Source: a virus. From it: a stretch of 64,000 nucleotides of DNA. The notes beneath the pieces were generated by a model. It did no database searches and was not told where the DNA came from. It saw nothing but the letters and a program-made list of their open reading frames with translations. Position numbers and translations under genes: made by a program. Location: positions 26,917 through 90,916 of the IMG/VR virus record IMGVR_UViG_3300043788_000101, one strand, 5' to 3'. This document shows, one piece after another, positions 1 to 64,000 of this stretch; position 1 is the first letter of the stretch; each line of letters starts with the position of its first letter.

Positions 1-2
1 GC

Positions 3-158
3 GGGCGCGAGACGTTCGACGCCATCCAGCGTCAGCAGCTCCACCCGATCGTGACGCTCGCGAATGGCCAGCTCCCGGGGCAACAGCAGCCGAAGGTCAT
101 CTCGTTCTCGGTCATCGACCTTGCGACTGGAGCAAAGGCGGCACGACGTGGCTGGTAG
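3..158 (+). CDS. C-terminal end of unrecognised protein (cut by window start)
   Basis: The reading frame open from base 3 ends at TAG 156-158 and encodes about 51 residues with a natural-looking composition (ends ATGAKAARRGW). Its position directly before the tail-completion gene suggests a head-tail connector or neck protein, but the fragment is too short to assign. It overlaps the next gene's likely GTG start by 11 bases. Confidence 0.55.
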   Translation, partial: GRETFDAIQRQQLHPIVTLANGQLPGQQQPKVISFSVIDLATGAKAARRGW

Positions 159-606
159 TGGAGACGCGGCTGCAGCCGAGATGCAGAAGATCGCGAGCGC
201 GATTCGAGCGCTCACGCACGTGCCATCGCGCGCGAGCCGCGGGGCAGCGCACTCGATCGGCCAGCTCATCGATCGTCAGTTCGACACGGGGACCGATCCG
301 TACGGCAAGCGGTGGAAGCCGCTCAAGCCGAGCACGATCGCCCGCAAGGGCCACGCTCAGATCGGCGTCGATACCCATCGCATGCGCGATTCGCTCGAGG
401 TCAAGCCGATGAGCGGAGCCGGTGTGCAGATCACGGCCGGGCCCGAGTATACGGCCTACTTCTCGCGCAAGCGTCCGCTCTTTCCGACGCATGGCCTCCC
501 TCGCGCGTGGCGCAACGCCATCACGGACGCCCTCAACGTCGAAGCCAAGGCGGTTCTCGCCGGCACGGGCGCGACGGGCGCGATCCTCGACCAGGCCGCG
601 GAGTAG
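148..606 (+). CDS. phage virion morphogenesis / tail completion protein
   Basis: 152 aa from GTG 148, which has a purine-rich AAAGGCGG stretch upstream; an ATG at 64 in the same frame would give an Arg/Ser-rich extension overlapping the previous gene and is less likely. The core 'IDRQFDTGTDPYG-KRWKPLKPSTIARKG', 'MRDSLEV' and 'RPLFP' segments match the layout of the Phage_tail_S / Mu gpG virion morphogenesis family, which finishes the tail or head-tail joint. The order completion protein, small protein, sheath, tube is the usual myovirus order. Family by motif; exact role inferred. Confidence 0.7.
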   Translation: MAGSGDAAAAEMQKIASAIRALTHVPSRASRGAAHSIGQLIDRQFDTGTDPYGKRWKPLKPSTIARKGHAQIGVDTHRMRDSLEVKPMSGAGVQITAGPEYTAYFSRKRPLFPTHGLPRAWRNAITDALNVEAKAVLAGTGATGAILDQAAE

Positions 607-609
607 AGC

Positions 610-1212
610 GTGACCGGAGTCATCACGCAGATCGTCGCCGCGCTCGGCGACACGCTGAACGTCCTCCTCACGAACGCGCAGCAACGCCCGCTCCAAGATG
701 GCAAGATCCTTATCGGTCGCGAGCACGTGGCGGACGGTTCCGCGGCTCCGCGCGTCGTCATGATCCCGATGACGTCGCGCTACGAGGTCGCGCGGCATTC
801 TCCGTCGACGTACCTGCCCGTCGACGCCAATGGGCGCGCATTGCGATGGCGAGCGCGCCCGCTCTGGTCGGAGGCGCTCACGATGCAGTGTCACTGCTGG
901 GGCGACACCGAGAGCTTCTCGGCCACCGACCCAGCGCGCGGCTTCAACGCCGCCCAGGCCCTAACGCATCGTCTCTTCACCGCGGCCTACCTCATCATGA
1001 CGGCCAACGGCTGCAGGCCGACCGCGGGCGCATGGGGAGACCAGGCGACCGACAAGCCGGATCTACTCACTTCGGGTCACTACACGGTAGTGGGGCTCGA
1101 GGTCGACATTCCGATCACCGATCAGGCGCTGCGATTCGTGCCGCCTGGCACGATGATCGAACGGCCGGATCCAGCGCGCAGCCCGCTATTCACGGCGCCA
1201 GCTGGCGACTAA
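610..1212 (+). CDS. putative tail terminator / neck protein
   Basis: 200 aa from GTG 610, four bases after the previous stop. The C-terminal half contains 'GHYTVVGLEVDIPITD' followed by a conserved-looking FVPPGTM segment; no domain is recognised with certainty. In myoviruses the gene between tail completion and sheath usually encodes the tail terminator that caps tube and sheath, and the size fits. Assignment rests on gene order only. Confidence 0.5.
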   Translation: MTGVITQIVAALGDTLNVLLTNAQQRPLQDGKILIGREHVADGSAAPRVVMIPMTSRYEVARHSPSTYLPVDANGRALRWRARPLWSEALTMQCHCWGDTESFSATDPARGFNAAQALTHRLFTAAYLIMTANGCRPTAGAWGDQATDKPDLLTSGHYTVVGLEVDIPITDQALRFVPPGTMIERPDPARSPLFTAPAGD

Positions 1213-1323
1213 CTGGGCGCTTTCGCACATACGGAAACCGCACGCATGCGCGTGTAACGCAGGCGCCCAGCCGGGCTGCCATGGGCCGACAACTATCAAC
1301 GGCAGCAAGAGGCAAAGAACTAC

Positions 1324-2892
1324 ATGGGCAGCAACGGATACGTTCAGGTCAATTTGGTCGACGGAGGAGGGGCCGCAATCGTCGTCCCCAACACGCAAGT
1401 GCAAGTCGTCATTGGTGTTGCTTCGTCTGGCACCGTCAGCACCATTACGGCCACGAAGTCGCCATCCACGCTAGCCTCAACCTTCGGCTGGGGTCCGCTG
1501 CCTGAGGCGGCAGCGCTCACGTGCCTCGCGGGCGGCACCGTGCTCGCGATTCCGGTCACCAAGGCTACAGCAGGCGCGCTCTCGGCGGTTACGACATCGC
1601 AGGGCACTGGAGGCTCGACGGGCACTTCGGTCACGACTGTCAGCGGCACGCCATACGACACATATTTCGTCGAGGTTCTCTATACGACGGGCGGCACGAT
1701 CGGAACTGGGCCAATCGCGTTCACGATATCGCTCGACGCCGGGCGGAGCTACTCGCCGACCATTCAGATCACGACCGCGACCACGTACCTCATTCCGGGC
1801 ACGAACATCACGCTCAACTTCGCGGCAGGCACCAAGGTCGCCGGCAACTACGATCAGTTCTGCTCGACTGAGCCGCTCTGGAACGATGCGGGAGTGCTCG
1901 TGGCGCTCAACGCGCTTGCCGCGAGCCCGTACGGTCAACAGGGCTTCGGCAGCATGCACATCGTCGGCGGGTCGACGTCGCCAGGCTTCGGCACGAGCGG
2001 CGCAGCTGGCAGCGACGTGACGGCCATCGCAGGGGACTCGTCGGGCTACATCACGGCGTGGTCCACGAACACCCAGCCCATCTACGCGGATGCGATCTTT
2101 TCGGCGCGTGACGCGGAGGCACCGACTGTCTGGGGCGGCAGCGGCGGTGAGACCGACTCGCAGTGGCAGACGTCGATCCTCACGGGTTTCAGCGCCGTCG
2201 CGGCGCGGCGCGCGAGCGTCTGCGCGGCCTACTACAACATGCCCTCGGCGCTCATCAACCCGCTCGGAATGGTGCCGCGGTTCCGGCGTTCGATCGCCTA
2301 CAGCGTGGCACAGCGCACCGTGCTCATGAGCGGTCCGCAGCGGAGCTGGGGCCGCGTCAAGGATGGCCCGCTCGGCAATATCGTCATCAATCCGCTGTCG
2401 GACCCGACCGACGGGTTCAACTACCACAACGAGGCGATCAACCCGGGGCTCAACGCCGGTCGCTTCGTCACGACGACGACGCGCGCGTATCTCCAGGGCG
2501 TCTACGTCCTTCAGGCCAACAACTTCGCCAGCACCGGCTCGCAGATCAACTCGCGGCCCCTCATGGCCGTCTGGAACGTGGCGGCCACGATCCTCGTCCA
2601 GGTGGGGCAAGACCTCATCAACGACAACGTGCGACTGCTGCCCGCGGGCACGCTCGATCCGCGCGACGCGGCGACGATTCAGTCGAACCTACTCTCGGCC
2701 ATCACCTCGAATATGACGGCGCAGCAGATGATCTCGAGTGCCACGGTCATCGTCGACCAGACCGCCAACGTTGGGCTCAACGGCATCGTGCCCATCACGT
2801 GCACGCTGACGGCGCGCGGCATAGTGCTCCAGGTCAACATCAACCTCCAGTACAGCGACTCGAGCCAGGCCGGCCCGGGACAGCTCGGCTAG
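1324..2892 (+). CDS. tail sheath protein
   Basis: 522 aa, ATG start. The N-terminus is a beta-rich domain rich in Gly/Ser/Thr; the C-terminal 150 residues carry the sheath signature: 'LMAVWNVAATILVQVGQDL', a mutable linker, then 'VDQTANVGLNG' and a final strand 'VLQVNINLQYS' that in known sheaths hooks into neighbouring subunits. Length is in the usual 400-700 aa range. Immediately followed by the tube gene. This identifies the virus as contractile-tailed. Confidence 0.88.
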   Translation: MGSNGYVQVNLVDGGGAAIVVPNTQVQVVIGVASSGTVSTITATKSPSTLASTFGWGPLPEAAALTCLAGGTVLAIPVTKATAGALSAVTTSQGTGGSTGTSVTTVSGTPYDTYFVEVLYTTGGTIGTGPIAFTISLDAGRSYSPTIQITTATTYLIPGTNITLNFAAGTKVAGNYDQFCSTEPLWNDAGVLVALNALAASPYGQQGFGSMHIVGGSTSPGFGTSGAAGSDVTAIAGDSSGYITAWSTNTQPIYADAIFSARDAEAPTVWGGSGGETDSQWQTSILTGFSAVAARRASVCAAYYNMPSALINPLGMVPRFRRSIAYSVAQRTVLMSGPQRSWGRVKDGPLGNIVINPLSDPTDGFNYHNEAINPGLNAGRFVTTTTRAYLQGVYVLQANNFASTGSQINSRPLMAVWNVAATILVQVGQDLINDNVRLLPAGTLDPRDAATIQSNLLSAITSNMTAQQMISSATVIVDQTANVGLNGIVPITCTLTARGIVLQVNINLQYSDSSQAGPGQLG

Positions 2893-2915
2893 GCGCGTAG
2901 GAGAACTGCAAGCCC

Positions 2916-3449
2916 ATGGCAAACGTAGGACTAAACCTCGGCGTCCAGGTCGGGGGTTTCGGCGTCCCGCTCCAGTACCCGCTTATCAACGGCGTGTCGT
3001 ACTCGTTCGCGTCGATCGAGTTCAAATTCGCCGGAGGACCGCCAATCACGGCGGTTTTGTCGGTCGATTACAAGATCAACCGAGAGCGCAAGAAGACGTT
3101 CGGGACCAACGTCAACCCACTTCGCAAGACGCGAGGCAAGATCGACTACTCTTCCAAGTGGAAGATGGCGCTGCCCGAGGCCTACAACCTCATCGGAGCC
3201 CTGGGCGCACAGGACCCTTCCGGGCTGAACGCCTACGGCGACGTCTTCTGGGTGGCGACGGTCACGTACTCGGAGAACGGGTTCTCGACCAACGTCATCA
3301 CCATCGAAGGCAACACGATGGACACCTGGGAGAACTCGCACGCGGAAGGCGTCGAGGAGCCGGTGGTGGAATTTGAAACATCTCCATTAATGATATTGTT
3401 GAATGGCCAGCCCATGTCGTCGATTCCGTTGTCGGCGCCTCAGTTCTGA
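2916..3449 (+). CDS. tail tube protein
   Basis: 177 aa, ATG start with a GGAG ribosome site. Begins with a short strand region and then 'YPLINGVSYSFASIEFKFAG', a motif seen in a phage tube-protein family, and an 'SVDYKINRERKKTFG' loop. Size and place directly after the sheath fit the inner tube. The N-terminal motif recurs in a truncated protein at 40503-40757 (see findings). Confidence 0.75.
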   Translation: MANVGLNLGVQVGGFGVPLQYPLINGVSYSFASIEFKFAGGPPITAVLSVDYKINRERKKTFGTNVNPLRKTRGKIDYSSKWKMALPEAYNLIGALGAQDPSGLNAYGDVFWVATVTYSENGFSTNVITIEGNTMDTWENSHAEGVEEPVVEFETSPLMILLNGQPMSSIPLSAPQF

Positions 3450-3461
3450 TATACTGGGCGC

Positions 3462-4169
3462 GTGAAACGGGGCCCACGCAATCATACCGAACCTCAACGC
3501 TGCGACCTTTGCGCTACTGAGAACTCACTAGCGTTCAAGACGCAATGGCAGCACGTTTGCGAACCCTGCAAAGCTGCTAGGCGCGCGAAGTACCGCGAGA
3601 CGAATAGTAAACATGTGCTCGCGTATGCACGAGAGCGGTCCGCAAAGATTCGGGCTGAGCATCCCGAAAGAATCAGGGCGGCGAAACGAGCCTCGGACCG
3701 TCGATGTGCGGCGCGCAAGCGAGCCTACGATAAAAAGTACGCCGCCGAGCACCCAGACAAGATGCGTGAGATTTCGCGACGCGCAGTCAAGAAGTGGATG
3801 GCCAAGCCGGAAAACAAGGCGAAGCATATAGCCTGGACGAAGGCGAACCCAGAAAAGCGTCGCGCCTACGCCCGCAAGTGGATTGCCGCCAACCGCTGGC
3901 TGACGTGCCTGTACTCGCAAAACCGCCGGGCGCGTGAGCAACTGGTAGCCCACACCCTGACGCTAGCCGAGTGGCGAGCCATCCTCGACTACTTCGGTCA
4001 CGCGTGCGCGTACTGCCTGCGCGGCAACGTGAAGCTCACCATCGAGCACGTCGTCCCAATCATCGAAGGCGGCCCACACTCAGCCGAGAACGTGGTGCCA
4101 GCCTGCGCATCGTGCAACTCGACGAAGGGCCGACGTAGCATCCTCACGATGCTCAACCGCGCAGCCTAG
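3462..4169 (+). CDS. HNH homing-type endonuclease
   Basis: 235 aa, GTG start. N-terminal CxxC pair (CDLCATEN ... CEPC), a long basic helical linker with repeated Ala/Arg/Lys, and a C-terminal HNH domain: CAYC, 'IEHVVPIIEGGPHSAENVVP', ACASCN, KGRR. It sits between tube and chaperone genes, a position typical of mobile HNH genes. Very similar in layout to the HNH at 18342-18926 (same FGH-CAYCLRG core). Base use is more AT-rich than its neighbours. Confidence 0.88.
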   Translation: MKRGPRNHTEPQRCDLCATENSLAFKTQWQHVCEPCKAARRAKYRETNSKHVLAYARERSAKIRAEHPERIRAAKRASDRRCAARKRAYDKKYAAEHPDKMREISRRAVKKWMAKPENKAKHIAWTKANPEKRRAYARKWIAANRWLTCLYSQNRRAREQLVAHTLTLAEWRAILDYFGHACAYCLRGNVKLTIEHVVPIIEGGPHSAENVVPACASCNSTKGRRSILTMLNRAA

Positions 4170-4264
4170 TCACTCACACAAGTTTACCGGCCGGGTCACC
4201 AGCCGAGCAACGCAAAGCGGGTCGCCGCCGAGCGTTGCACCTTCATCCAAAGGAGACCCGAGCC

Positions 4265-4603
4265 ATGTCCGTCAGCGAAAGTGTAATCCCGCAAGCGAAA
4301 CTCGAAGCCCTCGAAGCCATGCACAAGCGCATCGGCGTCGTCACCCACCCCGACGGCAAGTCGTGGGCGGTCGTGCTGCGCAAGCCTGCGCGCTCCGAGT
4401 ACAAGCTGTTCAAAGCGAACGCCAACAACCCGAGCACGCAGGCGGAGGCGCAAGAGAAGCTCTTCAAGGCGACCTGCTTGATCCCCGAAGGTCAGCCGGC
4501 CATCGAAGCGCTGCTCGAGGACTGGCCGGGCATTCCTGAGGCCTGCAGCAAGACCTTTCAGATGCTCGCCGGCATGTCGGGTGTCGAAGAGGGAAAATCC
4601 TAA
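4265..4603 (+). CDS. tail assembly chaperone, upstream (short) product
   Basis: 112 aa from ATG 4265, preceded by AAAGGAGACC; an upstream in-frame ATG at 4235 lacks a ribosome site. Small acidic-helical protein containing 'RIGVVTHPDGKSWAVVLRKP', placed two genes before the tape measure, where lambda gpG-like chaperones lie. The stop (TAA 4601-4603) is preceded by a slippery heptamer, and the next open frame lies in -1, supporting a G/GT-type pair. Family is inferred from position and the frameshift architecture. Confidence 0.7.
   Translation: MSVSESVIPQAKLEALEAMHKRIGVVTHPDGKSWAVVLRKPARSEYKLFKANANNPSTQAEAQEKLFKATCLIPEGQPAIEALLEDWPGIPEACSKTFQMLAGMSGVEEGKS
4591..4597 (+). promoter_or_regulatory. 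-1 ribosomal frameshift site (slippery GGGAAAA)
   Basis: Bases 4591-4597 read G GGA AAA in the chaperone frame, a canonical X XXY YYZ heptamer close to lambda's GGGAAAG. After a -1 slip the next codons are ATC CTA ATG, exactly the frame of the 55-codon ORF at 4603-4770, giving a fusion of about 168 residues. Tail chaperone frameshifting is well known in long-tailed phages; its use here is inferred. Confidence 0.7.
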
Positions 4604-4770
4604 TGTCCCTGCGCTACAAGCAGCGCAGGGACGCGATCACCTTTGCAGACGGGCTCGACGAGATGCTCCGCGGCGAGGACACGCTACCCGCAGAGGCTGC
4701 GCGTCTAAACGTCGCGGAGCTTCTTCTTATTTGCGGCAACTATATGACGGATGGTAAGTTCAGTAAGTGA
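4603..4770 (+). CDS. tail assembly chaperone, -1 frame extension
   Basis: 55 codons; ATG 4603 overlaps the preceding TAA (TAATG), so it could be made by coupling, but the upstream slippery site suggests it is mainly the C-terminal extension of a frameshift fusion. Residues are helical and charged (FADGLDEMLRGED). It is short for a GT extension and ends in a GTGA overlap with an endonuclease VII gene, so the extension may have been truncated by that insertion. Confidence 0.6.
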   Translation: MSLRYKQRRDAITFADGLDEMLRGEDTLPAEAARLNVAELLLICGNYMTDGKFSK

Positions 4771-5303
4771 ACCTAGCCAACTACGCGCGCGGCCCGCGAC
4801 CCAAGGGAGAGCCGCTTTGCTGCAACGGATGCGAGACGACCGATCCGAGCGCATTCCGTAACCCACTATGCGACAGATTCTGCATATCGTGCAGAGCTAT
4901 CAGGCGTAAAGCCAAGCTCAATCGGCCGTACTACATAAAGTACGCGAAACGCAGGCAGCAGGACCCGGAATTGCGAGCCCGTGACCGGGCGCAGAAACGC
5001 AAGCGCGAACGTGAGCGCTACGAGACTGAGCCTGGATACAGGGACCATAGGCGCAAGCGTCACGCGGCATGGAAACTGGGCATTGCGAGGTCCGACGTAG
5101 AGAGCCTCATCGAGGCAAAACGTAGGCCTTGTCCGATATGTATGAGACAAAGAACGGTGCGGCATATGGCGATAGACCATGACCACAAGACTGGGAAGGT
5201 ACGCGGCGTTATATGCATTTCGTGCAACACCGGAATAGGCCAGTTCCGAGATGACATAGAAGCCATGATGCGCGCCGTCGCGTACCTCAAAGAGCATAGT
5301 TAG
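4767..5303 (+). CDS. recombination endonuclease VII family protein
   Basis: 178 aa, GTG start overlapping the previous stop. N-terminal CxxC zinc site (CNGCET, CISC), a long Arg/Lys-rich middle helix, and the endonuclease VII core: CPICMRQ, 'MAIDHDHKTGKVRGVICISC' with the DHDH metal site, and CNTGIGQFRDD. Such His-Me finger nucleases cut branched DNA or act as homing enzymes. Lower GC than the neighbours and the interruption of the chaperone region suggest a mobile insertion. Confidence 0.88.
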   Translation: MNLANYARGPRPKGEPLCCNGCETTDPSAFRNPLCDRFCISCRAIRRKAKLNRPYYIKYAKRRQQDPELRARDRAQKRKRERERYETEPGYRDHRRKRHAAWKLGIARSDVESLIEAKRRPCPICMRQRTVRHMAIDHDHKTGKVRGVICISCNTGIGQFRDDIEAMMRAVAYLKEHS

Positions 5304-5570
5304 ATGGCCCGCATCCGAATCGTGACCAAGCGACCACCGCAGCCCGAACGCGTGCCTGGCTATCCGCGTATCAACGGCGTGCAGACGAGCCTCGTGGACT
5401 GCTACTTCTACGCCGTTGCCGACGACGGAACGGAGGAGCCGCTTCACGGCGTGACAGCGTTCGCGATTGATTGCTCGGAACCGACGGAAGCCCTCCGAGC
5501 CACGATTCAGTTCGTCGATGTGGACATCGACATCGAGGCGGAGACCAGCGACATACCGGAGCACGGGTAA
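5304..5570 (+). CDS. small hypothetical protein between chaperone and tape measure
   Basis: 88 aa, ATG abutting the previous stop and four bases before the tape-measure start. Beta-rich, acidic C-terminus (DVDIDIEAE). No family recognised. Placement suggests a tail-assembly role, or it may be the displaced remainder of the chaperone extension. Confidence 0.6.
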   Translation: MARIRIVTKRPPQPERVPGYPRINGVQTSLVDCYFYAVADDGTEEPLHGVTAFAIDCSEPTEALRATIQFVDVDIDIEAETSDIPEHG

Positions 5571-5573
5571 AGC

Positions 5574-7454
5574 GTGGCGATCGTATGGGGCGTGACGCTC
5601 AAGGACGGAGTCTCGACGTCAGCGAACCTGATTGGGTCCGCTATGGGCGACGCCGCCTCGCAGGCCAAAGTGCTCGCTGGGGCGATGAAGTCGGCGCAAG
5701 CAGCGGTCGCAAAGGCAGCGGCGCTCGGTGACGTGAAGGGTGCCCAAATAGCGGCAACACGGTTTCATGCTCTGAGCGCGACGTTAGAGTCACTGCCTCC
5801 GCACGCGGAAGCCGCCTCGGAAGGCGCCAGGGGACTTGGCGAGTCAATGACTGAATCCGTCTTCAAGGCGGAGGTGCTCAAAGACGCGCTCGAGGAGCTT
5901 GGCAAGAAAGCCGTCGAGGCGCTCAAGACGGGCTTCGAGTTCGCCATCGAGGCGAGCGAGAACCTCAAGCGCATGACAGCGCAGTTCGATGCGCTCGGGC
6001 CCGCAGGGCAGCACGCGGGCGCGCAGACCATCGCGGCCATCCGAGGGATCGCCAAGGAGGTCCCGCAGTCCGAGGCGCAGATCGCCGGCTGGGCTCGTTC
6101 GCTCCAAGCGACGGGCACGATCAAGCTCGACAAGCTCAAAGACCAGATCAAGGCCATCGCCGGGGCCGATGCGCTCGGTGCGGTCGAGGGTGCAGGGGAG
6201 GCGACACGAGCCGTCCTCGCGAAGCTCAACGAGACGTCGCAGAAGGGCGGCAAGACGCGCTTTACACTCGCGGAGCTGGCACCGACAGGCATCAGCGAAG
6301 CCGAATTGTTCAAGGCCATGGGGCCAAACATGAACGCGGCAGGCTTCGAGGCGGGCAAAAAGGCTGGCGCGATTACAGGCGCCCAGATCTCCGAGGCAAT
6401 CACCAAGGCCATCAACATCAAGAGCGGCGGTGCGCTCGCGGCGCAAATGGACGAGCTGTCGACGATCGCGACCAAGGCCAAAGACGGCTTGATGCACCTC
6501 TTCGAGGACGTCGACGTCTCGCCGCTGACAGATAGTCTCAAAAGCTTCTTTTCGATATTCGATCTTTCCGCGCCAAGTGGACAAGCGATCAAGCGAGGCA
6601 TCACGGCGGCATTCAAGGAGGTTTCCGCCATCCTACTCAAGGTCGGAGACGGTGTCCGCCACGTCATCATCGCGTTTCTGCAGGGAGCGATATTCATCAA
6701 GAAGCACGGCGAGGGAATCAAGGCGGTTGTGCTCGGGGTAGGAGCCACGATTCTCGTCGCCTTCGGGCCCGCGGCACTCATAGCCATTGGGGCGTATACG
6801 GCAGCCATGTGGGGCGCGGCGGTTGCGACCATTGCCGCTAATCTACCACTCATCTTGTGGGCGGCTGCCATAGGACTAGCGGTCGCCGCTATTATGTACT
6901 TCGCGCCGCAAATCAAGAAGTCGGCTCTCGCGATTGGCGAGTTTGCGACCAAGGGCTGGAACATGGCCGTCGACTTCGTGGCCAGTCTAGTGGACGGGTT
7001 CATGAGTGGCGTCAAGAAGGTCGAGGACGCAGCAAGCAAAATTGCGCACGCGGCAATCGACGCCGTCAAAAACATCTTCAAGGCTCATTCGCCATCCCAG
7101 GTCATGATGGATCTCGGCGTAGGCATTCCCGAAGGGATGGCTACCGGGATTTCGCAAGGCACCGGAAAAGCCGTCGGCGCGTCTCAAGACATGAGCGCGG
7201 ACGTCATGAGCGCGGCAACTCCTGGGCCACAATCTGGCAGCGGCGTCGAAGCGGCGCCAAAAGGCAGAGGCGGCGCAGCGTTAGGCGGTAGGGGTGGTGG
7301 AGGTGGCGGCTTCAATATCACGATCGAGAGCTTCGTCATCGAGGCGGGTCACGCATCCTCACCCGGGGAACTGAAGGAACTCGTCGAGGAAGGTTTCTCG
7401 ACGCTCGCCGATAGGCTGGCCATCATGGTCGGATCAGGACCTAGCCCGGCGTAG
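5574..7454 (+). CDS. tail tape measure protein
   Basis: 626 aa, GTG start. N-terminal 300 residues are Ala-rich helices/coiled coil; two or three hydrophobic segments at about residues 385-450; then 'AHSPSQVMMDLGVGIPEGM', the C-terminal motif common to tape measure proteins (SPS-x-M-x-x-G-x-G-I-x-x-G), a Gly-rich linker and a final helix. By the usual ratio of about 1.5 angstrom per residue the tail would be roughly 90-100 nm long. Long antisense frames over this gene are shadows. Confidence 0.88.
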   Translation: MAIVWGVTLKDGVSTSANLIGSAMGDAASQAKVLAGAMKSAQAAVAKAAALGDVKGAQIAATRFHALSATLESLPPHAEAASEGARGLGESMTESVFKAEVLKDALEELGKKAVEALKTGFEFAIEASENLKRMTAQFDALGPAGQHAGAQTIAAIRGIAKEVPQSEAQIAGWARSLQATGTIKLDKLKDQIKAIAGADALGAVEGAGEATRAVLAKLNETSQKGGKTRFTLAELAPTGISEAELFKAMGPNMNAAGFEAGKKAGAITGAQISEAITKAINIKSGGALAAQMDELSTIATKAKDGLMHLFEDVDVSPLTDSLKSFFSIFDLSAPSGQAIKRGITAAFKEVSAILLKVGDGVRHVIIAFLQGAIFIKKHGEGIKAVVLGVGATILVAFGPAALIAIGAYTAAMWGAAVATIAANLPLILWAAAIGLAVAAIMYFAPQIKKSALAIGEFATKGWNMAVDFVASLVDGFMSGVKKVEDAASKIAHAAIDAVKNIFKAHSPSQVMMDLGVGIPEGMATGISQGTGKAVGASQDMSADVMSAATPGPQSGSGVEAAPKGRGGAALGGRGGGGGGFNITIESFVIEAGHASSPGELKELVEEGFSTLADRLAIMVGSGPSPA

Positions 7455-7467
7455 CTGCAGACGATGG

Positions 7468-7731
7468 TCAACCGTGATTGGATAGATCCCACGTTTTCTC
7501 TAGCACAATAGTCTCTAACGCCTGCAATTGGACAATCATACTTCGTAGATCGATTACATAAAGACGAGCTTCGAGGTCGTCGGTAAAGCGTCGCACGGGA
7601 CGTGTGGCCTCTGGGTTGAAGCAGCGCGCGCATGCAGCGATGTCACGCAAGCTGAACGACTCTACGCGCCCAGACGAATCACGCAAAGTGTCGATGGTCA
7701 TGGTTGGAACAGATGATTTTGGCGTGTTCAC
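7468..7731 (-). CDS. reverse-strand moron gene, unknown function
   Basis: 87 aa on the opposite strand to all surrounding tail genes. GTG start at 7731 has a perfect AGGAGG ribosome site a few bases upstream. Sequence lacks a recognised motif; it is amphipathic and contains 'SLRDIAACARCF'. Base composition is clearly more AT-rich than the flanking genes. Strand, own ribosome site and composition fit an independently acquired moron. Confidence 0.65.
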   Translation of the reverse strand: MNTPKSSVPTMTIDTLRDSSGRVESFSLRDIAACARCFNPEATRPVRRFTDDLEARLYVIDLRSMIVQLQALETIVLEKTWDLSNHG

Positions 7732-7773
7732 GGAACCTCCTATGGCTTGTCACAAACACTATCACGGAGCACG

Positions 7774-8388
7774 ATGACGCTTCAAGTCTCCACGGGTAGC
7801 TACCAAGTCAGCGCCAAGGCCGTGGGCGCCGCCCAATACAACCCGATCGATTACCCGGACCTCTACGACTACATCTACGTCAACGGACAGGAGTGCCCAG
7901 GCTGGTGCGTCGTCAGCGGCTGGGTCCGAAAGTGGGGATGGGAGAAAAAGACAGGCAAGGGAATCCAGGGAACGGTGCTCACCTTCACGGGCAAACCCTC
8001 GGCTGAGGGCGACATCATCTTCTATTTGACGGAGCCGGCAGATTTTGAGGAGTGGGTTACCTTCTTTCTCAACTTCAAATACGATGCAACGAAGAAGAAG
8101 CAGCTCTTCGCGGTGGACGTGCGGCATCCGCTGCTCGTTGATATAGGCGTGCGCGCCTGCGTCGTCGAGACCATCAGTCAGATCGAGCACGAGGGCCTCA
8201 ACCTCTGGTCGCGCAAAGTGCACCTCGTCGAGTACGCGCCTCCGCCGAAGGCCGCTTCCGTATCAACGCCGCAGGGCTCCACCAACAAGAGCGACGTGAA
8301 CACGTTCATAGGACCGCCTGCGCCTGACCCCACGAATCCGCTAGATACCAAGATAGCCTCGATGGCCGTAGAGCTTGGCCAGCCATAG
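7774..8388 (+). CDS. tail/baseplate hub region protein, unknown family
   Basis: 204 aa from ATG 7774 (GGAG upstream); an upstream TTG at 7747 is unlikely. Beta-rich with aromatic patches ('YDYIYVNGQECPGWCVVSGW', 'FEEWVTFFLNF') and a Pro/Ser/Thr-rich C-terminal tail. It occupies the place of the Mu gp43 / T4 gp53-like genes after the tape measure, so it probably joins tube to baseplate hub. No family recognised. Confidence 0.65.
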   Translation: MTLQVSTGSYQVSAKAVGAAQYNPIDYPDLYDYIYVNGQECPGWCVVSGWVRKWGWEKKTGKGIQGTVLTFTGKPSAEGDIIFYLTEPADFEEWVTFFLNFKYDATKKKQLFAVDVRHPLLVDIGVRACVVETISQIEHEGLNLWSRKVHLVEYAPPPKAASVSTPQGSTNKSDVNTFIGPPAPDPTNPLDTKIASMAVELGQP

Positions 8389-8391
8389 GCG

Positions 8392-9042
8392 ATGGCTCTC
8401 TGTCTCGTCAGCGGCCAGACCGCCGTGCACCTCGATCTCTCGATCCCGCTCTACGGCCTTTGGGTGGCGGATGTGGCGCTGTCGCTCGGCACCCTCATCG
8501 CCTCCGGTCCAGTGAGCCTCACGCTCGGCAACATGACGCTCAGCGGCGCCGTGTACCGGCAGAACGTTTTCGCGGGGCAAGTGAAGGCGCGGCTCGTGGG
8601 TGGCGCTGGCGGCTGGAACAAGAAGGTCGCGGCGCGCGGGTACAATAACCCGGCTGGCGTTCTCCTTTCGATGGTCCTCGGTGACGCGGCCATGGAGGTC
8701 GGTGAGACGGTCAGCGTCGCGCAAGATCAGGTCATCGGCAACTTCTACGCGCGCTTTGCCGACAAGGCCTCGCGCGTGCTCGCGGCCGTCGGGGGCCCGT
8801 CGTGGTGGGTTGATAGCTCCGGCGTGACACGTATCGGCCCGCGCACGGCGTCCACAATCAAAAGCTCGTTCGTCGTCGAGGACTACAAGCCGCACACGGG
8901 CGAGCTAGTCGTGTCGACCGAGGACTACGCGAGCTGGCAGCCGGGCGCGATGTTCACGTCAGCCACGACAGGCACGCAGACGATCGCGAGCGTGCGTCAC
9001 CAGATGAACGACACGGCGACCATGAGGGTGATGGCCGCATGA
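8392..9042 (+). CDS. putative baseplate hub protein
   Basis: 216 aa, ATG three bases after the previous stop; its last codons overlap the next ATG. Beta-rich; contains 'WWVDSSGVTRIGPR', resembling hub (gp44/gpD-like) proteins in which a Trp-rich strand precedes an RIG loop. Gene order (tape measure, linker, hub, spike) supports hub function. Short for a full hub (usually over 300 aa), so it may be one domain of a split hub. Confidence 0.6.
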   Translation: MALCLVSGQTAVHLDLSIPLYGLWVADVALSLGTLIASGPVSLTLGNMTLSGAVYRQNVFAGQVKARLVGGAGGWNKKVAARGYNNPAGVLLSMVLGDAAMEVGETVSVAQDQVIGNFYARFADKASRVLAAVGGPSWWVDSSGVTRIGPRTASTIKSSFVVEDYKPHTGELVVSTEDYASWQPGAMFTSATTGTQTIASVRHQMNDTATMRVMAA

Positions 9043-9494
9043 GCAACGCGACGCCGGAGATCGATCGCTGGGTCGCATCGATGCGCGAGATCGTGCGTCA
9101 AGAGAACGCGCGCTTCCTTTGGGGCGTCTACGACTACGTCGTGCAGAACGCCAACGGACCCGCAGACACGGTCGACTGCACGCCAGCCGATCCGAGTACG
9201 GGGGCTCCGTCGATCTCAGGGCTCGTCATCTGGACGGGGCTCCCGGGCAGCAGCTGCACGCCGGCCATCGGTTCGCACCTCGCGATCGTTTTTCTCGACG
9301 GCAACCGGGCGAAACCGCGTGTGATCTCGTTCGACGCGACGTCCCCGATCCCAGGCCAGACGCCACCTCCGATCGTCATCGGAAGCCAAGAGCCGTCACC
9401 CCCGGTTCCTCTGCCAGGTGCCGCTGCGCGCGTCGGCGACGCTGCGGGCCCGTTTCTGGTGACCACAGGCAGCAGCCTCATCTCACTCGGGTAA
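9039..9494 (+). CDS. baseplate spike / gpV-like OB-fold protein
   Basis: 151 aa, ATG overlapping the previous stop. An N-terminal helix then an OB-fold-like strand set: 'GLVIWTGLPGSSC', 'GSHLAIVFLDGNRAKPRVIS', and a Pro-rich region before a final strand 'ARVGDAAG'. This matches small phage spike proteins (P2 gpV / Mu gp45 type) that tip the tube. Position after the hub supports this. Confidence 0.7.
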   Translation: MSNATPEIDRWVASMREIVRQENARFLWGVYDYVVQNANGPADTVDCTPADPSTGAPSISGLVIWTGLPGSSCTPAIGSHLAIVFLDGNRAKPRVISFDATSPIPGQTPPPIVIGSQEPSPPVPLPGAAARVGDAAGPFLVTTGSSLISLG

Positions 9495-9498
9495 GAAC

Positions 9499-9729
9499 AT
9501 GCCGCTTGTAGGATCCGCACTATCGGCCGAGCTATTTACCGCGATGAGCGCGCGCGGTTGGTTCAACAAGGAATCGGTCGACGCGCAGCAGTTCTGCGAC
9601 GACCTAGCGGACACGATTGTGTCGTACTTCGTCGCGAACGCCGTCGTACTCCCTCTCACGCTCGGCGTCCCCACTCTCATCGCACCGTCAGGCGGCGGGC
9701 CAGTGACTGGCGTCGGATCCATCGAATAG
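9499..9729 (+). CDS. small baseplate-region protein
   Basis: 76 aa, ATG start. Helical N-terminus (LSAELFTAMSARGWF), then 'DLADTIVSYFVANAVV' and a Gly-rich end. Small proteins of this form regularly follow the spike gene in myovirus baseplate operons; function unknown. Confidence 0.6.
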   Translation: MPLVGSALSAELFTAMSARGWFNKESVDAQQFCDDLADTIVSYFVANAVVLPLTLGVPTLIAPSGGGPVTGVGSIE

Positions 9730-9745
9730 AAAAGGACATTTTCCC

Positions 9746-11200
9746 ATGAAAGCAGGAAGTCTCACGCTCCTCTATAGGATCGGCCTTGCGTGCGCAGTCA
9801 TCGCCGCATGCTCGGGTGTCAAGCAACCATCGCCACGTGTGAGCGCGATCTACGTGCCGCCAAGCTCCCTCACGGTGGCGCAGTGGTACATCGACGTTCA
9901 AAATACGACCACGTGCGCCTCGGACCAGAACAACGGGACCTCGTCGACGTGCGGTGGCTCGGACTCGACCGGCACGCCCAACGGCCCGATGCTGACAGGC
10001 TACGGCCTCGTGACGGGGCGCTGGAATTGCCAGTCCTCGCTGCAGGGCTGCGCGCGTCTGCCGCAGAACACGACGATCACATACCTCAGCGAGTACGCCA
10101 CGGCGGCAGCTGCGGCAGCTGACCTCATGTACCTCAGCCCGTCGCTCGAGGGCGGTTCCTATCTCAGCATCGTGTGCAATCTCCCGGCGCCGATTGGAAC
10201 GGGAACTCTCGGTACGGTCACGGCGCTCAATGCTCCCGAAGGAGTGCTGCTCCAGTCGACCACGGTGCCAGGATCGCCATCGCCGGGCACGCTCGTGGTC
10301 AACACGACGCACCCGGGCTACGCGTGGGTCCAGACGGCCGCGAATCCCGACGGCGGGGCTCCGACGACGTACACGCTCACGCAGCCACTTCTCGCGCAGG
10401 CCGTGCCACTGACGAACGGCACACCGCCGGCCGAGGTCAACTCGTGGGCGACGAGTGACGCGGTCAACGTGTACCAGCCTGGCTACGTGGCGTTCGCGGC
10501 CATCACCCCGATCGACGAGAACCTCGGTTCAAATTCCAACGGCGGGCGGGTCTATGTCTCTGGCTGCGCGAATGCCGCGGAATCGGGCAACGCCCAAACG
10601 ACGCTGAATGGCAACGTTCACTTCATTCAGTCTTCGTCAGCACGCACGATTGTCATGTCGTCAGCGGGCGGTGGAGCGGCGTCGCAATATTTCACGAACG
10701 ATTACCTGTCATCGCCCGTTTACATGGGCAGCGTGAACCGCGGAACTATGACGGTTTTCGTGGGAGGCTATGCGAGCGCCATCAACGGCGGCAGCGTCGT
10801 GCTCGACGGAGACCTCCAGGTAGGTAGCGCAAACATCGGAAGCGGGTCGGTGCTCGGGCGCGTTCAGTGCGCAACGATTACAGCCGCCGATGGCGTTGTG
10901 AAGGCGGCGATCGCGAACTACGGGAATCCGGCCATATACGGGTCCTGCATCGTCAACGCCAACATCGCGCACGTGGTCTACTCAGGCGACGCAGGTCCGA
11001 ATGCCGGCAATACGTTTCTCAACGTGGACGCGGGCGGGGTGCTGCAGGCGAACGGTCAGACCAAAACGTGCATCGGCGTCCCGAGTTTCTCGGCCATCGG
11101 CGCGTGCAATACGACGCTCACGCCTGCGAACCTGCAATCGAACCTTGCCGACGGAGGCAGTCTCTTTGTTCCTGGCGGCGGCTCTTTCGGAACGCTCTAG
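9746..11200 (+). CDS. predicted secreted lipoprotein inside the baseplate operon
   Basis: 484 aa, ATG with GAAAAGGA upstream. Residues 1-22 form a signal peptide ending in a lipobox (AVIAAC-S), so it should be lipidated in a diderm host. The rest is Gly/Ser/Thr/Asn-rich with repeating short strands, suggesting a beta-solenoid. It lies between spike and wedge genes on the same strand. A lipoprotein there is unusual: it could be a superinfection-blocking surface protein or a virion protein with a retained signal. Function not recognised. Confidence 0.65.
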   Translation: MKAGSLTLLYRIGLACAVIAACSGVKQPSPRVSAIYVPPSSLTVAQWYIDVQNTTTCASDQNNGTSSTCGGSDSTGTPNGPMLTGYGLVTGRWNCQSSLQGCARLPQNTTITYLSEYATAAAAAADLMYLSPSLEGGSYLSIVCNLPAPIGTGTLGTVTALNAPEGVLLQSTTVPGSPSPGTLVVNTTHPGYAWVQTAANPDGGAPTTYTLTQPLLAQAVPLTNGTPPAEVNSWATSDAVNVYQPGYVAFAAITPIDENLGSNSNGGRVYVSGCANAAESGNAQTTLNGNVHFIQSSSARTIVMSSAGGGAASQYFTNDYLSSPVYMGSVNRGTMTVFVGGYASAINGGSVVLDGDLQVGSANIGSGSVLGRVQCATITAADGVVKAAIANYGNPAIYGSCIVNANIAHVVYSGDAGPNAGNTFLNVDAGGVLQANGQTKTCIGVPSFSAIGACNTTLTPANLQSNLADGGSLFVPGGGSFGTL

Positions 11201-11220
11201 CCGGAGCGCGCGCATTCGCC

Positions 11221-11628
11221 ATGAACTCGACCACGACGGACTATGGCTCGGACATGAGCCTGCTCATGGATCTCGATCCCATGGGCACCGTTGTAACGGG
11301 TCGGCTCTTGCTCGCGCAAGCGCTCATCCGTCGGTGGACGACGCCGCGTGGTCGGCTGCTAGATGATCCGAACTACGGCTACGCGGTCACCGACGAACTC
11401 AACGATGACCTCGGCCCCGCGGACATCAATCAGATTGCGGCCAACATGGACGCCGAGGCCATCAAGGATGAGCGCGTGGTCTCGAGTCAGACGACCGTGC
11501 AGTTCAATCCGGCTACGGGTTTTCTCATCACGACCACGATCATCGACGACGGTTCGGGTCCGTTCCCGCTCGTGCTCCAGATCAGCGACGTCACCGTGAC
11601 CATCCTCTCGCAGCAGCTTCTGGTCTGA
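11221..11628 (+). CDS. baseplate wedge protein, gp25/gpW-like
   Basis: 135 aa from ATG 11221. Contains 'RWTTPRGRLLDDPNYGYAV' followed by 'DEAIKDERV' and paired beta strands at the C-terminus, the layout of gp25/GPW-type wedge proteins (P2 gpW, T4 gp25, Mu gp46). It overlaps by one base (TGATG) with the baseplate J gene, the usual neighbour. Confidence 0.75.
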   Translation: MNSTTTDYGSDMSLLMDLDPMGTVVTGRLLLAQALIRRWTTPRGRLLDDPNYGYAVTDELNDDLGPADINQIAANMDAEAIKDERVVSSQTTVQFNPATGFLITTTIIDDGSGPFPLVLQISDVTVTILSQQLLV

Positions 11629-13493
11629 TGGCATCCCCCCTCACGATCGATCAACTATTCACTCCGTCGCCACCTGGCATCAACAGCCAGAACCCCGCAG
11701 GCACGATCGCGCCGAACTCATGGCTCGCGACGCTGCTTGCGGACGGGACGACGTTGGGACTGCCGACGACCGCATGGCAGGCGGGTCAGCCGATCCGCAC
11801 CGTCATGGCGATCCAAGCCGTAGAGCTTGCGAAAGAAGACAGCTTCATCTCGCAGCAGGCGCAGGGAGGTTTTCTCGACTTTGCCGCGACGGGCACCGTC
11901 ACCTTCACGGATCTCGACGGGACGACGACGACGGTTCCCGTCAGCCCAGACCCGAGCATCCCGGGCCAGAACCCGAACGCGAATCTCACCTGGCTCGATC
12001 TCATCGCCAACAGCGTCTACAACATCTACCGTACGCAGGCGACCGCGGCTTCGGGGCCGCTATATTTTGCAAACCTTGGCACGTCCACTTCGGGTACGTA
12101 TGCGGCTGGCGTATTCCACACGGCCAACACGCAGACGAACGCCACGTTCTCCAATCAGACGGCGTTCACGGGGACACAGTCCAGCATACTCGGCACGAAT
12201 ATCACTGTCGCCACAGCCGCGTCGCCAGTTTCGATTACGACGCAATCCGCGCACGGTCTGACGACCGGCAACGTCGTATACATTGCGAACGCAGTCGTCA
12301 CACCCAACGGTTTCTATGCGGTCACCGTGGCAAGCGGGACCGTATTTACGCTCAATGGGTCGAGCGGATCGGGATCTTATACGGGCACGAGCGGCCTCGT
12401 CTACTCGACGCAGGCCATCACGACGGCCGCCGATGTCGTCGGCACATCGAGCAACTCGCCGCCAGGACTCATCACGAAGCTCATCACGAGCGCGCCCAAC
12501 TGCTATGTCGCCAACCTCACAAGTTTCGCGGGAGCCAACTGGCAGAGCAACGTCTCGCTGGCTTCGCAGTGCCGCGCCAAGCTCGCGGCGCTGTCGCCCA
12601 ATGGTCCGCAGGGCGCGTACCTCTTCTACGCGCTCGCGTCGTATCTGATCCTGAGCGGTGAGTCGCCAGTCGCAAACGTCAACAATGCAACTGCGGTAGC
12701 GGCTGCCAATTACCTATCGGCGACGGGACTCATGCTGCCGAGCCCGTTGCCAACGAACGTCGTGCTCGACGGAGGCGCAATCACGCGTGCTCTGCCGCTG
12801 GCCTCGACCGCCACTGGCGTAGTGACAACGACACTTGCGAACGGCAACGGGCCAGTAGATGGTTGTATCAATAACGCGATCACCAACGTCACAGCGACAA
12901 GCCCGATCCAGGTCACGACAGGATCGCCGCACAATCTGGTCACGGGCGATTATGTGCAGGTGAACGCGGTTCAGGGAGTGACGGGCGCGAATGGCGTCGC
13001 CGTCTGCACGGTGCTCTCCAGCACCACAGTCTCGCTGAATGGGACGTCTGGCACTGGCGTTTACACATTTGGCGGGCAGCTCTCGGGCGGAGACGTCTAC
13101 GCTGTCAATCAAGTCATTCAAGCCTTCTGCGTCCCCAATGGCGTCACCGCGATCACGCAGTCCGCCAACCCAGTTACCGCCACGATAGCGGCCACGGTAT
13201 ACGTACCTGCAGCCTACGTTCCGACGTACACGACGGCTCTCGGGATAGGGCTGACGGCCTATTTCGCCTCATTTCCGATTGGAGGTCTCAACGTCGACAA
13301 CGCGCTCAACGTGCTGCCCATTGGAGCTATCGAGGGGCTGCTCTATGCGCTCGGGTCGGTGGCCGCGGGGCAGTTCTACACGCGGAGCGTTACCGGGGTA
13401 CTCATCAACGGAGTACCGAACGATCTGAGCCTCACGGCCACGGGCGTCGCGGTGCTGGGTTCGCCCGCCGGTATCGTCATCATCGGGCAATAG
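11628..13493 (+). CDS. baseplate J-like protein with two inserted FCCH-like modules
   Basis: 621 aa, ATG start. The N-terminus ('IRTVMAIQAVELAKEDSFIS') and the C-terminus (gp6/J-like strands) fit baseplate J, which forms the wedge ring. Two inserted beta modules at about residues 190-260 and 425-490 share the pattern SPxxITTxSxHxLxTGxxVxI-NG-FTLNGSSGSGxYTG. The same module occurs in the next two proteins. Related modules in other phages are annotated as E1 FCCH-like domains (family knowledge, not checked here). Confidence 0.75.
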   Translation: MASPLTIDQLFTPSPPGINSQNPAGTIAPNSWLATLLADGTTLGLPTTAWQAGQPIRTVMAIQAVELAKEDSFISQQAQGGFLDFAATGTVTFTDLDGTTTTVPVSPDPSIPGQNPNANLTWLDLIANSVYNIYRTQATAASGPLYFANLGTSTSGTYAAGVFHTANTQTNATFSNQTAFTGTQSSILGTNITVATAASPVSITTQSAHGLTTGNVVYIANAVVTPNGFYAVTVASGTVFTLNGSSGSGSYTGTSGLVYSTQAITTAADVVGTSSNSPPGLITKLITSAPNCYVANLTSFAGANWQSNVSLASQCRAKLAALSPNGPQGAYLFYALASYLILSGESPVANVNNATAVAAANYLSATGLMLPSPLPTNVVLDGGAITRALPLASTATGVVTTTLANGNGPVDGCINNAITNVTATSPIQVTTGSPHNLVTGDYVQVNAVQGVTGANGVAVCTVLSSTTVSLNGTSGTGVYTFGGQLSGGDVYAVNQVIQAFCVPNGVTAITQSANPVTATIAATVYVPAAYVPTYTTALGIGLTAYFASFPIGGLNVDNALNVLPIGAIEGLLYALGSVAAGQFYTRSVTGVLINGVPNDLSLTATGVAVLGSPAGIVIIGQ

Positions 13494-13630
13494 CAGAGGG
13501 CGCGAAGTCCACTCGCGTTACTAAAATCGGATTCAAATCGTTAGGCACCCAATTTCAGACGGACATCGTCAGCGATCAGGTCGCGCCGCCGTGGCTTCAG
13601 AACCCGACGGGAAGCGCGTACCTCCAGGCG

Positions 13631-14650
13631 ATGGGGCAAGGCCTCGATCTCGTTCGGTATCGGAGCGCCCTGGCGTCGCTGCTGCACATGCCTGGGCAGA
13701 TGCCAATCTCCGCGATCGCGACGTCGGCCGACTACTACATCGGTCTCGATAGGCTGCTGACGCAGGGTCCGAATGAAACGCAGTCCGCCTTCGAAGCGCG
13801 ATTGAGCGCGGCGTTCGATACGTGGCAGCATGCCGGAAACGATTGGGCAGTACTACAGCAAGCGCTTGCGCAGCTGTCGCCGTACCAGCCGAAGGTGAGC
13901 GTCGTAAGCGACTCGAACACCTGGAGCTGGTACAACGAGGCGCAGCCATCCAGCGTACCCCCAAACACGTTCCTATCTCTATTTCTAAACTGGGACTGGG
14001 ACGGGGAGAGCTACGATCCACATCCGTTCAATGCGACGTCGTGGTGGCGCTTTTGGCTCATCTTGCAGTCCGGGTTGTCGATTGTGGGTGGGACGATCAG
14101 CGGCGCTACCGCGGGCACACCGGTCGAGATCACGACCAGCTCTCCGCACGGCCTATCTACGGGAGCGACGGTCTATATTGACCAAGTGCAGGGCGTCGTC
14201 GGCGCAAATGGCGGGCCGTTCCTGATCACGGTGATCGACACCACTCACTTCACGGTGCCAACGTCGGGCACCGGCTCCTACACGGGCGGTGGCTACGTTT
14301 TGACGCCAGACGCGCAGAACTGGGCGCATCCGTTTCCGTCACTCGGAACCACGCACGCGCCAGCGCTCGGAGGCAATCCTGTCGTATCGCTCGGTTTCGG
14401 CAATGTCCCGCCTACATTCTGGACGACGCTCAGGCAGGTACTCCAGACGTTCAAGGCCGCGCACGCATGGCTTCGGTGGATTGTCGTCTCGTACGACGCG
14501 TCATGGTTCAACCAGGACACGGGAATCATCGGCACCGAGATGCCGGATGGCAGCTGGGGACCGAACGTTGTGATTGAGTTTCTTGGAGGCAAGGGCGTCT
14601 ACGTCGCCACTCGCTACAGCAATGCCCGGTTCGTTCCGGGTGTGATCTGA
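13631..14650 (+). CDS. baseplate/tail structural protein with FCCH-like module; start uncertain
   Basis: At least 339 aa. ATG 13631 is the first standard start, but coding-quality sequence extends upstream in the same frame ('DQVAPPWLQNPTGSAYL') back to about 13500 without ATG, GTG or TTG. So the true start may be a rare codon, or a base may be missing in the assembly. N-terminal helices, one beta module at about residues 160-225 (EITTSSPHGLSTG ... FTVPTSGTGSYTGG), then a mixed domain. Placed where P2 gpI-type tail proteins lie. Confidence 0.65.
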   Translation: MGQGLDLVRYRSALASLLHMPGQMPISAIATSADYYIGLDRLLTQGPNETQSAFEARLSAAFDTWQHAGNDWAVLQQALAQLSPYQPKVSVVSDSNTWSWYNEAQPSSVPPNTFLSLFLNWDWDGESYDPHPFNATSWWRFWLILQSGLSIVGGTISGATAGTPVEITTSSPHGLSTGATVYIDQVQGVVGANGGPFLITVIDTTHFTVPTSGTGSYTGGGYVLTPDAQNWAHPFPSLGTTHAPALGGNPVVSLGFGNVPPTFWTTLRQVLQTFKAAHAWLRWIVVSYDASWFNQDTGIIGTEMPDGSWGPNVVIEFLGGKGVYVATRYSNARFVPGVI

Positions 14651-14660
14651 GGTCGACAGC

Positions 14661-15539
14661 ATGACTGGGCAATTGTACGGAGGGATGCCGGGCAACATCA
14701 GTAACCCGGCAGCCATCGCTATCACAAGCTCGACGGCCGCGAACCCGATCGAGATCGCGACAAGCACCGTGCATGGCCTGACGACGGGAGACTGGGTCGA
14801 CGTCTATTCGCACCTTACCAACCTTCCAGCCAATTGCGTGAATACGCAAGTCACGGTCGTCGACACGACGCACTTCACGATCCCGATCTCTGGGATCGGT
14901 TACACAGCGGGCGGAGCGAGCGGATACGTCCAGCCCCTCTCGTACACCCAGAACGTCGCGACGATTCCGGCCGACGGTGATCCGTACGCCGCCGCCACAT
15001 ACACGCCTGGGTACACGGCCGCGCTCGACCGGAGCGCCTTCGAGCGAGCGAACTCTGGAGCCTACAAGCTCGTTTACTACAATGTCGCCAAGATCTCCGA
15101 GACATTCTCAACGACATGGTTCACGAATACGACGAGCGCGGCGACCGTGCAGACGCAAATCTTTGGCATAGGCACGCCGCCGCCAGCGGTCGGTGTCAAC
15201 GATACCGTCGTCATCACGGCTGACCTCACGCTAGCCAATAGCAATTCGAACAACGTTGTCGCGTCTATTGGGTGCACATGGGGCAACGCATCTATCGTTA
15301 CCAAGATCCCTGGCTCCTCGAAGTTTCTGATCTCGCAGGGGGCCTCGTCGATCTGGAGCTTTCAGCTTACCGCCGTTTTCCAGGCCGACTTCGGGATCAC
15401 GGCTCCGCAGACAGTTAGTCCCATCGGACTGATTAGCTTTCTCTACAACCAGACCGTGTCCACAGCGGCGCTATTCGAGGGCGCCGGTGACGTCACGTTG
15501 CAGGTCTGGGTCTACAGGCCGACGCTCATTCTTCAGTAG
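14661..15539 (+). CDS. tail fibre-like structural protein with FCCH-like module
   Basis: 292 aa, ATG start. Module at about residues 25-95 (IEIATSTVHGLTTGDWV ... FTIPISGIGYTAGG), then a beta-rich Ser/Thr/Asn-rich domain. Its last bases overlap the convergent lipoprotein gene. Likely a fibre or adhesin head based on composition and location after baseplate J; no catalytic motif seen. Confidence 0.6.
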   Translation: MTGQLYGGMPGNISNPAAIAITSSTAANPIEIATSTVHGLTTGDWVDVYSHLTNLPANCVNTQVTVVDTTHFTIPISGIGYTAGGASGYVQPLSYTQNVATIPADGDPYAAATYTPGYTAALDRSAFERANSGAYKLVYYNVAKISETFSTTWFTNTTSAATVQTQIFGIGTPPPAVGVNDTVVITADLTLANSNSNNVVASIGCTWGNASIVTKIPGSSKFLISQGASSIWSFQLTAVFQADFGITAPQTVSPIGLISFLYNQTVSTAALFEGAGDVTLQVWVYRPTLILQ

Positions 15540-16342
15540 CCGGGTGGACAGCACCATTCCGTTTCGCCGACAGGCGCGGCGTAAGGATATGCCATCGACG
15601 TACAACTGTGGCCCGTGGCGGCGGGGGACGCGGCACCTGGAGGGCATAGCACTATCCAGCCCTGATACGCGCCCGTGCTAGAGGGGTCGCATGTCGGCGC
15701 AGAGTCCCCAATGCGATAGAAGCACGTGGGCGTGGAGCCGCATACGTTCGCTACCCCACCACCTCCGCACGATTCGCCGGACGGACATATCGGACTGCCG
15801 TTGGCGTCGTTCTGCCCACATCCAGTGGTGCCGCCACATCCGTCTGGAAACGTGCCGCATCCGTTTGCGGGGCACGACGCGACATCGAATGGCGTGCATC
15901 CGCAGTCGTTCGCTACCCCACCACCGCCGCAGGTCGCGCCAGGCTTGCTGCACGTTCCCGTACATTCGAGCGTACCGCCGCAACCGTCTGGCATCGTTCC
16001 GCAGTGAGTGAGCGCGACCCCTGAGAGGACATAGTCGCAGCCGACTGGCACGCAGGCCTCGGGCGCGGCGTCTCGTTGACTAGGGCCGCCGTCAGGCTCT
16101 TGGGGCGCATCCGGCACGCCAGCGTCGCTTGCATCAATATCGGTGGAGGCTTCTACTGGAGGCGAGGCGACGGCATCTGCCTGGGCGTCCGGCGTGGTCT
16201 CGGAGCCAACGTCCGGTTCGGCGACCGCACCGGAGTCGTCACTCGTCATCATGTCCGAATGGGCAGGGTCGAGCGGACCGCCACCGCAGGCACAGAACGC
16301 TAGCGCAATCCACGTCCAGGCCCATCCAATAGCACGCCTCAT
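15533..16342 (-). CDS. host-like cysteine-rich lipoprotein (reverse-strand moron)
   Basis: 269 aa from ATG 16342 with GGGAGGG upstream; a longer frame start at 16384 has no ribosome site. Signal peptide with a lipobox-like LAFCACGGG end, an Asp/Ala/Glu/Pro-rich linker, then two cysteine modules containing CG-x-PDGCGG and CGGGGVAN(D/V)CG. Such repeats are characteristic of secreted lipoproteins of Polyangia (family knowledge). It sits alone against the strand of the fibre genes. Possibly a receptor-masking or lysogenic-conversion gene; function unknown. Confidence 0.7.
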   Translation of the reverse strand: MRRAIGWAWTWIALAFCACGGGPLDPAHSDMMTSDDSGAVAEPDVGSETTPDAQADAVASPPVEASTDIDASDAGVPDAPQEPDGGPSQRDAAPEACVPVGCDYVLSGVALTHCGTMPDGCGGTLECTGTCSKPGATCGGGGVANDCGCTPFDVASCPANGCGTFPDGCGGTTGCGQNDANGSPICPSGESCGGGGVANVCGSTPTCFYRIGDSAPTCDPSSTGAYQGWIVLCPPGAASPAATGHSCTSMAYPYAAPVGETEWCCPPGY

Positions 16343-16425
16343 CGTCCAACCCTCCCAAAGAGCGCAATGCCCATGCCATATCATACGGCCCAGCCGCGCT
16401 TTTACAATAGGGGACCGGGTGTCCA

Positions 16426-16824
16426 GTGAGTAGCCCGCTCGCTCTCAACCTGACGCTCCGGGCGGGGTGCGCCGAGACAGGCTCTCTCCGCTGGCAGACC
16501 GGGGCTCCGCCGCCTTCGGGGGCCACCGACGTGGACCTGACGGGCTGCACGGCCATCGCGACGGTCTGGGCGCCGCAGCAGTGGACCTCGCCGCTCGTGA
16601 CCATCACGACGACGCCGGGCGCTTACGGGTCGATCTCGATCGGCACCTTCGGCAGCGCACAAGTCCCGAGCGTCGTCACGTGGCTTTTCACGGCGGCTGG
16701 CGTCGCGCTCTTGCTACCGAGCGCTCCGCTTGACGAGGCGCGGCTCGAGTGGGGGCTCAACGTTATCTTTCCGAGCACGGGGCCATGGCCGCTCATTCGC
16801 GGGCGCGTCACGGTCAAGCCATGA
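16426..16824 (+). CDS. small structural protein, fibre region
   Basis: 132 aa, GTG start. Beta-rich with 'TGCTAIATVWAP' and 'LDEARLEWGLNVIFPSTGPWP', resembling the N-terminal baseplate-anchoring domain of BppU-type proteins, but too weak to name. First of three short plus-strand genes before the longer fibre-like gene. Confidence 0.5.
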   Translation: MSSPLALNLTLRAGCAETGSLRWQTGAPPPSGATDVDLTGCTAIATVWAPQQWTSPLVTITTTPGAYGSISIGTFGSAQVPSVVTWLFTAAGVALLLPSAPLDEARLEWGLNVIFPSTGPWPLIRGRVTVKP

Positions 16825-16825
16825 C

Positions 16826-17230
16826 ATGGGAACACCGAATGTCACAAATCTCAACCTCCTCAACGTCATCCTGCCGTTTGGTCCGGCCGCGCAGTCGGGG
16901 ATCACGGCCTACTACCCGAGCATCGGGACATTCGTCCCACGCATGTCCGGCGCGGTGGGGCCGCCGATAGTGGGAAATTACCAGACCGTCCAAACAGACT
17001 TTGTGGCGCTACCAGGGCAGCCAGCGCTCAACTTCCTGCCGCCGCTCAAGGCCGCGAATGATGGCGCGAACGCGAGCACCGACGTGAGCACGACGCAGAT
17101 TCAGTACGGCACGAACGCCGCGTTGCCGTCGCAGCCTGTCGCTCAGTACACCCTCTATCTCGCGACCGACAATGGCGCGATTTACGTCAGTAGTGGGAGC
17201 GCGTGGCTCCAGATACTAGGGCCGGCATGA
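16826..17230 (+). CDS. small structural protein, fibre region
   Basis: 134 aa from ATG 16826. Gly/Pro/Ala-rich with short strands ('YTLYLATDNGAIYVSSGSAWLQ'), a form common at the C-termini of phage fibre-associated proteins. Overlaps the next ATG by four bases. No family recognised. Confidence 0.55.
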   Translation: MGTPNVTNLNLLNVILPFGPAAQSGITAYYPSIGTFVPRMSGAVGPPIVGNYQTVQTDFVALPGQPALNFLPPLKAANDGANASTDVSTTQIQYGTNAALPSQPVAQYTLYLATDNGAIYVSSGSAWLQILGPA

Positions 17231-18264
17231 CCAAACTTCAGAAACTCATCATCGGCGCTGTGCTGCTTTGCTACGGAGTAATGCTCTCCGTGCTATTCGT
17301 GCGTCATAGGCCAGCCACGTCGCCGACGCAGCCGCATACCTACGGAGCAGTCGGCGGCTACACGCTGCCCGCTGGAGCGGCGACCGGGACCACAGTCTAC
17401 GCGAACAATGCCGGCGGATGGTCGACGTTGGCGCCAGGAAGCAACGGGCAGACCTATCAGCTCTCATCCGGTATCCCTTCGTGGGCTACAGCCTCTGGTG
17501 GCGCCACACTGCCGGACGCGGGCACCGGCGGCATGTGGTTTCAGAACGACGCCGGAGTGGTCACGCCTGTCGCGGCAGCAACTGTCGTCGGACAGCCGCT
17601 CCTGAGCGGCCCTGGCGAGTACCCGGCGTTCGGTACGCCCACATTCGGCACGGGGCTTGTTGGTACAGGCAATGTTACACCACCTCCTACCGTAGCGGGT
17701 GGCGGATGGACATCGATCAACAACTCGACAGGTCTAACGGCGAGCGATCAATCCAACGGATCGATTCTCATCGTATTCCAGAATGCAGCCAGCGCTGGTA
17801 ACGGCTATGTGAGAACTGGCTGGACCACCGGCGTAGAAATTGGCTTCGATATGGATGATATATTCATAACGACCGTGGCCGGAGGCTCGGCGCAGCAGCT
17901 TTGGGCTGGCGTCTGCATGTGGAACGGCACGCAGTACTTGCTCATGGGCATTCTTAGCTATTGCACCGGCGCAACAGGCTATTGCGGAACGGGCCTTATC
18001 CTTACCGGCACGGATGCTTCGGGTACACAGACGCAGGGCAACTGGTCTCAGTGGTCCAAACCATTCGTGCGAATGCAGATATCCGGCTCGAACATCATAT
18101 CGCAGTTGTCGGTCGACAAGCAGTTGTGGTCGACCATCTACACGACGGCGATCTCGACGGCGTTCCCAAGCGGCACGCCGACCTATGGCGGAGTGTGTGT
18201 CGGGCACCCGCCGTCGAACAATGGGGCCGTTGGCCTAACGCTCTTCGACTTCGTCCTGAACTAG
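17227..18264 (+). CDS. fibre-like protein with N-terminal membrane anchor
   Basis: 345 aa from ATG 17227. Residues 5-27 form a hydrophobic segment followed by RHRP, a signal anchor; residues 35-110 are Gly-rich fibre-like repeats; residues 160-345 form a beta-sandwich-like domain with Trp- and Gly-rich strands, possibly carbohydrate binding. A membrane anchor is odd for a tail fibre and parallels the lipoprotein at 9746. Function unknown. Confidence 0.6.
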
Positions 18265-18273
18265 GAGAGCGCA

Positions 18274-18357
18274 GTGAGCGATCCAAACGATTCGCAAGTC
18301 GTTTACACGATTGGCTTTCGACGCGGTATAATGCGCGCTGGATGCCTGCAAAGCTGA
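18274..18357 (+). pseudogene. 27-residue remnant duplicating the start of gene 18913
   Basis: GTG 18274 has a good GGAG site and encodes [14 protein letters not shown] before running into unrelated codons and stopping at 18357. The first 14 residues match the start of the gene at 18913 ([14 protein letters not shown]) although the DNA has diverged at third positions. The HNH gene lies between the two copies, suggesting the original gene start was displaced by the insertion. Confidence 0.55.
18327..18332 (+). promoter_or_regulatory. candidate promoter -10 of HNH gene
   Basis: A perfect TATAAT lies 9 bases before the HNH start; an upstream TTTACA at 18302-18307 is 19 bases away. It would transcribe the HNH gene independently of the structural operon. 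Prediction by eye only. Confidence 0.35.
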
Positions 18358-18926
18358 CGTGTCCGAAGAGATGTTCGAAGTGCGGATCGGCGGGCCCGTT
18401 CTACAAGAACAGGGCAATGCGAGATGGCCTGACGAACCAGTGTCGACGCTGTCACAACGCTAGTGCGACAAGATGGGCAAAGGCAAACCCGGAAAAAACG
18501 CGGGCCATCGGGAGACGATTCGAGCGTGCGCACCGTCATGAGCGCAGCAAGTGTAGGACGACGCCGCAAGTCCTAAAGGCCTGGAGAAACGCGAATCACA
18601 TCAAGCTCGTTGCACAAGCGCGAGAGTGGTGGAAAACCCATCCAGAGCAACTCGCAGCTAAGAAGGCACGACGTCGCGCAAGAGTGCACGGAGTCGAAGT
18701 ACGATTGACCGCCAAAGAATGGCGAGACATCGTCGAGTTCTTCGGACACAGATGCGCGTACTGCCTGCGAGGCGACGTCAAGCTGACGCAGGATCATGTG
18801 GTCGCGCTGTCGCGTGGCGGGACACATACGGCCGAAAATGTCGTGCCGGCATGCTTGCCGTGCAACTCGAAGCATAAACGAGAACTACCTGTTTTCTGGA
18901 TGGTGAATATTCATGGGCGATCCTAA
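18342..18926 (+). CDS. HNH homing-type endonuclease
   Basis: 194 aa from ATG 18342. N-terminal zinc ribbon (CPKRCSKCG ... CRRC), a long basic linker, then the HNH core [11 protein letters not shown], '[19 protein letters not shown]', ACLPCN. Its core is a close paralogue of the HNH at 3462-4169 (FGH-CAYCLRG in both). It splits a fibre-region gene whose N-terminus is present on both sides. Confidence 0.88.
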
Positions 18927-19317
18927 TGACCCGATGCAGGTCTTCACTATAGGGGTTCCTGGTCCGAGCGGCCTTCCGATGCTATGGCAAGGCGCGCTGC
19001 CGATTACGCCAGGTCAGTCGCCGTACTCGGCCGCGATCCTGCAGCCCGTACCGGTCGATTGCCGCACGGGCCCAGTGACGATTCAGCTGCCGGCGCTCAC
19101 CGACTCCTCGACGTGCGTCGTCGCGATCAAGGACTTGTATGGCGCGAGCGCGACCAACAACATCACGTTGCTCCCAGTCTCTGGGCTCAGTACCGTGGTC
19201 GAGCAGCCTGGCGCTCTAGGCACGTACGCCTCCACCGGGGTCATCGCGAGCAATGGCGCTGTCGTTTGGCTCGTGTCGATGTTCTCGATCAACGCATGGG
19301 TCATCTGGGTGCACTGA
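18913..19317 (+). CDS. small structural protein restored behind the HNH gene
   Basis: 134 aa, ATG inside the HNH 3' end. Begins [14 protein letters not shown], then a beta-rich domain ('[17 protein letters not shown]', '[14 protein letters not shown]'). Probably a small fibre or tail-tip protein. The N-terminal residues overlap the HNH coding region, so this start may have been rebuilt after insertion. Confidence 0.6.
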
Positions 19318-19671
19318 ATGCTCGAAGATTACCAGCCTCAGACCGAGTTCGAGCGAGTCGTGTTGGCCCTCGTGAGCCGCGCAGAAACAGCAGCCATACG
19401 TGCCGAGGAATCCGCGAAGGCGGCCATGAATGCAGCCGTCGCCACGCACGCATGCGTCGACGAGATGCGTCTGGAGCTTCGACAGGCGGCCAGCAATGTA
19501 GCGACAGCGCGGCGCGAAGCCGAAGTGTGTGCGCTCCGCGCCGAAGCCGCCGAGGACTATGTGCGCGCAGCCACTCGGGAAGCGCGCTCTGTCGACCCGA
19601 CGCCGCGAGAGCTTCCTAACTCCAGTATGCCTCCGTCGTCGAGCGTGCCACCAGTTCCAGAGGGCAAGTGA
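19318..19671 (+). CDS. coiled-coil protein
   Basis: 117 aa, ATG abutting the previous stop. Residues 10-90 form a continuous Ala/Glu/Arg-rich helix with heptad spacing; Pro/Ser-rich C-terminus. Unknown function; first of a run of tightly overlapping small genes leading to the lysis block. Confidence 0.6.
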   Translation: MLEDYQPQTEFERVVLALVSRAETAAIRAEESAKAAMNAAVATHACVDEMRLELRQAASNVATARREAEVCALRAEAAEDYVRAATREARSVDPTPRELPNSSMPPSSSVPPVPEGK

Positions 19672-19970
19672 CGCCCGAAGCCGACATCGCGCTCGCGGCG
19701 ATTGTCGTCGCTATTGTGAGTGGCCTTGTTGCGACTGTGTTCGCGCTTTTCACGCTGCGTGTGCGCGACCTCGAAGAGAAGACAATCTCGCGGGAGCTTT
19801 TCCAAATTCACCAGAAGCACGTCGACGATCGGCTCGACAAGCAAGACAAGGCGCTTGAGTCTCACGGTGCCACGCTGCAGCAAAACACGAACGCCACCAA
19901 CCGCGCGCTAGGCATCCTTGAACGTTTGGAGCGTAAAGCTTCACCACCACCTCGGAGCTACGGTGGATGA
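19668..19970 (+). CDS. small membrane protein with coiled coil (holin/XhlA-like)
   Basis: 100 aa, GTG overlapping the previous TGA. A single membrane segment at residues 7-30 followed by a charged coiled coil (DLEEKTISRELFQIHQKH). This resembles haemolysin XhlA or i-spanin-type lysis accessories. Located just before the membrane protein at 20219 and the hydrolases, so a lysis role is plausible. Confidence 0.55.
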   Translation: MTPEADIALAAIVVAIVSGLVATVFALFTLRVRDLEEKTISRELFQIHQKHVDDRLDKQDKALESHGATLQQNTNATNRALGILERLERKASPPPRSYGG

Positions 19971-20180
19971 GTGTCGCACCCATTCGAGCCCGACGAAGCG
20001 CCGACCAAGCCCGAAGGATTTCGAGCGGAGCTACGCCTCATCGCAGAACGCGTACTGGCGTGCGAACCCGGTGACATTGCGGTCCTCAAGATGCTTCGGG
20101 AGTCGGCCACCAATTCGGACGCTGACATGGCTCGGTATCTATCGGCCTGCCACAAATTCGTCGAGCGGTTGCTCGGCTGA
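19971..20180 (+). CDS. small hypothetical protein
   Basis: 69 aa, GTG directly after the previous stop. Helical and acidic; contains 'CEPGDIAVLKMLRESATNSDADMA'-like segment split over two helices. No family recognised. Confidence 0.5.
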   Translation: MSHPFEPDEAPTKPEGFRAELRLIAERVLACEPGDIAVLKMLRESATNSDADMARYLSACHKFVERLLG

Positions 20181-20218
20181 GATTCCTACCACACCATCGA
20201 AAGACAAGAGGCGATCTG

Positions 20219-20878
20219 ATGCTCAAGCACTTCAATTTCGCAATCGGAACGTGGACGCTGCCATCGTGGCTGACGCTCATCGGCTCGACGATCAGTGCCG
20301 CAATCCTGACCTACGTCATGTCGGTGCCGCCTGGGACGCTCATCACGTCGCTGACGACTGCCGCGGGGTTCACGGCTCTTTGGCATGGAGCACTCGTCGC
20401 CGTACTCGTCGCCGTGGTCAACCTCGCCAAGACGCAGCTCACGCCGGCGGACGCGAAGGCGAAGGCCGCGCTCGCGGCTGCGGCCGTCAAGACGCTGACC
20501 ACGCTGGTCATGACGTTCGCCTTCGTGCTTATGTGCGCAATCCTCGCTGGCTGCGGCTCATTCCTCAGTGCCTCACCGACGGTGCCTGTCACCCCAGCGA
20601 ACTCCGCTCAGGTCAGTTCGTGTGAAGCGACGGCGACGGGCCACAATCTCGGAGCCATCGGCGGAATGACGCTGGCCGGCGGAGCCACGGTGGTGGGCGT
20701 CATCGACTCGCAGGAGTCGAACGCCAAGACGCAGCAGGCCCTCGGGTGGACGGCTGCAATCATCGCAGCACTCGCGGGCGTCGATACGCTGTTCACGACC
20801 ATCGAGAGCGCGAACTACGCACAGAGCCAGTGCTCGGAGCTGCTCGGGCCCCTGCCCGTAGCAAAGGTGGCCCAGTGA
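20219..20878 (+). CDS. polytopic membrane protein ending in a lipobox-containing segment (holin/spanin candidate)
   Basis: 219 aa, ATG with AAGAGGCG upstream. Hydrophobic segments at about 12-35, 42-70 and 95-112; the third ends in ILAGC-GS, a standard lipobox, preceded by an internal Met (MTFAFVLMCAILAGC). The C-terminal 100 residues are periplasmic-type with another hydrophobic patch. It may be a holin fused to an outer-membrane spanin-like lipoprotein, or two products made from one frame by internal initiation. Context is the lysis block. Confidence 0.5.
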   Translation: MLKHFNFAIGTWTLPSWLTLIGSTISAAILTYVMSVPPGTLITSLTTAAGFTALWHGALVAVLVAVVNLAKTQLTPADAKAKAALAAAAVKTLTTLVMTFAFVLMCAILAGCGSFLSASPTVPVTPANSAQVSSCEATATGHNLGAIGGMTLAGGATVVGVIDSQESNAKTQQALGWTAAIIAALAGVDTLFTTIESANYAQSQCSELLGPLPVAKVAQ

Positions 20879-21855
20879 GAATCCAGCAGCACACGGTCCA
20901 GCACCATGTGGGGGGCCGCAAGCGCCCCGACTTCGCCGCGCTCGCCGGCCATCACCGGATGGCGAAGTACATGACGCTGTCGACGCTACCGACGCCTCCG
21001 GCAAGCTTCAACTATTGGCCGCTCGCGAATCAGGCCGCGGTTGCGGATATCCTCGGCAACAACACGCTCGGCGACTGCACCGCGGCGGGCGCCTGTCACC
21101 TCGCGGACGTCTACTCGGCGGGTGGGGGCTCGCAGGCTGCAATGACATCGGCGCAGGCGATTGCGTTCTACTCGCTGTCGACTGGATACAACCCGGCGGA
21201 CCCGAGCACGGACCAGGGGGGCGACGAGGTCACGGTGCTCACCGACTGGCAGACCAAAGGATTGGACGGCGCAGGCCTGCACGCGATCAAAGGTTTCGTG
21301 AGCGTGGACGGATCGAACGCGGCGCTCCTCTTCGCGTCCTGCTGGCTTTTCGGAGGATTGTACTTCGGGCTGGAGCTGACCGAGGCCATGGCCAACACGA
21401 GCGGCTCGGGCTTTCTCTGGGTGCCAGGTACGGCCAACCCGAACGACGGTCACTGCGTCGTCGGCGCGGGGGGCGACTCCTCGGGCAAGGGGCAAATCCA
21501 AATCAACACGTGGGGTCTTCTCGGCGGCTTCGAGATGGATGCCATCGCGGAGCTTTGCGTCGAGTCGGCGGGCGGCACCGTGTTCGTTCCCATCAGCGCC
21601 GAGTGGGTGAACGCCGCGAAGTCTGCGGCGCCGAGCGGCTTCGACTGGGAGCAGCTTGCCTCGGACTTCGACCTCGACCTCGGTGGGGCGGTACCTGTGC
21701 CTTCGCCGGTTCCGCCTCCCGCGCCATCGGGCCCCGCCACGCAGGCCAGCGTCAATGCGGCTCTCGCGGGCGCGTTCCAGTACGACATGATGACCAAGTC
21801 GCAAGCCGTCACGCAGGCGCAGGCCTCGGTGGCGGCCCTTACGTGGCCGGCGTGA
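20875..21855 (+). CDS. papain-like cysteine peptidase
   Basis: 326 aa, GTG overlapping the previous stop. Core features of the papain fold are in order: Cys in 'NTLGDCTAAGACH' (about residue 65), His in 'NDGHCVVGAGG' (about 200), Asn in QINTWG (about 217). The C-terminal 80 residues are a Pro-rich linker and a small helical domain. Lying between membrane proteins and a lysozyme-like gene, it may cut peptidoglycan peptides or act as an internal virion protease. Catalytic triad seen; substrate inferred. Confidence 0.65.
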   Translation: MRIQQHTVQHHVGGRKRPDFAALAGHHRMAKYMTLSTLPTPPASFNYWPLANQAAVADILGNNTLGDCTAAGACHLADVYSAGGGSQAAMTSAQAIAFYSLSTGYNPADPSTDQGGDEVTVLTDWQTKGLDGAGLHAIKGFVSVDGSNAALLFASCWLFGGLYFGLELTEAMANTSGSGFLWVPGTANPNDGHCVVGAGGDSSGKGQIQINTWGLLGGFEMDAIAELCVESAGGTVFVPISAEWVNAAKSAAPSGFDWEQLASDFDLDLGGAVPVPSPVPPPAPSGPATQASVNAALAGAFQYDMMTKSQAVTQAQASVAALTWPA

Positions 21856-22121
21856 AGCTCGACGCCGCGCTGCTCTGGGCTGGCTGCTTGGCCCTGACGT
21901 TCGCCCAGTGCAACGCCTGCCAATCGACACCATCCGCCGTGTCGCCGTCGACCATCTGCGCGGAGCTATCAGAAGCCGGTTGCCTGCAAATCAGCTCGGA
22001 TTGCGCCTCGTCGATCACCGTTCAGCTTGAGGGCGGCGCCGGAGCCAATCCGCTACTCTCGACGGCCATCAACTGCCTCGCCGCGGGCGGGACGGTGCCG
22101 AGCTGCGGAGGGTGCCCGTGA
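21852..22121 (+). CDS. small cysteine-rich secreted protein
   Basis: 89 aa, GTG overlapping the previous TGA. Hydrophobic N-terminus (LDAALLWAGCLALTFAQCNAC) with several cysteines, possibly a lipoprotein signal, then a Cys-rich mature part ending CGGCP. Spanin-like lipoprotein is one possibility because of the lysis context. Confidence 0.5.
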   Translation: MKLDAALLWAGCLALTFAQCNACQSTPSAVSPSTICAELSEAGCLQISSDCASSITVQLEGGAGANPLLSTAINCLAAGGTVPSCGGCP

Positions 22122-22297
22122 GCCTCGATTGGAAAGAGCCTGGCACGTTCGACCAGTGGCGCGACCAGTTCGTGAACGCGCTCGGGTCCGCTGCGACGTG
22201 CGCCGACAGTCCTACGCACATCGTGGACGCGGCCGACATGATCGCTCAAGCCGCCGTCGAGCTGATTCAGCAGCGCGCGAAGGAAGCGGGGCGATGA
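22118..22297 (+). CDS. small hypothetical protein
   Basis: 59 aa. GTG 22118 chosen because GGAGGG sits upstream and it forms a GTGA overlap. Contains two amphipathic helices (FDQWRDQFVNAL, DMIAQAAVELIQQ). No family recognised. Confidence 0.5.
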   Translation: MSLDWKEPGTFDQWRDQFVNALGSAATCADSPTHIVDAADMIAQAAVELIQQRAKEAGR

Positions 22298-22404
22298 TCG
22301 GCCGTCTGTCAAGGCTCGACTACGCGCGCGATGCCGCAGCAGGCAAGACCGGCTTTACGCGCTGGCTTGCCTGGGCGATTGCGCTTATCCTCGGGCCCCC
22401 ATGA
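22294..22404 (+). CDS. 36-residue single-span membrane peptide
   Basis: ATG 22294 overlaps the previous stop (ATGA) and its own TGA overlaps the next ATG. Encodes a charged N-terminus and one membrane segment (WLAWAIALILGPP). Could be a mini-holin or antiholin given its neighbours. Confidence 0.45.
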   Translation: MIGRLSRLDYARDAAAGKTGFTRWLAWAIALILGPP

Positions 22405-22886
22405 ATCCAGCCTACATACTCGCAGCCCTTCTCGCGTGGAACCCCGGTGGCAAGCAGGGGGCCAGAGGCTCCACGACGGATGCAGTTCTCACGGAATGGG
22501 CGACCGCCATCGCGGATGCCTGCAACCTTGACGAGGACGGGCGCAAGCTGACGCCGCTCGAGTGCCTCACGCAAGCGGCCATCGCCAGCGAGGAGACACG
22601 GTTTGCTCCGTACATCCTCGACGGATCGTGCAACATCCAGGGATGGCGCGCGCTGCACCATCTGGACAAGAAGTGCGACGGCGACAAGGCGTACGGACCA
22701 TGGCAGGTCTGGCAGCCAGCGTGGGTCAGTGTCTGCCCTGCCGGCGGCGAGAACCCAGACACGCGTGACCCATTCATCAACGCGCTCGTGGCTAGACGCC
22801 TTCTGCTCAAGAACCCGCACGGCTGGATGACGTACGACGCCGCGAAGGCGAAGGCCGAGGCCTGGACGGCGACGCACAAGGAGTAG
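22401..22886 (+). CDS. lysozyme / lytic transglycosylase-like protein
   Basis: 161 aa, ATG overlapping the previous stop. Contains 'AAIASEETRFAPYILDG', where the Glu after the helix is the likely catalytic acid, and 'CDGDKAYGPWQVW', resembling the GxxQ loop of transglycosylases, then helices ('DPFINALVARRLLLKNP'). Candidate endolysin or penetration lysozyme; no signal peptide. Best match is by pattern only. Confidence 0.6.
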   Translation: MNPAYILAALLAWNPGGKQGARGSTTDAVLTEWATAIADACNLDEDGRKLTPLECLTQAAIASEETRFAPYILDGSCNIQGWRALHHLDKKCDGDKAYGPWQVWQPAWVSVCPAGGENPDTRDPFINALVARRLLLKNPHGWMTYDAAKAKAEAWTATHKE

Positions 22887-22888
22887 CG

Positions 22889-23200
22889 ATGTGCACGTTT
22901 TCGATGATCGTCGATCAGTTGGGGCCGAAGATACCGGACATCACGTCGCCGAATCCGTTCGCGCCTTGGGTTGCGCCGCAACCTCCGATGTCGTTCACGC
23001 CGTACACGCACGAGCAGATCGAGGAGTGGCGCAAGTTCTTCGAGGAGGCCAAGGCAAAGCTCGCAGCGGCGAAAGCCGAGGACGAAGCGGTCGGCACGCC
23101 AGACTGCACGGACCCCGCGAAGCGCCCCATCCTAGAGCGGCTCGCGGAAATGGAACGTCGACTCGCAGCGATCGAAAAGGCCGTTGGCCTGAAAGGATAA
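22889..23200 (+). CDS. hypothetical protein with C-terminal coiled coil
   Basis: 103 aa, ATG start. Pro-rich N-terminus (SPNPFAPWVAPQPPM) followed by two helices with heptad spacing (EEAKAKLAAAKAEDEA; LERLAEMERRLAAIEKAV). May be a virion or spanin-associated protein; not recognised. Confidence 0.55.
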   Translation: MCTFSMIVDQLGPKIPDITSPNPFAPWVAPQPPMSFTPYTHEQIEEWRKFFEEAKAKLAAAKAEDEAVGTPDCTDPAKRPILERLAEMERRLAAIEKAVGLKG

Positions 23201-23203
23201 CCC

Positions 23204-23446
23204 ATGCACTATCGAAACGGACGCGAAGCCAAGAACGGGGACCAAATCGTTTCACTCGGGCCTGACGGCAAGGTGCTCGGCGTCGGCATTCTCTACAACG
23301 CCGTGGCTGGCAACGACTACTGCAACGGGAGCCTTGCGCTGATTCCGGGCCCCGCGTACGCGTGCCTGGTCGACGCGTTGCACGTTGACGACCTCGCGGC
23401 CCTCCTCGCCGAGAAGGGCCTCGACAAGCGTCCGGCCGGCAAGTGA
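23204..23446 (+). CDS. small hypothetical protein
   Basis: 80 aa, ATG start, GTGA overlap with the next gene. Contains a short beta barrel-like start ('YRNGREAKNGDQIVSLGPDG') and a helical end, similar in form to small phage proteins with a 'NG-xA--GD-V' motif. Function unknown. Confidence 0.55.
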   Translation: MHYRNGREAKNGDQIVSLGPDGKVLGVGILYNAVAGNDYCNGSLALIPGPAYACLVDALHVDDLAALLAEKGLDKRPAGK

Positions 23447-24102
23447 CCGATTACGCCGTAGCACCCGCACGGGTCGGCCTCTGGCTCGACTGCGACACGA
23501 TCGGCACGCTGACGCCGTCTAGGATCGCGGCTGCCATGGCGCATGTGCACCCGACCTACGGCAAGGTCCAAGGAATCGAAGGCTACAGCGAGCTTCCGAA
23601 CGAACGCGTCGACGGGACCATCTGGACGGCCGACTCGCTCGCGATGGTCGTCGCTGCTGGGGCGCAAGCGCTCTGGATACAGCACCCACTCGCGCCGGGT
23701 TGGATACCGTCCGAGAACCTCGGGGCTATTCACGAGGAGCACGCGAGCGCCTACGCGGCCTCCTGCGGATTCCCGATGCCGATCCACGGCGGCGTCGACA
23801 TCGAGGGCACCGCGGGGCCTTCGTACGGCTACGGGCTCACGTGGGCCACGAATCGAGTGCAGCGCGGCGGCAAGTGTATGGGCTACTACGGCTACCAGCT
23901 CGGGATGAGCCTCGCTGACTTCGCTGCGATGGCGAACGTCACGGCGTATTGGGAAGCCTTCAATCAGCCGCGCATCGGTGGGCGCGGGCCGTGCCTTGTC
24001 CAGGGTCCTACGCTCACGATCCCAGGCTTCGGCGCGGTCGACACCGACCTGATGGCGGCCGACCTGAAGGGTGAGCTTCCCATGGTCTGCCAAGCCGCCT
24101 AG
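23443..24102 (+). CDS. glycoside hydrolase-like (GH25/DUF1906-type) protein
   Basis: 219 aa, GTG start. TIM-barrel-like pattern: 'VGLWLDCDTIGTLTP' (first strand with Asp), a GVDIEG strand with Asp-x-Glu, YYGYQLGMS and AYWEAFNQP. This resembles DUF1906/GH25 peptidoglycan hydrolases. Last gene before a strong terminator; probably the lysis endolysin or an accessory wall hydrolase. Catalytic residues inferred from position. Confidence 0.6.
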   Translation: MTDYAVAPARVGLWLDCDTIGTLTPSRIAAAMAHVHPTYGKVQGIEGYSELPNERVDGTIWTADSLAMVVAAGAQALWIQHPLAPGWIPSENLGAIHEEHASAYAASCGFPMPIHGGVDIEGTAGPSYGYGLTWATNRVQRGGKCMGYYGYQLGMSLADFAAMANVTAYWEAFNQPRIGGRGPCLVQGPTLTIPGFGAVDTDLMAADLKGELPMVCQAA

Positions 24103-24131
24103 CAATCGCGACCTGCACAGCAGCGTCAAGC

Positions 24132-24172
24132 GCCCCCACCTGGCTTCGGCTGGGTGGGGGCTTTCTGCTTTT
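24132..24172 (+). terminator. rho-independent terminator of late operon
   Basis: Stem GCCCCCACC / GGTGGGGGC (24132-24140 with 24153-24161), loop TGGCTTCGGCTG, then TTTCTGCTTTT. It closes the plus-strand structural/lysis block, and minus-strand genes end just beyond it. Confidence 0.85.
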
Positions 24173-24201
24173 GTGCGCCCTCTCGCCCGAAGTCGCCTAG
24201 G

Positions 24202-24399
24202 CTAGCACGTTGGGCAGGGGCGGCGATGCTCGTCGCAGTAGTCGCAGTTGCCTAAATGCTGGCCGCAATCCGGGCACTTGACCTCGGCGGACAACGTCTC
24301 CGCCCACGTGCGCCAGTGGACGGTGGACGGACACGGCGGGTCCGAATCGGGCCGGCCAGTGTAGGGCCGGTGGCACCAGGCGCAAGTCTCGTCGCTCAT
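24202..24399 (-). CDS. small multi-zinc-ribbon protein
   Basis: 65 aa from ATG 24399 (GGGAGAG upstream). Four CxxC pairs (CAWC, CPDC, CDYC, CPTC) suggest two zinc ribbons. Last gene of the minus-strand cluster. The leader carries the repeated intergenic element. Confidence 0.6.
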   Translation of the reverse strand: MSDETCAWCHRPYTGRPDSDPPCPSTVHWRTWAETLSAEVKCPDCGQHLGNCDYCDEHRRPCPTC

Positions 24400-24436
24400 T
24401 CGCTCTCCCTTGCGCGCACTCCCGCGCCGTTCGTCC

Positions 24437-24643
24437 TTACTTTTCACCACGCGAAATCAAGATGACATCGGCGACGAGTAGCGGTCGCTGCCACTTTCCC
24501 TTTGAGGCGAGACCATTCTCGCGCGTGAATCGGTAGCTGCCACAATTCGAGCAGTCTTCGCGCGCCATACTGCCGAACCCGAACGCGACCATTGGCTTCG
24601 GGTGACGGCATCGCGCGAGGCGCAGCACGGCGGTGTGAATCAT
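24437..24643 (-). CDS. small zinc-finger-like hypothetical protein
   Basis: 68 aa, ATG overlapping the upstream stop (ATGA). One CSNC pair and a basic N-terminus; ends just before an intergenic element. Function unknown. Confidence 0.5.
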   Translation of the reverse strand: MIHTAVLRLARCRHPKPMVAFGFGSMAREDCSNCGSYRFTRENGLASKGKWQRPLLVADVILISRGEK

Positions 24644-25074
24644 CGGCGTCCCGTCACGTCGAGCGACGAAGCCTCATCGAAAACGCCCGCAGAAGCGTTT
24701 GGCTCCGTCTTCGCTTCTGAAAGCCTACGCGCCTCATTCACAAGGCTGTAGGTCTTGTCGCACTCGGCACAATGCTCAACGCACGACGCGCCGGGGCACG
24801 CGCACCCGAGCGCGTACTGGTCGAGGCGAGCAATTGTCCTCGCGAGCATCGTACGCAAGGCGTCGCCGTACTGTTTCTGCGCGTCGGCAATCACCGTCCA
24901 GCGGTTCCGAGCCTTCGTCATCTCTTCGAGATCGGCTTCCGCCATAGCGAGCCTTGCGCGACTCTCGATTAGCCGCGTCTCGGTGCCGGCTAGAAGCTCT
25001 GGGCAGAACGCCTGGTGTTCGACGCCGCGCGCTGTCTTACGCCCGCCGCACGCATCGCAAACGAGGTAGCTCAT
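24640..25074 (-). CDS. zinc-binding coiled-coil protein
   Basis: 144 aa from ATG 25074 (ATGA overlap). N-terminal CDACGG ribbon half, a long helix at residues 35-85 ('ETRLIESRARLAMAEADLEE'), and a second cysteine cluster (CACPGASCVEHCAECDK). Probably a structural or nucleic-acid-binding accessory protein. Confidence 0.55.
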   Translation of the reverse strand: MSYLVCDACGGRKTARGVEHQAFCPELLAGTETRLIESRARLAMAEADLEEMTKARNRWTVIADAQKQYGDALRTMLARTIARLDQYALGCACPGASCVEHCAECDKTYSLVNEARRLSEAKTEPNASAGVFDEASSLDVTGRR

Positions 25075-25322
25075 GGCAACGGCTCCCATCGTCCAGGCAG
25101 CCAGTGAAGCGCCTCTCCGATGCCCCAATTCTTCCAATGCTCATCGCACCTGAGCGAGCGAACTATCACGCGACCGCTTCGCGTTCGACGATGCCTCGTA
25201 GGCCTCTGAGGGCAACGTCCGTCGCCACTCTCATGCTGGCATCGGCGGTGCTCAGTTTCGGTATGCGGGGTATCGACGCCGCACACGGGGCATGAAAACG
25301 TACCTGTCGGAACTGCACTCAT
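25071..25322 (-). CDS. small zinc-binding protein
   Basis: 83 aa from ATG 25322 (GGAGG upstream). CPVCG near the N-terminus and further Cys/His (CQHESGDGRC), a basic centre and a Trp-rich end. Function unknown. Confidence 0.55.
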   Translation of the reverse strand: MSAVPTGTFSCPVCGVDTPHTETEHRRCQHESGDGRCPQRPTRHRRTRSGRVIVRSLRCDEHWKNWGIGEALHWLPGRWEPLP

Positions 25323-25381
25323 GTCGCCTCCGTTTGCCATTGTCCTAAAGCCCCTCGCGCGTAAAACAACGCCCATATTCC

Positions 25382-26190
25382 CTACAGCGGTAGCCGCTCA
25401 GCGAGCCCAAACCCCGCACTATTGCGGTGTCCGCCTCCGCCGTACTTCTTGGCAATCTCCGAGACGTCCACGCCTTCGGGACCGCGCGACCGAAGCGAGT
25501 AGGCATAGATGCCGTCCGCTCGCTGGAACCATCCAAGGGCGAACGGGGCCGACTCCGCGAGCTTGCCGACTAGCTCTGAGATGTTGATGTACGGCGCATT
25601 CACGATCGGGATGCGGTAACCCTCGAAGTCGACCGTCCGGGCTTGTTCGACCATCTCCGATACGTAGCGGTCGACGAACGCGAGCACCGCTTCCCCCTTG
25701 TCGATGACAGCGGCAAGCGATAGGTCATTCAGTGCGCTCCACTCCGAGAACGAATCGCGCTTGCAGGCCGAGATCCAAGCGTTCGCCTCCTTGCTCTTGT
25801 CGAATTTCCACCGCCACAAGTCGCGGTCCTCCACGAAATCGATGAGCCACGGTCGTGCAGTCCGGTGCAGCAAATCCCATGTGAGGCCGGCGCCACTTCG
25901 ATCCATGTCGAACGTGGCGAAGTCGAGCCCTTCGAGCGCGCCTGCGCCGTCTTGTGGTGGTCGAACACGGATAGTCCGGAAGCCTTCGCCTTCATGTCCA
26001 GCATGACGTCGCGCGGGTAGCTGAAGTCGACGACGAGCACCGACCGTCCGGTCACGTCGGGCGGTGCGTCGCCGTAGCTGGCTGGTAGGTACTCGGCCTC
26101 ATCGCCGTACTTGAGCCACGCCGCCCACGCAGCGGTGTACCCGTCGATACAGTTCCCATGGTAGATTACGAGTCGCTTCTTCTCAGCCAT
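25382..26190 (-). pseudogene. DHH-family phosphoesterase, interrupted by a frameshift
   Basis: ATG 26190 (GGAAAGG upstream) begins LVIYHGNCIDGYTAAWAAW, then VLVVDFSYP and VFDHHKTAQ, the DHH-domain metal motifs. Near 25935-25942 the frame is lost in a GCGCGC run; reading on in the next frame gives ALEGLDFATFDMDRSGAG, PWLIDFVEDRDLW and the DHHA1-type end 'KKYGGGGHRNSAGF'. The two pieces together form a full-length protein of about 270 residues of the NrnA/oligoribonuclease-like type. Either a genuine pseudogene or a 2-base assembly error. Confidence 0.8.
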
Positions 26191-26229
26191 GGCCTTTCCT
26201 TTCCTGCGTGATCCTACGGGTTGCGCGCA

Positions 26230-26505
26230 TCACTTCGGGCATCGTCCGTACATCAAACCGCACCCCTCACACTCCCAGTGCGCCACGTAGGAAGGCGGCG
26301 GCGGTCCTCCGATTCGGTCTGAATGGCGGTAGCGCACTACACCGGAAACGCGTCCACCACATACGCGGCACGGCGCAGTCTCGGGAGCGTATTTACCGAC
26401 CCTGCGTCTCTTATCCTCTTCGTCCGCACGCCGCTCTGCCATGTGCTTCGGTATCTCGCGAGCTATGCGCGCCACGTCCTCGGGAGTGAACTTGGGCAGC
26501 TTCAA
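26230..26505 (-). CDS. small zinc-ribbon protein (TTG start)
   Basis: 91 aa, TTG 26505 preceded by GAGGAG. Basic helical N-terminus (PEDVARIAREIPKHMAERR), then CRVCGG and CEGCG pairs. Ends CPK followed by TGATGCGCGC, the repeated junction element. Confidence 0.55.
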   Translation of the reverse strand: MKLPKFTPEDVARIAREIPKHMAERRADEEDKRRRVGKYAPETAPCRVCGGRVSGVVRYRHSDRIGGPPPPSYVAHWECEGCGLMYGRCPK

Positions 26506-26524
26506 GGTGTCTCCTCTCTCAGTG

Positions 26525-26581
26525 CGCGCATCACTTCGCCGATGACACCGACAAGTCTTCGAGTGCGCACGTCAAACCGTG
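26525..26581 (-). CDS. possible 18-residue peptide
   Basis: ATG 26581 preceded by GGAGTGAAG, encoding MLHGLTCALEDLSVSSAK, ending at the TGA of a repeated junction element like its larger neighbours. Too short to be certain. Confidence 0.3.
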
Positions 26582-26591
26582 TAGCATGTCT

Positions 26592-26816
26592 TCACTCCAG
26601 AATTCTTGTCGTAGGCGTTCCACCCGTCGCACGGCATCCGTCCGCCGTGACAGTCTCTTCAGTCTGCCCATTGGCATGCAGTTCGTGAGTGTCTAACCAT
26701 GGACGCAGGCCGTCATCCAAACCGCTCCACGTGAAAGACGATCCGCACGGGCAAACGTACGTGGACGTATCAAGATCAACTTGAAGCTTTAGCGGTCCGG
26801 TCTCTCCCGCTCTCAT
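26592..26816 (-). CDS. small zinc-ribbon-like protein
   Basis: 74 aa from ATG 26816 (GGAACGGAG upstream). 'STYVCPCGSSFTW' plus WLDTHELHANG resembles a C2H2-like finger (CxC ... HxxxxH). Function unknown. Confidence 0.55.
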   Translation of the reverse strand: MRAGETGPLKLQVDLDTSTYVCPCGSSFTWSGLDDGLRPWLDTHELHANGQTEETVTADGCRATGGTPTTRILE

Positions 26817-26842
26817 GTTGCTCCGTTCCTTTCTTCCGTCTC

Positions 26843-27079
26843 CTAGTCGTCCGCGCGCATCACTTCGCCACATCCAGGCGCGCAAGGTTCGCCTGCTCCC
26901 GCGCCACACAAGACGCACGTCGGTTTGCACCGTCCGCCATGGCCAGCGGGCAGCCGGCAGTGCCGTACGTTGCGCTCGTAACAGGGAATGTCACTCACCA
27001 TGCGCGGCTTACACCGCTCACATCGACAGATGCAGGCGCGCGTCTGGCAATGAATCCCGTTTAGACAGTGCCCCGTCAT
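26843..27079 (-). CDS. cysteine-rich protein
   Basis: 78 aa from ATG 27079 (GGGAG upstream). Twelve or so cysteines in CxC and CxxC spacing with histidines (CRLPAGHGGRC, CVLCGAG). Probably binds several zinc ions. Its last codons (EVMRADD) are themselves the repeated junction element, here read as coding sequence. Confidence 0.55.
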   Translation of the reverse strand: MTGHCLNGIHCQTRACICRCERCKPRMVSDIPCYERNVRHCRLPAGHGGRCKPTCVLCGAGAGEPCAPGCGEVMRADD

Positions 27080-27113
27080 CTTCGTCTCCCTAGCGCGCGC
27101 AGCGTCGGCGCGA

Positions 27114-27386
27114 TTAGCAGTAGCATTCCGGACATGCGTGATGGCCCGTGTTCGGGCAGCCGATCTCGTTCTCTTTCTCACACGGGACGGCCTTCATATC
27201 CTTGAAGCAGAGAACGCGAGCGCCAAGACACTTCTTGCAGGCGAGCCCGCGAGGTGGGCGCATGCGCTCGTTCATTCGAGCCACGATTCGAGCGGCCAGC
27301 TCGGGCGTGTCGACCATGCCAACGCACACGTCGTCAAAGTAGAGCGTGCGTCCCAATTTTCGTCCCACTCGCCACCTGGGAATCAT
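27114..27386 (-). CDS. small zinc-binding protein
   Basis: 90 aa, ATG with GGGAGAG. N-terminal beta hairpin (RKLGRTLYFDDVCVGMVDT), then CKKC, CEKENEIGC, CPECYC. Function unknown. Confidence 0.55.
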   Translation of the reverse strand: MIPRWRVGRKLGRTLYFDDVCVGMVDTPELAARIVARMNERMRPPRGLACKKCLGARVLCFKDMKAVPCEKENEIGCPNTGHHACPECYC

Positions 27387-27406
27387 CTAGCTCTCCCTCG
27401 CGCGCA

Positions 27407-27595
27407 CTACTTCGGCCTTCGTGACGACGTGCGCTCACATGGCGGCCATGACGTCGTGGCGTCGATTGTGACGTGCACACCTTCGTGCCCGCGTTCCCGA
27501 TGGCATCGCATCCGGTGGTTGTTCGGCGGCTCCGCGCGGTACGCCCACGACCGACACCGCGCAGCTTTCTTTGTTCGGATGACCATCTGACTCAT
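27407..27595 (-). CDS. small zinc-binding protein
   Basis: 62 aa, ATG with GGGAGAG. Contains CRSW..., and 'HRMRCHRERGHEGVHV', a CxH-type motif found in many small actinophage and myxophage proteins. Ends RPK followed by the junction element. Confidence 0.55.
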   Translation of the reverse strand: MSQMVIRTKKAARCRSWAYRAEPPNNHRMRCHRERGHEGVHVTIDATTSWPPCERTSSRRPK

Positions 27596-27616
27596 CTATC
27601 TCTCCCTCGCGCGCAG

Positions 27617-28006
27617 TTAGACCGCCGATGCTCCAGACACTTGCGCACTGACACTCACCGGAGTGTAGGCGTCACACTTCCCGCACCTGGCGCACTTGTA
27701 AGGCGCGTGGTCGTAGTGCCGGTGCGGGATTGGGTCGTCGCCCTGACACTCGCAACGGTCGGGGTGCTCGTAAAAGCCGCGACCGCACCAGCTTAGCGCG
27801 CCGCCCTCGTTGTTGATTCGGTCTAGCCGTGCGTGGTCGACGTCCTCGGCTCGAATCTTCCCGATGGCGTCGTAAGCCCGAAGGACGACACGTACCCTTT
27901 CCCATTCCTCGTCTGATGGGCGCACCCCTGGTGTTTCCAATTCTTGGAGTCGCCCACACTCGTCGTTGAGAGCAGATAGGATGTCAGCGATGGCTTTCGA
28001 CTTCAC
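27617..28006 (-). CDS. hypothetical zinc-binding protein
   Basis: 129 aa, GTG start with AAGGG. Helical N-terminal half (residues 1-60) and a C-terminal cysteine region (CECQGDD, CARCGKC). Function unknown. Confidence 0.55.
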   Translation of the reverse strand: MKSKAIADILSALNDECGRLQELETPGVRPSDEEWERVRVVLRAYDAIGKIRAEDVDHARLDRINNEGGALSWCGRGFYEHPDRCECQGDDPIPHRHYDHAPYKCARCGKCDAYTPVSVSAQVSGASAV

Positions 28007-28045
28007 GTTGTCACCCTTCGTCCGTGTCCCGGTTCATCGCGCGCA

Positions 28046-28213
28046 TCACTTTTGGGATGCTTCCGGCTTCGGAATACCCATCCGCACTTTGCGCAGAATG
28101 ACGCATCCAAGGCACTTGCATCCGCGTGCGATGTATTGGCCCGTCTTCTCGTTCCCCAGCGTCCGCCATGCCTCTGCGGCTAAGCGGTCTGGTAATTCGA
28201 TCGTTACCTTCAC
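28046..28213 (-). CDS. 55-residue protein
   Basis: GTG 28213 with GAGAGGAG upstream. Starts VKVTIELPDRLAAEAWRTL, which resembles a ribbon-helix-helix strand and first helix, then a CKCLGC zinc-type motif. Possibly a small DNA-binding regulator. Confidence 0.5.
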   Translation of the reverse strand: MKVTIELPDRLAAEAWRTLGNEKTGQYIARGCKCLGCVILRKVRMGIPKPEASQK

Positions 28214-28254
28214 GGCGTCTCCTCTCTCAGTGCGCAGCGTCGGCGCGATGTTCC

Positions 28255-28503
28255 TCACGTATGCCCACCGTCTAAAACCTCGGAGGCGACGATCAGCGCC
28301 GGATCGTTTGAACCCTTGTGCTGCACGCCACAAATTGTCGATCCTGGAACATGCTCCATCGCACACTCGATTGCGCGCATTGCAGTTGGAGCCACAACGG
28401 CCAGCATCCGATTTTCGGACCACCGACGTCCCGCTGCCTCATCTTTCGGCAACGTGACCGTCACATGCCACACGTGCTGCCCCTTGAATACTTGAATGGC
28501 CAT
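28255..28503 (-). CDS. small hypothetical protein
   Basis: 82 aa, ATG with GAGGAGG upstream. Beta strand start (IQVFKGQHVWHVTVTLPKDE) and a helix (PTAMRAIECAMEHV). No family recognised. Confidence 0.55.
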   Translation of the reverse strand: MAIQVFKGQHVWHVTVTLPKDEAAGRRWSENRMLAVVAPTAMRAIECAMEHVPGSTICGVQHKGSNDPALIVASEVLDGGHT

Positions 28504-28532
28504 TTCGTGCCTCCTCTAGAAGTCCGCGCGCA

Positions 28533-28823
28533 TCACTTCGGGGATGCTGGCGACACGTGCCCACCATTTTCGATGATCCGAACCGCGTCCTCTAACGCAT
28601 GACCAGCCATCCGTCGGTCGCCATTCTTATATCGCTCCCACGAGGCGAGCGCCTCTGCCTTGAGCCAAGCAACGATGAGAGCCCGCTCGCTCTTCACGCC
28701 CTCATCGTACCCCGCCGCACGCATGATGCTCGGGACGTCTATCGGCGGTTGCTGCCCGACGTCCACGTAGATGACGGCGTTTGGCGCCAGTGTGCCTCGT
28801 AGGTCTGTCGGTTCATTAGCCAT
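28533..28823 (-). CDS. small hypothetical protein
   Basis: 96 aa, ATG with AAGGAGG upstream. Helical centre (VKSERALIVAWLKAEALASW). Ends SPASPK followed by TGATGCGCGC. Function unknown. Confidence 0.55.
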   Translation of the reverse strand: MANEPTDLRGTLAPNAVIYVDVGQQPPIDVPSIMRAAGYDEGVKSERALIVAWLKAEALASWERYKNGDRRMAGHALEDAVRIIENGGHVSPASPK

Positions 28824-28868
28824 CGTGCATCCTCCTTCGCCTCGCGCGCAGCATCGGCGCGATTGTCG

Positions 28869-29075
28869 TTACACTTCCTCACGGTTCGCGAACCCATCAG
28901 TGTTCGGGCAAGTCTGCGAGTTTGGCCTGATGTGATTGTCGAGGATGCCTACGTACTTGCATTGGGAGCACCGCTCCAGACGAGGCTTTTTCTTTGGCCA
29001 CGACAGGCCAACGACGCCGAGCACGATGGCGACCACGAGCAGAAACGTGAGGTACTGAATCGAGAAGCCTTGCAT
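28869..29075 (-). CDS. single-span membrane protein with zinc ribbon
   Basis: 68 aa, ATG with AGGAGA. Membrane segment at residues 8-24 (LTFLLVVAIVLGVVGL), basic KKKPR, then CSQC and a later Cys. N-terminal anchor with a cytoplasmic ribbon is predicted. Function unknown. Confidence 0.55.
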   Translation of the reverse strand: MQGFSIQYLTFLLVVAIVLGVVGLSWPKKKPRLERCSQCKYVGILDNHIRPNSQTCPNTDGFANREEV

Positions 29076-29174
29076 GGTCGCCGTCTCCTAGAAGTCCGCG
29101 CGCAGCCGCGCGGCAATTGTCACTACAGATTCTCACCGCCGTTGACCAGGATGATCCCCTTGGCTTCATAGGAC

Positions 29175-29354
29175 CTAGCGCGCCTCTCGCGTTCTCGCGT
29201 TCCTCACAAGCTGCTCCACGGCCCCGCTCCGCGTCTGACCGCGCTGGCTCGCGATGGCGTCGAGTCGGGCAAGCGCCTCGGGACTCAGCGTCAGCGTCAC
29301 CATGGGGCGCGTGCGCTTGGCGTTGGGGGTCGTGGGGGTGCCGGAGCGGGTCAC
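29175..29354 (-). CDS. ribbon-helix-helix DNA-binding protein
   Basis: 59 aa; GTG 29354 forms a GTGA overlap with the upstream stop. Sequence PMVTLTLSPEALARLDAIA followed by QRGQTRSGAVEQLVRNA is a classic CopG/Arc-type ribbon-helix-helix. Likely repressor of the small-gene cluster, perhaps acting on the repeated intergenic element (inference). Confidence 0.65.
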   Translation of the reverse strand: MTRSGTPTTPNAKRTRPMVTLTLSPEALARLDAIASQRGQTRSGAVEQLVRNARTREAR

Positions 29355-29563
29355 GACTTCGATCGTTCGATTTCGATGATGCGAGCTATCTCGTTCAAAG
29401 CATCCCGGCGTGACCCGCGAACGGACGCCATCAACGTTCGGGAAGCATGTTCCCAGCCGACCGTAAAGCCTCGCCCGTCACTGTCGCGGCGAACGCGAAC
29501 GTAGGCGCACTTCCCGTTGACGACAAGCTTGCGCGCGTCCCAGCCTGTCCATGTTTCTGACAT
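29351..29563 (-). CDS. small hypothetical protein
   Basis: 70 aa from ATG 29563. Beta strands (KLVVNGKCAYVRVRRD, GFTVGWEHA) and a C-terminal helix (RDALNEIARIIEIE). No strong ribosome site; the candidate promoter places the transcript start almost at the ATG. Confidence 0.55.
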   Translation of the reverse strand: MSETWTGWDARKLVVNGKCAYVRVRRDSDGRGFTVGWEHASRTLMASVRGSRRDALNEIARIIEIERSKS

Positions 29564-29570
29564 GAGATAG

Positions 29571-29599
29571 ATAGTACATGCGCCGTACGTACAGCGCAA
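29571..29599 (-). promoter_or_regulatory. candidate sigma70-type promoter
   Basis: On the minus strand TTGCGC (29599-29594), 17-base spacer, TACTAT (29576-29571), 7 bases before ATG 29563. A leaderless transcript would result. By-eye prediction. Confidence 0.35.
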
Positions 29600-29680
29600 G
29601 GGATAATCGTACGCGCTATGTCGATTTCTGCGGACGCGGCTAAGTGCGCGAAAAGGCTGGGCGCGCGCATGGCACTTACT

Positions 29681-29968
29681 CTACCGAAGTGCGTTTCTGC
29701 ACTCGTCCAATGTGCGCTGAACGAGATAGTTGAACTCGGTTGGTCCGTCGATCAGGCCCCGTGCCATCAACAGTGTGGCTGCCGCGCTGTTCAGTGCGTC
29801 TCGAAGACGTTGCGTCTCCGCATCCTTCGTCTGCTCGATAATGACCTTGCGGACACGGTCATACAGCGTCTCGAAACCGAAGACGATCATTGTCCCGTCG
29901 CCACCATCGCTCTGCCGAGCTGGGTCGATGGTGCGTCTCACGAGTCGGTCAAGCTCTTCGTCCGTCAT
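29681..29968 (-). CDS. small helical hypothetical protein
   Basis: 95 aa from ATG 29968 (AGGAGG upstream); an in-frame ATG at 29995 lacks a site. Helical with 'MTDEELDRLVRRTIDPAR' and 'ETQRLRDALNSAAATLLMA'. Follows the large lipoprotein. Function unknown. Confidence 0.55.
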   Translation of the reverse strand: MTDEELDRLVRRTIDPARQSDGGDGTMIVFGFETLYDRVRKVIIEQTKDAETQRLRDALNSAAATLLMARGLIDGPTEFNYLVQRTLDECRNALR

Positions 29969-30014
29969 CGGGTGATCCTCCTGGTGCGCGCGCATCTGAG
30001 TTAGCTCACCCTCC

Positions 30015-31658
30015 CTAGTTGCTCTGGATGGCGACGGCCATGTTGGTGAAGTTCGACGTGCTGCCCGAGTTGTTGCCGAAGCTCGGCGTCGCGCTCCCGG
30101 TGAACGTGCCGGTTTCGAGCGTGGCCGAGTCGCAGTCGCAGGATCCCTCTAGGCCGTCCCAGTTCCACGTGCTGCCGAGCGCCGTGTAACCGGCGCCGGC
30201 CGACGAGGGATTGAATCCGTACGTGACCGCCACGACCAGCGACGGTACGTCGAACGTGAGGGTAGGCAGCACGTCCGGCTGCGTCCCGTTGCCCCCGCAG
30301 CAGTCCTCGAAGACGACGTTGGCCGACGAGCCGACCACGGGTAGCGGGCCGGTGCCCGCGATCTCGAGCACCGCGATCGTCTGCCACTGGTTCACCCCGT
30401 CGAAGGTCGATGTCACCGTGAGCCCGCCGGGCGCCGCCGGGACGCCCGTGGCGGCGAAGCCGAGCATCGCGCCGAAGTCGGGCGCGTCGGTAACCGAGTC
30501 GAACTGCGCGTACGAGTTCCCCGCGCCGTCGGTAATCGTGATGGGCGGCGGGGTCATATCGCCGTTGTTGTCCTCGGCCGAGAAGACGACGATCGTGCTG
30601 CCGGCGAGCACCGGGCCGAGGGTCGCGTAGATCGCCTCGTTGTTGCTGTTGCCCTCCGGCGGGCAGTCCCCGTCGCACTGGAAGGCCGCCCACTGCCGGA
30701 CGTACGCCGCGACGCCACCGGCATCGGGAGCGGCGTCTGGGGCAGCGTCCGCCGTGGCGTCGACACCGCTCTCGGTCTCGCCCGCTTCGTCGCTAGAGGC
30801 CTCCGCCTCTGCCAGAGCATCTAGCGTGCTGGAGTCGCTGGCGTCACTCGAAGGGGCCGCGTCATTGGCATCGCTGAGCGCTCCATCGGTCGCGTCCGAG
30901 CCCGCCCCGGCGTCCGAGGCGTCCGATACGTTCGCGTCGGATGCGTCGGCAACGGCCGCGTCATTCGCGTCGCCGCTCCCGTCCGAGGCGTCGCTGCCCG
31001 CATCGTGCGCCGCATCGGTGCTGGCGTCGCTCGACGCGTCGGCCGCGCTGTCCGCCCCCGCGTCCGAGCTGCCGGCCGCCGCGTAGACACGCATCTGCCC
31101 GGTCGTCGTGTAGTAGTTCAAGCCGCCAGGCGCGCCGTACACGCGGATCGCAGTGCCCGTCACGGCCGGGAAGGTGAACGTGTAGGTCTCGAAGTTGACG
31201 CCGTTGTCGCCGCCGAACGCCGGGCTCGTCGTCACACCCGAGACGGTCGTCCACACCCCGCCCTGCTCGACCTGCACGGCAACGCTCGTGAACCATCCGC
31301 CGTTCCAGTACTGGATGCCCTGCTGGTAGACGACGCCGCCGAACGTCTGCGCGGTCGCGTAGGTGTAGCTGATCCAGTTCGCCGTCTCGGTCTTGCCGGT
31401 GTACGCGTTGAACTGCTGGGCGGAGTCGGTGGACCCCTGCGGCTCGAAGATGCCGTCGTAGATGACCGATAGCGGCCCGGCCGTCCCGAGCGCGGCGTGC
31501 GTCGGGGTATCGCCGAACGCGGCCGTCCCGCTTGCGGTGATGTCGGTGCCGAGCACCGCCTGGCTCTGGCTCTCGACGCGCTCTGGTGGGGCGGACGCAC
31601 TGCAGCCGAGCAAAGCAGAAACGCAAACGGCGAGAACGCTCGTCTTATGGATCATCAT
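30015..31658 (-). CDS. large host-like lipoprotein with Asp/Ala/Ser linker
   Basis: 547 aa, ATG with GGGAGG upstream. Signal peptide with lipobox (ALLGC-SAS), an N-terminal discoidin/F5-8C-like beta domain (about 35-195, 'WISYTYATAQTFGGVVY', 'GTAIRVYGAPGG'), a 120-residue DAxDASDA-type linker, and a C-terminal beta domain with 'CDGDCPPEGNSNNEAIYATL'. This architecture is typical of Myxococcota surface lipoproteins. Much larger than any neighbour, in the early-gene region. Possibly a cell-surface modifier; function unknown. Confidence 0.75.
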   Translation of the reverse strand: MMIHKTSVLAVCVSALLGCSASAPPERVESQSQAVLGTDITASGTAAFGDTPTHAALGTAGPLSVIYDGIFEPQGSTDSAQQFNAYTGKTETANWISYTYATAQTFGGVVYQQGIQYWNGGWFTSVAVQVEQGGVWTTVSGVTTSPAFGGDNGVNFETYTFTFPAVTGTAIRVYGAPGGLNYYTTTGQMRVYAAAGSSDAGADSAADASSDASTDAAHDAGSDASDGSGDANDAAVADASDANVSDASDAGAGSDATDGALSDANDAAPSSDASDSSTLDALAEAEASSDEAGETESGVDATADAAPDAAPDAGGVAAYVRQWAAFQCDGDCPPEGNSNNEAIYATLGPVLAGSTIVVFSAEDNNGDMTPPPITITDGAGNSYAQFDSVTDAPDFGAMLGFAATGVPAAPGGLTVTSTFDGVNQWQTIAVLEIAGTGPLPVVGSSANVVFEDCCGGNGTQPDVLPTLTFDVPSLVVAVTYGFNPSSAGAGYTALGSTWNWDGLEGSCDCDSATLETGTFTGSATPSFGNNSGSTSNFTNMAVAIQSN

Positions 31659-31682
31659 CAGAAACCTCCCTGCAAGGTGAAC

Positions 31683-32165
31683 TTAGAACGTCGGCACGTC
31701 TTCGTCAGCGTCACTGTACTCGCCGAAGCTCGGCGCCTCGAACGCAGGAGCCTCGAAGCTGGGAGCCTGCGGCGGCGGCCCGTCTGGCCACTCGGTCTCG
31801 CCAGCAAGCGCGCGCGCCTCTGGGGGCGGCGGCACGACGCCGGAGCGGATGCGGCGGGACCACCCCCTAGCTCTCGCAGCTGAGCGACGGTTGCCGGCGA
31901 CATACTTGAGCTTGTCGGGCTTTGGGTTGTTAGCCGCGTAGGTCATGGCCTCAGCCAGGGCCTCTAGGAACTCGGGCGAGCACTGGCTCATTCGTTTGCC
32001 GGTGTAGTCGGGCCCACGGAAACTCTTCGGCGAAAAACGAATCTGCTCGTCACCGTACTGCGAGTCAAGATCACTGTCGCTAGCAAACAGTCCGCTCGCG
32101 GACTCAAGGTAGGCGACCCGATCTCGCAGGTCCTTGAAAGCCTTTCGCAGCGCGTCCTCGTTCAC
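31683..32165 (-). CDS. hypothetical protein in recombination operon
   Basis: 160 aa, GTG overlapping the upstream stop. N-terminal coiled-coil (ALRKAFKDLRDRVAYLESA), central segment 'RMSQCSPEFLEALAEAMTYAA' and a Pro/Glu-rich disordered tail with repeated SFEAPAFEAPSF. The small central domain with Gln/Cys-Ser may bind RecT or nuclease; not recognised. Confidence 0.55.
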   Translation of the reverse strand: MNEDALRKAFKDLRDRVAYLESASGLFASDSDLDSQYGDEQIRFSPKSFRGPDYTGKRMSQCSPEFLEALAEAMTYAANNPKPDKLKYVAGNRRSAARARGWSRRIRSGVVPPPPEARALAGETEWPDGPPPQAPSFEAPAFEAPSFGEYSDADEDVPTF

Positions 32166-32668
32166 TCGGTCCTCTGCGCAAAACGAGAGGGCGTGGTGAG
32201 AGCACGTTCAATAGACCATCCTACAGCTAGCCGTTCGCAGAGCGAGCACGGCTGGATGCCAATGCGTCGAGCCCAATCACTTATAGTGAGACACTCTCCC
32301 CGGAATGAGATTCGACGATTGGTCGTACGATTGTTCGCCTGTTCTTTCTGCGTCGCCCATCGACAATTGCGCGACGTATAGTTGCCGTTAGTGTTGTTGC
32401 GCTCAAGCGTGTGTTTTGGAGATGGCTTGCGACCCATGTCGGTTAGGAAGTTCTGAAAGCCGGTCCGCCCAGACCATCGAGCGCAGACCTGGATGCCGCG
32501 AGCGCCGTATCGCTTGAAGCGCGATGAGCTTTCGATCTCGCAACGCGCGTGCATGTTTTGCCAAGCAGTGTACTCAGGCGTGGCCTTGCGACCAAGTGAC
32601 TGACTAGGAGATTCGCCGTGCGTCGTAAGCGCGGCTCGTGCGGCTGCTATCTGATTCGGGTTGCCCAT
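32162..32668 (-). CDS. HNH-like endonuclease with C-terminal HTH
   Basis: 168 aa from ATG 32668 (AAGGAGGTC upstream, TGATG overlap). Pattern 'YTAWQNMHARCE', YGARGIQVCARW, DMGRKPSPKHTLERNNTNG, CRWAT-EQ-NNR is a common phage HNH/AP2-associated nuclease family; the C-terminal 'ISFRGECLTISDWARRIGI' is a helix-turn-helix for target recognition. Paralogue of 33983-34414. It overlaps the nuclease gene end, as inserted homing genes often do. Confidence 0.75.
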   Translation of the reverse strand: MGNPNQIAAARAALTTHGESPSQSLGRKATPEYTAWQNMHARCEIESSSRFKRYGARGIQVCARWSGRTGFQNFLTDMGRKPSPKHTLERNNTNGNYTSRNCRWATQKEQANNRTTNRRISFRGECLTISDWARRIGIQPCSLCERLAVGWSIERALTTPSRFAQRTE

Positions 32669-33798
32669 CACGCGACCTCCTTCGGCTTGAGCGCCCGGGG
32701 CCGACGTGGAGCCTTCGCAGCCCCGATCGGCTTGGCCGCAATGATACGCGAGACCGGGGACTCCCGGTAGCATTCCGCGATCTCTTCCTCAGTGGCCCCG
32801 CGCTTGCGGGCGAGCGCGAGCAGAGACTCCGCGTGCAGTCGTTCGCTGGAACTGAGCGACTCGCGTAGCTCCCGCCCGTCCGGCAGCGGCAGACGCTCTT
32901 GACGGGCCCGCTCCTTGATGAGGTCGAGGACGCGTTCGAGAAGCGGCTTCATGCGGTCGTGGCCGAGCACCCAGGCCTCGCCGAGCTGCTCGGGCGTGGC
33001 GGTCGCCAGCGTACCATCGACGGCCACGAGGTCGGGCAGCATCGAGCGGACGAGGGCCTGTTTCGCCGGGCAAGCGCCCGACGTGAGGGCCGGGCAGTAC
33101 CGGCACCATTCGCCCTCGTTGACGTCTGGCGTGCCTTTGGCCAGGTAGACGCGCTTTGCCTCCTTCGACGCCGCGAGCGCCGCCTCAAGCTCATCGAGGA
33201 AGCCGTCGAAGTCGAAAGCCGTGTGCACCGCCGAGTCGTTCCAGACCTTGCCGCTCGTCTTGACGCTCGAGATGCGAAACTCGACCTCGGGCGCGTCGTG
33301 GGCCAAGTGCACCGCGCTCGCGAGCATGAGGCCCTGGCCGTTGTAGGCGGCGGGCTCGACGTCTAAGAATCCTGTCTTTATATCCGTAATCCTCGGCCTG
33401 CCGTCGACGTCGTTCCCGAGAATGTCGATGCTGCCAGGCACGTCCCACTCGCCGAGCGGGCCATCCTTCTCGTATTCGCGGCCGATGTCGACCCCGATGA
33501 AGCGCGCGGTGCGCTCGCGCACGTTGACGATGTATGAAACTTCGCACGAGATGTCGCTGAGGTCGCCGCCGATCTTGTGCCAGTCGATCGCGGCGCATGT
33601 CTCGCGCGTGGCCGGATCCTTCACGGCTTCGAGTGCGCGTGCGACTGGCGTGCCGGTGAGCACAGCCTTGCCGTATCGGTGGATGACGGTGCCGCGGACC
33701 GCGTGCGGGCTGTCGCTGTCGGCGTGGCTGAAGGCTAGCCAACTCGGGCACATGAGGGTGCGCGTCGTCGCGCTGGCGGAGCCGTTCGGGTATCTCAC
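32668..33798 (-). CDS. PD-(D/E)XK superfamily nuclease (Cas4/RecB-like)
   Basis: 376 aa. Central 'DVPGSIDILGNDVDGRPRITDIKTG' contains Asp ... Asp-x-Lys of the PD-(D/E)XK core; downstream QGLMLASA matches the QxxxY-type motif, and C-terminal cysteines (CRYCPA, CPAK) suggest an iron-sulfur or zinc staple as in Cas4/AddB. Next to a RecT-like protein, so it probably makes 3' single strands for annealing. Confidence 0.8.
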   Translation of the reverse strand: MRYPNGSASATTRTLMCPSWLAFSHADSDSPHAVRGTVIHRYGKAVLTGTPVARALEAVKDPATRETCAAIDWHKIGGDLSDISCEVSYIVNVRERTARFIGVDIGREYEKDGPLGEWDVPGSIDILGNDVDGRPRITDIKTGFLDVEPAAYNGQGLMLASAVHLAHDAPEVEFRISSVKTSGKVWNDSAVHTAFDFDGFLDELEAALAASKEAKRVYLAKGTPDVNEGEWCRYCPALTSGACPAKQALVRSMLPDLVAVDGTLATATPEQLGEAWVLGHDRMKPLLERVLDLIKERARQERLPLPDGRELRESLSSSERLHAESLLALARKRGATEEEIAECYRESPVSRIIAAKPIGAAKAPRRPRALKPKEVA

Positions 33799-33986
33799 GG
33801 GCCCTCCTTCAAAGCGGTCGCAATCATATTGCAGATGTCGCGGTCGTGAATAGCAGGAAGCGCCTCGACGAGGAGGCGCTCTAGCACGATGCAGCGGAGC
33901 ACGAGGCGCCGCGTGCGTGGGTCATCCGCGAACCCGTCGTCGACCATCGAGTCGTCTTCGAGCGGGGCGGAGATGACGGCGGTCAT
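33795..33986 (-). CDS. small hypothetical protein
   Basis: 63 aa, ATG overlapping the upstream HNH stop. Acidic N-terminus then helices (TRRLVLRCIVLERLLVEAL). Sits between nuclease and HNH genes; unknown. Confidence 0.5.
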   Translation of the reverse strand: MTAVISAPLEDDSMVDDGFADDPRTRRLVLRCIVLERLLVEALPAIHDRDICNMIATALKEGP

Positions 33987-34414
33987 GACCAGCGCCCAAG
34001 TGGCTTATCAAGCGGTATGCCGCGTTTCAGTCGAGACCACACCGTACCCTTGTCGAGGCCAAAGCGATCTGCCCACGCTTGCATACAAAGAGTCTCGCCA
34101 CGGAACGTAATCATGCGGTTGTTCCGACGATTTCGGTTCTGCTCTGACGACGTCGCCCAGCGCACGTTTCCCGGCTCGTAGTTCCCGTTTGGGTTTGGAT
34201 GACGATCCAGAGAATGCCATGGGCTGGGTCGAGGGCCAACGGACGCGTAGAAAGCCTCGAATGAACCCATCCAGCTGGAGCAGACACGAATCCCACGGCC
34301 ACCATACAGATGCCAGTACTCGTGCGTAGAACGAGTACACCTGGCCTTCATACTATGCCAGGCCGAGTACTCGGGTGTCCCGTACATGCCGTGAGTAGTC
34401 TGCGAGTGGGTCAT
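33983..34414 (-). CDS. HNH-like endonuclease with C-terminal HTH
   Basis: 143 aa. Same family as 32162: YSAWHSMKARC, YGGRGIRVCSSW, 'HSLDRHPNPNGNYEPGNVRW', then 'ITFRGETLCMQAWADRFGL'. Here CRW is replaced by VRW, so one cysteine of the family is missing. Overlaps flanking genes by four bases each side. Inserted between the RecT-like and nuclease genes. Confidence 0.75.
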   Translation of the reverse strand: MTHSQTTHGMYGTPEYSAWHSMKARCTRSTHEYWHLYGGRGIRVCSSWMGSFEAFYASVGPRPSPWHSLDRHPNPNGNYEPGNVRWATSSEQNRNRRNNRMITFRGETLCMQAWADRFGLDKGTVWSRLKRGIPLDKPLGRWS

Positions 34415-35379
34415 CGCGCAAGCGTCCCCTGCTGCGCGCCACCGAATGGGATCGGAGGTTCCTCAGGGCCGTCATACGAGTCACCGCGCTGATTCGGCGG
34501 GAGGTACGGCTTCGTGTTCGCGGGCGGCGCCGTGGTCGAGGCGGACCCCTTCGGCTCGTCTTTCTTCTTCGCGCCGAGGGTCAGATTGTAGAACGTCCGA
34601 AGCTCTGCCCCCATGGCCTCCGGCGCGTCCGCCGAGAACTTCCCGATGAGCGCGTGGACGGCCTTCTTGTCCTCGGTCTTGCCCGACGCCGCTGCGTCGG
34701 TGACGGCCTGCTTGAGCACGTCGGCCTCGGCCTGCCAGTCGCGCGCCGCGACCTGCGGAGGCGGAGCGCCTGCCGTGACGACTTCGCCCTGCATCTCGTC
34801 CTCAAGCTCGTCGATGGTAGGCAAACCCATGGTCGCGTCGGGAAACCAGATGTCGGCCGCTTCCGATCGGGCGCGAGCCTGCATCATGCGCCGAGGGAAC
34901 TTCTCATAGTTGGAGTCGGGCTTCACGACCCCCATACGCTTCGCGTCTTCGATCGTGAACTTGACGAGCTGTTCGGGCGAGCCCTTCCGTTTGACCTTCC
35001 ACGTCGCGTGCGTCGTGTCGCTCGAGACGTGCTCGAAGATTTCGCACTGCGGGTGACGCAGGACGAGCGCCTGCTTGAGCGCCGCCGAGAGGCCGGTGCG
35101 CCCGTAGAGGTCGTAGACGTGCTGCATCGCGATGACGGCAGGAATGCCGAGGTTGCGCCCGGTCATGAGGCGCATGAGAGCCTGCTGCTCAGTGAGCTTC
35201 GCTGCGCCCTTCGGCGCCCACATGCCCGAGTCGGAGATGATCTTCGCGAGGCTCATCGCGTGCTGAAAGTCGTTCGGTTCGAGCGCGAGCGCGAACGAGT
35301 TGTCAGGCGTGGTCTTCGCGAGCGCGACGCTCGGACGGCTCGGGTCGTCGTGGCTGTTCGGCGGAGTCGTGGTCATCAT
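34411..35379 (-). CDS. RecT-family single-strand annealing protein
   Basis: 322 aa, ATG with TAGGAGGG upstream. Core 'DFQHAMSLAKIISDSGMW', 'TEQQALMRLMTGRNLG', 'VKFTIEDAKRMGVVK', and 'KFPRRMMQARARSEAADIWF' match RecT/phage recombinase pattern (TIEDAKRAGL ... P-x-x-ML-x-ARA). Helical and disordered Pro-rich C-terminus. Probably works with the nuclease at 32668 in replication-linked recombination. Confidence 0.82.
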   Translation of the reverse strand: MMTTTPPNSHDDPSRPSVALAKTTPDNSFALALEPNDFQHAMSLAKIISDSGMWAPKGAAKLTEQQALMRLMTGRNLGIPAVIAMQHVYDLYGRTGLSAALKQALVLRHPQCEIFEHVSSDTTHATWKVKRKGSPEQLVKFTIEDAKRMGVVKPDSNYEKFPRRMMQARARSEAADIWFPDATMGLPTIDELEDEMQGEVVTAGAPPPQVAARDWQAEADVLKQAVTDAAASGKTEDKKAVHALIGKFSADAPEAMGAELRTFYNLTLGAKKKDEPKGSASTTAPPANTKPYLPPNQRGDSYDGPEEPPIPFGGAQQGTLAR

Positions 35380-35405
35380 GATCTAGCCCTCCTACAGGCC
35401 GAGAG

Positions 35406-35434
35406 AATGTAACGCCTCATTCGAGCGAATGCAA
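35406..35434 (-). promoter_or_regulatory. candidate promoter of recombination operon
   Basis: On the minus strand TTGCAT (35434-35429), 17-base spacer, TACATT (35411-35406), 27 bases before the RecT-like start. Good spacing and AT-rich for this genome; prediction by eye. Confidence 0.5.
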
Positions 35435-35436
35435 GA

Positions 35437-35643
35437 TTATTGCGATGCGGTCGGGTCCGCGAGTCGACGCCGTTTGGCGTAGCGCTGGACCGCGGTGCGG
35501 GCGAGCGTCTTGAGCGGTTGTCCCATCCCCCATCGATAGATGCTGGACTGAGAAACGCCGAGCGCCTCGGCGAGCTTGCCGACGCCGCCGGCAGACTCTG
35601 CGAGCTGGAGCCACGCGCCCTCGAGCGACGTCTTGCGGCTCAT
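35437..35643 (-). CDS. HTH DNA-binding protein (Cro/transposon-repressor-like)
   Basis: 68 aa from ATG 35643 overlapping the upstream gene. 'GGVGKLAEALGVSQSSIYRW' is a helix-turn-helix, followed by a basic C-terminus. Located between the RecT promoter and a nuclease gene; likely regulator of the early operons. Confidence 0.7.
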   Translation of the reverse strand: MSRKTSLEGAWLQLAESAGGVGKLAEALGVSQSSIYRWGMGQPLKTLARTAVQRYAKRRRLADPTASQ

Positions 35644-36467
35644 GCGGACACCAACGCAAGGCGCGGTTTTGTATAGCGGTCGAGGTAAGCGCCGACGTCT
35701 GGGCGCCCTTGTCTCTCAAACAGACCCACGAGTCGATTACACGCGCTATGAACAAGCGCCCGCGGGACCCCAGTGGCGTGGTCATGGTCGCGGTGCACGG
35801 AGTCACCGCGGTTTCCGTGCGGCCGCATGGGCTTGCCGCAGCAGGCGCAAAGCCCACACTGAGATTCCCACGCAGCCTCGAATGCCTCACGAGTCCAGCC
35901 GGTACGTTTCTCGATCTGGGCGTAACGGTATCCGTTCGCCTCGCGACGGGTCTTGTCGTGGCTTCGAAGATGAGTCTCGCATAGAAGTGGACTACCGAGC
36001 TTGCGATTCTGCAAAAACGCATTGCAAACCTTGCAATACGGTGGGCGCGGCCTTTTCGTGTATGGCCGCTTCGGCTTCCGCATCTTTGCCTTCGCCTCTT
36101 CGGAATGAGGACGACCAATCCACGGGTGGTGCTGCGAGCGATACTCAGCACGCGAGGCAAGAAAGAGATGGTCGATGCGAACGCATGCCCTATTGCGGCA
36201 GCGCCATAGAAGGACGAGCCCGTGCGGAATTGGCCCAACAGATACGCGCCAAGCTACACGATGATTGTGTGTCTCGCGCTTTTCGCCAGGAATGCTAATC
36301 GAAATCGTGCCGTACCATTCCAGGCATTCCCCTACCGACACACAGTCGACCGAGAGGCGGTGCCGCGCGACAGCAATCCGTTCGTCTGGCGTCATCGCTT
36401 GCGGTGCGCGCCCAAGAAGGTGAGAGCAGTCGCCGGGACAAGTTTCGGGCACTTGCGCGTGTCGCAT
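35640..36467 (-). CDS. double nuclease: HNH_3 domain + NUMOD3 + endonuclease VII domain
   Basis: Up to 275 aa from ATG 36467; ATG 36395 (MTPDERIAV) is a good alternative. N-terminal HNH_3 ('THNHRVAWRVSVGPIPHG', CRNRACVRIDHL), a NUMOD3-like DNA-binding motif (GRPHSEEAKAKM), zinc pair (CKVCNA), and a C-terminal endonuclease VII core (CGLCACCG, 'HRDHDHATGVPRALVHSACN'). Two complete His-Me nuclease cores in one chain are unusual. Encoded at the promoter-proximal end of the minus-strand early region. Confidence 0.8.
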   Translation of the reverse strand: MRHAQVPETCPGDCSHLLGRAPQAMTPDERIAVARHRLSVDCVSVGECLEWYGTISISIPGEKRETHNHRVAWRVSVGPIPHGLVLLWRCRNRACVRIDHLFLASRAEYRSQHHPWIGRPHSEEAKAKMRKPKRPYTKRPRPPYCKVCNAFLQNRKLGSPLLCETHLRSHDKTRREANGYRYAQIEKRTGWTREAFEAAWESQCGLCACCGKPMRPHGNRGDSVHRDHDHATGVPRALVHSACNRLVGLFERQGRPDVGAYLDRYTKPRLALVSA

Positions 36468-36554
36468 GGCGAATCAAGCTAACGCACGATTCAAATATTG
36501 ACAACGCGAAAGCGTCGTGGCAGCGTGGCCGGCATCCTCGGAGGCGACCATCCC

Positions 36555-37007
36555 ATGAGCAAGACTCCCGACCAGAACGACCGCGGCGTGCGCGAGTTCG
36601 CAGCCCAAGAGCCGAAGGCCTTCGGCGTCATCTTCTCACAGCTTGAGGACGGGCAGCTGCAGCTCGACGCGACCGCGCGCCTGGCCGAGCTTTGCGCCGA
36701 GCTGTCGCGCCAGGCGGACGCGACGGGCGGCAAGGTCAAGGGCTCCTTCACGCTCAAGATCAAGATCGCCGCGGAGCGCGGAGGCGTCGTCGACATCGAC
36801 TCGGACATTACCATCGTCAAGCCCAAGGCGCCGCGTCACCGCAGCGTCATGTGGCTGAATGCAAAGGGTGCTCTCTCGAACGAGAACCCGAAGCAGCTCT
36901 CGCTCGGGGTGCGCGACGTCTCGAAGCCTGCCGAGGAGAAGCCGCGCGAGGCGCCTGCGGTCAAGACCGCGGTGGCGCACGACGCGGCGACCGGCGAGCT
37001 TCGGTAG
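36555..37007 (+). CDS. hypothetical protein upstream of DUF2303 gene
   Basis: 150 aa from ATG 36555 (GGAGGCG upstream); an in-frame TTG at 36498 is part of a promoter-like TTGACA. Two beta strands in 'VKGSFTLKIKIAAERGGVVD' and 'DSDITIVKPKAPRHRS', then an acidic/basic tail. Pairs with DUF2303 genes in other phages (recollection). Function unknown. Confidence 0.6.
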   Translation: MSKTPDQNDRGVREFAAQEPKAFGVIFSQLEDGQLQLDATARLAELCAELSRQADATGGKVKGSFTLKIKIAAERGGVVDIDSDITIVKPKAPRHRSVMWLNAKGALSNENPKQLSLGVRDVSKPAEEKPREAPAVKTAVAHDAATGELR

Positions 37008-37102
37008 GAATCTTCAAAAAAAAGAGAAGCAGCCGGACGCGTCCGCGAGCCTGTGGTGGGTCATCGCGGGCGTAGTCCGGCACCATTGAAAGAGAGACAG
37101 CC

Positions 37103-38005
37103 ATGACGACCGAAGCGCAAGCCATCGCAGAGTTGCAGAAGAAAGCCGACCAGCAGCCGCACACCGTTCTCGTGGGAGACGAGGATCACACGGTGCAAGT
37201 GCTCATGGTGCCCAACGGGGCCGGAGGCTGGGCACCGAATCACGTGAAGCAATTCACCGAGCCGTACCGCAAGGCGCCCGAGCGTCGCCGTGGGACCGCC
37301 GTCCTCACGGACCTCGTGAGCTTTATCTCACACGTGAAAAGATTCGCAGACACCGACTCGGTCGTCTTCGCCGACAAGTCGCCGGCATCTCCCAAGCTGA
37401 CGGCCGTTCTCGACTACCACAAGACGGGCGCCGCGGGCGATCCGCGCTTCGGCACGCACCGATCGGTCTACACGTTCCCGCTGTCTGACGAGTGGAAGGC
37501 CTGGGCGGCGCAGGACGGCGTCGTCATGAGCCAAGTCGACTTCGCGGCGTTCATCGAGGAAAACCTTGCGGACGTGGCCGATCCTTCGAGCGCCCTCGAC
37601 GGTGCCAAGAAGTTCTCGGCGCTCATGTCGTGCGCGTATGCTTCGGCCAGCGCGCTTCTCGAGCTGTCGCGCGGTCTCACGGTGCACGTGGGCGCGAAGG
37701 TCGCGCAGCATGTGAACCTTCAGACAGGCGTGGGCAAGGTCACATTCGAGACCAAACACGCCGATGAGAGTGGGGCACCCGTGAGCGTGCCTGGAGCCTT
37801 TCTCATTCAGATCCCCGCCTTCAAAGAGGGACCGCTCTATCAGATCCCAGCGCGCCTCCGGTACCGCGTGAACAGCGGCAACATCACCTGGAGCTACGAC
37901 CTCTACCGCGCGAGCGCCGTGCTCGACCACGCGATTCAAGAGGGCTGCGACACCGTGGCCGAAGGGACCTCGCTGCCGGTACTGTCCGGCTCGCCCGAGT
38001 CGTGA
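37103..38005 (+). CDS. DUF2303 (YfdQ-like) protein
   Basis: 300 aa, ATG with AGAGAG. 'RRRGTAVLTDLVSFISHVKRF', 'LTAVLDYHKTGAAGDPRFGTH' and 'FPLSDEWKAW' match DUF2303, a family common in temperate phage early regions near recombination genes. Biochemical function unknown. Confidence 0.75.
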   Translation: MTTEAQAIAELQKKADQQPHTVLVGDEDHTVQVLMVPNGAGGWAPNHVKQFTEPYRKAPERRRGTAVLTDLVSFISHVKRFADTDSVVFADKSPASPKLTAVLDYHKTGAAGDPRFGTHRSVYTFPLSDEWKAWAAQDGVVMSQVDFAAFIEENLADVADPSSALDGAKKFSALMSCAYASASALLELSRGLTVHVGAKVAQHVNLQTGVGKVTFETKHADESGAPVSVPGAFLIQIPAFKEGPLYQIPARLRYRVNSGNITWSYDLYRASAVLDHAIQEGCDTVAEGTSLPVLSGSPES

Positions 38006-38196
38006 GTCGTTGCGGCAAATGCCGCAGGCCCATCGTGCGGAGCCGAGGCAACCTGCCGCGCGAGGCCTGCCGGTGCCATCCGCGGCGCGTGCCGCCGCTT
38101 ACGCGGCTCACCGTTCGGATGTGCATGGGCAAGGTGGACAGGCGCAAGCTTTGGGTACGGGCGCTCGAGGCGAGGCGCGATGTCGCAGCCGAATAG
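38002..38196 (+). CDS. small basic zinc-binding protein
   Basis: 64 aa, GTG overlapping the previous stop. CGKCRRP and CRCHP form a zinc knuckle; strongly basic. Possibly nucleic-acid binding. Confidence 0.5.
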   Translation: MSRCGKCRRPIVRSRGNLPREACRCHPRRVPPLTRLTVRMCMGKVDRRKLWVRALEARRDVAAE

Positions 38197-38365
38197 CATC
38201 GACGCGCAACTCGGTCTCTTCGCCTCAACCGAGACGCACTACATTCTCGTCCAGTACGAGAGCGCGACGATCCATCCGTACTTCGGAACGCCGTGCCGTT
38301 GGCAGAACACGCTCGACGCGAAGGACGAGGCCGAAGTTCGCGCGTACGCGGCTGCGCAAGGCTAG
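38180..38365 (+). CDS. small protein with clamp-binding-like motif
   Basis: 61 aa, ATG inside the previous gene. N-terminal AQLGLF matches the sliding-clamp-binding consensus QL(S/D/G)LF; the rest has strands 'THYILVQYESATIHPYF'. May recruit the host beta clamp (inference). Confidence 0.5.
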   Translation: MSQPNSIDAQLGLFASTETHYILVQYESATIHPYFGTPCRWQNTLDAKDEAEVRAYAAAQG

Positions 38366-38366
38366 A

Positions 38367-38381
38367 CCGTGACCGTCACGG
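38367..38381. promoter_or_regulatory. perfect 15-bp palindrome, candidate operator
   Basis: CCGTGAC-C-GTCACGG lies 22 bases before the start of the 38404 gene, where a repressor or activator could bind. No partner protein identified. Confidence 0.4.
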
Positions 38382-38403
38382 CGGAATGAGGTAAGCTAGA
38401 GCC

Positions 38404-39645
38404 ATGCCTATGATCTGCGTTACGTGCGGAGACTCTCTCAGCGAATGCGTCGAGCAAGGCTACCAGCCGTGCAAGAGCGGTAAGCACCCGCAGTTGCGCG
38501 CGGAGCTTCAGCGCGTGTACTCTCATAGGTGGCCGTCATTCACCGACGGACCGGAGCGGTTGCAGTGTATGAACTGCGAAGCCTTCGCCGACCGCCAGCC
38601 CGACGGCTCCTACCTCGCGCGCGGCCAGATCAAGAGCTTCGACGTCTCAATCACCATCGGCGGCGTGAAGGCGCCTAATGCGAAGCGAGTTGGCGACCTC
38701 GTGGCAGCGGAGTTCTCGAAGCCCGTCCCGCTAGCCTACGAGACGAAGCAGAACGTTTCGAAGTGCGAGAAGTGCGCGACGCCGATCTTCTGGCACTCCG
38801 GCCAGTGGCTTGACGCGTTCTCGGAGAGATTCGGCGACGCCGTCTGCCACGCCATGCCGACGCATCATCAGCCGCTCGACTTGAGCGAGGACGCCCGAGA
38901 GACCACGTGCATGGCGTGCGGCCTCACGATTCACCGATACGCTGGTGGCCTATGGTACGTGCGCCATGGTGATGGGAGCGCGGCTGATCCCATTCGTACT
39001 GACGCGAAGTGCCGCGCCACGCCCGAGCAGAAGGCGCACCCGCTCATGCTGAAAGACGTGGTCGAGAACCCGAAGCTTCTGGCGCCGAAACCGTGCGACC
39101 ACCGAGCCGGCGTCGTCATGTCCAACGGCGAAGCGCGGTGCGCGGGCTGCCATCTTCTCGTCGGTACGGCCATCAAAAATCAGGAGCGGCTCTACGACCA
39201 GTTCGGCGAGATGCTCCGACACGCCGGGCAATACCCCGAGAAGGTGCTCGCGGAGTTGCTCTCAGCCGATCCGCTCACGACCGCGCTGAGTAAGCAGGTC
39301 GCGCGCCGCCTTCTCACGCCGCGAGATCCGTTCCCACTGCCACCACCCGAATACGGAGTCGACATGTCCCCATTCATCAAGACGCCGGGCTTCGGCGAAG
39401 CGGTCCGCCACGCAATCGAAATGATCAAGCCAGCCACGCTCTCGCTCGACGAGATGATGCTGTCGGCCGGCTATGTGCCGAAGGCCGACGTGGTCAAGCT
39501 CGCGCATCAGCTCTCCGAGGGCGCGCTGCGTCTCGTTCAAGAGCGCGGAGACGAGCTGCAGACCGTCAACGACGAGATGCGCGCCATCAAGGCCGAGAAC
39601 TCGGACCTGCGCCGCAAGGTCGAGCGACTTGAGCGCCGCAAGTGA
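38404..39645 (+). CDS. multi-zinc-ribbon protein with C-terminal coiled coil
   Basis: 413 aa, ATG with GAGGTAAG upstream. Five CxxC-type half sites along the chain (CVTCGD, CMNCEA, CEKCAT, CMACGL, CAGCHL) suggest a string of zinc ribbons; residues 365-413 form a coiled coil ('QTVNDEMRAIKAENSDLRRK'). Possibly an RNA- or transcription-associated scaffold. Not recognised as a family. Confidence 0.6.
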   Translation: MPMICVTCGDSLSECVEQGYQPCKSGKHPQLRAELQRVYSHRWPSFTDGPERLQCMNCEAFADRQPDGSYLARGQIKSFDVSITIGGVKAPNAKRVGDLVAAEFSKPVPLAYETKQNVSKCEKCATPIFWHSGQWLDAFSERFGDAVCHAMPTHHQPLDLSEDARETTCMACGLTIHRYAGGLWYVRHGDGSAADPIRTDAKCRATPEQKAHPLMLKDVVENPKLLAPKPCDHRAGVVMSNGEARCAGCHLLVGTAIKNQERLYDQFGEMLRHAGQYPEKVLAELLSADPLTTALSKQVARRLLTPRDPFPLPPPEYGVDMSPFIKTPGFGEAVRHAIEMIKPATLSLDEMMLSAGYVPKADVVKLAHQLSEGALRLVQERGDELQTVNDEMRAIKAENSDLRRKVERLERRK

Positions 39646-39983
39646 GATTCAAGAAGACCGAGCCGCGCACCGTTGAGCAGCGCGACTACCACTCGTCGAC
39701 CGTCTGCGACTTCTGCGGTGCGCGCAAGGTCGAGCGCATGCGCTACTGGCCAAAGCCCATCCAGCAAACCGACTCCGAGGTCGAGCTGTCGGCGAAGCTC
39801 GGTGACATTTACGACGACGATGACCGCAATCTCGAAGCCTTCGACTGCTGCCCGGACTGCTGGCAAAAGAAGGTCAAGCCGGCGCTGCGGGCGCTTCTCA
39901 TGCCGGGCCACGAGATGTACGAGCATCGCTGGGGGCCGTACCACGACTCGGAGCGCTACCCGATCGATCCGGTGGAGCCGTGA
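39642..39983 (+). CDS. zinc-binding hypothetical protein
   Basis: 113 aa, GTG overlapping the previous stop. 'STVCDFCGARKVERM' and CCPDCW pairs form a zinc ribbon with an acidic insertion. Function unknown. Confidence 0.6.
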   Translation: MRFKKTEPRTVEQRDYHSSTVCDFCGARKVERMRYWPKPIQQTDSEVELSAKLGDIYDDDDRNLEAFDCCPDCWQKKVKPALRALLMPGHEMYEHRWGPYHDSERYPIDPVEP

Positions 39984-40249
39984 GTGTTTCGATGTTCGAT
40001 GTGCAGTTTGGCACCGGCAAGGTTCTGATTCCTCTTCGTATCGAGGCCGCGACGTGGTTTGACGCGCGGGCGTACGGGGCGCAGTGGCTCGGCGTCGATA
40101 CGATGAACGTGCTCTGCCGGCCGTCGCAGCCGGGCTACCGGGCCGCCATCGCACTCGAGTGGCGCGGTTCAGATTACAACGGCCAACGGCAACTCTGGAT
40201 GCGACAACGCGACAAGCGCGGCCGCTGGCGTCCGTGGGTGCTCGCGTGA
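39980..40249 (+). CDS. small hypothetical protein
   Basis: 89 aa, GTG overlapping the previous stop. Contains 'IEAATWFDARAYGAQWLGVD', a strand-helix form seen in small phage RNA-binding-like proteins, and Trp-rich basic C-terminus. Function unknown. Confidence 0.55.
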   Translation: MSVSMFDVQFGTGKVLIPLRIEAATWFDARAYGAQWLGVDTMNVLCRPSQPGYRAAIALEWRGSDYNGQRQLWMRQRDKRGRWRPWVLA

Positions 40250-40506
40250 CGTACTTCTGGGCGACGCTCTGCCTTCTCACGTGGACCTGGATCGCGGCGG
40301 GCCTGTTCATTCGCTGGCGCATCGAGCGCAATGTACTGAAGGCTTACGGGCTCCTCCTCAACGTCAAGCCTGGGCGATGGGAGAGCAACCGGGCCGTACG
40401 CGCACGCATGGTCAAAGTCGTGGCTGGCATTGCCGCGCCGTCGCCTGAGGCGCGCGCACGGTGGGCCGCTGCGATGACGCGTCGCCCGGAGGACCGGCCG
40501 AATTGA
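40246..40506 (+). CDS. small membrane protein
   Basis: 86 aa, GTG overlapping the previous stop. Membrane segment at residues 3-22 (FWATLCLLTWTWIAAGLFI) then basic helices. Unknown. Confidence 0.55.
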   Translation: MTYFWATLCLLTWTWIAAGLFIRWRIERNVLKAYGLLLNVKPGRWESNRAVRARMVKVVAGIAAPSPEARARWAAAMTRRPEDRPN

Positions 40507-40757
40507 CCTACCGAGCCCACTGCCTCGGGGTCCGACTGCGGCGCGCGCTCAGGAAGCGTCCGCGCTATCCGCTCATCAACGGCGAGTACTACAGCTACTC
40601 GAGCGTCACGATTACGATCGGCGGCCAGACGTTCGCCGAGGTCGGTTCAATTGACTACAAGGCGACGCTCGACGTGGGTGCGCCATCGTCGCGCAGGCTC
40701 GCAATGCGAGAGCAGAGGCTCACCCAGAAAGGGCTCTCCATCCCATGGCCGAAGTAG
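40503..40757 (+). CDS. truncated tail-tube-like protein
   Basis: 84 aa, TTG overlapping the previous stop. Residues 20-52 (RYPLINGEYYSYSSVTI ... GSIDYK) match the N-terminal strand-loop of the tube protein at 2916 (QYPLINGVSYSFASIEF ... LSVDYK), but the rest of the tube is missing. It sits far from the tail genes among early genes. Confidence 0.55.
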   Translation: MTYRAHCLGVRLRRALRKRPRYPLINGEYYSYSSVTITIGGQTFAEVGSIDYKATLDVGAPSSRRLAMREQRLTQKGLSIPWPK

Positions 40758-41482
40758 ACCAGGAGCCCGCCGGCTACCGCTGCCAGTGCGGCCACATCCG
40801 CCTCGAGCACGTCACGGGCGGCAAGCTCTGCATGGTGACGGGTTGCGAGTGCAAGCGGTTCCGTGCTAGTCCCTCTCGCGTACAGGCTCCCATCGAGCCG
40901 ACGCAAGAGGACGAAAACATGACTGTTCACGCAGTACCGAGAGACGAGTTCAACCAGACCGAGCCCAGCGAGTTCGTGCTCGCCAATGGCAGCGACGAGC
41001 CCGAAGCGAGCGATGAGGTCGACGGAGACGAGACGGAAAAACCGAGCGTTCTCGAACGCATCGCGGAGATTCGGCGCAACAAGGAGGGCGTACTCAAGGA
41101 GTTCGCCTCGCAGGAGGCGGCGCTACTCGACAGCGTGCGCGCCAAGCTCGCGGTCGCGCGGCTCGAAGTCCAGCGGCTCGAGGACGCCGAGGCCGGGATC
41201 TTGGAGGCCATGGGCGCCGACAAGCCCAGCAGACAGGCGCCAGCAGTCAAGGCCGCCGCGACCCGCAAGGCGCGCGCCGCCAAGCCCGCGGCAGACGGCA
41301 CCTTCCAGGCCAAGCTCGTCTCGTGGGTCGTCGCCCATCCCAAGAGCACGCTCGACGACATCGCCCAGGCCTTCCCGAAAGAGAAGCGCGCGACGATCTC
41401 CTCGCGCCTCTATCTCGCGAAGAAGGCCGAGACGCTCAAGACGACGGGCACGCGCGGCTCGATGAAGTGGAGCGGAGCGTAG
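40745..41482 (+). CDS. zinc ribbon + coiled coil + winged-helix-like protein
   Basis: 245 aa, ATG inside the previous gene. N-terminal cysteines (CQCGH, CMVTGCECKRF), acidic linker, coiled coil at about 100-155 ('EGVLKEFASQEAALLDSVRA'), Ala/Lys linker, and a C-terminal winged-helix-like end ('TLDDIAQAFPKEKRATISSR') as in MarR/Lsr2-associated domains. Probably a DNA-binding regulator or nucleoid protein. Confidence 0.6.
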   Translation: MAEVDQEPAGYRCQCGHIRLEHVTGGKLCMVTGCECKRFRASPSRVQAPIEPTQEDENMTVHAVPRDEFNQTEPSEFVLANGSDEPEASDEVDGDETEKPSVLERIAEIRRNKEGVLKEFASQEAALLDSVRAKLAVARLEVQRLEDAEAGILEAMGADKPSRQAPAVKAAATRKARAAKPAADGTFQAKLVSWVVAHPKSTLDDIAQAFPKEKRATISSRLYLAKKAETLKTTGTRGSMKWSGA

Positions 41483-41550
41483 TAGAAGCCCGTTGACGCG
41501 ATCGCGATGACGTGACAGGCTGCGCGGACCCGTAGGAGGGCAAGCTCACC

Positions 41551-42279
41551 ATGAGACTCAATCACGTCATCGCGATCGAAAAGGGCGTCAAGAATCAGAG
41601 CAACGTCGAGATCACTGCGGCCTACCACGAGCTGCAGAAGGTCGCGCTGTTCAGCGGCATCGCGCGCACGTACGAACCGAAGGACGAGGACGGAGACAAG
41701 TTCCCGCCCGAGCATCAGAAGGTCCAGCGGCTCGCCAACGATCTGCTCGCGTTCACCGCGACGTCGATGAGCAAGTACTGGGACATCACGCTCACGAAGG
41801 ACCGGGCCAACTGCGACGCGCGCGCCAACGTCACCGTCGACGGCAAGGTCATCCTGAAAGATGCGCCGGTCACGTTTCTCATCTTCCTCGAGAAGCAGCT
41901 CGGGGACCTCTCGACGATGGTCAAGAAACTGCCGACGCTCGACGCGGGCGAGACCTGGAAGCACGACGCGTCGACGAACGCCTACGCGACCGAGTCGAGC
42001 GAGACCATCAAGACCAAGAAGGTGCCCAAGGCCTTCGTCAAGGCGCAGGCGACCAAGGAGCACCCGGCGCAGGTCGAGACGTTCACCGAGGACATCGTCA
42101 TCGGCAAGTGGCGCACGGTCAAGTACAGCGGAGCCATCCCTGCGCAGCGCATCGCGGAGATCCTCGAGCGCATCACCAAGCTCCAGGCGGCCGTCAAGTT
42201 CGCCCGCGAGGACGCCAACTCGATCGACGTCCAAGACCTTCACATCGGAAAGACGGTCTTCGACCACCTCTTCGAGTGA
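41551..42279 (+). CDS. conserved hypothetical protein upstream of RNA region
   Basis: 242 aa, ATG with TAGGAGGG. Starts 'MRLNHVIAIEKGVKNQSNVE', contains 'HQKVQRLANDLLAFTATSMS', strands 'VTVDGKVILKDAPVTFLIFL' and an internal disordered loop. Similar proteins occur widely in phages and actinobacteria (recollection) without known function. Its position directly before the split tRNAs and rtcB makes a link to RNA metabolism possible, but nothing in the sequence shows it. Confidence 0.65.
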   Translation: MRLNHVIAIEKGVKNQSNVEITAAYHELQKVALFSGIARTYEPKDEDGDKFPPEHQKVQRLANDLLAFTATSMSKYWDITLTKDRANCDARANVTVDGKVILKDAPVTFLIFLEKQLGDLSTMVKKLPTLDAGETWKHDASTNAYATESSETIKTKKVPKAFVKAQATKEHPAQVETFTEDIVIGKWRTVKYSGAIPAQRIAEILERITKLQAAVKFAREDANSIDVQDLHIGKTVFDHLFE

Positions 42280-42322
42280 CAAGATTTGCAGCGCAAGCTC
42301 AAGCTGACACGCAAGTTCAGGG

Positions 42323-42426
42323 TTTCTAAGCTGGAGGTTTCAGGTTCGAGTCCTGACCGGCGATCCGAGAGGTCGACACGACGTCGCTCCCCCGGGTCGC
42401 CGGAAGCTCAAAGGACGAGCGCCAGT
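42323..42426 (+). tRNA. candidate circularly permuted tRNA A
   Basis: The 3' half comes first: GCTGG anticodon-stem strand (42330-42334), variable AGGTT, T-arm TCAGG-TTCGAGT-CCTGA (42340-42356), acceptor CCGGCGA (42357-42363), discriminator T. After a 32-nt spacer comes the 5' half: acceptor TCGCCGG (42397-42403), AA, D-arm GCTC-AAAGGAC-GAGC, and anticodon strand CCAGT (42422-42426). The acceptor match is 7/7. The anticodon loop would be joined across the halves and is uncertain (UCU if the loop is TTTCTAA, CUA if the stem is one pair shorter). Confidence 0.6.
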
Positions 42427-42505
42427 AAGCGCCCAGTGACTCTCAAGCTCTCTGCTGCCAAGCTCAAAAGAATCGCAGGAAGCGCAATCGATCGGTGTGG
42501 AGCAG

Positions 42506-42603
42506 TTTTTGGTATGCGCCGGTGCAATTCCGGCAGAGCCAGCGGAGCGGGCGAACACGTCGCCTTCTGCGCTGGCTCTTAGCTCAGTTAGCAGAGCAGC
42601 CAT
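42506..42603 (+). tRNA. candidate circularly permuted tRNA B
   Basis: 3' half first: TGGT anticodon-stem strand (42510-42513), variable ATGC, T-arm GCCGG-TGCAATT-CCGGC (42518-42534), acceptor AGAGCCA (42535-42541), discriminator G. After a 30-nt spacer: 5' acceptor TGGCTCT (42573-42579), TA, a fully canonical D-arm GCTC-AGTTAGCA-GAGC, then GCCA(T). Acceptor match is 7/7, anticodon stem 4 bp with one G-U. The D-arm looks like tRNA-Ile2/Met-type genes. Anticodon cannot be fixed without knowing the splice point. Confidence 0.6.
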
Positions 42604-42673
42604 CGTAACGATTGACTCCGCGTCTCAAGTGGCGTGCGCCTCTGGCAAAAGCGAGAAAACAGCTACCGATGGG

Positions 42674-42708
42674 GCGGGCCAGGCTAGTGCCCGCCTCGTC
42701 CCTTTTTG
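42674..42708 (+). terminator. terminator/attenuator hairpin before rtcB
   Basis: Stem GGCGGGC / GCCCGCC around a CAGGCTAGT loop, followed by TCGTCCCTTTTTG, which also leads into the rtcB ribosome site (GTAGGAGG). It would end the permuted-tRNA transcript or attenuate rtcB. Confidence 0.6.
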
Positions 42709-42723
42709 TAGGAGGCACTTCTC

Positions 42724-43911
42724 ATGGCAGCTGCCATCAAAGAGTGGACGAACGGCGTTCTGGTCGAGGCGTCGGCGCGCAAGCAGCTCGAAGAGACGGC
42801 GAGCCTCCACATCGTCTGGCCGCACCTCGCGGTCATGCCGGACGTTCACTGGGGGATGGGCTCGACTGTCGGCTCCGTCGTGCCGACGCGAGGCGCCATC
42901 ATCCCGGCCTGCGTGGGCGTCGACCTCGGGTGCGGCATGTCGGCCGTGCGGACGTCGCTCTCGTCGTCGGCTCTGCAGGATAACGGCCAGGCCATTCAAG
43001 ACGCGATCGAACGCGCGGTCCCGCACGGGCGCACCGATGACGGCGGGCCCAACGACCGCGGGGCCTGGCGCAACGTGCCGGACGACGTCGCGGCAACGTG
43101 GGCCGGCCTCTTCGAGACGTTCGCGACCCTGCCGCAGGCGTCGCAGAAGCTCGACACCAAGCGGCAGGCCCAGCAGCTCGGGACGCTCGGGACCGGCAAT
43201 CACTTCGTCGAGGTCTGCCTCGATGAGGCCGATCGCGTGTGGGTGATGCTTCACTCGGGCTCGCGCGGGATCGGTAACCGCATCGGCTCGACGTACATCG
43301 CGGCAGCGAAGCGTCGCTGCGAGCGCGACGGCGTGCAGCTCCCGAACAGCGATCTCGCGTGGCTGCCGGAGGGCACCCCGGAGTTTTCCGAGTACGTCGA
43401 GGCGGTCGGCTGGGCGCAGAACTACGCTCGGCTCAATCGGGAGCTGATGCAGATCCACGTCCTCTCCGCGCTCCGCTCGATGTTCCCAGACATGGGCGAC
43501 AGCTGGGCGGTCGTGTCGTGCCATCACAACTACGTCGCGCGCGAGCGGCACTTCGACGAGGACCTCTGGATCACGCGCAAGGGCGCGGTCTCCGCGAAGC
43601 TCGGGCAGCTGGGAATCATCCCGGGCGCGATGGGCAGGCGGAGCTACATCGTGCGCGGCAAGGGCAACCCGGAGAGCTTCGAGACGTGCAGCCACGGGGC
43701 TGGGCGCGTCATGAGCCGAGGAGCCGCCAAGAAGGCGATCACGCTGGAGCAGCACGCCGAGGACACGGCCGGCGTCTTCTGCCGCAAGGACGCCGACGTG
43801 CTCGACGAGAGCCCGCGGGCGTATAAATCGATCGACGCGGTCATGGCGGCGCAAACGGATCTTGTCGAGGTCGTGCATGTCTTGCGGGCCGTCGTGTGTG
43901 TAAAAGGCTAA
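42724..43911 (+). CDS. rtcB: RtcB family RNA ligase
   Basis: 395 aa, ATG with GTAGGAGG. Characteristic RtcB motifs: 'GVDLGCGMSAVRTS' (metal Asp/Cys), GTGNHF, 'MLHSGSRGIGNRIG', 'SWAVVSCHHNYVARE' (metal His), 'RSYIVRGKGNPESF' and CSHGAGR with the guanylylated His. RtcB joins 2',3'-cyclic phosphate (or 3'-phosphate) to 5'-OH RNA ends with GTP and Mn. Archease is not seen in the window. Flanked by split tRNAs upstream and a 36-gene tRNA array downstream, so tRNA joining or repair is the likely job. Long reverse-strand frame over it is a shadow. Confidence 0.95.
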   Translation: MAAAIKEWTNGVLVEASARKQLEETASLHIVWPHLAVMPDVHWGMGSTVGSVVPTRGAIIPACVGVDLGCGMSAVRTSLSSSALQDNGQAIQDAIERAVPHGRTDDGGPNDRGAWRNVPDDVAATWAGLFETFATLPQASQKLDTKRQAQQLGTLGTGNHFVEVCLDEADRVWVMLHSGSRGIGNRIGSTYIAAAKRRCERDGVQLPNSDLAWLPEGTPEFSEYVEAVGWAQNYARLNRELMQIHVLSALRSMFPDMGDSWAVVSCHHNYVARERHFDEDLWITRKGAVSAKLGQLGIIPGAMGRRSYIVRGKGNPESFETCSHGAGRVMSRGAAKKAITLEQHAEDTAGVFCRKDADVLDESPRAYKSIDAVMAAQTDLVEVVHVLRAVVCVKG

Positions 43912-43920
43912 AATGAGCGC

Positions 43921-44457
43921 ATGCATTCATGCATGACAGACGCCCGCGCAGCAGGCGCAAGCAAGTACTTTACTGGCCGGCCGTGCACACGCGGTCATCT
44001 CTCGGTGCGGTACGCCCAGAGTGGGTGCTGCCTGGCCTGTCAAGCGTTCCTGCAAAAGCGGGACAGGCGGACCCCGAAAGGTTCAGCCCGCAACAAGGCT
44101 TATGTGCGAATGCTTCGCGAGGAGCGGCCATGGTATTTGCTGTGGCAGTCCGCCAAGGCACGTGCCAAGGAGCGCGGCGTACTGTTCACGCTAACCGCCG
44201 CTGACGTACAAGCGGTGTGGCCTTCAGACGGGAGATGCCCAGCGCTCGGTGTCGAGCTACGTAGGAGCACCTCTGGAGACCATCGCTATGCGCCAGAGTC
44301 TCCTTCGATTGACAAGATCGTTCCTCGGCTTGGATACGTGCCCGGTAACATTGCCGTGATCAGCATGAAGGCGAACCGTCTGAAGCACGACGAAACGTCC
44401 CCGGACGCTCTGCGCCTCGTCGCAGACTGGATCGAGCGCGTCTGCGTGAAGGGCTAA
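43921..44457 (+). CDS. HNH-type endonuclease (short family) downstream of rtcB
   Basis: 178 aa, ATG start. CxRGHLS and CCLACQAF zinc pair, then 'CPALGVELRR', 'SPSIDKIVPRLGYVPGNIAV' and SMKANRLKHDE, a His-Me-like family in which Asp-Lys-Ile replaces the usual Asp-His. Its end (RVCVKG-stop) copies the end of RtcB (VVCVKG-stop), suggesting insertion at the rtcB 3' end. Confidence 0.7.
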   Translation: MHSCMTDARAAGASKYFTGRPCTRGHLSVRYAQSGCCLACQAFLQKRDRRTPKGSARNKAYVRMLREERPWYLLWQSAKARAKERGVLFTLTAADVQAVWPSDGRCPALGVELRRSTSGDHRYAPESPSIDKIVPRLGYVPGNIAVISMKANRLKHDETSPDALRLVADWIERVCVKG

Positions 44458-44543
44458 ACTTTCCCCTTGCGCTCTTTCCAGAGCCGTGCAAGGCTCAACC
44501 CGTCATGACCAGTCGCCCGACACGAATTGCAGGCAGGACGCAT
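44454..44543 (-). CDS. 29-residue zinc-knuckle-like ORF, possible remnant
   Basis: Reverse strand ATG 44543 to TAG 44454 encodes MRPACNSCRATGHDGLSLARL plus a basic tail. The CxxC and GHDGxSxARL look like the end of a small phage zinc protein. Upstream in the same frame there is a stop, so this may be the remnant of a longer gene. The rest of 44458-44678 shows no gene besides the hairpins listed next. Confidence 0.3.
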   Translation of the reverse strand: MRPACNSCRATGHDGLSLARLWKERKGKV

Positions 44544-44612
44544 CGGCAGTACGCCGAAACGTCAGCCTGCGCCGCGTTTGGCGATAAGTCCAATCCGGTG
44601 TGGGCCATGTAA

Positions 44613-44671
44613 GCGCGGGCTCCTTTCGACTTCAACCGAGCCCGCGCCTCTCAGAGACCGCGGGCTCTTTT
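44613..44671 (+). promoter_or_regulatory. mutually exclusive hairpins ahead of the tRNA array
   Basis: Segment 1 GCGCGGGCTC (44613-44622), segment 2 GAGCCCGCGC (44638-44647), segment 3 CGCGGGCTC (44659-44667) followed by TTTT. Segment 2 can pair with 1 (antiterminator) or 3 (terminator). The first tRNA starts 8 bases later, so array transcription from upstream would have to pass this switch. Confidence 0.55.
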
Positions 44672-44678
44672 CGTTTCT

Positions 44679-44761
44679 GCATCTCGATCAGCACAAGGGT
44701 ATGTGTGGCGCGTTGTAACCGCGTTGTCTTTGACGGAGCCGTTCGACTCGGCCGGGGTGCA
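44679..44761 (+). tRNA. tRNA-Tyr(GTA)
   Basis: Acceptor GCATCTC/GGGGTGC with two G-U pairs, D-arm GCAC-AAGGGTAT-GTGT, anticodon GTA at 44715-44717, long variable arm GTC-TTT-GAC as expected for class II Tyr, T-loop TTCGACT. No encoded CCA. Confidence 0.7.
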
Positions 44762-44816
44762 CGGAGGACAAGACGATGAAACTCAAACCGCAGGCGCTCG
44801 GAGCGCACAACCGAGA

Positions 44817-44888
44817 GGAGGCGTAACTCAAGCAGCAGAGACCGAGCTTTTACCTCGCGTGATCTCCGTGCAAGTCGGAGCGCCTCCA
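44817..44888 (+). tRNA. tRNA-Lys(TTT)
   Basis: Acceptor GGAGGCG/CGCCTCC perfect, near-standard D-arm (ACTC ... GAGA), anticodon TTT at 44849-44851, T-arm CTCCG-TGCAAGT-CGGAG. A 16-codon ORF with a good ribosome site (ATG 44776) ends in its first bases. Confidence 0.85.
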
Positions 44889-44896
44889 CGACACGC

Positions 44897-44968
44897 GCGA
44901 TGCTGATGTATCGGTTCGCATAGCAGATTCTTACTCTGTCCGGCTCGGTTCGATTCCGAGGCATCGCA
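44897..44968 (+). tRNA. tRNA-Lys(CTT)
   Basis: Acceptor GCGATGC/GCATCGC perfect, D-arm ATG-TATCGGTTCG-CAT, anticodon CTT at 44930-44932, T-arm CTCGG-TTCGATT-CCGAG. No encoded CCA. Confidence 0.9.
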
Positions 44969-44973
44969 CTCAC

Positions 44974-45045
44974 TGGGGTCCGTCTTGGAGACCGACAACG
45001 CTCTGAACGTTGCGCGCGAGAGTCCGATTCTCTCGACCCCATCCA
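44974..45045 (+). tRNA. tRNA-Gln(CTG), compact D-arm
   Basis: Acceptor TGGGGTC/GACCCCA, D-arm GTCT-TGG-AGAC with a 3-nt loop, anticodon CTG at 45003-45005 on CAACG/CGTTG, T-arm GAGAG-TCCGATT-CTCTC, discriminator T, CCA encoded. Confidence 0.85.
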
Positions 45046-45157
45046 CGACGCACAAGGCGTCGACGTTCTTTGAAAACCTGACGACCCCTCGACGCGCACT
45101 TCGGTGCGGCGGTCCCGGTCGACGACACGACGCGCGAGTGAAGTAGCTCGCGCACTT

Positions 45158-45230
45158 TGCAGGGAAGGCCAAGTGGTGAGCCGAATAGCTGTTAACTATT
45201 TGCGAGCGGGTTCGAGCCCCGCCCCTGCAG
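45158..45230 (+). tRNA. tRNA-Asn(GTT)
   Basis: Acceptor TGCAGGG/CCCTGCA, normal D-arm with GG, anticodon GTT at 45191-45193, T-arm GCGGG-TTCGAGC-CCCGC. Preceded by a perfect 7-bp hairpin GCGCGAG/CTCGCGC and a TTCG-loop hairpin in the 112-nt gap after tRNA-Gln. Confidence 0.92.
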
Positions 45231-45235
45231 CGAAC

Positions 45236-45307
45236 GCCCAGAGGTTCCAGCGAACAGCACCGTTTCGTATTCGGTGCAGCTCGAGGCAGCATCGAGTCTG
45301 GGCTCCA
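45236..45307 (+). tRNA. tRNA-Thr(CGT), compact D-arm, atypical T-loop
   Basis: Acceptor GCCCAGA/TCTGGGC, D-arm GTTC-CAGC-GAAC (4-nt loop), anticodon CGT at 45266-45268 with T-T at the loop base, T-arm CTCGA-GGCAGCA-TCGAG lacking the TTC motif, CCA encoded. Confidence 0.75.
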
Positions 45308-45308
45308 C

Positions 45309-45385
45309 GTCGCATTCGTCTAGCAGGCCCAGGACGCCAGATTCTCAATCCGGCAACACGAGTTCAACTCTCGTATGCGACGCCA
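45309..45385 (+). tRNA. tRNA-Glu(CTC)
   Basis: Acceptor GTCGCAT/ATGCGAC, Glu-like D-arm (TCGTCTAGCAGGC), anticodon CTC at 45344-45346 with one A-C pair in the stem, T-loop TTCAACT, CCA encoded. Confidence 0.92.
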
Positions 45386-45386
45386 G

Positions 45387-45458
45387 GCCTCGTTCGTCTA
45401 CCAGCTAGGATGCTGCGTTTTCACCGCGGCGAAGCGGGCGCGACACCCGCACGAGGCA
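45387..45458 (+). tRNA. tRNA-Glu(TTC)
   Basis: Acceptor GCCTCGT/ACGAGGC, Glu-like D-arm (TCGTCTACC), anticodon TTC at 45420-45422, T-arm GCGGG-CGCGACA-CCCGC with an atypical loop. The convergent HNH frame runs 38 bases into this gene. Confidence 0.85.
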
Positions 45459-46170
45459 CCTTCGGCTGACGCTTCCTTGGGGCATGTCCGAGCCGCGAGA
45501 GCAGATACTTCTTCACGGCGTTGTCTGACATACCAAGTCTTTTGGCGACCGCTCGGTAGCTCGTCATCGAGACTTCGATGGCCAACACGTCCGCTGGCGG
45601 CCAGACGATCTTCTGGTGGCGTCCTCCGTCACACTTGGCGCATCTAGTGGATGAGCGAAAGATGGGATTTCCGCAGTCCACACATCTATTCTTCGGCCTA
45701 GAGTAACGACCCTTCAAAGCGTTTCCCGCAAAGTTTTTCGTCTGCGAGTGACAGTTCGGGCATAGAATTCGGAGATTCAAAAGACGATTGTCTGTCGGGC
45801 ACCCGTTGACATGATCCATCTGCAGGGTCAGCGGCTCGTCATTCCACACCGGGCCGAGACCGCACATCACACAGCGTTCCTCAAGCAGTCCCTCTCGGAT
45901 AAGGCGACGACGTAAAGTAGGACCGCCAGTGCCAGACGCGTTCTCTACGAGAAGCGATGAAGTCGGGCGCTTCTTTGGGTCAACGGATCGACCATGCGCC
46001 TTCCCAACGAAGTGGAGCGTACTCAAGTGCAGACGTCGTATATGACAACTGATGTTTGCGTAGTTTCCTGGGCTGACTGACAGCCCGAGCGAACGAAGCA
46101 CGTCCGACTTCGTTACGCAGGCCGCCACGGCGTGGCGTAACTGGTCGTCAGACCATCGTCTCTTAGACAT
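45421..46170 (-). CDS. HNH endonuclease with C-terminal HTH, inside tRNA array
   Basis: 249 aa from ATG 46170, no clear ribosome site. N-terminal 'WSDDQLRHAVAACVTKSDVL' domain, HNH core (CVMCGLGPVW, 'LTLQMDHVNGCPTDNRLLNL', CPNCHSQTKNF), zinc pair CVDCGN/CAKCDG, and a C-terminal HTH (SYRAVAKRLGMSDNAVKKYL). Family well known in phages. The frame continues antisense into tRNA-Glu(TTC), so the last 13 residues derive from the tRNA sequence. Lower GC than surroundings; likely mobile. Confidence 0.88.
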   Translation of the reverse strand: MSKRRWSDDQLRHAVAACVTKSDVLRSLGLSVSPGNYANISCHIRRLHLSTLHFVGKAHGRSVDPKKRPTSSLLVENASGTGGPTLRRRLIREGLLEERCVMCGLGPVWNDEPLTLQMDHVNGCPTDNRLLNLRILCPNCHSQTKNFAGNALKGRYSRPKNRCVDCGNPIFRSSTRCAKCDGGRHQKIVWPPADVLAIEVSMTSYRAVAKRLGMSDNAVKKYLLSRLGHAPRKRQPKVPRAGVAPASPR

Positions 46171-46208
46171 TGACTAAATGTACCGCACTGACGTAATGCG
46201 TGTCAATC

Positions 46209-46281
46209 GGCTTGCGAGCGAGTGGGGTCATCGCGGCCCACTGAAAATGGGCAGAATTCCGTTCAACTCGGAAGCAAGCCA
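46209..46281 (+). tRNA. tRNA-Phe(GAA)
   Basis: Acceptor GGCTTGC/GCAAGCC, D-arm GCGA-GTGGGGTCA-TCGC, anticodon GAA at 46243-46245, T-arm TTCCG-TTCAACT-CGGAA. First of 22 tRNAs packed almost without spacers. Confidence 0.92.
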
Positions 46282-46282
46282 C

Positions 46283-46358
46283 CGGAGCCTAGCCTAGCAG
46301 TCCAGGCACTTGTTTCGGGAACAAGACCAGGCGGGTGCGACTCCCGCGGCTCCGACCA
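46283..46358 (+). tRNA. tRNA-Pro(CGG)
   Basis: Acceptor CGGAGCC/GGCTCCG, D-arm GCCT-AGCAGTCC-AGGC, anticodon CGG at 46316-46318, T-loop TGCGACT, CCA encoded; its terminal CA is shared with the next gene. Confidence 0.9.
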
Positions 46359-46427
46359 GCGTGTAGCAAAGTGGCCATGCACTCGCTTTGGGAGCGAGAG
46401 ACGTCCGTCCGAATCGGACCACGCTGA
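46357..46427 (+). tRNA. tRNA-Pro(TGG)
   Basis: Acceptor CAGCGTG/CACGCTG, starting within the CCA of the preceding tRNA. D-arm GCA-AAGTGGCCA-TGC, anticodon TGG at 46389-46391, T-arm GTCCG-TCCGAAT-CGGAC. Confidence 0.88.
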
Positions 46428-46433
46428 CTGTAT

Positions 46434-46506
46434 GGTGTTCGTGTTGTAGTGGTCTGCATGGCTGGATGTGACCCAGCCGGTACGGGTCCGATCCCCGTCG
46501 AACACC
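46434..46506 (+). tRNA. tRNA-His(GTG)
   Basis: G-1 at 46434 opposite C73, acceptor GTGTTCG/CGAACAC, anticodon GTG at 46468-46470 on GCTGG/CCAGC, T-arm ACGGG-TCCGATC-CCCGT. The G-1:C73 pair fits His identity. Confidence 0.9.
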
Positions 46507-46510
46507 CTAT

Positions 46511-46582
46511 CTGCTCGTCCTGCCGGACGCAGGCGACTCGCTCCTATCGAGTTCGTGCTGGGTCCGACTCCCAGCGAGCAGA
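46511..46582 (+). tRNA. tRNA-Arg(CCT)
   Basis: Acceptor CTGCTCG/CGAGCAG, D-arm CCTG-CCGGACG-CAGG, anticodon CCT at 46543-46545, T-arm CTGGG-TCCGACT-CCCAG. Confidence 0.9.
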
Positions 46583-46592
46583 CAAAACGTTT

Positions 46593-46665
46593 GCCGTCAT
46601 TGTGCCACTGGCTGTGGCAGGCCGGTTGTCTCCCGGTTGAGCCGGATCGAAACCGGATGGCGGCG
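46593..46665 (+). tRNA. tRNA-Asp(GTC)
   Basis: Acceptor GCCGTCA/TGGCGGC with one G-U, D-arm TGCCA-CTGGCTG-TGGCA, anticodon GTC at 46628-46630, T-loop ATCGAAA with one mismatch in the T-stem, short variable loop. Slightly degenerate. Confidence 0.75.
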
Positions 46666-46671
46666 CCGCGT

Positions 46672-46743
46672 GCGCCTCAGGTCATGGTGACCAATTTGGC
46701 TCCAAACCAATAGGCGTCGGTTCGACTCCGACGGGGCGTGCCA
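46672..46743 (+). tRNA. tRNA-Trp(CCA), compact D-arm
   Basis: Acceptor GCGCCTC/GGGGCGT with G-U pairs, D-arm GGTCA-TGG-TGACC (3-nt loop), anticodon CCA at 46702-46704 in loop CTCCAAA, T-arm GTCGG-TTCGACT-CCGAC, CCA end encoded. Confidence 0.85.
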
Positions 46744-46744
46744 C

Positions 46745-46815
46745 GGGCTGTTCGTCCAACGCGAAGACGCTGCTCTTGCAAAGCAGAGATGAGGGTTGAA
46801 CTCCCTCACGGTCCA
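46745..46815 (+). tRNA. tRNA-Ala(TGC)
   Basis: Acceptor GGGCTGT/ACGGTCC with two G-U pairs (no G3:U70 check beyond sequence), D-arm GTC-CAACGCGAA-GAC without GG, anticodon TGC at 46777-46779, T-arm GAGGG-TTGAACT-CCCTC. Confidence 0.85.
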
Positions 46816-46819
46816 CAAT

Positions 46820-46889
46820 GCCGTTCACGCCGTGGAGGCGAGCAGCCGTTGGTATCGGTTGCGATGGGTTTCGATCACCCAGAGCGGCT
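46820..46889 (+). tRNA. tRNA-Thr(GGT), compact D-arm
   Basis: Acceptor GCCGTTC/GAGCGGC, D-arm CGCC-GTGGA-GGCG (5-nt loop), anticodon GGT at 46851-46853, T-arm TGGGT-TTCGATC-ACCCA. Confidence 0.85.
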
Positions 46890-46891
46890 CC

Positions 46892-46959
46892 GCCGATTCG
46901 TCCAAGGGACAGCGGGAGCTTGTATCTCCCTCGGGCCAGGGCAGTACTGGCAGTCGGCT
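46892..46959 (+). tRNA. tRNA-Thr(TGT), compact D-arm, atypical T-loop
   Basis: 68 nt. Acceptor GCCGATT/AGTCGGC, D-arm GTCC-AAG-GGAC (3-nt loop without GG), anticodon TGT at 46921-46923 on GGGAG/CTCCC, T-arm GCCAG-GGCAGTA-CTGGC. Same odd T-loop as Thr(CGT) and Gly(TCC). Confidence 0.8.
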
Positions 46960-46965
46960 CTAGTT

Positions 46966-47037
46966 GCGGGTGACGCTCAGCAGCGGGTGCGCCTTCCAAG
47001 CGTTACCGACCGTGGGCAGCACACGGCATCCGCTCCA
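46966..47037 (+). tRNA. tRNA-Gly(TCC), compact D-arm, atypical T-loop
   Basis: Acceptor GCGGGTG/CATCCGC, D-arm CGCT-CAGC-AGCG (4-nt loop), anticodon TCC at 46995-46997 with a weak outer stem, T-arm CCGTG-GGCAGCA-CACGG, CCA encoded. Confidence 0.8.
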
Positions 47038-47038
47038 C

Positions 47039-47109
47039 GCGGGGTATTCGGAAAGTGACGAGGCTTGAGTGCCACTCAAGCATTGCCGGAGCATTACCGG
47101 CACCCCGCT
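47039..47109 (+). tRNA. tRNA-Gly(GCC)
   Basis: Acceptor GCGGGGT/ACCCCGC, D-arm TCG-GAAAGTGA-CGA, anticodon GCC at 47071-47073 on CTTGA/TCAAG, T-arm GCCGG-AGCATTA-CCGGC with an atypical loop. Confidence 0.85.
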
Positions 47110-47114
47110 CGAGT

Positions 47115-47186
47115 GAGCCCATGATCAAGCGGTCATCGTGCGCAGCAAACGCACGCGGCTCGGTGCGATTCCGAGTGGGCTCTCCA
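47115..47186 (+). tRNA. tRNA-Cys(GCA), A33
   Basis: Acceptor GAGCCCA/TGGGCTC, anticodon GCA at 47145-47147 in loop CAGCAAA, where position 33 is A instead of the near-universal U, T-arm CTCGG-TGCGATT-CCGAG, CCA encoded. Confidence 0.85.
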
Positions 47187-47187
47187 C

Positions 47188-47259
47188 GCTCTCGTCCTGG
47201 CAGCCAGGCATGCCGCTTCTATCGGCGTTGGCTCCGTGCAACTCGGAGCGAGAGCACCA
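47188..47259 (+). tRNA. tRNA-Arg(TCT), compact D-arm
   Basis: Acceptor GCTCTCG/CGAGAGC, D-arm CCTGG-CAG-CCAGG (3-nt loop), anticodon TCT at 47218-47220, T-arm CTCCG-TGCAACT-CGGAG, CCA encoded. Confidence 0.87.
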
Positions 47260-47260
47260 T

Positions 47261-47330
47261 CTGCCTGTCCGGTGGATCCGGGCCAGTCCCTCCGAAGGAT
47301 CGGTTCGCGGTTCGACTCCGCGCAGGCAGA
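47261..47330 (+). tRNA. tRNA-Arg(CCG), compact D-arm
   Basis: Acceptor CTGCCTG/CAGGCAG, D-arm CCGG-TGGAT-CCGG (5-nt loop), anticodon CCG at 47292-47294, T-arm CGCGG-TTCGACT-CCGCG. Confidence 0.85.
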
Positions 47331-47336
47331 CAACTC

Positions 47337-47406
47337 GGGCTCGCCAGTGGACCTGGCGGAGACGCTACGAACGTTTCTTGCGAAGATTCGATTTCTTCCG
47401 AGCCCA
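47337..47406 (+). tRNA. tRNA-Arg(ACG), compact D-arm
   Basis: Acceptor GGGCTCG/CGAGCCC, D-arm CCAG-TGGAC-CTGG (5-nt loop), anticodon ACG at 47367-47369 (A34 would need deamination by the host TadA), T-arm GAAGA-TTCGATT-TCTTC. Confidence 0.87.
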
Positions 47407-47407
47407 C

Positions 47408-47481
47408 TGCAGCGTGGAGAAGTGGCCTATCTCGCGTGGCTCATAACCACGAGACCTCTGGTTCAAATCCAGACGCTGCTA
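47408..47481 (+). tRNA. tRNA-Met(CAT), first copy
   Basis: Acceptor TGCAGCG/CGCTGCT with a 1-72 T-T mismatch, D-arm GAGA-AGTGGCCTA-TCTC, anticodon CAT at 47442-47444 on CGTGG/CCACG, T-loop TTCAAAT. The 1-72 mismatch recalls initiators, but the three G-C anticodon-stem pairs are absent; could be Met or Ile2. Confidence 0.85.
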
Positions 47482-47482
47482 C

Positions 47483-47550
47483 GCCGGCGCCGCGTGGCGC
47501 GAAGCGGTTTTCATACGACCGCGACGACGGTCCGATTCCGTCCGCCGGCA
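47483..47550 (+). tRNA. tRNA-Met/Ile2(CAT), second copy, compact D-arm
   Basis: 68 nt. Acceptor GCCGGCG/CGCCGGC, D-arm CGCG-TGG-CGCG (3-nt loop), anticodon CAT at 47512-47514 on CGGTT/GACCG, T-arm GACGG-TCCGATT-CCGTC. Met or lysidine-modified Ile2 cannot be told apart by eye. Confidence 0.82.
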
Positions 47551-47554
47551 CGAC

Positions 47555-47627
47555 CTCTCGCGAGTGAGCTAGCGAACACCGCGCTCCTACAAAGCGATGC
47601 CGCAGGGTGCAATCCCCTGGCGAGAGA
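47555..47627 (+). tRNA. tRNA-Val(TAC), C33
   Basis: Acceptor CTCTCGC/GCGAGAG, D-arm GTG ... CAC, anticodon TAC at 47588-47590 in loop CCTACAA with C at position 33, T-arm CAGGG-TGCAATC-CCCTG. Confidence 0.85.
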
Positions 47628-47628
47628 C

Positions 47629-47699
47629 CCGAGCGTGCGTTCGGTCAACGCAGGATCCCTTATAAGAATCCGATTCGGGTCCGACTCCCGACGCTCGGA
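47629..47699 (+). tRNA. tRNA-Ile(TAT), compact D-arm
   Basis: Acceptor CCGAGCG/CGCTCGG, D-arm GCGTT-CGGTC-AACGC (long stem, 5-nt loop), anticodon TAT at 47661-47663 with one stem mismatch, T-arm TCGGG-TCCGACT-CCCGA. Confidence 0.83.
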
Positions 47700-47700
47700 C

Positions 47701-47774
47701 GCGGGACGAGTGAGCCAGTGAACACACCATCTCGACAAGATGGCCAATGCTCGGAGCGACACCGAGGTCCCGCA
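47701..47774 (+). tRNA. tRNA-Val(GAC), C33
   Basis: Acceptor GCGGGAC/GTCCCGC, D-arm nearly identical to Val(TAC), anticodon GAC at 47734-47736 in loop TCGACAA (C33 again), T-arm CTCGG-AGCGACA-CCGAG. Confidence 0.87.
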
Positions 47775-47778
47775 CAAC

Positions 47779-47853
47779 GCGCCATGACGGGTCGGTTACC
47801 ATTTCGATCCTGATAAGATCGGAGACCAGTTTCGACTACTGGATGGCGCACCA
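47779..47853 (+). tRNA. tRNA-Ile(GAT)
   Basis: Acceptor GCGCCAT/ATGGCGC, short D-loop around CGGTT, anticodon GAT at 47812-47814 on CGATC/GATCG, T-arm CCAGT-TTCGACT-ACTGG, CCA encoded. Last gene of the dense plus-strand array. Confidence 0.92.
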
Positions 47854-47872
47854 ACGTGCTAGACGACACCTC

Positions 47873-48199
47873 ATGAAGACGAGGCCGAGCACGACGCCAC
47901 TTGACCCCGGCGTACTCAAAGCCGCAGAGGCATGGGACGCAATCGCACGCATGCACGGCTATAACGAGATGGCCAAAGAAGCGAAGACGTTAGGCCAGAG
48001 AGTCTACTGCCGTATGGCAAGGGATGCCGCGTGCGAGGAGGCGAAGCAGCTCGGCGCGGACATTACGCGCACGGAGGTCGGTGGCGATGCCGTGATGACC
48101 ATCGACGAGGTAGCGCCGCACATCGTCTTCAAAGCGGACGACATCGAGATGATGCGCGAGGCCGTCCGAGTATTTGACCTCGAGCACCCGAAGCCGTAA
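47873..48199 (+). CDS. small hypothetical protein within tRNA region
   Basis: 108 aa from ATG 47873; longer in-frame starts lie inside tRNA genes. Helical N-terminal half ('DAIARMHGYNEMAKEAKTLG') and a strand-helix C-terminus (PHIVFKADDIEMMREAV). Function unknown. Confidence 0.6.
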   Translation: MKTRPSTTPLDPGVLKAAEAWDAIARMHGYNEMAKEAKTLGQRVYCRMARDAACEEAKQLGADITRTEVGGDAVMTIDEVAPHIVFKADDIEMMREAVRVFDLEHPKP

Positions 48200-48212
48200 C
48201 CTTTGCCGCGTC

Positions 48213-48740
48213 ATGGAACCTCGAACGCTCGTGCTCACGCCCCAGATGGCGCCCATCCGCATCGCGACGTGGGAGGAGTCGGTCGTCCTCGTCTGGCAGG
48301 GCAAGGCTGACGCGCTCGAACTCTACGAGGCGACGGTGTCCTCGCCGAGCGTGACGCTGCAGGTCCCAGCGGTGGTGCGGCTGCACAAGTCGGTGCACAT
48401 GCACAAAAATGGAGTAAAGTTCTCGCGCGTGAACGTGCTATCTCGCGATGGCCTCCGTTGCTGCTACTGCGGCGAGCGCAAGAAGGCGCGTGAACTGAAC
48501 TACGACCACGTCATCCCGCGGTCGCGCGGCGGTAAGACGACGTGGACTAATATCGTCACAGCTTGTTTGGCGGACAACCGCCGCAAGGGCAACCGCACGC
48601 CGCAGGAGGCCGGGATGCGGATGCACTTCAAGCCGTACGTTCCGACGACGCTGGTGCGTCAGCAACCGCTACTCTTTCTCATCGGCGATGCGCCGGGGCA
48701 GTGGGGTCCGTACCTCGGCGAGGCGGCTCAGAGCGCGTAA
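48213..48740 (+). CDS. HNH endonuclease family protein
   Basis: 175 aa from ATG 48213. N-terminal domain ('TWEESVVLVWQGKADALELY'), then FSRVNVLSRDGLRCCYCGE, 'LNYDHVIPRSRGGKTTW', NIVTACLADNRRKGNRTP. In related proteins the last motif is CxxCN; here it is CLADN, so the fourth zinc cysteine is missing. Located between tRNA clusters. Confidence 0.83.
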   Translation: MEPRTLVLTPQMAPIRIATWEESVVLVWQGKADALELYEATVSSPSVTLQVPAVVRLHKSVHMHKNGVKFSRVNVLSRDGLRCCYCGERKKARELNYDHVIPRSRGGKTTWTNIVTACLADNRRKGNRTPQEAGMRMHFKPYVPTTLVRQQPLLFLIGDAPGQWGPYLGEAAQSA

Positions 48741-48747
48741 GATTTCT

Positions 48748-48833
48748 GGAGCCTAGTGGGCAATGGCGCCCAACCCGGTTCGAACCCGGGACCACGGTGA
48801 GGAATCGTGACTGTTCGATCCAGTTAGGCTCCG
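48748..48833 (+). tRNA. tRNA-Ser(CGA)
   Basis: Class II. Acceptor GGAGCCT/AGGCTCC, D-arm TGGGC-AATGGC-GCCCA, anticodon CGA at 48781-48783 on CCCGG/CCGGG, variable-arm stem CACG/CGTG, T-loop TTCGATC. Confidence 0.88.
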
Positions 48834-48839
48834 CAACTT

Positions 48840-48922
48840 GGAAGACGAATCGGGCAGGGCCCGAGCCGGTTTGCTAAACCGTGCGGCGCGCAAGCGCTGG
48901 GGATCAGGACCTCCGTCTTCCG
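48840..48922 (+). tRNA. tRNA-Ser(GCT), compact D-arm
   Basis: Class II. Acceptor GGAAGAC/GTCTTCC, D-arm TCGGGC-AGG-GCCCGA (6-bp stem, 3-nt loop), anticodon GCT at 48873-48875, variable-arm GCGC-GCAA-GCGC, T-loop ATCAGGA (atypical). Confidence 0.82.
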
Positions 48923-48937
48923 CTATCGCGCGCGTCG

Positions 48938-49207
48938 TCAGTACCCGAACACGTTGCGCCCTCCAGGCGTGCTGTCGGTTCGGCGATCGAACGTCTCGCG
49001 AGTCTGAGGCAGCGCCGCAAGCTTCGCGTCGACGTCGCGCGCCATCTCGACGACGAGATCCGCGATGTCTCGCATGGCTTGCGCGACCTCGTACGTGAAC
49101 CTCTGGACCTCGGTCCCATCCTGCGTGAAGTACTGGATCCGCTTTGCGATGTCGGCGGCCTTCGCTTCGTATGACAGTCGCACGATGTTCGACGGGTCGA
49201 TCGGCAT
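48938..49207 (-). CDS. small helical hypothetical protein
   Basis: 89 aa, ATG start. Helical ('SYEAKAADIAKRIQYFTQDG', 'RDIADLVVEMARDVDAKLAA') with a C-terminal 'GGRNVFGY'. Lies between plus- and minus-strand tRNAs. Function unknown. Confidence 0.6.
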   Translation of the reverse strand: MPIDPSNIVRLSYEAKAADIAKRIQYFTQDGTEVQRFTYEVAQAMRDIADLVVEMARDVDAKLAALPQTRETFDRRTDSTPGGRNVFGY

Positions 49208-49230
49208 GCGGGCGATTCTAGCATCGACGG

Positions 49231-49306
49231 TCCCACGAGCGAGATTCGAACTCGCACTGTCCTCCTTCTGAGGGAGTCGACTCCTACCAAGTTGGTCTAC
49301 CGTGGG
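49231..49306 (-). tRNA. tRNA-Leu(CAG), short variable loop
   Basis: Acceptor CCCACGG/TCGTGGG, D-arm with a 13-nt loop containing GG, anticodon CAG at 49268-49270 in loop CTCAGAA, T-arm GCGAG-TTCGAAT-CTCGC. Variable loop only about 5 nt although bacterial tRNA-Leu is normally class II. Confidence 0.78.
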
Positions 49307-49309
49307 TCG

Positions 49310-49394
49310 TGCGCACTAGCGGAGTCGAACCGCTACGGACTTTCGTCCCCACGCTTCTCAGGCGCGGCTGTCTTCCGAATTTCAGCAAGTGCGC
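49310..49394 (-). tRNA. tRNA-Leu(GAG)
   Basis: Class II. Acceptor GCGCACT/AGTGCGC, anticodon GAG at 49357-49359 on CGCGC/GCGTG, variable-arm GGAC-GAAA-GTCC, T-arm AGCGG-TTCGACT-CCGCT. Confidence 0.9.
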
Positions 49395-49395
49395 G

Positions 49396-49465
49396 TTCGG
49401 GTTGAAGGTGACGATCCTTCGCGCGCTGGATTCAAAGTCCAGTCGTCCCACCGGGGAGAACCCGA
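49396..49465 (-). tRNA. tRNA-Gln(TTG), compact D-arm
   Basis: Acceptor TCGGGTT/AACCCGA, D-arm TCCC-CGGT-GGGA (4-nt loop), anticodon TTG at 49433-49435 on CTGGA/TCCAG, T-arm GAAGG-ATCGTCA-CCTTC (atypical loop). Confidence 0.85.
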
Positions 49466-49466
49466 G

Positions 49467-49541
49467 TGCCTGACCTGGGATTCGAACCCAGAGACCCCAA
49501 CTTTTGAAGGTGGGAGGTTTACCGATTACCGTCAGCCAGGC
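49467..49541 (-). tRNA. tRNA-Leu(CAA), short variable loop
   Basis: Acceptor GCCTGGC/GTCAGGC, anticodon CAA at 49504-49506 in loop TTCAAAA with one C-T in the stem, T-arm CTGGG-TTCGAAT-CCCAG. Variable loop 5 nt, again unlike normal bacterial Leu. Confidence 0.78.
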
Positions 49542-49887
49542 GTGTCTCGACTCGAACGCTTCTATCGAAGCGCGAGGAGTAACAAGCGTTGGCCTAGGCG
49601 AAAGCGGCTCACGGGCTTCAATCTATTCGCGGGCTTGGCTGCGGTCAAGCCGTGGCGTTTGGCAAAATGTGTTCGCACGATGCGAAAGAATCTTGACGGC
49701 CTCGGCCGAGTCTGGCTAGGGTGACCATTCCGTCGCGGCCCCCCAGGCCGGGGGCGATCGATGCGCAGGTTCCTCCCCCGGTCCCTCGCATGGTCGATTC
49801 CGGCCTAGGGAGTCGCGGCAAGAAGGACCGGGGATACATGGGACGTCGACGAGACGGTGGCGGCTTGCGCGCTTGGGTGGGGGTCCT
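49542..49887. other. intergenic region between tRNAs and replication genes
   Basis: No convincing gene. It holds a 6-bp hairpin CGCTTC-TATC-GAAGCG near 49560, a candidate plus-strand promoter TTGACG (49693-49698) N18 TAGGGT, and a GC hairpin GCCCCC/GGGGGC (49738-49755) just past the predicted start, possibly an mRNA 5' stabiliser. Short reverse frames here look spurious. Confidence 0.4.
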
Positions 49888-50538
49888 ATGCACGCCATCA
49901 ATTTGATCCGCCCGCTCGGGTACTATGTTCCGTCCAAAAGACGATCGGGCCAGGCACGTGTGCGTCATGAGCCAGAAGACGATTGCGAGGACTGCGACCG
50001 CGCGCGACGCCTAGGAATATGGTCGGTCTGCACATTCGATCCCGATGAGGCATGTCGGATCAGGTACCTGCGCGAACTCGACAAGGCGCCTCCGCGCTGG
50101 ATGGGGTTGGGCAATCCGAAAGATCCGAAGCCGCTCGCGTACATCGAGTCTCGCGCCTGGCTCGAGTGGAAGCGGTACCATCGACGACCTCACTGCGAGA
50201 GCGCAAGGGTCGCCTACGCTATCAGATGCGCAGTCATTGAGCGCGACGGCTACGTGTGCTGGCTTTGCCGAGGGCGCGTTCTACGAAACGACGTTGACCT
50301 CGACCACGTGATCCCGCGATCGAAGGGCGGAGCGACCACGCTGGAGAATCTCCGCGTCGCCCATTCGTCCTGCAACCGCAGTCGCAGCAATCGAGACGTC
50401 GCCGAGCTGGACCAGTTCAGGGCTCCGAAGCTCGTCGCCAACATCAAGCGCCATCAAGCTCGCGCCACTCAAAAACAGGATGTCTCCCATGCAGACGAAT
50501 GTAACGTGACTGAAACCGTTACGCAAGGTAATGTGTAA
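49888..50538 (+). CDS. HNH endonuclease
   Basis: 216 aa from ATG 49888. Basic N-terminal region with a CEDCDRARR pair, then the HNH core 'RDGYVCWLCRGRVLRNDVDL', DHVIPRSKGGATTLENL, SSCNRSRSN. Its 3' end contains GTAACG/CGTTAC repeats ahead of the replication gene. Confidence 0.85.
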   Translation: MHAINLIRPLGYYVPSKRRSGQARVRHEPEDDCEDCDRARRLGIWSVCTFDPDEACRIRYLRELDKAPPRWMGLGNPKDPKPLAYIESRAWLEWKRYHRRPHCESARVAYAIRCAVIERDGYVCWLCRGRVLRNDVDLDHVIPRSKGGATTLENLRVAHSSCNRSRSNRDVAELDQFRAPKLVANIKRHQARATQKQDVSHADECNVTETVTQGNV

Positions 50539-50540
50539 CC

Positions 50541-51494
50541 GTGAATAACTGGGTCCGTTTCCACGCTCAACTACGCCAAGGGGAGAAGCGTGGAATCCCT
50601 CGGGCCTGGCGCTTCGTCTACATGGAACTCTCGCACGAGGCCCGCGAACGTGGCGGCTGGATCGCTCTGCCACTCGGGATGGGCGATGTCGACGGTGTCC
50701 ACGAACTGCTCGGAGGTAAGCGCCAAGAGGTCGCTGACGCGATCAAACTGTTCACGTCCGGCGACGACCCGATGCTGAGCTTCGGTGTAGTCGACGGCAA
50801 ACGTGCAATCATCGTAAACAACTGGCGAAAGTGGAATCCTCAGAGCGACGACAGCACCGAGCGAGTGAGGAAAAAAAGGCGCGAGGACGAGGCCAAGAAA
50901 CTGGCGGCAAGTAACGCCGATGTAACGGTTATTGTAACGGAAGAAAAACAGGGTGTAACGCCTCGCGCGCGCGCGCTACTCTCCTCTCCTCTTCTCTCTT
51001 CTGCTTCTGAGGGAGAGCCTGAGAGGGAACCGGAGCGCGACTCCGGCACCGTCCCGACGGCTCGCAATGCAATGGCCGATGGCGTGTTCGGGATGGCCGT
51101 CGCCAACTGGGCGGATGGGATCAAGTCGGTGACGGGCAAGCCATTCACGCTCCCGAAGGGCGGCAGTGCGGAACTCGCTAAGCTAGTGCAAGCCATGCTC
51201 GACCATTGCCCAGACTCGAGCGCCCGCGAGCAGTGGGCCTTCCGTAAGGGCGCCGACTTTGCGAGGACTAACAAGGGCAAGCTGTCGGCCCACTCGTTCG
51301 CCGACTGGCTGAACTCGCCCGAGGCCGGCTCGCAGCCTGGCAGCATCGGCGGGCCCGTCGTCGACCGAGTGGCGCGCGCGCAGCAGCGAAGCGAAGACGC
51401 GAAGCTCGAAGCCGAGGGCGCGCTGCCGGTGCACATCGGGGCGGCGGGCGTGCTCGAGGCCATCAAGCGAAGGGCAGGAGGGACGGGAGCATGA
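50541..51494 (+). CDS. replication initiation / DnaD-like protein
   Basis: 317 aa, GTG start. N-terminal winged-helix-like 'RFHAQLRQGEKRGIPRAWRF' and VDGVHELLGGKRQEV, a 'IIVNNWRKWN' motif common at the end of phage replisome-organiser N domains, a disordered linker rich in Arg/Ser/Glu, and a C-terminal helical domain. Followed by a DnaA-like gene. Likely opens the origin or loads the host helicase. Three GTAACG repeats lie within (50932-50965). Confidence 0.7.
   Translation: MNNWVRFHAQLRQGEKRGIPRAWRFVYMELSHEARERGGWIALPLGMGDVDGVHELLGGKRQEVADAIKLFTSGDDPMLSFGVVDGKRAIIVNNWRKWNPQSDDSTERVRKKRREDEAKKLAASNADVTVIVTEEKQGVTPRARALLSSPLLSSASEGEPEREPERDSGTVPTARNAMADGVFGMAVANWADGIKSVTGKPFTLPKGGSAELAKLVQAMLDHCPDSSAREQWAFRKGADFARTNKGKLSAHSFADWLNSPEAGSQPGSIGGPVVDRVARAQQRSEDAKLEAEGALPVHIGAAGVLEAIKRRAGGTGA
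50932..50965 (+). repeat. GTAACG iteron-like repeats (candidate origin)
   Basis: GTAACG occurs three times here, and GTAACG, CGTTAC and GTAACC occur at about 50505-50540, then a pyrimidine tract (50978-51005). The repeats encode Val-Thr pairs, so codon usage could explain them. Confidence 0.35.
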
Positions 51495-51820
51495 GCGCCG
51501 TCGAATACACCGAGCAAGACCTCGAGCGCGCCCACGTCGTGCGCAGTCTCACGAAAGCTCATGGCACCGCCGATCAGGCCGCCGAAGAGGTCGCGCAGCG
51601 GCACGGCGTGAGCGTGCGCGAGATGAAAAGCGCGTCGCGCGAGACGCACCTCGTACGGGCGAGGCTGGAGCTGTATCGCATCTTGCGGGCGCCACCCTTC
51701 TCGTGGAGTTACCCGAGTATCGGGAAATTCGTTGGTGGCCGCGATCACACCTCGATTCTTTACGCGCTCATGAGCGACGACAAGAAAGCGCGCAAGCGGC
51801 TGCGCGCGACTGGATCTTGA
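51491..51820 (+). CDS. DnaA domain IV-like DNA-binding protein
   Basis: 109 aa, ATG overlapping the previous stop. The C-terminus 'SYPSIGKFVGGRDHTSILYA' matches the DnaA signature (S-x-x-x-IG-x-x-x-GGRDHTTVL), preceded by the helix 'RLELYRILRAPP'. The ATPase domains of DnaA are absent. Probably binds origin boxes with the upstream replication protein. Confidence 0.75.
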   Translation: MSAVEYTEQDLERAHVVRSLTKAHGTADQAAEEVAQRHGVSVREMKSASRETHLVRARLELYRILRAPPFSWSYPSIGKFVGGRDHTSILYALMSDDKKARKRLRATGS

Positions 51821-51872
51821 CGCTGCGAGTCGTCTCGTGCACGATGCAGCGACTGAGCCTGTAGGAGGGCGA

Positions 51873-52070
51873 ATGATAGACGAATTGCAAGACGGCGGCT
51901 TCATTGGACCCGAGCGCAAGCCGTGCCCGTGCGTGTCCGGCTGGATGCCGTGGCTGCCGCCAACTCCTCCGCCCATCGGCGGGCCCGTCCCCGATCGCCG
52001 AATCGCGCGCGCCCAGATCAACCAGCGACCCTTGTCGCAAGTGGTCGGTGATGCCGAAAACGTGGTCTGA
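51873..52070 (+). CDS. small Pro-rich protein
   Basis: 65 aa from ATG 51873 (GTAGGAGGG upstream). CPCVSGWMPWLPPTPPP centre, then 'PIGGPVPDRRIARAQ', which resembles 'SIGGPVVDRVARAQQ' in the replication protein at 50541, suggesting a shared short motif. Confidence 0.5.
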   Translation: MIDELQDGGFIGPERKPCPCVSGWMPWLPPTPPPIGGPVPDRRIARAQINQRPLSQVVGDAENVV

Positions 52071-52257
52071 CGTGCCGATCTCGCTCGACGGACTGCTCCG
52101 CCTACGGCTGCGACTCTTGCAGCAGCTGACCGAGGTCAACGTGGGCATCGACGCGTTCAAGGTCAAGTGCGCGACTTGTGACGCGATGCTATTGCCCAAG
52201 CAGAAGTGCACACGCTGCAGTGAGGCCGAGATGTTCGTCGAGGAGGAAGCGGGATGA
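52051..52257 (+). CDS. small zinc-ribbon protein
   Basis: 68 aa from ATG 52051 (GTG 52072 possible). Helix LRLRLRLLQQLTE, then CATCDAMLLPKQKCTRC zinc ribbon, acidic end. Function unknown. Confidence 0.55.
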   Translation: MPKTWSDVPISLDGLLRLRLRLLQQLTEVNVGIDAFKVKCATCDAMLLPKQKCTRCSEAEMFVEEEAG

Positions 52258-52562
52258 GAGGAGAAGGGCCGTCGTCGTGGAGCACGGGCGGTTACTGCGA
52301 GGGAATGTTGCTCGTGGTGACCGAATCGAACGCTGGGATGATCTACAGCGACAACGTGCCACGCGGACTCTGCATGGCCGTCTCGCACGGTGGCGACGGC
52401 TTCTGGTACTACGCGCCGGTGACGAAGGATGGCAACCGCTACACGGCGCAGCTCGACAAGAAGTTCTGCGGCTACGCCTGGGCGGACAAGAACGCCCGGC
52501 AGCCGACGCAGCGGCAGATGTACCTGCTACTCGCGGGCGAGACGGTGGAGCTTGAGCCATGA
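52254..52562 (+). CDS. small hypothetical protein
   Basis: 102 aa, ATG overlapping the previous stop. Mixed strands (GMLLVVTESNAGMIYSD; HGGDGFWYYAP). Function unknown. Confidence 0.55.
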   Translation: MRGEGPSSWSTGGYCEGMLLVVTESNAGMIYSDNVPRGLCMAVSHGGDGFWYYAPVTKDGNRYTAQLDKKFCGYAWADKNARQPTQRQMYLLLAGETVELEP

Positions 52563-52783
52563 CCTACGGCCTCTACATCTCCGGGCCCGGCATCGTGGGC
52601 GAGCTAGTCATGCGCGGACTCGCGCGCGACAGCTGGGAGGTCTACGAGACAGAAACGGATGCGACGATCGTGCGCAACGAGGTCGCGCGGCAGAGGCCCT
52701 ACCACCACGTAAAGGTGAAGCCGTACACGAAGGGCGACGAGGACCTCGGAGGTTACGCATCGCACCCGGACGGGTACATATGA
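52559..52783 (+). CDS. small hypothetical protein
   Basis: 74 aa, ATG overlapping both neighbours. 'SWEVYETETDATIVRNE' strand-rich; unknown function. Confidence 0.55.
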   Translation: MTYGLYISGPGIVGELVMRGLARDSWEVYETETDATIVRNEVARQRPYHHVKVKPYTKGDEDLGGYASHPDGYI

Positions 52784-52965
52784 AAACTGGCGACGAAGTG
52801 CGGGACAGGTTTGACAAGACGTGCCCTCCGCTCGTCATCGTTCGTCTCACCGATCGTCCTTCCGTTTCGCCGCCTGGCTACCGCGTATGGCGCGTGCGCG
52901 ACCCATGCGGTGACGAGTTCGACGCGTCAGAGTACGACCTCACGCTTCTGCGGTCAGTCCCATGA
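52780..52965 (+). CDS. small hypothetical protein
   Basis: 61 aa, ATG 52780 overlapping the previous TGA. SH3-like strand pattern (GDEVRDRFDKTCPPLVIVRL; GYRVWRVRDPCGDEFDAS). Unknown. Confidence 0.5.
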   Translation: MKTGDEVRDRFDKTCPPLVIVRLTDRPSVSPPGYRVWRVRDPCGDEFDASEYDLTLLRSVP

Positions 52966-53495
52966 GTCTCGCGACCGTTGCAAAACTCATCGCCCTCGCC
53001 GCCGACGATCGCGGTAATCTCAACGAGCGGCAAAACGCGGCGCTCAAGGCTTGCGAGATGATGAAGCGGGAAGGCCTCGTGGTCCACGACCCGGACCCGT
53101 GGGACGTGCGCGACAGGCATCACTTCCCGAAGGATCCGCGCGTCGATTGCACGTGCCGAGCGGATGGTGGCACTCGCGGGCCGCAGCACGCGGCGTCGTG
53201 CGCCTGGTACGATCACCACTCGCCGAACTACGAGTCGACGTTCCGCGTCAACATCGAGGACATCTTCGGATATCCGAGATACCACTCGCCTCCGCATGAC
53301 GACTTCGTGGATGCGTCGCGGGCCGCAGCGGCAGGCCAGCGCGAGGCCGAACGGCGCCGGCGAGAGCAAGCGCAGACGGAGAAGTCGCGACTCTGGGACT
53401 TGTGGGAGTCGAAACTACGCGACGACGATCCCAAGGTCCAGGCGCAGAAGGCGTACGCGAAGGGGTTCGACGCGATAGACTGGGAGAAGCGATGA
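52962..53495 (+). CDS. DUF2786-like hypothetical protein
   Basis: 177 aa, ATG overlapping neighbours. N-terminus 'AKLIALAADDRGNLNERQNA' plus 'ALKACEMMKREG' fits the helical start of DUF2786-type proteins; middle has Cys/His (CTCRADGG ... CAWYDHH); C-terminal coiled coil rich in Arg/Glu. Function unknown. Confidence 0.6.
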   Translation: MSLATVAKLIALAADDRGNLNERQNAALKACEMMKREGLVVHDPDPWDVRDRHHFPKDPRVDCTCRADGGTRGPQHAASCAWYDHHSPNYESTFRVNIEDIFGYPRYHSPPHDDFVDASRAAAAGQREAERRRREQAQTEKSRLWDLWESKLRDDDPKVQAQKAYAKGFDAIDWEKR

Positions 53496-53743
53496 GAGCA
53501 CGACCGACTCTCATGCCATCGACGACACCCGACTTCATGGCGCCTGCCTGGGCGTCCGCATTGCACTGGGCCATCGGGTCCGACCACGTGCGCGCAGATT
53601 TCGAGGCGATGACGGGCAAGAAGTGGACGCCACCACGCAACGGTCTTGACCGAATGATCGACGAGGCGACTGGCGCGGATAAGGAGTACATCGAGGCCTT
53701 CGTCGCGTGGTTCAATGAGCACGTCTGGGGAGACGTCGAATGA
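53492..53743 (+). CDS. small hypothetical protein
   Basis: 83 aa from ATG 53492. 'APAWASALHWAIGSDHVRAD' and a helical C-terminus. Common small early-gene form; unknown function. Confidence 0.55.
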   Translation: MRARPTLMPSTTPDFMAPAWASALHWAIGSDHVRADFEAMTGKKWTPPRNGLDRMIDEATGADKEYIEAFVAWFNEHVWGDVE

Positions 53744-54018
53744 GCGACGCAGCCGACGCCCTCAACTCCCGCCAGCAATGGGTCGACAGCGATACCGCGC
53801 AGCTCGACGCGATCCGAAAGTGGGTTTGCTCGTCCTGCGTGCGCCCGCCGTTCATCAAGCTCGGGACGTGGGGCGCGGGCGTGGCGCTGCATCGCTGCCC
53901 GATGTGTGGCGCCAGCGTGACGATGGGCGCGATCGTCGTCGACCCGTCGGCGCAGCAGAGGAAACCGAAACCGCCGCGCGTGCACGCCAAGCGAAAGCAG
54001 GAAGACACCAAGCCATGA
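53740..54018 (+). CDS. small zinc-ribbon protein
   Basis: 92 aa, ATG overlapping neighbours. CSSC ... CPMCG zinc ribbon and a Lys/Arg/Pro-rich tail. Unknown. Confidence 0.55.
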   Translation: MSDAADALNSRQQWVDSDTAQLDAIRKWVCSSCVRPPFIKLGTWGAGVALHRCPMCGASVTMGAIVVDPSAQQRKPKPPRVHAKRKQEDTKP

Positions 54019-54452
54019 CCGCACCGTTCGTCAAGGGATCGGACACGAGCCGCGAGGCCGCGCAGTCGCTGCCGGAGCCGGCGCTCGCGCGGTTGGAGTC
54101 GCAGGTCTTTCTCATGATCTGCAAGTGGGGCCCGCACGGCGCGACCGACGACGAGCTTGAACGAGAGACCGGGCTCTCGCACCAGACGGTCAGCGCGCGC
54201 CGACGTGGGCTCGTTCAGAAGGGCCGCGTCGTCGATAGCGGGCTTCGCCGCTTGACGCGCAGCGGTCGCAAGGCCACCGTCTGGATCCCGGGGCGCGGCG
54301 TCGTCAAAGCGGGCGTGTCGATTGACCGGATGGCGCGACCGTCGAGCGAGGTCCTCCTCGCGGCGGCCGACGCGATCGTCGACGAGCGCAGCCTCTTCTC
54401 GAACCCGGCATTGCTCGAGGTCGCGCGGTGGCTGCGTCACATCGCGCGATGA
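54015..54452 (+). CDS. winged-helix DNA-binding protein
   Basis: 145 aa from ATG 54015. 'KGSDTSREAAQSL', then 'GATDDELERETGLSHQTVSA' + RRRGLVQKGRVVDSG is a clear winged helix with wing; typical of phage proteins that read replication-origin or transcription control. C-terminal helices. Likely regulator. Confidence 0.7.
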   Translation: MTAPFVKGSDTSREAAQSLPEPALARLESQVFLMICKWGPHGATDDELERETGLSHQTVSARRRGLVQKGRVVDSGLRRLTRSGRKATVWIPGRGVVKAGVSIDRMARPSSEVLLAAADAIVDERSLFSNPALLEVARWLRHIAR

Positions 54453-54697
54453 GTGTCGACCTTACGATCCGGGACGACGGGCTCAACGTGCCGCCGCCGA
54501 TCTGCGACGTGTGCCAGAAGCCCGTCGACAAGATCGTGTCGATGCGCGACGGCTTCCGCGAGGTCGTCTCGTTTCGAGTCTTCTGCCACGGCGAGCAAGA
54601 GACGGTGCGGCTCGATCTGATGGATCTCCATGACGCGACGGGGCCGATTTACTTCGGCCGGGCGTTCGTCCAGCGAGAGAAGCAGCTCGGCCCGTGA
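54449..54697 (+). CDS. small hypothetical protein
   Basis: 82 aa from ATG 54449. CDVCQKP zinc half site and strands ('VSFRVFCHGEQETVRLDL'). GTGA overlap with the next gene. Unknown. Confidence 0.5.
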   Translation: MSVDLTIRDDGLNVPPPICDVCQKPVDKIVSMRDGFREVVSFRVFCHGEQETVRLDLMDLHDATGPIYFGRAFVQREKQLGP

Positions 54698-54942
54698 CGG
54701 TCGCCTGGGTCGTTGTCATCGAGTGCCTCAAGACGGGCGCTCGCAGCACGCACCGTGGGACCGAGGAGCAGTGCCGCCACATCGCGGCGCACGGCCGAAG
54801 CGACTTCAAGGTCTACGATGGCCCGCGCCTCGAGACCGACATGAGCGAGGACAACCGGCGCTTGATCGCGGCGGAGCACGAACCCGAGCCAAGGCCGCGG
54901 AAGGTACGCAAGCCGAAGGCGGACCAGGGTTCGCTGTTCTAG
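54694..54942 (+). CDS. small protein ending in clamp-binding-like motif
   Basis: 82 aa, GTG start. 'TVAWVVVIECLKTGARSTHR' strand region, basic linker, and C-terminal QGSLF, matching the Qxx(L)F sliding-clamp tail. Last plus-strand gene before the convergent minus-strand operon. Confidence 0.55.
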   Translation: MTVAWVVVIECLKTGARSTHRGTEEQCRHIAAHGRSDFKVYDGPRLETDMSEDNRRLIAAEHEPEPRPRKVRKPKADQGSLF

Positions 54943-55048
54943 ATCCAGAAGACGCCGAACTCGGGCGGCTTGCACGACCAGACGATGATCTCGCTGATGC
55001 GCGCGCAGAGGACCTCGTTCAGGTCGAAGATGGTCGATGGGGCGAGCA

Positions 55049-55486
55049 TCACGGTGCAGGTAGTTCGAAGAGTCCGAGCGCGCCCTTGCACGGGACGAAC
55101 GGGAGCGGCTCAACGTCGGCGAGAACCCATCCGTACTGATCCCCCATGCGCCAGCGCATATCGACGCCAATGCGAGCCCAGTGTTGCTCGACGTCGTCAG
55201 GCCATAGAGCGCCGGTGGCAAAGTTGCGAGGCGGCAGTACGTCCACAATGGTCGCTCGCCCGACGATGCCGCCGCGCTGCACATCGGAGAGAATCGGAAC
55301 GTGTTCGACGACACCAGCGTCGAGCATCCAATGCGCTGCGTCGGCGTACTCACCGTGGGTGCATCCCTTGGCGGCATGCAGCAAAATAGGTCCGCGATAC
55401 TTCGTGCTCCACACACGGTTTTCGATGCGCTTGCCGGCGTGCAAGATGGCCCACCACCACGGCTGACGGCCCGAGAGCGCTTTCAC
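55049..55486 (-). CDS. ASCH-domain protein
   Basis: 145 aa from GTG 55486 (GTGA overlap). 'VKALSGRQPWWWAILHAGKR', IENRVWSTKYRGPILLHAAKG is the ASCH signature (ALSIRQPWA ... R-G-x-x-x-IHA). ASCH proteins bind or process RNA or modified nucleotides; here the exact role is unknown. Last gene of a long minus-strand operon. Confidence 0.75.
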   Translation of the reverse strand: MKALSGRQPWWWAILHAGKRIENRVWSTKYRGPILLHAAKGCTHGEYADAAHWMLDAGVVEHVPILSDVQRGGIVGRATIVDVLPPRNFATGALWPDDVEQHWARIGVDMRWRMGDQYGWVLADVEPLPFVPCKGALGLFELPAP

Positions 55487-55758
55487 TTCCCACCGTCGAG
55501 AAAAGGATCGGTGACTCGATCCCGTTCGGGTTCGCGTCCAAGCGCGATGCGAACAGACGAGAGCGCGTTGCGGCCGGCCGGCGTAATCCAGACCTTGCGT
55601 ATCTTGTGCGGGTTGTCGCCGTAGACCTTCGTCACGCGTACCTGGACCCAGCCGAGTTGCGCAAGGGCGCGCGCAGACCTGTTCGAGATGGCGAGGCCGC
55701 GCTCGAGGCGAGCAAGCTCGGAGACTTGATGTTCGGTAACGGATTGACGGGTACTCAT
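55483..55758 (-). CDS. small DNA-binding-like protein
   Basis: 91 aa from ATG 55758. Helical start, 'LAISNRSARALAQLGWVQVR' and 'IRKVWITPAGRNAL' with a wing-like hairpin, suggesting a winged helix. Unknown target. Confidence 0.55.
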   Translation of the reverse strand: MSTRQSVTEHQVSELARLERGLAISNRSARALAQLGWVQVRVTKVYGDNPHKIRKVWITPAGRNALSSVRIALGREPERDRVTDPFLDGGK

Positions 55759-56024
55759 CTTCTCCCCGGTGGCTTGAGTGGTCGATGCGCGAGCGCGGGC
55801 GGGTCCGGCACTTCTCGCCCACGAGGGTACGCGCTCGCTGGCAGCGGCGTCTCCTCGGGCTTCTCGTAGCGCACGCCGTCGATCATCGCTTGGACGAAAG
55901 CGCGCTGGGCCGGAGTGAGCGGCTTGCGTTCGAGCTTGACGCTCATGTCGTCGATGATCTCGAGCTGCGCGTCGCTGAGACGTCCGCACGACTCGGCCTC
56001 TTCGAGTAGCTCGAGGTCGGTCAT
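55755..56024 (-). CDS. small hypothetical protein
   Basis: 89 aa from ATG 56024. Acidic helices then 'LTPAQRAFVQAMIDGVRYEK' and a Pro/Arg tail. Unknown. Confidence 0.5.
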   Translation of the reverse strand: MTDLELLEEAESCGRLSDAQLEIIDDMSVKLERKPLTPAQRAFVQAMIDGVRYEKPEETPLPASAYPRGREVPDPPALAHRPLKPPGRR

Positions 56025-56218
56025 CGTTTCCGCGCCTTCCACGCCTTCTTGACCGCTGCGACGGCCTGCTGCTTCGTGCGGTATCGGTCATGCTCCTCGT
56101 CGAGTTCGTGATCATCCCAGTACACCGCCCACGGCTTCTTACCCACGTAGCAGCTCTCCACGTAGCCGACGTATGTCTTGCCGTCCCACACCTCCCAGAG
56201 CACGGGGACGGTTCTCAT
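56021..56218 (-). CDS. small hypothetical protein
   Basis: 65 aa from ATG 56218. Strand pair (LWEVWDGKTYVGYVES) and Lys/Ala helix at the end. Unknown. Confidence 0.5.
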   Translation of the reverse strand: MRTVPVLWEVWDGKTYVGYVESCYVGKKPWAVYWDDHELDEEHDRYRTKQQAVAAVKKAWKARKR

Positions 56219-56526
56219 TCGCCGCACTCGCGCTTGAGGACTTCGATGGCGGACTCGAGACCGCTCTTCCTGCCGTCGAAGAACGAGACGTCGCCATCCG
56301 TGCGAGCGGCGGAAGCGAACGTGCGGAGTCTTCGCAGCGCCCGCTCGACGCCCTCCGACCGGACGACCTTCTGCTTGACGATCGGCCCGAGCTTGGGCGC
56401 GACGAGGAGCACTCCGCCCTTCGCGCAGTCTCGGCACACGCACGCGCCCTTGAGGCCGTTGGGTGTGAGCAGCATCGCGATCGTTGTCTTGCGGACCTGC
56501 TTCTGGCAACCCTTGCACTTGGTCAT
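56215..56526 (-). CDS. zinc-ribbon protein
   Basis: 103 aa from ATG 56526. CKGCQKQ ... CVCRDCAKGG zinc ribbon followed by a basic helix-rich domain ('EGVERALRRLRTFASAA'). Possibly nucleic-acid binding. Confidence 0.55.
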   Translation of the reverse strand: MTKCKGCQKQVRKTTIAMLLTPNGLKGACVCRDCAKGGVLLVAPKLGPIVKQKVVRSEGVERALRRLRTFASAARTDGDVSFFDGRKSGLESAIEVLKRECGE

Positions 56527-57029
56527 GGTGTCAACTCCTTCGTTGGCTCTGCCAGCTGCATCGGTGGTGGTGTCCCGATGAAAACACAATCGATCCAGAT
56601 GCGGTACGAATGCTCGTACTCTCCCGAGGCGCGGCCCTTCGCGGCGTCGCAAATAAGCTGAGCCTCTTCGTAGTCGACGCCGTCGCGCAGCGTGAGCTTG
56701 GAGCCATCGTAGTGCTTGTAGACGTAGACCGAGAAACGCAAGTCAGTGAGGCGGGTCGGAACGTCGAACGCCGTGCGCAGGCCTCCGGCACTCACGTTGG
56801 CGCAGCGCGCGGCCTCCTCCTCGGAGTCGAAGCGAGCGATCCGTCCGATGTGTCCACGGTCGGGGAATCCCATCGACACGCCGCCCGTATGCATGTAGCG
56901 CGGGTCGACGAGGTGTGAGACGGGGCCGCAACACTTCCCCTCGTGCCAGCGGACGACGCACCATGCGCCAGGCTCGCGCGCCTCTGTCGAGAGCGAGCGC
57001 AAGTCGTCGAAGAGGTCGAGGTCGGTCAT
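56523..57029 (-). CDS. hypothetical protein
   Basis: 168 aa, ATG start. 'MTDLDLFDDLRSLSTEA' acidic start, then strands ('AWCVVRWHEGKCCGPVSHL', 'LRFSVYVYKHYDGSKL'). No family recognised. Confidence 0.55.
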   Translation of the reverse strand: MTDLDLFDDLRSLSTEAREPGAWCVVRWHEGKCCGPVSHLVDPRYMHTGGVSMGFPDRGHIGRIARFDSEEEAARCANVSAGGLRTAFDVPTRLTDLRFSVYVYKHYDGSKLTLRDGVDYEEAQLICDAAKGRASGEYEHSYRIWIDCVFIGTPPPMQLAEPTKELTP

Positions 57030-57289
57030 CGGCTGTTACTCCAAGGCCAGAAGGTCTTGCCGAAGACCGCCTCGAGCGCGGCCTCGGTGACGTAAACGCG
57101 GCACTTCGAGCGGGCATATTCCGAGCCTTCGGTATCGACCGTGTCGGCGTAGCTGCAGGCAGCCAAGTACACGGGCTCCCAGTCGACGTCGAGAAAACTT
57201 GTCGGCTCCGGGCGCTTCGGCTTGCCAGCTTCCTCGCGGCGCTTCAACTCGGCTTCGAGGTCCCGTGAGGGCAAGTCTTTGAGATTCAT
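57026..57289 (-). CDS. small hypothetical protein
   Basis: 87 aa from ATG 57289. 'LKDLPSRDLEAELKRREE' helix, then alpha/beta end. Unknown. Confidence 0.5.
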   Translation of the reverse strand: MNLKDLPSRDLEAELKRREEAGKPKRPEPTSFLDVDWEPVYLAACSYADTVDTEGSEYARSKCRVYVTEAALEAVFGKTFWPWSNSR

Positions 57290-57492
57290 GGTCGTCTCCA
57301 ATCTCCGACGATGACCGGCTCGTTCGTTTTGCGCAGCTCGGCGGCCAGTTCTTCGCCGCGTGCGTCGTCGGTCGCCAGACGCGACACGAACGCATAGACG
57401 GGAATGCCGGAGGCCGTATGTCCTTCCCATACGCGGGCAGGCGTGCCGCTGACGTGGACGATTCGGGCAGTGCTATCGAGTGTGATTTTCAT
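57286..57492 (-). CDS. small hypothetical protein
   Basis: 68 aa from ATG 57492. Beta start (KITLDSTARIVHVSG) and 'GIPVYAFVSRLATDD', helical end. Unknown. Confidence 0.5.
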   Translation of the reverse strand: MKITLDSTARIVHVSGTPARVWEGHTASGIPVYAFVSRLATDDARGEELAAELRKTNEPVIVGDWRRP

Positions 57493-57665
57493 GGGAGCAC
57501 GCGTATCCTTTCGCAGTGACCGAGGTCCGACGTTATCGTGTCCGCCACACAAAGCTCGTGCGCAGGACACTCCGGCGAATGGCTGCATCTCCAGCCCTCC
57601 GCGTCGCTTGTAGCAGAGAGAAGCGCGAGGGCGAACGCGATGAGGAGTAGCAGCGCGGTTCTCAT
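57489..57665 (-). CDS. small secreted cysteine-rich peptide
   Basis: 58 aa from ATG 57665 (ATGA overlaps on both sides). Strong signal peptide (LLLLIAFALALLSATSDA) and four cysteines in the mature part (CSHSPECPAHELC ... C). Exported peptide in an early operon; possibly envelope-active. Confidence 0.55.
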   Translation of the reverse strand: MRTALLLLIAFALALLSATSDAEGWRCSHSPECPAHELCVADTITSDLGHCERIRVLP

Positions 57666-57835
57666 CGCGTCTGACTCCAGGCGAGCGCCGCCGATTCGAT
57701 CAGTGCGTCGATGTCGTCGCGCAAGCTGCCGAGAGCGGCGCGCGCGATGGGAAGCGGATAGAGCGCAATCGTTTCGTCGATGAGTGCGCGGACCTCTTCG
57801 AGGACGGCGATGCGTTCCTGGGTGGGGCCGGTCAT
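57662..57835 (-). CDS. small helical protein
   Basis: 57 aa from ATG 57835. Helices (ERIAVLEEVRALIDETIAL, RDDIDALIESAALAW). Unknown. Confidence 0.5.
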   Translation of the reverse strand: MTGPTQERIAVLEEVRALIDETIALYPLPIARAALGSLRDDIDALIESAALAWSQTR

Positions 57836-58473
57836 AGCGCTAGCGCCCTCTCGATTGCTTCCGATGGAACGCGGCGGTGTGCCTTGGCCTTCCCGCCGAC
57901 GCTGGCGATCGCGACACCAGAGCGGCGCAGTCTTGCGACCAGCCATTCCGCCGAGCGCCAACGCGCCCGCGCGGCGCCTTCGATCGTCTCGGTCGCGTGC
58001 CACTTCGCGAGCGCCTCGTCGACCTCGAACGGATCGACGCAGTGGAAGCGCCTGGGCGCCTTGGTGGGTCGCGACAGTGTGCGGCTCACCGGGACGGCCG
58101 CCCATGCGAGGATGCGCCGGAGCTGGCCCGCGGAATAGCCGGTTCGCTTCGCCGCAGCCGACAGATACTCGTAGCCTGGCGGTACCCCGAGCGGAAGCCC
58201 GAGATGCTGCGCGCGCCAGTATGTCGTTGCCTTCGAGCGCCGGAGCTTGCCGGCGATCCACTCGAGCGTCGATCCGCCTTCCCAGTGCGCACGGAGTAGC
58301 GCGTCGTCCTTCGCGGTCCATCGTCGATGGCTCTGCACTCCGAGGCGTGCTGCGCGCTTGGCGACCGAGGAAAACGTGCGCCCGAGCTTCACCGCCACCG
58401 TCGACGCGCCGAGACGGCAGTAGTCGCGGCGCAAAAGAGCGTCCTCTGCTAAAGACCATGCCCGAGCGGTCAT
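57832..58473 (-). CDS. Myb/SANT-like DNA-binding protein
   Basis: 213 aa, ATG start. Two SANT/GcrA-like repeats: 'WSLAEDALLRRDYCRLGAST' and 'RWTAKDDALLRAHWEGGST', then an HTH-like 'KRTGYSAGQLRRILAWA' and further helices. Likely transcription or methylation-linked regulator; lies directly before the methyltransferase gene. Confidence 0.65.
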   Translation of the reverse strand: MTARAWSLAEDALLRRDYCRLGASTVAVKLGRTFSSVAKRAARLGVQSHRRWTAKDDALLRAHWEGGSTLEWIAGKLRRSKATTYWRAQHLGLPLGVPPGYEYLSAAAKRTGYSAGQLRRILAWAAVPVSRTLSRPTKAPRRFHCVDPFEVDEALAKWHATETIEGAARARWRSAEWLVARLRRSGVAIASVGGKAKAHRRVPSEAIERALAL

Positions 58474-59234
58474 GGTGTGCCAGAGGCAAAGTCGAAGCGC
58501 GTCATGAGCGCGTCATTGGCTACCTCTACAGACTTCGGGTCTAGGTCAAAACCAACGCACCTTCGGCCGCACGACTTCGCAGCACAGAGTGTCGAGCCGC
58601 TACCAGCGGTTGGGTCGAGCACAAGTGCCCCGGGATCGGTGAATGACCGGATGAACCACTCGATTAGCTGCTCCGGCTTCTGAGTGGCGTGTCGTCTCCC
58701 AACGTCATGTAGTTCGACCATGTCCATTTCAAGAACGGTGGTTGGATGACGCTCGGTCGAGTCGTAAATCTCTGTCTTGATAACAGCACCGTACGTCGAT
58801 GAGCCGGGCCGCTCTGCTAGCTTCGATGGTGTCACCCTTACGCGGTCGTGGCCCTGCGTCTTTTGTGGATAGTACGGTGGCGTCTCGCGCCAGAACAGCA
58901 GCACATTTTCATGGATGCGGAGCGGGCGTTTAGCCGCGTTTAGAAATCCGGTCGCCATGTTCTTCTTCCAAATCATCTCGTATCGGAACTGCTTACGGTT
59001 GCTGACGATCAGGTCGGACGCGAAAGGCTGGACGGCTGTGAAGATCATGGCTGCATCTCTTGCGCAGACACGCCAGAGTGCAGGCCAGAGACGTTCCATG
59101 TCGAGAGGCTTGTCCCAAGCGTTCGCGGTCACGCCATACGGCAGATCCGCAAACACCATGTCGACCGAACCATCGTCGACCTCATGGAGCCGCTCGAGGC
59201 AATCGCCTAGATGGACGCGGCCTAGTTCGATCAC
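58470..59234 (-). CDS. DNA (N4/N6) methyltransferase, beta class
   Basis: 254 aa, ATG start. Motif IV 'DMVFADLPYGVTANAWD' (DLPY), target region, then motif X/I order: 'ERHPTTVLEM', ATQKPEQLIEWFIRSF and 'LDPTAGSGSTLCAA' (FxGxG), motif GFDLDP. IV-before-I order is the beta class, as in N4C/N6A enzymes. Stand-alone, without a restriction gene nearby, so protection of phage DNA is the likely role. Confidence 0.9.
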   Translation of the reverse strand: MIELGRVHLGDCLERLHEVDDGSVDMVFADLPYGVTANAWDKPLDMERLWPALWRVCARDAAMIFTAVQPFASDLIVSNRKQFRYEMIWKKNMATGFLNAAKRPLRIHENVLLFWRETPPYYPQKTQGHDRVRVTPSKLAERPGSSTYGAVIKTEIYDSTERHPTTVLEMDMVELHDVGRRHATQKPEQLIEWFIRSFTDPGALVLDPTAGSGSTLCAAKSCGRRCVGFDLDPKSVEVANDALMTRFDFASGTP

Positions 59235-59440
59235 GGGGCCACGTCCCCGTTCCGAACAACCTCTCGCCCAACGTCGGTCAACCCGTACCGCGTCCAGCCG
59301 TGGCCCACGTCCTCGCGGTACATGAGGCCGATGGCGATAAGCTGCTCGACCTCGGTGGGAGCAGCCTGCTCGGTCGGGCGCTCGATTGGCCAGTGGAGCA
59401 GCAGCGTGTGGCGTAGCTTGACGGTGTCGACGGCGGGCAT
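59231..59440 (-). CDS. small hypothetical protein (HTH-like)
   Basis: 69 aa, ATG start. Helices 'TEVEQLIAIGLMYRE' and 'WTRYGLTDVGREVV' resemble a winged-helix fragment. Unknown. Confidence 0.5.
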   Translation of the reverse strand: MPAVDTVKLRHTLLLHWPIERPTEQAAPTEVEQLIAIGLMYREDVGHGWTRYGLTDVGREVVRNGDVAP

Positions 59441-59441
59441 C

Positions 59442-59690
59442 TTAGTCGTTCTCCGCGATCGGGCCGCAGGCGCAGTGCGAAGCCTTCATGGCTCCGCACC
59501 AGGAGCACCACGGTGTGGGGTCGTAGTCCGGGTCGCGCTCGGGGTGGTCTTCCTTGTATTCGGCAAACAGCGCATCTACGTCGCTGTCGTCCAGCTCCCG
59601 TACTAGGTGGCCGTTCGCGATGGCCCAGTCGCGAAAGTGTTCCGCGTCCGCGTCGTTGTTGAACCGCAGGGGACCGAGGATAACGCTCAT
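59442..59690 (-). CDS. small zinc-binding protein
   Basis: 82 aa from ATG 59690. Helical acidic N-terminus, then CSWCGAMKASHCAC zinc site. Unknown. Confidence 0.55.
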   Translation of the reverse strand: MSVILGPLRFNNDADAEHFRDWAIANGHLVRELDDSDVDALFAEYKEDHPERDPDYDPTPWCSWCGAMKASHCACGPIAEND

Positions 59691-59875
59691 CGGCTTGCCT
59701 CCGCGTCCTGAAGCTTTGATTCGAGGTTGGCCAATGCGTTGAGCACGGCGCGCGCCTGCTCCGCCGACAACGGGATCGGCGTTCCGTCGCGCGTGCATCG
59801 GAGTCGATCGATGGCGCCGGTCAGTGTGGCCGCATCGACAGGAAACAGTCTGGCGGCCATTGCTGCCACGCTCAC
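59687..59875 (-). CDS. small helical protein
   Basis: 62 aa from GTG 59875 (GTGA overlap); ATG 59860 possible. Helices; 'SAEQARAVLNALANLESKL'. Unknown. Confidence 0.5.
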   Translation of the reverse strand: MSVAAMAARLFPVDAATLTGAIDRLRCTRDGTPIPLSAEQARAVLNALANLESKLQDAEASR

Positions 59876-60204
59876 GTCGCCCTCGGCGCGATGCTGGACG
59901 CGAGCCGCAGAGCCCCGCGGCAGATGCGCTCGACGCTGTCCTCGACCGAGCGAGACGCGATGTGGTCGAGAAGGATGCGCGCTTCGGCCGCAATGACGGC
60001 GTGACATTCGGAGCACCGCGGCCGGCAGTCGGCGCTGAGCACGGTGGCCGGCTCGTCGCAGTCGCGGCACGTGGCCTCGACCTGGCCCGTGCCGTCGCAG
60101 GTCCCGCAGTCGTGGGACGTCCAGGTGTCTACGGTGTGCTGGGTGCCGACTTGGCCGCAGCCGTCGCATCGTGAGCAATCTACGAGAATCCGATTCGTGG
60201 TCAT
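59872..60204 (-). CDS. DnaJ-type zinc-finger protein
   Basis: 110 aa, ATG start with AGGAGGG upstream. CSRCDGCGQVG, CGTCDGTGQVEATC, CRDC, CSECH form DnaJ-like CxxCxGxG repeats; C-terminal helix. Could be a chaperone-like or RNA-binding accessory. Confidence 0.6.
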   Translation of the reverse strand: MTTNRILVDCSRCDGCGQVGTQHTVDTWTSHDCGTCDGTGQVEATCRDCDEPATVLSADCRPRCSECHAVIAAEARILLDHIASRSVEDSVERICRGALRLASSIAPRAT

Positions 60205-60226
60205 GGTCGAGCCCTCCTACAGGCGC

Positions 60227-60409
60227 TTAGGCGAGAATGTTGCGGATGCCGTGTGCTCGCGAAAGCGAGCGGGTGAGTTGTCCTCCGAGGTCGCCGGACG
60301 TGTCCGGGCGCGCAGCGCGGGCGAGGTCGCAGGCTTCGATCCACGTAGCGGCCATGCCGAGTTTGAGGAAGCGGCGGGCCATGCGGCGCTGGACGGCGGT
60401 GAGTGTCAC
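60227..60409 (-). CDS. small basic protein
   Basis: 60 aa from GTG 60409, overlapping the upstream TGA. Basic helices (VQRRMARRFLKLGMAATW). Unknown. Confidence 0.45.
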   Translation of the reverse strand: MTLTAVQRRMARRFLKLGMAATWIEACDLARAARPDTSGDLGGQLTRSLSRAHGIRNILA

Positions 60410-60678
60410 GAGGCCACCTGAGCGCCGTCGAACGTGATGCTGTACGCAACCGGCGTTCCGGGCACGCATGATTCGACGTTCACGAGGCAAGCCGTCCGCA
60501 TCCTCAGTACGCGCTTGATGTCTGCGTCGGTCGTCGCGAGCGCAAGGCCCTCTTCGTCATTCATGGCAGCCTGGAGCAGGCGAAGGCAATCCGCATCGAG
60601 GCGGAGCCGGCTCTTGACCTCAGTGCGGCTCGGGATGTGGACGCCACGGCCCGCGTTCTTGCCGTTGAGGTAGCTCAC
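60406..60678 (-). CDS. small hypothetical protein
   Basis: 90 aa from GTG 60678. 'RLDADCLRLLQAAMNDEEGL' helix, C-terminal strands, ends GAQVAS, the same C-terminus and DNA junction as the upstream gene. Confidence 0.5.
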   Translation of the reverse strand: MSYLNGKNAGRGVHIPSRTEVKSRLRLDADCLRLLQAAMNDEEGLALATTDADIKRVLRMRTACLVNVESCVPGTPVAYSITFDGAQVAS

Positions 60679-60839
60679 GACGCCACCTGAGCGCGCGGCG
60701 GGCGAACCGTCTCGGTCATGGTCGAGTACATGATCCAGCGGGCCGCGGTGTCGACGGTCTGCGAGACCGCGAAGGCGCGGAAGTGCGCGATTGAAACGGG
60801 CGCGGTGGGGGCGGGCGGGGGAAGCATCGTTGCGTTCAT
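60675..60839 (-). CDS. small hypothetical protein
   Basis: 54 aa from ATG 60839, first gene behind a shared operator-promoter. Helical centre; ends RAQVAS. Unknown. Confidence 0.5.
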   Translation of the reverse strand: MNATMLPPPAPTAPVSIAHFRAFAVSQTVDTAARWIMYSTMTETVRPPRAQVAS

Positions 60840-60844
60840 AAGTA

Positions 60845-60887
60845 GTAGTATGGGGCCTTTTGATAGAGTGTGCAATCAAAAAAGCAC
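60845..60887 (-). promoter_or_regulatory. operator-promoter copy 1
   Basis: Inverted repeat GTGC-N10-GCAC (60870-60887) on an AT-rich spacer, then TTGCAC (-35 type) and TACTAC 19 bases on (60850-60845), followed by ATG 60839. Same layout as copy 2 at 63594-63638. Confidence 0.6.
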
Positions 60888-60905
60888 GTAGCCACGAAAA
60901 TAGTT

Positions 60906-61157
60906 TCAGGCCCTCTTTGCCGCCCTGGCGCGGGGTACCGCGTCCGCGATGGCCTTGTGAGAGCCGATGTAGTGGTAGATGGTGCGCCGGGAGACCTCGA
61001 GGTCTTTGGCCGCTGCGCTGAGGTCGCCATAGCAGGCCATGATGGCGTCCACGACGATGGCGATCGCCTCCTTGGGCTCGGTCATGAAGCGGAGTTTGAG
61101 GCGACGGCTGCGCTCTGAGGAGAAGTGGCCGCCGAGGACGTGCTTGGGTGTGGTCAT
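60906..61157 (-). CDS. small HTH protein (Fis/sigma-like)
   Basis: 83 aa from ATG 61157. 'LSAAAKDLEVSRRTIYHYIG' is a helix-turn-helix; N-terminal extension is basic. Likely regulator, and a candidate binder of the operator at 60870. Confidence 0.65.
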   Translation of the reverse strand: MTTPKHVLGGHFSSERSRRLKLRFMTEPKEAIAIVVDAIMACYGDLSAAAKDLEVSRRTIYHYIGSHKAIADAVPRARAAKRA

Positions 61158-62176
61158 CGCATTGGCTCCTGGGTCATCTCGCCGTAGACGTTCGGGAAGT
61201 CGCGGACGCGCAGGTCGTCCGGCCACTCGCTCGGCTCGCCTCCGTGGCCATCACGTATAGACGCCATTGGCGAACCGTCAAAGTAGATTGGCCGAGCGCC
61301 GAGTTGCTTCACGAACACGCGAGAGGTCGCCGCCGCGGGCTCGCGTGAAGCGGCCAGGAGGTCGCGCGCCCAGTCGATGCGGAACGGCCGAGCCTTGTGC
61401 CCACTCTCTCCGCCCACGATGACCCAGTCGAGCCCGCGCTCCCATGTGCCGCCAGCGCCGGCGATCTCAGGGTGCGGGTGCTGCAAGCGGCGATCGTCCG
61501 TCGTGCGCAGTGTCCACTTGAGATACGGCAAAAAGTCGACGGGGCCGAGCGCGGGCTCGTAGCTCACGAACCGGACCGCGGCGGGCGACGCAAGGAGCGG
61601 CGGGATTCGCTCGTCGGCGTACTGCTGACTCTCGACGCTCACGCCGAGCCAAACGTTCGGGAGTGGCCAAGGCATCTCAAAGCGCACCTTGTCGTGCCAG
61701 GCATCGCCGTCTTGCATCATCTGTCCGGCGAGCACACCTAGCCGCTCGCGCATCTCCGTGCGGCCAGCCGCCATGTAGCGAGCGAGCCTAGCGGCGCGTT
61801 TGGTGAGAATTTGGAAGGTGTGACCGTAGTTGCGGTCGTGCATCGCGCACACGGCCATGACGGCGAACACGCGATCGATATCGTGGTCCGCGAGACCTTC
61901 GTGGAATAGATCGCTCATACTATTGACGAAGATGCGGCGACCGCGACGCCAGCGGATAGGATCTAGCAGATGCGACGGCACGAGTGCGACCTTACGCGTC
62001 CAGCGCGGACCGTGCGCCGTGTGCTCCGCGAAACCGTAGTACGGGAGCCCCGGCCTCGAGAACCTAGCGGCCTGCGACTCGGCGTAGCACGACTCGCAGC
62101 CAGGCGAGACACGTGAGCACCCGCGGATGGGATTCCAGCTCGCCTCGGTCCACTGGATGTCGGACTTGGCGCCCAT
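61154..62176 (-). CDS. DUF5131 (phage gp37/gp68 family) protein
   Basis: 340 aa, ATG start. 'IQWTEASWNPIRGCSRVSPG', CESCYAE, 'RIFVNSMSDLFHEG', FQILTKRA, 'NVWLGVSVES' and 'DWVIVGGESGHKARPF' are the DUF5131 signature, a radical-SAM-like fold with CxxxxxxCxxC. Common in phages; reaction unknown. ATGA overlap with the upstream gene. Confidence 0.85.
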   Translation of the reverse strand: MGAKSDIQWTEASWNPIRGCSRVSPGCESCYAESQAARFSRPGLPYYGFAEHTAHGPRWTRKVALVPSHLLDPIRWRRGRRIFVNSMSDLFHEGLADHDIDRVFAVMAVCAMHDRNYGHTFQILTKRAARLARYMAAGRTEMRERLGVLAGQMMQDGDAWHDKVRFEMPWPLPNVWLGVSVESQQYADERIPPLLASPAAVRFVSYEPALGPVDFLPYLKWTLRTTDDRRLQHPHPEIAGAGGTWERGLDWVIVGGESGHKARPFRIDWARDLLAASREPAAATSRVFVKQLGARPIYFDGSPMASIRDGHGGEPSEWPDDLRVRDFPNVYGEMTQEPMR

Positions 62177-62557
62177 CTAGGACACCGCTTCCCAGCGAAC
62201 ATCCGCCAGCCTGACCACGTACGGCGCACCGTTGCCAGCGGGCGAGTAGTCGGGAAAGCACGCGACGCAACCAGGCTCGGGCGCGTAGAGCCCATGCGTG
62301 CGACCGTTCGCGAGAAGCCGCGCGGCGACATCCAGCTGCGCGATGGTCGAAAGAAAGCCGCCAGCGCCGCTCACGGGGCCGGTCACGCTGCCGGAGCCGT
62401 CGAGGAATGTGAAGCGAACGCGTAGCGCGCCCTCACGATGACGCGGGCAGGCGCCTCCGCCCGTGCGCCAGAGGCACCGCCCATGCGGGCAGAAGTCCTC
62501 CGGGTGCGCTTCCTTCGAGCGAGCCACAGAAGCGGCGACCGATGATCGGGAAGTCAT
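62177..62557 (-). CDS. hypothetical zinc-binding protein
   Basis: 126 aa from ATG 62557. CPHGRCLWRTGGGAC and a later CVACFPDY. Beta-rich end. Unknown. Confidence 0.5.
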   Translation of the reverse strand: MTSRSSVAASVARSKEAHPEDFCPHGRCLWRTGGGACPRHREGALRVRFTFLDGSGSVTGPVSGAGGFLSTIAQLDVAARLLANGRTHGLYAPEPGCVACFPDYSPAGNGAPYVVRLADVRWEAVS

Positions 62558-62811
62558 CGCGGCCGCTCGTCGGCAATCTCGGCCGCTACGCCGCGGTCGT
62601 ACTCTTCGAGACCGGCTTCCGCGTCCGAGAGTGGTGGCCCACCCGCGAGCATCCACCCGCGCTCGGGCGTCCAATCCCACGGGCTGTCGAGAAACGAGCG
62701 AATGCTGTCCGCATCGAGGTCGAGCAAGTCGTGATCGACGAGGTAGCTGAAAAGCTTTGCTAGTTCCGTGTGGTCGGTCCACCACTGGGATAGCTGGTCT
62801 GTCGTGCTCAT
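62554..62811 (-). CDS. small hypothetical protein
   Basis: 85 aa, ATG start. Helical; 'LAKLFSYLVDHDLLDLDADS'. Unknown. Confidence 0.5.
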   Translation of the reverse strand: MSTTDQLSQWWTDHTELAKLFSYLVDHDLLDLDADSIRSFLDSPWDWTPERGWMLAGGPPLSDAEAGLEEYDRGVAAEIADERPR

Positions 62812-63104
62812 GGTCGCACCTCTCCGTAGTAGATGAACTCGCCGTCCGACTTGTACTCTTTGACGCTGCCAGAAACCGTGTCACGGACGCGGTAACGGCC
62901 GGGCGCGTCCGATATGGCAAGACCGCGAGCACACGCGGAGGCGTCGCCAGCCGCGTCGTAGCCGCCGACGTACGCCCACGTGGCGACCGCGGGCGGAGAC
63001 TTGGTAGCTGAGCCGACGAGGGCCTCGATGTGGAAGCGGACGGCCTTCGCGGGGCGAAGCGTCCAGGCGGCCGAGTCCACGTCGATGGGAATAGTATCGC
63101 TCAT
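62808..63104 (-). CDS. small hypothetical protein
   Basis: 98 aa from ATG 63104, overlapping the upstream stop. Beta-rich (AVRFHIEALVGSATKSPP). Unknown. Confidence 0.5.
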   Translation of the reverse strand: MSDTIPIDVDSAAWTLRPAKAVRFHIEALVGSATKSPPAVATWAYVGGYDAAGDASACARGLAISDAPGRYRVRDTVSGSVKEYKSDGEFIYYGEVRP

Positions 63105-63589
63105 CAGTCCCTCCACTCCGTATTGTTCTTGAAGATGTACTCCGGGTCGTAGTCGTGATTGAGGCGATCGAAGTCGTAGAGCGACAGGCGGTGATTGCGG
63201 CCCTCGTGGTCGTCTTCGGCAATCGTGACCGTCTCCGCGCCGATGGCCACGATAGGGCCGGTGAAGATGAGATTGTAGGTATGGTAGACGGCGCGGTCGC
63301 CGAGCTTGAACGACTGCGCGAAGAGGCGCGAGCGCTTCGTAACCTTGCCGTCGACGTAATCGTGGCTCGTCTCGATGCCGTGGAGCAGGATGCTCTCGCC
63401 GGGAACGATGACGGCGTGGTGGCCTTCCGAGACGCGGCCCTCGTGCTTGTGGCCGAAGCGCGTCCAGTCGCGGGACTTGATGACGTCGACCGCGATGGGA
63501 GCAGAAGCCTTACGAGCGCGCTTGGCGCGGGCCGGCTGGGCGGTATCGTTCGCGGGCATCGTCTCGGCGGTGTTGGCTGCGCTGTTCAT
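63104..63589 (-). CDS. hypothetical protein, first gene of minus-strand operon
   Basis: 161 aa, ATG start. Basic disordered N-terminus (QPARAKRARKASAP), then a beta-rich domain ('HHAVIVPGESILLHGIETSH', 'LGDRAVYHTYNLIFTGPIVA'). Behind operator-promoter copy 2. Unknown. Confidence 0.55.
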   Translation of the reverse strand: MNSAANTAETMPANDTAQPARAKRARKASAPIAVDVIKSRDWTRFGHKHEGRVSEGHHAVIVPGESILLHGIETSHDYVDGKVTKRSRLFAQSFKLGDRAVYHTYNLIFTGPIVAIGAETVTIAEDDHEGRNHRLSLYDFDRLNHDYDPEYIFKNNTEWRD

Positions 63590-63593
63590 GAAG

Positions 63594-63638
63594 ATACTAT
63601 GCGCCCAGGCTTGCTCGTGTGCAATCGAAAAAGCACAC
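63594..63638 (-). promoter_or_regulatory. operator-promoter copy 2
   Basis: Perfect inverted repeat GTGTGC-N10-GCACAC (63617-63638), TTGCAC, 19 bases, TAGTAT (63599-63594), ATG 63589. Matches copy 1 at 60845-60887 in sequence and spacing, so both operons probably answer to one repressor. Confidence 0.65.
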
Positions 63639-63726
63639 CGCTCGGTCGATTTCTTCCCGGCCCTTTCGCCCTTGACAATCCGCCCAAACTAGGGCCAAGT
63701 TTGCGGGCTACGCTGGAGGGCGTCCG

Positions 63727-64000
63727 ATGGCATACACCAAAGAGCAGCTTGCGGAGATACTAGTCAAGCACGCCGCATGGCGCCGAGGCGAACACGATGG
63801 CGCCCGCGCGAACTTGGCCGACGCGAACTTGGCCGGCGCGTACTTGGCCGACGCGGACTTGGCCGGCGCGTACTTGGCCGACGCGAACTTGGCCCGCGCG
63901 GACTTGGCCGGCGCTCGGAACGTCCCAGCTTCACTGAAAGACCACGTCGATCCGACCACGCCATACGTGCGCAAGTCGACGCCGGACACGCGGCAGGCGC
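63727..64000 (+). CDS. pentapeptide-repeat protein (cut by window end)
   Basis: ATG 63727 with GGAGGG upstream; 91 codons visible, no stop. After a helical start, the motif A(N/D)LA(D/G/R) repeats about seven times (ANLADANLAGAYLADADLAG), a right-handed beta helix. DNA shows a 15-bp tandem repeat (GCGNACTTGGCCGRC). Such proteins can mimic DNA and bind gyrase; not shown here. Confidence 0.8.
   Translation, partial: MAYTKEQLAEILVKHAAWRRGEHDGARANLADANLAGAYLADADLAGAYLADANLARADLAGARNVPASLKDHVDPTTPYVRKSTPDTRQA

What the first reader, a model, noticed from the sequence alone, without database searches (positions are those of the whole stretch)
42323..43911. Two candidate circularly permuted tRNA genes directly upstream of a phage rtcB
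Twice in a row a tRNA 3' half (variable loop, T-arm, 3' acceptor strand) is followed after 30-32 nt by the matching 5' half (5' acceptor strand, D-arm, anticodon-stem strand). Both acceptor matches are perfect over 7 bp (CCGGCGA/TCGCCGG; AGAGCCA/TGGCTCT), and anticodon-stem strands are complementary too. Two independent matches with equal spacing make chance or leftover deletion fragments unlikely. Permuted tRNAs are known in some eukaryotes and archaea and need an RNA ligase for end joining; RtcB is that class of ligase and is the next gene. I know of no described phage system of this kind.
Basis: partly seen in the sequence, partly recalled or inferred. Interest (0 to 1): 0.95.

Follow-up and report, generated by a model that had tools for sequence, protein, structure and literature searches.

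The report
Two-headed tRNA-mimic RNA beside DUF7873
The two 'back-to-front tRNA genes' are real, but they are two tRNA-shaped heads of one structural RNA that comes together with an uncharacterised protein (DUF7873) in hundreds of phages and bacteria, and I found no description of this pair anywhere.

Summary
At 42340-42420 and 42518-42597 a tRNA 3' half precedes its matching 5' half, with perfect 7-bp acceptor matches and spacers of 33 and 31 nt. Chance is excluded.

The interpretation needs changing. The partner is the upstream gene, DUF7873 (41551-42279), rather than rtcB. The same two-headed RNA lies just downstream of DUF7873 in phages of Arthrobacter, Gordonia, Rhodococcus, Pseudanabaena, Vibrio and Klebsiella, and in Streptomyces, Chloroflexi, Armatimonadota and Acidobacteria. 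In 198 genomes of one phylum, 6 have DUF7873 and the same 6 have the RNA. A covariance model built without the window finds both window modules (E 6e-13 and 1e-5; next hit 0.24).

The stems and the tRNA tertiary contacts 15-48 and 18-55 covary, so the heads fold like tRNA. No U33 or anticodon loop is conserved in either half, and acceptors are often closed by short loops, so these are not decoding tRNAs. RtcB is rarely nearby; Ro60 never.

Best reading: a structural RNA with two permuted tRNA-like modules, built like YrlA-type Y RNAs but paired with DUF7873, acting as an RNP that mimics tRNA. RNA binding by DUF7873 and the final function are inferred. No Rfam family and no paper in the held library describes it.

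The parts
41551..42279 (+). DUF7873 protein gene (242 aa), the conserved partner of the RNA
   Evidence: Pfam PF25283 E 2.9e-100; AlphaFold2 mean pLDDT 92.9, no PDB or viral fold match at E<=0.001
42286..42707 (+). two-headed RNA, whole (ends inferred: from just after the DUF7873 stop to a terminator-like hairpin)
   Evidence: consensus with 111 relatives that have both heads; covariance-model hits
42298..42456 (+). module A: basal stem plus permuted tRNA-like head
   Evidence: model R1 (window not in training) 32.3 bits, E 1.1e-5; Rfam YrlA 27.7 bits, below gathering 69
42330..42363 (+). module A 3' half: anticodon-stem strand GCTGG, variable loop, T-arm, 3' acceptor CCGGCGA
42364..42396 (+). 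module A apical insert (33 nt), folds with the acceptor into one closed hairpin; no CCA
   Evidence: fold of 42357-42403, -29.6 kcal/mol, z -3.5
42397..42426 (+). module A 5' half: 5' acceptor TCGCCGG, D-arm, anticodon-stem strand CCAGT
42477..42640 (+). module B: basal stem plus permuted tRNA-like head
   Evidence: model R1 63.2 bits, E 6e-13
42486..42502 (+). module B basal stem 5' side: conserved AATCGA internal loop and CGGTGTGGAG helix
   Evidence: consensus ATCGA; helix covaries
42518..42541 (+). module B T-arm and 3' acceptor AGAGCCA; T-loop carries G at position 55
   Evidence: G55 goes with loss of D-loop GG
42542..42572 (+). module B apical insert (31 nt), closed hairpin; no CCA
   Evidence: fold of 42535-42579, -33.3 kcal/mol, z -6.0
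42573..42597 (+). module B 5' acceptor TGGCTCT and D-arm
42616..42629 (+). module B basal stem 3' side: CTCCGCGT helix strand and conserved CTCAAG (family CTTAAAC) internal loop
42669..42707 (+). terminator-like hairpin and T run that closes the RNA, ahead of rtcB
   Evidence: fold -21.9 kcal/mol, z -2.6 for 42669-42712; hairpin at the same place in the consensus; the simple terminator scan did not list it
42724..43911 (+). rtcB, immediate neighbour in this phage; not a feature of the family
   Evidence: Pfam RtcB E 1.7e-122; absent from nearly all DUF7873 loci

Best explanation
Shown by sequence: the DNA after the DUF7873 gene encodes one structured RNA of about 300-400 nt. It carries two modules, each a tRNA-like head in permuted order (T-arm, acceptor stem closed by a loop, D-arm) on a long basal stem with conserved internal loops. 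The heads keep tRNA tertiary contacts, so they fold as tRNA elbows, but there is no anticodon. Also shown: the RNA and the DUF7873 protein occur together across bacteria and phages, even where they are far apart or on different contigs, so they most likely act as partners in trans. Inferred: DUF7873 binds the basal stems at the conserved internal loops, as Ro60 binds the basal stem of Y RNA, and the two heads imitate tRNA to dock on, gate or block a tRNA-handling enzyme (an RNase, an RNA-repair or modification enzyme, or a tRNA-cutting defence nuclease). In phages with large tRNA sets this would protect or manage tRNA. Which enzyme is the target is unknown; a tRNA-nuclease decoy or RNA-quality-control tether is my first choice (about 40%).
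For: Model R1, built without the window, finds both window modules as the two best hits in 64 kb (E 6e-13, 1.1e-5; next 0.24). Co-occurrence: 6 of 198 genomes of a phylum have DUF7873 and exactly the same 6 have the RNA, 240-300 nt downstream. 44 of 71 viral loci show both heads and 23 one; the other 4 records also carry the RNA. 78 of 80 bacterial loci show it by descriptor and one more by reading and by model. The last keeps the RNA on another contig, and two viral records keep it about 8.4 kb away. Module B pairs: 95% formed against 67.7% shuffled, 27 of 28 with two-sided changes, 0/500 shuffles. 15-48 pair A-U 207 / G-C 18; U55 goes with D-loop GG in 252/260, G55 in 1/8. Ro60-linked YrlA RNAs match mainly the head of R1, not its basal stem. 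No U33.
Against: No experiment: transcription, RNA ends and protein binding are all inferred. In about a third of relatives in head A and a fifth in head B the loop begins with NCCA, as a tRNA 3' end would (40/109 and 21/94, against 55/2234 at other loop offsets), which hints at processing in some members. Basal stem A is less well defined than stem B. DUF7873 has no recognisable RNA-binding fold. Its neighbours in bacteria are not conserved, so context gives no function.
Confidence: 0.78

Rival explanations
1. Genuine circularly permuted tRNA genes: the transcript is cut in the anticodon region, ligated by the phage RtcB into a circle, and RNase P and tRNase Z release mature tRNAs.
For: Permuted order, acceptor and anticodon-stem covariation, G18G19, U54U55C56 and 15-48 pairs in most members, NCCA in part of the family, rtcB next door here; window half A could give a UCU-like loop.
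Against: No U33 or anticodon loop conserved in either half; acceptors closed by 4-6 nt loops in many members and by a 10-bp continuous hairpin in the window; termini continue into conserved basal stems; no tRNA-splicing endonuclease in the own record; rtcB absent from nearly all other loci.
Confidence: 0.04
2. The RNA is cut by RNase P (and 3'-trimmed at CCA) in the apical loops into two or three pieces that stay base-paired, like permuted two-piece tmRNA; the heads are processing signals as well as structure.
For: NCCA directly after the 3' acceptor is enriched (40/109 and 21/94 against 55/2234 elsewhere in the loops); the loop tolerates inserts up to about 130 nt.
Against: Many members have short closing loops without CCA, for example GCTCGA in Streptomyces head B; window loops have no CCA.
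Confidence: 0.13
3. A cis element: the 3' UTR of DUF7873 mRNA that the protein or a tRNA-binding factor uses to regulate that mRNA.
For: It follows the stop codon directly in most loci.
Against: In one Chloroflexi MAG the only DUF7873 copy and the RNA are on different contigs; in two viral records they are about 8.4 kb apart and in another about 95 kb apart.
Confidence: 0.06
4. Ordinary YrlA Y RNAs that use a Ro60/Rsr protein supplied by the host or a missing part of the phage genome.
For: Heads match Rfam YrlA weakly (27.7 and 18.4 bits); YrlA is known next to rtcB (PMC7790460).
Against: No Ro60/TROVE gene in the own record or in any of 178 DUF7873 loci, and no DUF7873 in 75 Ro60 loci; the basal stem differs. 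The same Rfam model also scores 20-30 bits across pairs of neighbouring ordinary tRNA genes, so the Rfam score alone means little.
Confidence: 0.04

Closest known systems
YrlA bacterial Y RNA with Ro60/Rsr (Rfam RF02553; Salmonella rsr-yrlBA-rtcBA)
   Same: Permuted tRNA-like head (T-arm, acceptor closed by a loop, D-arm) on a long basal stem, often in tandem; sometimes near rtcB. Per PMC8394870 the basal stem holds the protein and the head meets PNPase.
   Different: Partner is DUF7873, not Ro60 (the two never share a locus here); basal stem and its conserved loops differ; normally two heads in one RNA; lies after, not before, the protein gene; below the Rfam threshold.
Circularly permuted tRNA genes (Cyanidioschyzon, green algae, Thermofilum; PMC3978253)
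   Different: No U33 or anticodon loop, no evident BHB processing site, heads capped by stable hairpins, fixed pairing with one protein family.
Permuted two-piece tmRNA
   Same: Permuted gene with a tRNA-like domain split in the acceptor loop.
   Different: Full D-arm and anticodon-stem-like base, two heads, no match to tmRNA models above threshold.
Viral Ro60-YrlA cassettes (for example L047, L055)
   Same: Phage-borne permuted tRNA-like RNAs beside a protein gene and rtcB.
   Different: A separate system in other phages, with Ro60 between the RNAs and rtcB.

Membership tests
Circularly permuted tRNA gene | 3' half encoded upstream of 5' half, joined through the acceptor end | tested here: met
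Circularly permuted tRNA gene | Joined halves give an anticodon loop with U33 (listed as conserved in PMC3978253) | tested here: not met
   U33 not enriched read from either half in 38 (A) and 48 (B) members; window A alone can be read as TTTCTAA
Circularly permuted tRNA gene | BHB motif at the termini and a splicing endonuclease | tested here: inconclusive
   No PF01974 in the own 90.9-kb record, but it may be a fragment; termini lie in conserved basal stems; no dedicated BHB search was run
Circularly permuted tRNA gene | Removable intervening sequence between 7-bp acceptor strands | tested here: not met
   10-bp continuous capped hairpins in the window; 4-6 nt closing loops in many relatives
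Circularly permuted tRNA gene | Circular intermediate and mature tRNA in vivo | not testable with these tools
   needs RNA from infected cells
YrlA Y RNA (RF02553) | Permuted T-arm / acceptor / D-arm head on a basal stem | tested here: met
YrlA Y RNA (RF02553) | Score above the Rfam gathering threshold | tested here: not met
   27.7 and 18.4 bits against 69; a viral Ro60-linked copy also stays below it (43.1), so the threshold is strict
YrlA Y RNA (RF02553) | Linked or co-encoded Ro60/Rsr protein | tested here: not met
YrlA Y RNA (RF02553) | Ro60 and PNPase binding | not testable with these tools
   needs binding assays
DUF7873-linked two-headed RNA (defined here) | Match to a covariance model trained without the window | tested here: met
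   63.2 and 32.3 bits, E 6e-13 and 1.1e-5
DUF7873-linked two-headed RNA (defined here) | Directly downstream of DUF7873 on the same strand | tested here: met
DUF7873-linked two-headed RNA (defined here) | Conserved basal-stem loops (ATCGA / CTTAAAC), middle GCTC motif, 3' hairpin | tested here: met
   window reads AATCGA, CTCAAG, a related middle segment, and a terminator-like hairpin
Permuted two-piece tmRNA | Match to tmRNA models | tested here: not met
   no tmRNA by ARAGORN or Rfam; in relatives at best 21.9 bits against a cut-off of 70

The most novel reading that the evidence does not exclude
A new class of ribonucleoprotein, spread over several bacterial phyla and their phages, in which DUF7873 carries one RNA with two tRNA-shaped heads that together engage tRNA machinery (two tRNA sites or two tRNA-binding proteins at once); phages carry it to manage or protect their tRNA supply.
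Probability: 0.55. Interest if true: 0.9.

Novelty: new variant of a known kind. Interest (0 to 1): 0.8.

Why it matters
It joins an uncharacterised protein family (DUF7873, at least several hundred loci, no solved relative, no fold match) to a structured RNA that annotation pipelines miss, and shows that Y-RNA-like tRNA mimicry is not limited to Ro60. Cultured hosts (Streptomyces, Arthrobacter and Gordonia phages) carry it, so function can be tested at once. It also warns that permuted tRNA-like order by itself does not mean a permuted tRNA gene.

Tried and rejected
Chance or tRNA debris: rejected by shuffles, covariation and synteny. Linear or intron-bearing tRNA: ARAGORN finds none, and the acceptors match only in permuted order. 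First idea after the Rfam hit, plain YrlA with Ro60: rejected. Rfam YrlA score as evidence: discounted, because pairs of neighbouring tRNA genes score as high. Group I intron, small ribozyme or other Rfam family: no match. Operon partner in bacteria: no recurring neighbour. Solved or viral fold of DUF7873: nothing significant (one crAss-like phage protein at probability 0.99 but E 0.05). PHROGs and NCBIfam: no family. CCA as a test in the window: not decisive, since only some of its ordinary tRNA genes encode CCA. Literature: no paper on DUF7873, none found on permuted tRNAs in phages; key Y RNA papers and all preprints are not held, so a prior report cannot be ruled out.

Full report
Observation. 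The two elements are exactly as described, apart from the spacers, which are 33 and 31 nt. ARAGORN finds 23 linear tRNAs in the window but nothing here. A strict descriptor finds both elements and almost nothing in shuffled sequence. Both 'acceptor' stems run on past 7 bp into closed hairpins.

First lead: Y RNA. A permissive Rfam search matches both elements to YrlA, the bacterial Y RNA whose head is a permuted tRNA mimic (27.7 and 18.4 bits, gathering score 69). YrlA is known beside rtcB in Salmonella (PMC7790460). In another virus, L047, three such RNAs in tandem precede a Ro60 (TROVE) gene and rtcB. Many viral Ro60 genes have one or two permuted heads just upstream. But the window's own record has no Ro60, and Rfam YrlA scores of 20-30 bits also arise across neighbouring ordinary tRNA genes. 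So YrlA was only a lead.

The real partner. The gene directly upstream is DUF7873. Relatives of this gene, in viral contigs and in GenBank phages of Arthrobacter, Gordonia, Rhodococcus, Pseudanabaena, Vibrio and Klebsiella, are followed in nearly every case by an unannotated stretch with one or usually two permuted heads. A profile search reached 364 viral and at least 584 bacterial loci. Of 71 viral loci scanned, 44 show two heads and 23 one; the remaining four records also carry the RNA. Of the 80 best bacterial loci (Streptomyces, Kitasatospora, Actinomadura, Dactylosporangium, Chloroflexi, Armatimonadota, Acidobacteria), 78 show it by descriptor. One more has it with an inverted-repeat insert in the loop, and the last has it on another contig.

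Formal test of membership. I aligned 40 B modules without the window and built a covariance model. In the window it gives exactly two hits of note, 42477-42640 (63.2 bits, E 6e-13) and 42298-42456 (32.3 bits, E 1.1e-5); the next is 13.7 bits, E 0.24. Across an even draw of 198 genomes from the phylum of Streptomyces griseoruber, DUF7873 is in 6 and the RNA is in the same 6, each 240-300 nt downstream. One of the six is the genome used to choose the phylum; even so, a chance match of the sets is of the order of one in a billion or less (my arithmetic).

Structure. In 71 non-redundant RNAs the strongest covariation marks the T, acceptor and D stems of both heads and the basal stem of B; a weaker signal marks the GAGC/GCTC base of A. 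For module B 95% of pairs form against 67.7% in shuffles, 27 of 28 pairs show two-sided changes, and slid controls fall to about 40%. Anticodon-stem halves covary in both heads. Tertiary contacts covary too: the 15-48 pair is A-U in 207 and G-C in 18. Members with U55 keep GG in the D-loop (252 of 260, Ro60-linked heads included), while those with G55 lose it (1 of 8 keeps it); window head B is one of these. This is strong evidence for a real tRNA elbow, with the caveat that counts are not phylogenetically independent.

Not tRNA genes. Real permuted tRNAs keep U33 (PMC3978253). Here no position read from either half behaves like U33 or purine 37. The loop joining the acceptor strands ranges from 4 nt to well over 40 nt and in many members is a short closing loop. 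NCCA after the 3' acceptor is enriched in part of the family, so processing in some members remains open. No splicing endonuclease gene is in the own record. rtcB is near DUF7873 in only 2 of 86 viral, 0 of 12 GenBank phage and 0 of 80 bacterial loci, so its place in the window looks incidental. A terminator-like hairpin lies between the RNA and rtcB.

Not Y RNA in the strict sense. Ro60 and DUF7873 never share a locus here (0 of 178 and 0 of 75), and Ro60-linked RNAs match mostly the head part of the model, not its basal stem. The head is the same kind of device; the partner, the basal stem and the two-headed layout differ.

Mechanism. Shown by comparison: conserved two-headed RNA, tRNA-like heads, and partnership with DUF7873 that does not need linkage. 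Inferred: DUF7873 holds the basal stems (their internal loops ATCGA and CTTAAAC are among the most conserved letters) and the heads mimic tRNA to dock on or block a tRNA-handling enzyme. The protein model is confident (pLDDT 92.9) but matches no solved or viral fold at E<=0.001, so its biochemistry is open. By analogy with Y RNA, where the basal stem holds the protein and the head meets PNPase (PMC8394870), I favour a tether, decoy or gate. The setting among many phage tRNA genes suits a role in guarding or managing tRNA.

Novelty. No Rfam family matches as a whole, Pfam knows the protein only as DUF7873, and the held literature has nothing on it. Subscription papers and preprints could not be checked.

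Noticed in passing
L047:6288-9167 and L055:1610-4241: Viral Ro60 cassettes: YrlA-like RNA(s), then Ro60 (TROVE), then rtcB; L047 has three RNA copies in tandem with similar flanks.
   Followed up: partly
L108-L175, just upstream of the Ro60 gene: Many viral Ro60 genes carry one or two YrlA-like heads upstream; the ones scored stay below the Rfam gathering threshold, so current annotation would miss them.
   Followed up: partly
one search hits in G010, G012, G013, G017, G021: The Rfam YrlA model scores 20-30 bits across pairs of neighbouring ordinary tRNA genes (T-arm of one, D-arm of the next): a trap for annotation.
   Followed up: yes
L282:7007-7125 (approximate): Inverted-repeat insert of roughly 120-130 nt, like a small mobile element, sitting in the apical loop of head B.
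   Followed up: no
L269:6815-6845 and similar Streptomyces: In some Streptomyces head A appears reduced to a plain hairpin while head B is kept.
   Followed up: no
L001:1980-2105: Upstream of the closest viral rtcB relative: an odd linear tRNA-like stretch with a matching 7-bp acceptor (GCGGCCG/CGGTCGC) and a long interior, not called by ARAGORN.
   Followed up: no
G059 and G060 (records of L207, L208); G062 (record of L253): The RNA lies about 8.4 kb (G059, G060) or about 95 kb (G062) from the single DUF7873 gene.
   Followed up: yes
window 44897-49541: Array of 23 tRNA genes beside the system, some encoding CCA and others not; an HNH-like gene (my reading, no Pfam match) at 45421-46170 on the minus strand lies inside it.
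   Followed up: partly
BFVD A0A7M1RW91 (crAss-like phage cr118_1): Only fold match of note to DUF7873 (probability 0.99, TM 0.43/0.56, E 0.05): perhaps a distant relative in crAss-like phages.
   Followed up: no

Follow-up and report, generated by a model that had tools for sequence, protein, structure and literature searches.

A compact tRNA core was previously known from tRNA-Pyl, one mitochondrial tRNA and the laboratory construct ZtRNA; here it appears in many isoacceptors. According to PMC7609411 and PMC6337575, tRNA-Pyl of Methanosarcina and Desulfitobacterium combines a 0-1 nt connector between acceptor and D-stem with a small D-loop and a 6-bp anticodon stem. The second of these sources also describes ZtRNA (synthetic) and mitochondrial tRNA-Ser(UCN/UGA) as tRNA-Pyl-like scaffolds with the canonical GG/UUCRA contact between D-loop and T-loop, and reports that ZtRNA, whose scaffold is close to that of the compact tRNAs, is active in E. 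coli (PMC6337575). Both elbow pairs of that contact, G18-Psi55 and G19-C56, have been called invariant or conserved (PMC6337575, PMC7912444).

The compact phage tRNAs share the short connector and small D-loop of tRNA-Pyl, and many of them its longer anticodon stem. However, tRNA-Pyl lacks GG and TPsiC, reads UAG and has a 3-nt variable region, whereas the compact tRNAs of our locus have a variable region of 4-5 nt, ordinary anticodons and an apparently retained contact. The short connector and small D-loop of ZtRNA and the mitochondrial tRNA-Ser(UCN) are likewise typical of them, but they differ from this pair in being natural, in comprising many isoacceptors, in their longer variable region, and in using additional contacts (AG/GC, GG/CC, GA/UU and GC/UG, written as positions 18-19/55-56). 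Two further tRNAs of the locus, Ser(GCT) and Asp, share a 6-bp D-stem and a 3-5 nt loop with tRNA-Sec, whose hallmarks are a 13-bp acceptor/T branch and a UCA anticodon; unlike tRNA-Sec, they have the standard 7+5 branch (12 bp) and sense anticodons. Also of interest are allo-tRNAs and the suppressor tRNAs with a D/T-loop helix that the Steinberg laboratory has reportedly described.

As an array, the locus resembles the long tRNA operons of cyanobacteria (Anabaena trn and Nostoc plasmid arrays), with about 25 tRNAs and a nearby HNH gene. These are plasmid-borne or chromosomal and differ in having few compact tRNAs each: AG/GC tRNAs occur in plasmid arrays of Nostoc sp. ATCC 53789 and PCC 7524, and compact Arg(ACG) in Laspinema/Oscillatoria arrays. 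The actinophages NiceHouse, GodonK and Racecar have similarly large arrays with a DUF7873 gene and one compact tRNA each, but their D-arms are almost all normal.

An array of 35 tRNAs and its neighbours

Within the window, the 64,000-nucleotide stretch of viral DNA analysed here, a cloverleaf scan with gap-filling placed 35 tRNAs between 44817 and 49541, 31 on the plus strand and four on the minus strand. They have 7/5/5 stems, in some with one stem mismatch, and sense anticodons, and none of the 35 has a CTA anticodon. At the working threshold the scan found nothing in the remaining window or in 40 Markov shuffles of the array stretch, and across 2.19 Mb it gave 942 matches against four in reversed sequence; loci L002-L006 stand outside that total and were scanned separately, none yielding three or more matches. 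The multi-locus scan has limits that accommodate 28 of the 35, and seven (Thr(CGT), Gly(TCC), Cys, Val(TAC), Val(GAC), Ser(GCT) and Leu(CAA), five of them with G55) were read by eye. A probable tRNA-Tyr(GTA), scoring 24.0 and so under the working threshold, is outside the count of 35; an odd Tyr resembling it occurs in loci L126 and L131.

Standard finders recover much less of the array. ARAGORN called 23 tRNAs and missed 12 of the 35, and its misses comprise nine of the 11 tRNAs with G55 as against three of the remaining 24. Rfam reported nine tRNAs in the whole window at gathering score, and a lax scan of the array stretch gave 11 RF00005 matches only, with most compact tRNAs below the gathering score; such scores weaken the match to the model and leave the tRNA reading intact. 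Compared with named phages by BLAST, the array matched single tRNAs only, and no direct homologue of the array was found through its HNH genes. The RtcB RNA ligase gene beside the array, which has counterparts in or beside the arrays of L090, L092, L096, L098, L112 and L124, is circumstantially in keeping with tRNA damage. In a cyanobacterium, a trn array that responds to translational stress is described as having one repressor in common with rtcB (PMC10272220).

Compact D-arms within and beyond the array

The preliminary description named 14 tRNAs with perfect D-stems closed by tiny loops, and in 13 of them the best fold indeed closes a 3-5 nt loop with a perfect D-stem of 4-6 bp (Table 1). 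The exception is Ile(GAT), where arms of 3 bp/5 nt and 4 bp/8 nt compete and 1181 of 2000 shuffles equal the D-arm. A TGG loop had been counted four times, but the exact 3-nt loop occurs in three tRNAs only (Gln(CTG), Trp and Ile2(CAT)). Loops of at most 5 nt extend beyond the 14 to Arg(CCT), Asp, His and Cys, for a total of 17 of the 35 with Ile(GAT) excluded. Refolding into normal D-loops can be set aside: for seven of the 14, the tested frame offers no D-loop of 7-13 nt closed by three or more perfect pairs, and in the other seven such loops are possible but weaker. RNAfold predictions for 15 compact window tRNAs include the compact D-hairpin in 13, all except Arg(CCT) and Arg(CCG). A lone 4-bp hairpin within 15-17 GC-rich bases is common, appearing in 5-20% of shuffles for most of these tRNAs, and is too frequent to serve as evidence singly; we therefore rely on the D-hairpins of all 14 combined (p ~5e-7 from shuffles) and on comparison.

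Table 1. Features of the tRNA array and its surroundings (D-arm loops in lower case; elbow contacts as positions 18-19/55-56)
Feature	Position	Strand	Details
DUF7873 gene	41551..42279	+	PF25283; occurs in tRNA arrays of other phages
RtcB RNA ligase gene	42724..43911	+	PF01139, 1.7e-122; upstream of array
Probable tRNA-Tyr(GTA)	44679..44760	+	D-stem CACA/TGTG, loop agggta; D-arm by eye
Compact tRNA-Gln(CTG)	44974..45041	+	GTCT tgg AGAC; T-loop TCCGATT (GG/CC)
Compact tRNA-Thr(CGT)	45236..45303	+	GTTC cagc GAAC; T-loop GGCAGCA (AG/GC)
tRNA-His	46435..46505	+	TGTAG tggt CTGCA; T-loop TCCGATC (GG/CC); G-1:C73 retained
tRNA-Arg(CCT)	46511..46581	+	CCTGC cggac GCAGG; T-loop TCCGACT (GG/CC), identical in L128 homologue
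tRNA-Asp	46593..46664	+	6-bp D-stem, TGCCAC tggct GTGGCA
Compact tRNA-Trp	46672..46739	+	GGTCA tgg TGACC
tRNA-Ala(TGC)	46745..46814	+	D-loop caacGCgaa, T-loop TTGAACT (C19-G56 swap); G3:U70 retained
Compact tRNA-Thr(GGT)	46820..46888	+	CGCC gtgga GGCG
Compact tRNA-Thr(TGT)	46892..46958	+	GTCC aag GGAC; T-loop GGCAGTA (AG/GC)
Compact tRNA-Gly(TCC)	46966..47033	+	CGCT cagc AGCG; T-loop GGCAGCA (AG/GC)
Compact tRNA-Cys	47115..47182	+	TGATC aagc GGTCA; T-loop TGCGATT (AG/GC)
Compact tRNA-Arg(TCT)	47188..47255	+	CCTGG cag CCAGG; T-loop TGCAACT (AG/GC)
Compact tRNA-Arg(CCG)	47261..47329	+	(T)CCGG tggat CCGG(G); RNAfold favours different fold
Compact tRNA-Arg(ACG)	47337..47405	+	CCAG tggac CTGG; no connector; 26-44 pair
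Compact second CAT tRNA, probably Ile2	47483..47549	+	CGCG tgg CGCG; T-loop TCCGATT (GG/CC)
tRNA-Ile(TAT)	47629..47698	+	D-stem 5-6 bp, loop cggtc; T-loop TCCGACT
tRNA-Ile(GAT)	47779..47849	+	Ambiguous D-arm
tRNA-Ser(GCT)	48840..48921	+	TCGGGC agg GCCCGA, like tRNA-Sec
Compact tRNA-Gln(TTG)	49397..49465	-	TCCC cggt GGGA; T-loop ATCGTCA

Taking as compact any tRNA whose positions 8-26 span at most 17 nt, we find 52 among 578 over the phage loci, usually with a 3-5 nt loop on a 4-5 bp D-stem that is set off from the acceptor stem by at most one nucleotide. Positions 26 and 44 form a Watson-Crick pair in 37 of the 48 whose variable arm is short (CG 18, GC 10, TA 5, AT 4), as against 68 of 427 other tRNAs; Arg(ACG) accounts for 13 of the 48, 12 of them paired, and the remainder are paired in 25 of 35. 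In the window itself only five of nine scored compact tRNAs have the pair. T at the first position (U8) is found in 11 of the 48 and in 373 of the 427 others, so the normal 8-14 contact would be absent from most compact tRNAs. Compact Arg(ACG) is shared, with covarying stems, by 16 viral and seven bacterial stretches, and over 18 distinct rows of its alignment 26-44 is CG in eight, GC in five, UA in three and unpaired in two; D-stem conservation in alignment A1 was imposed by the search pattern and has no evidential value. Of the bacterial stretches matching the pattern, seven of 13 lie inside tRNA arrays; matches in L138, L141, L142, L146, L149 and L150 showed no tRNA and were taken as chance. 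The compact D-arms and their shared trend are real, and 26-44 pairing, D/T-loop covariation and retained charging determinants point to structural selection. The design is, however, not unique to this array, being present in many phage arrays and some cyanobacterial ones.

Matched changes at the elbow

The preliminary description implied that such small loops forfeit the GG that contacts the T-loop. GG is present in nine of the 13 clear compact cases, and the other four (Thr(CGT), Thr(TGT), Gly(TCC) and Arg(TCT)) have AG in the D-loop together with G55 in the T-loop. Positions 18-19 covary with 55-56 as GG/UC, GG/CC, AG/GC, GA/UU (four tRNAs: L115 twice, L122 and L135) and GC/UG (the Ala tRNAs of the window and L128). 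Several compact tRNAs pair GG with UUCRA, and others have GG/CC or AG/GC; the window's Thr(TGT) has AG/GC where its L128 homologue has GG/UC. Within the window, G55C56 occurs without GG in six of six scored tRNAs and Y55C56 with GG in 21 of 21. GG is absent from 16 of 20 G55C56 and four of 512 Y55C56 tRNAs in other phage loci, a set that includes L051, a partial source of the rule, with four of those 16, and from ten of 11 and one of 92, respectively, in bacterial arrays. The cross-table covers 569 of the 578 tRNAs, omitting nine without a called D-stem; four rows scored as UC without GG look like GG absorbed into the called D-stem, and the Fisher tests count related tRNAs as independent. The exceptions are L017 Asp (GG with GGCAGCA), L120 Glu (AGGG with GGCAGAA) and L154 Ile, which lacks AG though its T-loop is GGCAGTA. 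In T-loops that begin GGC, positions 54 and 58 are altered as well.

This matching led us to reject a lost elbow contact, and the earlier inference of such a loss was wrong: the D-loop/T-loop contact is presumably made in the array tRNAs. Because it is kept or rebuilt by matched changes, these tRNAs look like working adaptors of a rare alternative architecture and not broken ones.

Function and alternative explanations

Judged by E. coli identity rules, 29 of the 35 window tRNAs have a discriminator base appropriate to their amino acid, a number that none of 100000 permutations reached (mean 16.1). For the compact tRNAs the figure is 12 of 17, reached in 59 of 100000 permutations. Gln and Thr deviate from the rule. 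Identity elements are also retained in Gly (U73 with C2:G71), Pro (C1:G72), Gln (U1:A72) and Thr (C2:G71), as in Ala and His (Table 1). It is thus hardly credible that decaying pseudo-tRNAs have been mistaken for structures. The 12 ARAGORN misses and the few Rfam reports would suit decay, but the misses concentrate on G55, which indicates detector bias, and the stems are near-perfect; we rejected pseudogenes on scan specificity, discriminator fit and the Arg(ACG) covariation.

Sequence comparison establishes the predicted secondary structure, the 26-44 pairing, the elbow matching and the retention of discriminators, and a normal L fold, charging and ribosomal use of the compact tRNAs would be expected. 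We consider it probable that the array encodes functional elongator tRNAs built on an alternative core, likely a substitute set for when host tRNAs are damaged. In the compact class, positions 8-26 would be reduced to 14-17 nt, a 3-5 nt loop on a 4-5 bp D-stem with a 0-1 nt connector would present the contact dinucleotide, and a sixth anticodon-stem pair (26-44), usual in this class, would absorb the slack. Positions 18-19 would then dock on 55-56, a change on one side being matched on the other. Most likely, the near-complete phage set would sustain translation once host tRNAs are cut or depleted, and the core would be another structural solution at which fast-evolving mobile arrays arrived, one that may need fewer host modifications, with no Psi55 site in 17 of the 35.

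The same core could conceivably reflect neutral drift with compensation, in which weakly constrained, rapidly evolving mobile arrays accumulate matched loop changes without advantage, as in mitochondria. Several solutions side by side in one array, differing L128 homologues and the dispersal of arrays among diverse phages and plasmids lend this account some plausibility, though compact Arg(ACG), with its covarying stems across viral and bacterial stretches, is more persistent than drift would predict. Selection for escape from host tRNA-cleaving defences, with an altered D-arm and elbow blocking nuclease binding so that phage tRNAs survive, seems unlikely. An RtcB gene adjoins the array, and changes in the anticodon loop are reported or predicted to protect phage tRNAs from tRNases (PMC10264068). 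However, the known cases concern the anticodon loop, D-loop and D-arm go unmentioned in the main text of that paper, no nuclease is linked to the D-arm, and the anticodon loops in the window are mostly ordinary-looking. We are similarly sceptical that the core serves independence from host modification (TruB, Dus, TrmH, s4U8) through loops that fold unmodified, for example by Watson-Crick G18-C55 and G19-C56 pairs. Position 55 lacks U in 17 of 35 window tRNAs as against 26 of the 550 from other phage loci, and loss of U55 would by itself prevent Psi55 formation. U8 is mostly missing from compact tRNAs; yet many of these retain U54 and U55, and AG/GC is not clearly stronger than GG/UC.

Titles and abstract openings in the literature searched, mostly outside subscription journals, mentioned no phage tRNA with a compact D-arm or A18-G55. 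Across many phage tRNAs and some bacterial ones, matched substitutions at both elbow pairs amount to a direct comparative test of the elbow, and the Nostoc plasmid arrays bring the question of elbow and compact core within reach of cultured strains. Since finders miss a biased subset, as ARAGORN does with G55, phage tRNAs are probably undercounted in defence studies. The occurrence of the compact core in many isoacceptors means that phages may hold orthogonal scaffolds for code expansion. We tentatively suggest that phage and plasmid arrays might hold a natural class of elongator tRNAs for most amino acids that standard finders mostly overlook, with a ZtRNA-like core and an elbow rewritten either as A18-G55 plus G19-C56 or by A-U and C-G at 19-56, working without U8, a Psi55 site or a normal D-loop, and that host enzymes would neither modify nor easily destroy this set.

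Contents of the tRNA array and its detection

The source contig is a viral sequence of 90,916 bases, of which the window spans positions 26917-90916. A cloverleaf scan with gap-filling finds 35 tRNAs for 19 amino acids at 44.8-49.5 kb of the window, and a probable tRNA-Tyr would bring coverage to 20. The scan demands near-perfect acceptor, anticodon, and T stems but no D-loop GG; it gives no matches elsewhere in the window and none in 40 shuffles, and across 2.19 Mb of loci, L002-L006 excepted, it gives 942 matches versus 4 in reversed sequence. By comparison, ARAGORN reports 23 tRNAs in the array and a lax Rfam scan 11. ARAGORN overlooks 9 of the 11 tRNAs with G55 versus 3 of the 24 others (window 44817-49541), and a skew of this kind means that phage tRNA counts are biased.

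Several individual tRNAs are unusual in other ways. The variable region of both Leu(CAG) and Leu(CAA) is 5 nt long, where bacterial tRNA-Leu usually has a long arm, and similar short-arm Leu tRNAs occur in two phage loci (L051, L084). In Val(GAC), the conserved U33 is replaced by C33 (anticodon loop tcgacaa). A U1-U72 mismatch in Met(CAT) recalls initiator tRNA. ARAGORN also labels as ‘Pyl’ two CTA-anticodon tRNAs, one in the phage array L084 and one in the Nostoc plasmid array L152, which are possible amber readers.

Coordinates of genes and individual tRNAs (window positions unless a locus is named)
Feature	Position	Strand
DUF7873 gene	41551-42279	
RtcB gene	42724-43911	
HNH or endonuclease VII-like gene	43921-44457	
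Probable tRNA-Tyr	44679-44760	
HNH or endonuclease VII-like gene	45421-46170	-
Met(CAT)	47408-47480	
Val(GAC)	47701-47773	
HNH or endonuclease VII-like gene	48174-48740	
Leu(CAG)	49232-49306	-
Leu(CAA)	49468-49541	-
HNH or endonuclease VII-like gene	49873-50538	
CTA-anticodon tRNA	L084:3295-3361	
CTA-anticodon tRNA	L152:2708-2779	

Compact D-arms and the elbow contact

The preliminary description listed 14 tRNAs with compact D-arms, and in 13 of these a perfect D-stem of 4-6 bp does close on a loop of 3-5 nt; the D-arm of the remaining one, Ile(GAT), is ambiguous. Arg(CCT), Asp, His, and Cys add further small-loop arms, and RNAfold concurs with a compact D-arm in 13 of 15 tRNAs tested. Two designs stand side by side in the array: in one, positions 8-26 are cut to at most 17 nt, while in the other (Ser(GCT) and Asp) they keep 18-21 nt, with a 5-6 bp stem and tiny loop that resemble tRNA-Sec.

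The same description implied that compact tRNAs lack the elbow contact. Instead, the contact is kept, as D-loop 18-19 and T-loop 55-56 are matched in the window and in other loci. Scored by eye over all 35 window tRNAs, the D-loop carries GG in 17/17 tRNAs with U55C56 and 6/6 with C55C56, whereas all 11 with G55 carry AG and no loop GG; in Cys and Thr(TGT) a GG is present, but inside the D-stem. The last tRNA, Ala(TGC), places GC opposite U55G56. When this rule, derived from the window and L051, was counted over other phage loci (L051 included), GG was missing in 16/20 G55C56 tRNAs versus 4/512 with a pyrimidine at 55 followed by C56. Bacterial arrays, a set wholly independent of the rule's derivation, gave 10/11 versus 1/92. 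Two Ala tRNAs (window and L128) pair GC with UG, and four tRNAs (Arg(CCT) and Trp of L115, Ala of L122, Cys of L135) pair GA with UU; 19-56 therefore stays Watson-Crick through substitution. Exceptions to loop matching are L017 Asp, L120 Glu, L140 Asp, L154 Ile, and L133 Arg(CCG), where GG lies opposite UU.

The T-loop covaries internally as well. Over all loci of the 942-match scan, the 54-58 pair is T-A in 523 tRNAs, A-A in 13, A-T in 13, and G-G in 12, and non-T54 co-occurs with A60 in 37/45, such that T-A goes with a pyrimidine at 60 and A-A, A-T, or G-G with A60. Eukaryotic initiator tRNA is a known case of A54-A58 (PMC7912444). Covariation argues strongly for the structures proposed for the array tRNAs, and it bears out the earlier suspicion of something unusual and selected here. 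As to why the D-arms shrank, the change may reflect drift with compensation, independence from modification, or escape from nucleases.

Recurrence of the compact scaffold

Across loci, 52 of 578 distinct tRNAs are compact by the 17-nt measure, a frequency enriched in the comparison set because L108-L123 were retrieved by a compact Arg(ACG) pattern. The window has 9/28, followed by L128 (7/21), L123 (6/25), L051 (4/24), and L116 (4/22), with fewer in other loci. Positions 26-44 are Watson-Crick in 37/48 compact tRNAs with short variable arms versus 68/427 normal tRNAs, and in 25/35 of the compact ones once the 13 Arg(ACG) are removed; the Arg(ACG) alignment itself shows CG, GC, and UA at these positions. 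In L128, taken from a 117-kb contig, homologues retain compact arms whose stem sequences differ, and Thr(TGT) pairs AG with GC in the window but GG with UC in L128. AG/GC tRNAs also occur in Nostoc plasmid arrays, as Glu(CTC) in L151-L153 and Ile(GAT) in L151 and L152. The compact D-arm and rewritten elbow thus extend beyond the window array.

In published descriptions of the tRNA-Pyl scaffold, the connector has 0-1 nucleotide, the D-loop is small, and the anticodon stem runs to 6 bp (PMC6337575, PMC7609411). ZtRNA, selected in E. coli, joins this scaffold to a normal contact (PMC6337575), and a ZtRNA-type scaffold is also reported for bovine mitochondrial tRNA-Ser (PMC6337575, PMC7609411). 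Because the phage compact tRNAs differ from these in variable-region length and contact types, we call them ZtRNA-like rather than members.

Gene context and probable function

HNH genes both flank and interrupt the array, and the four HNH or endonuclease VII-like genes are possibly homing endonucleases that aid tRNA-gene movement. Several related contigs likewise carry RtcB, an RNA ligase gene, in or close to their tRNA arrays; in Anabaena, a single repressor is described as governing rtcB and a 26-tRNA operon that is induced by translational stress (PMC10272220). DUF7873 (PF25283) genes, present in the window, L081-L084, and L105-L107, sit inside tRNA arrays of several distinct phages, which suggests a tRNA-linked role.

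The discriminator base fits the amino acid in 29/35 window tRNAs, a score that 0 of 100,000 permutations reached, and in 12/17 compact tRNAs (59 of 100,000), where the misfits are two Gln and three Thr. Other charging determinants are also retained. Judged from these sequence features, the array tRNAs are likely used in translation.
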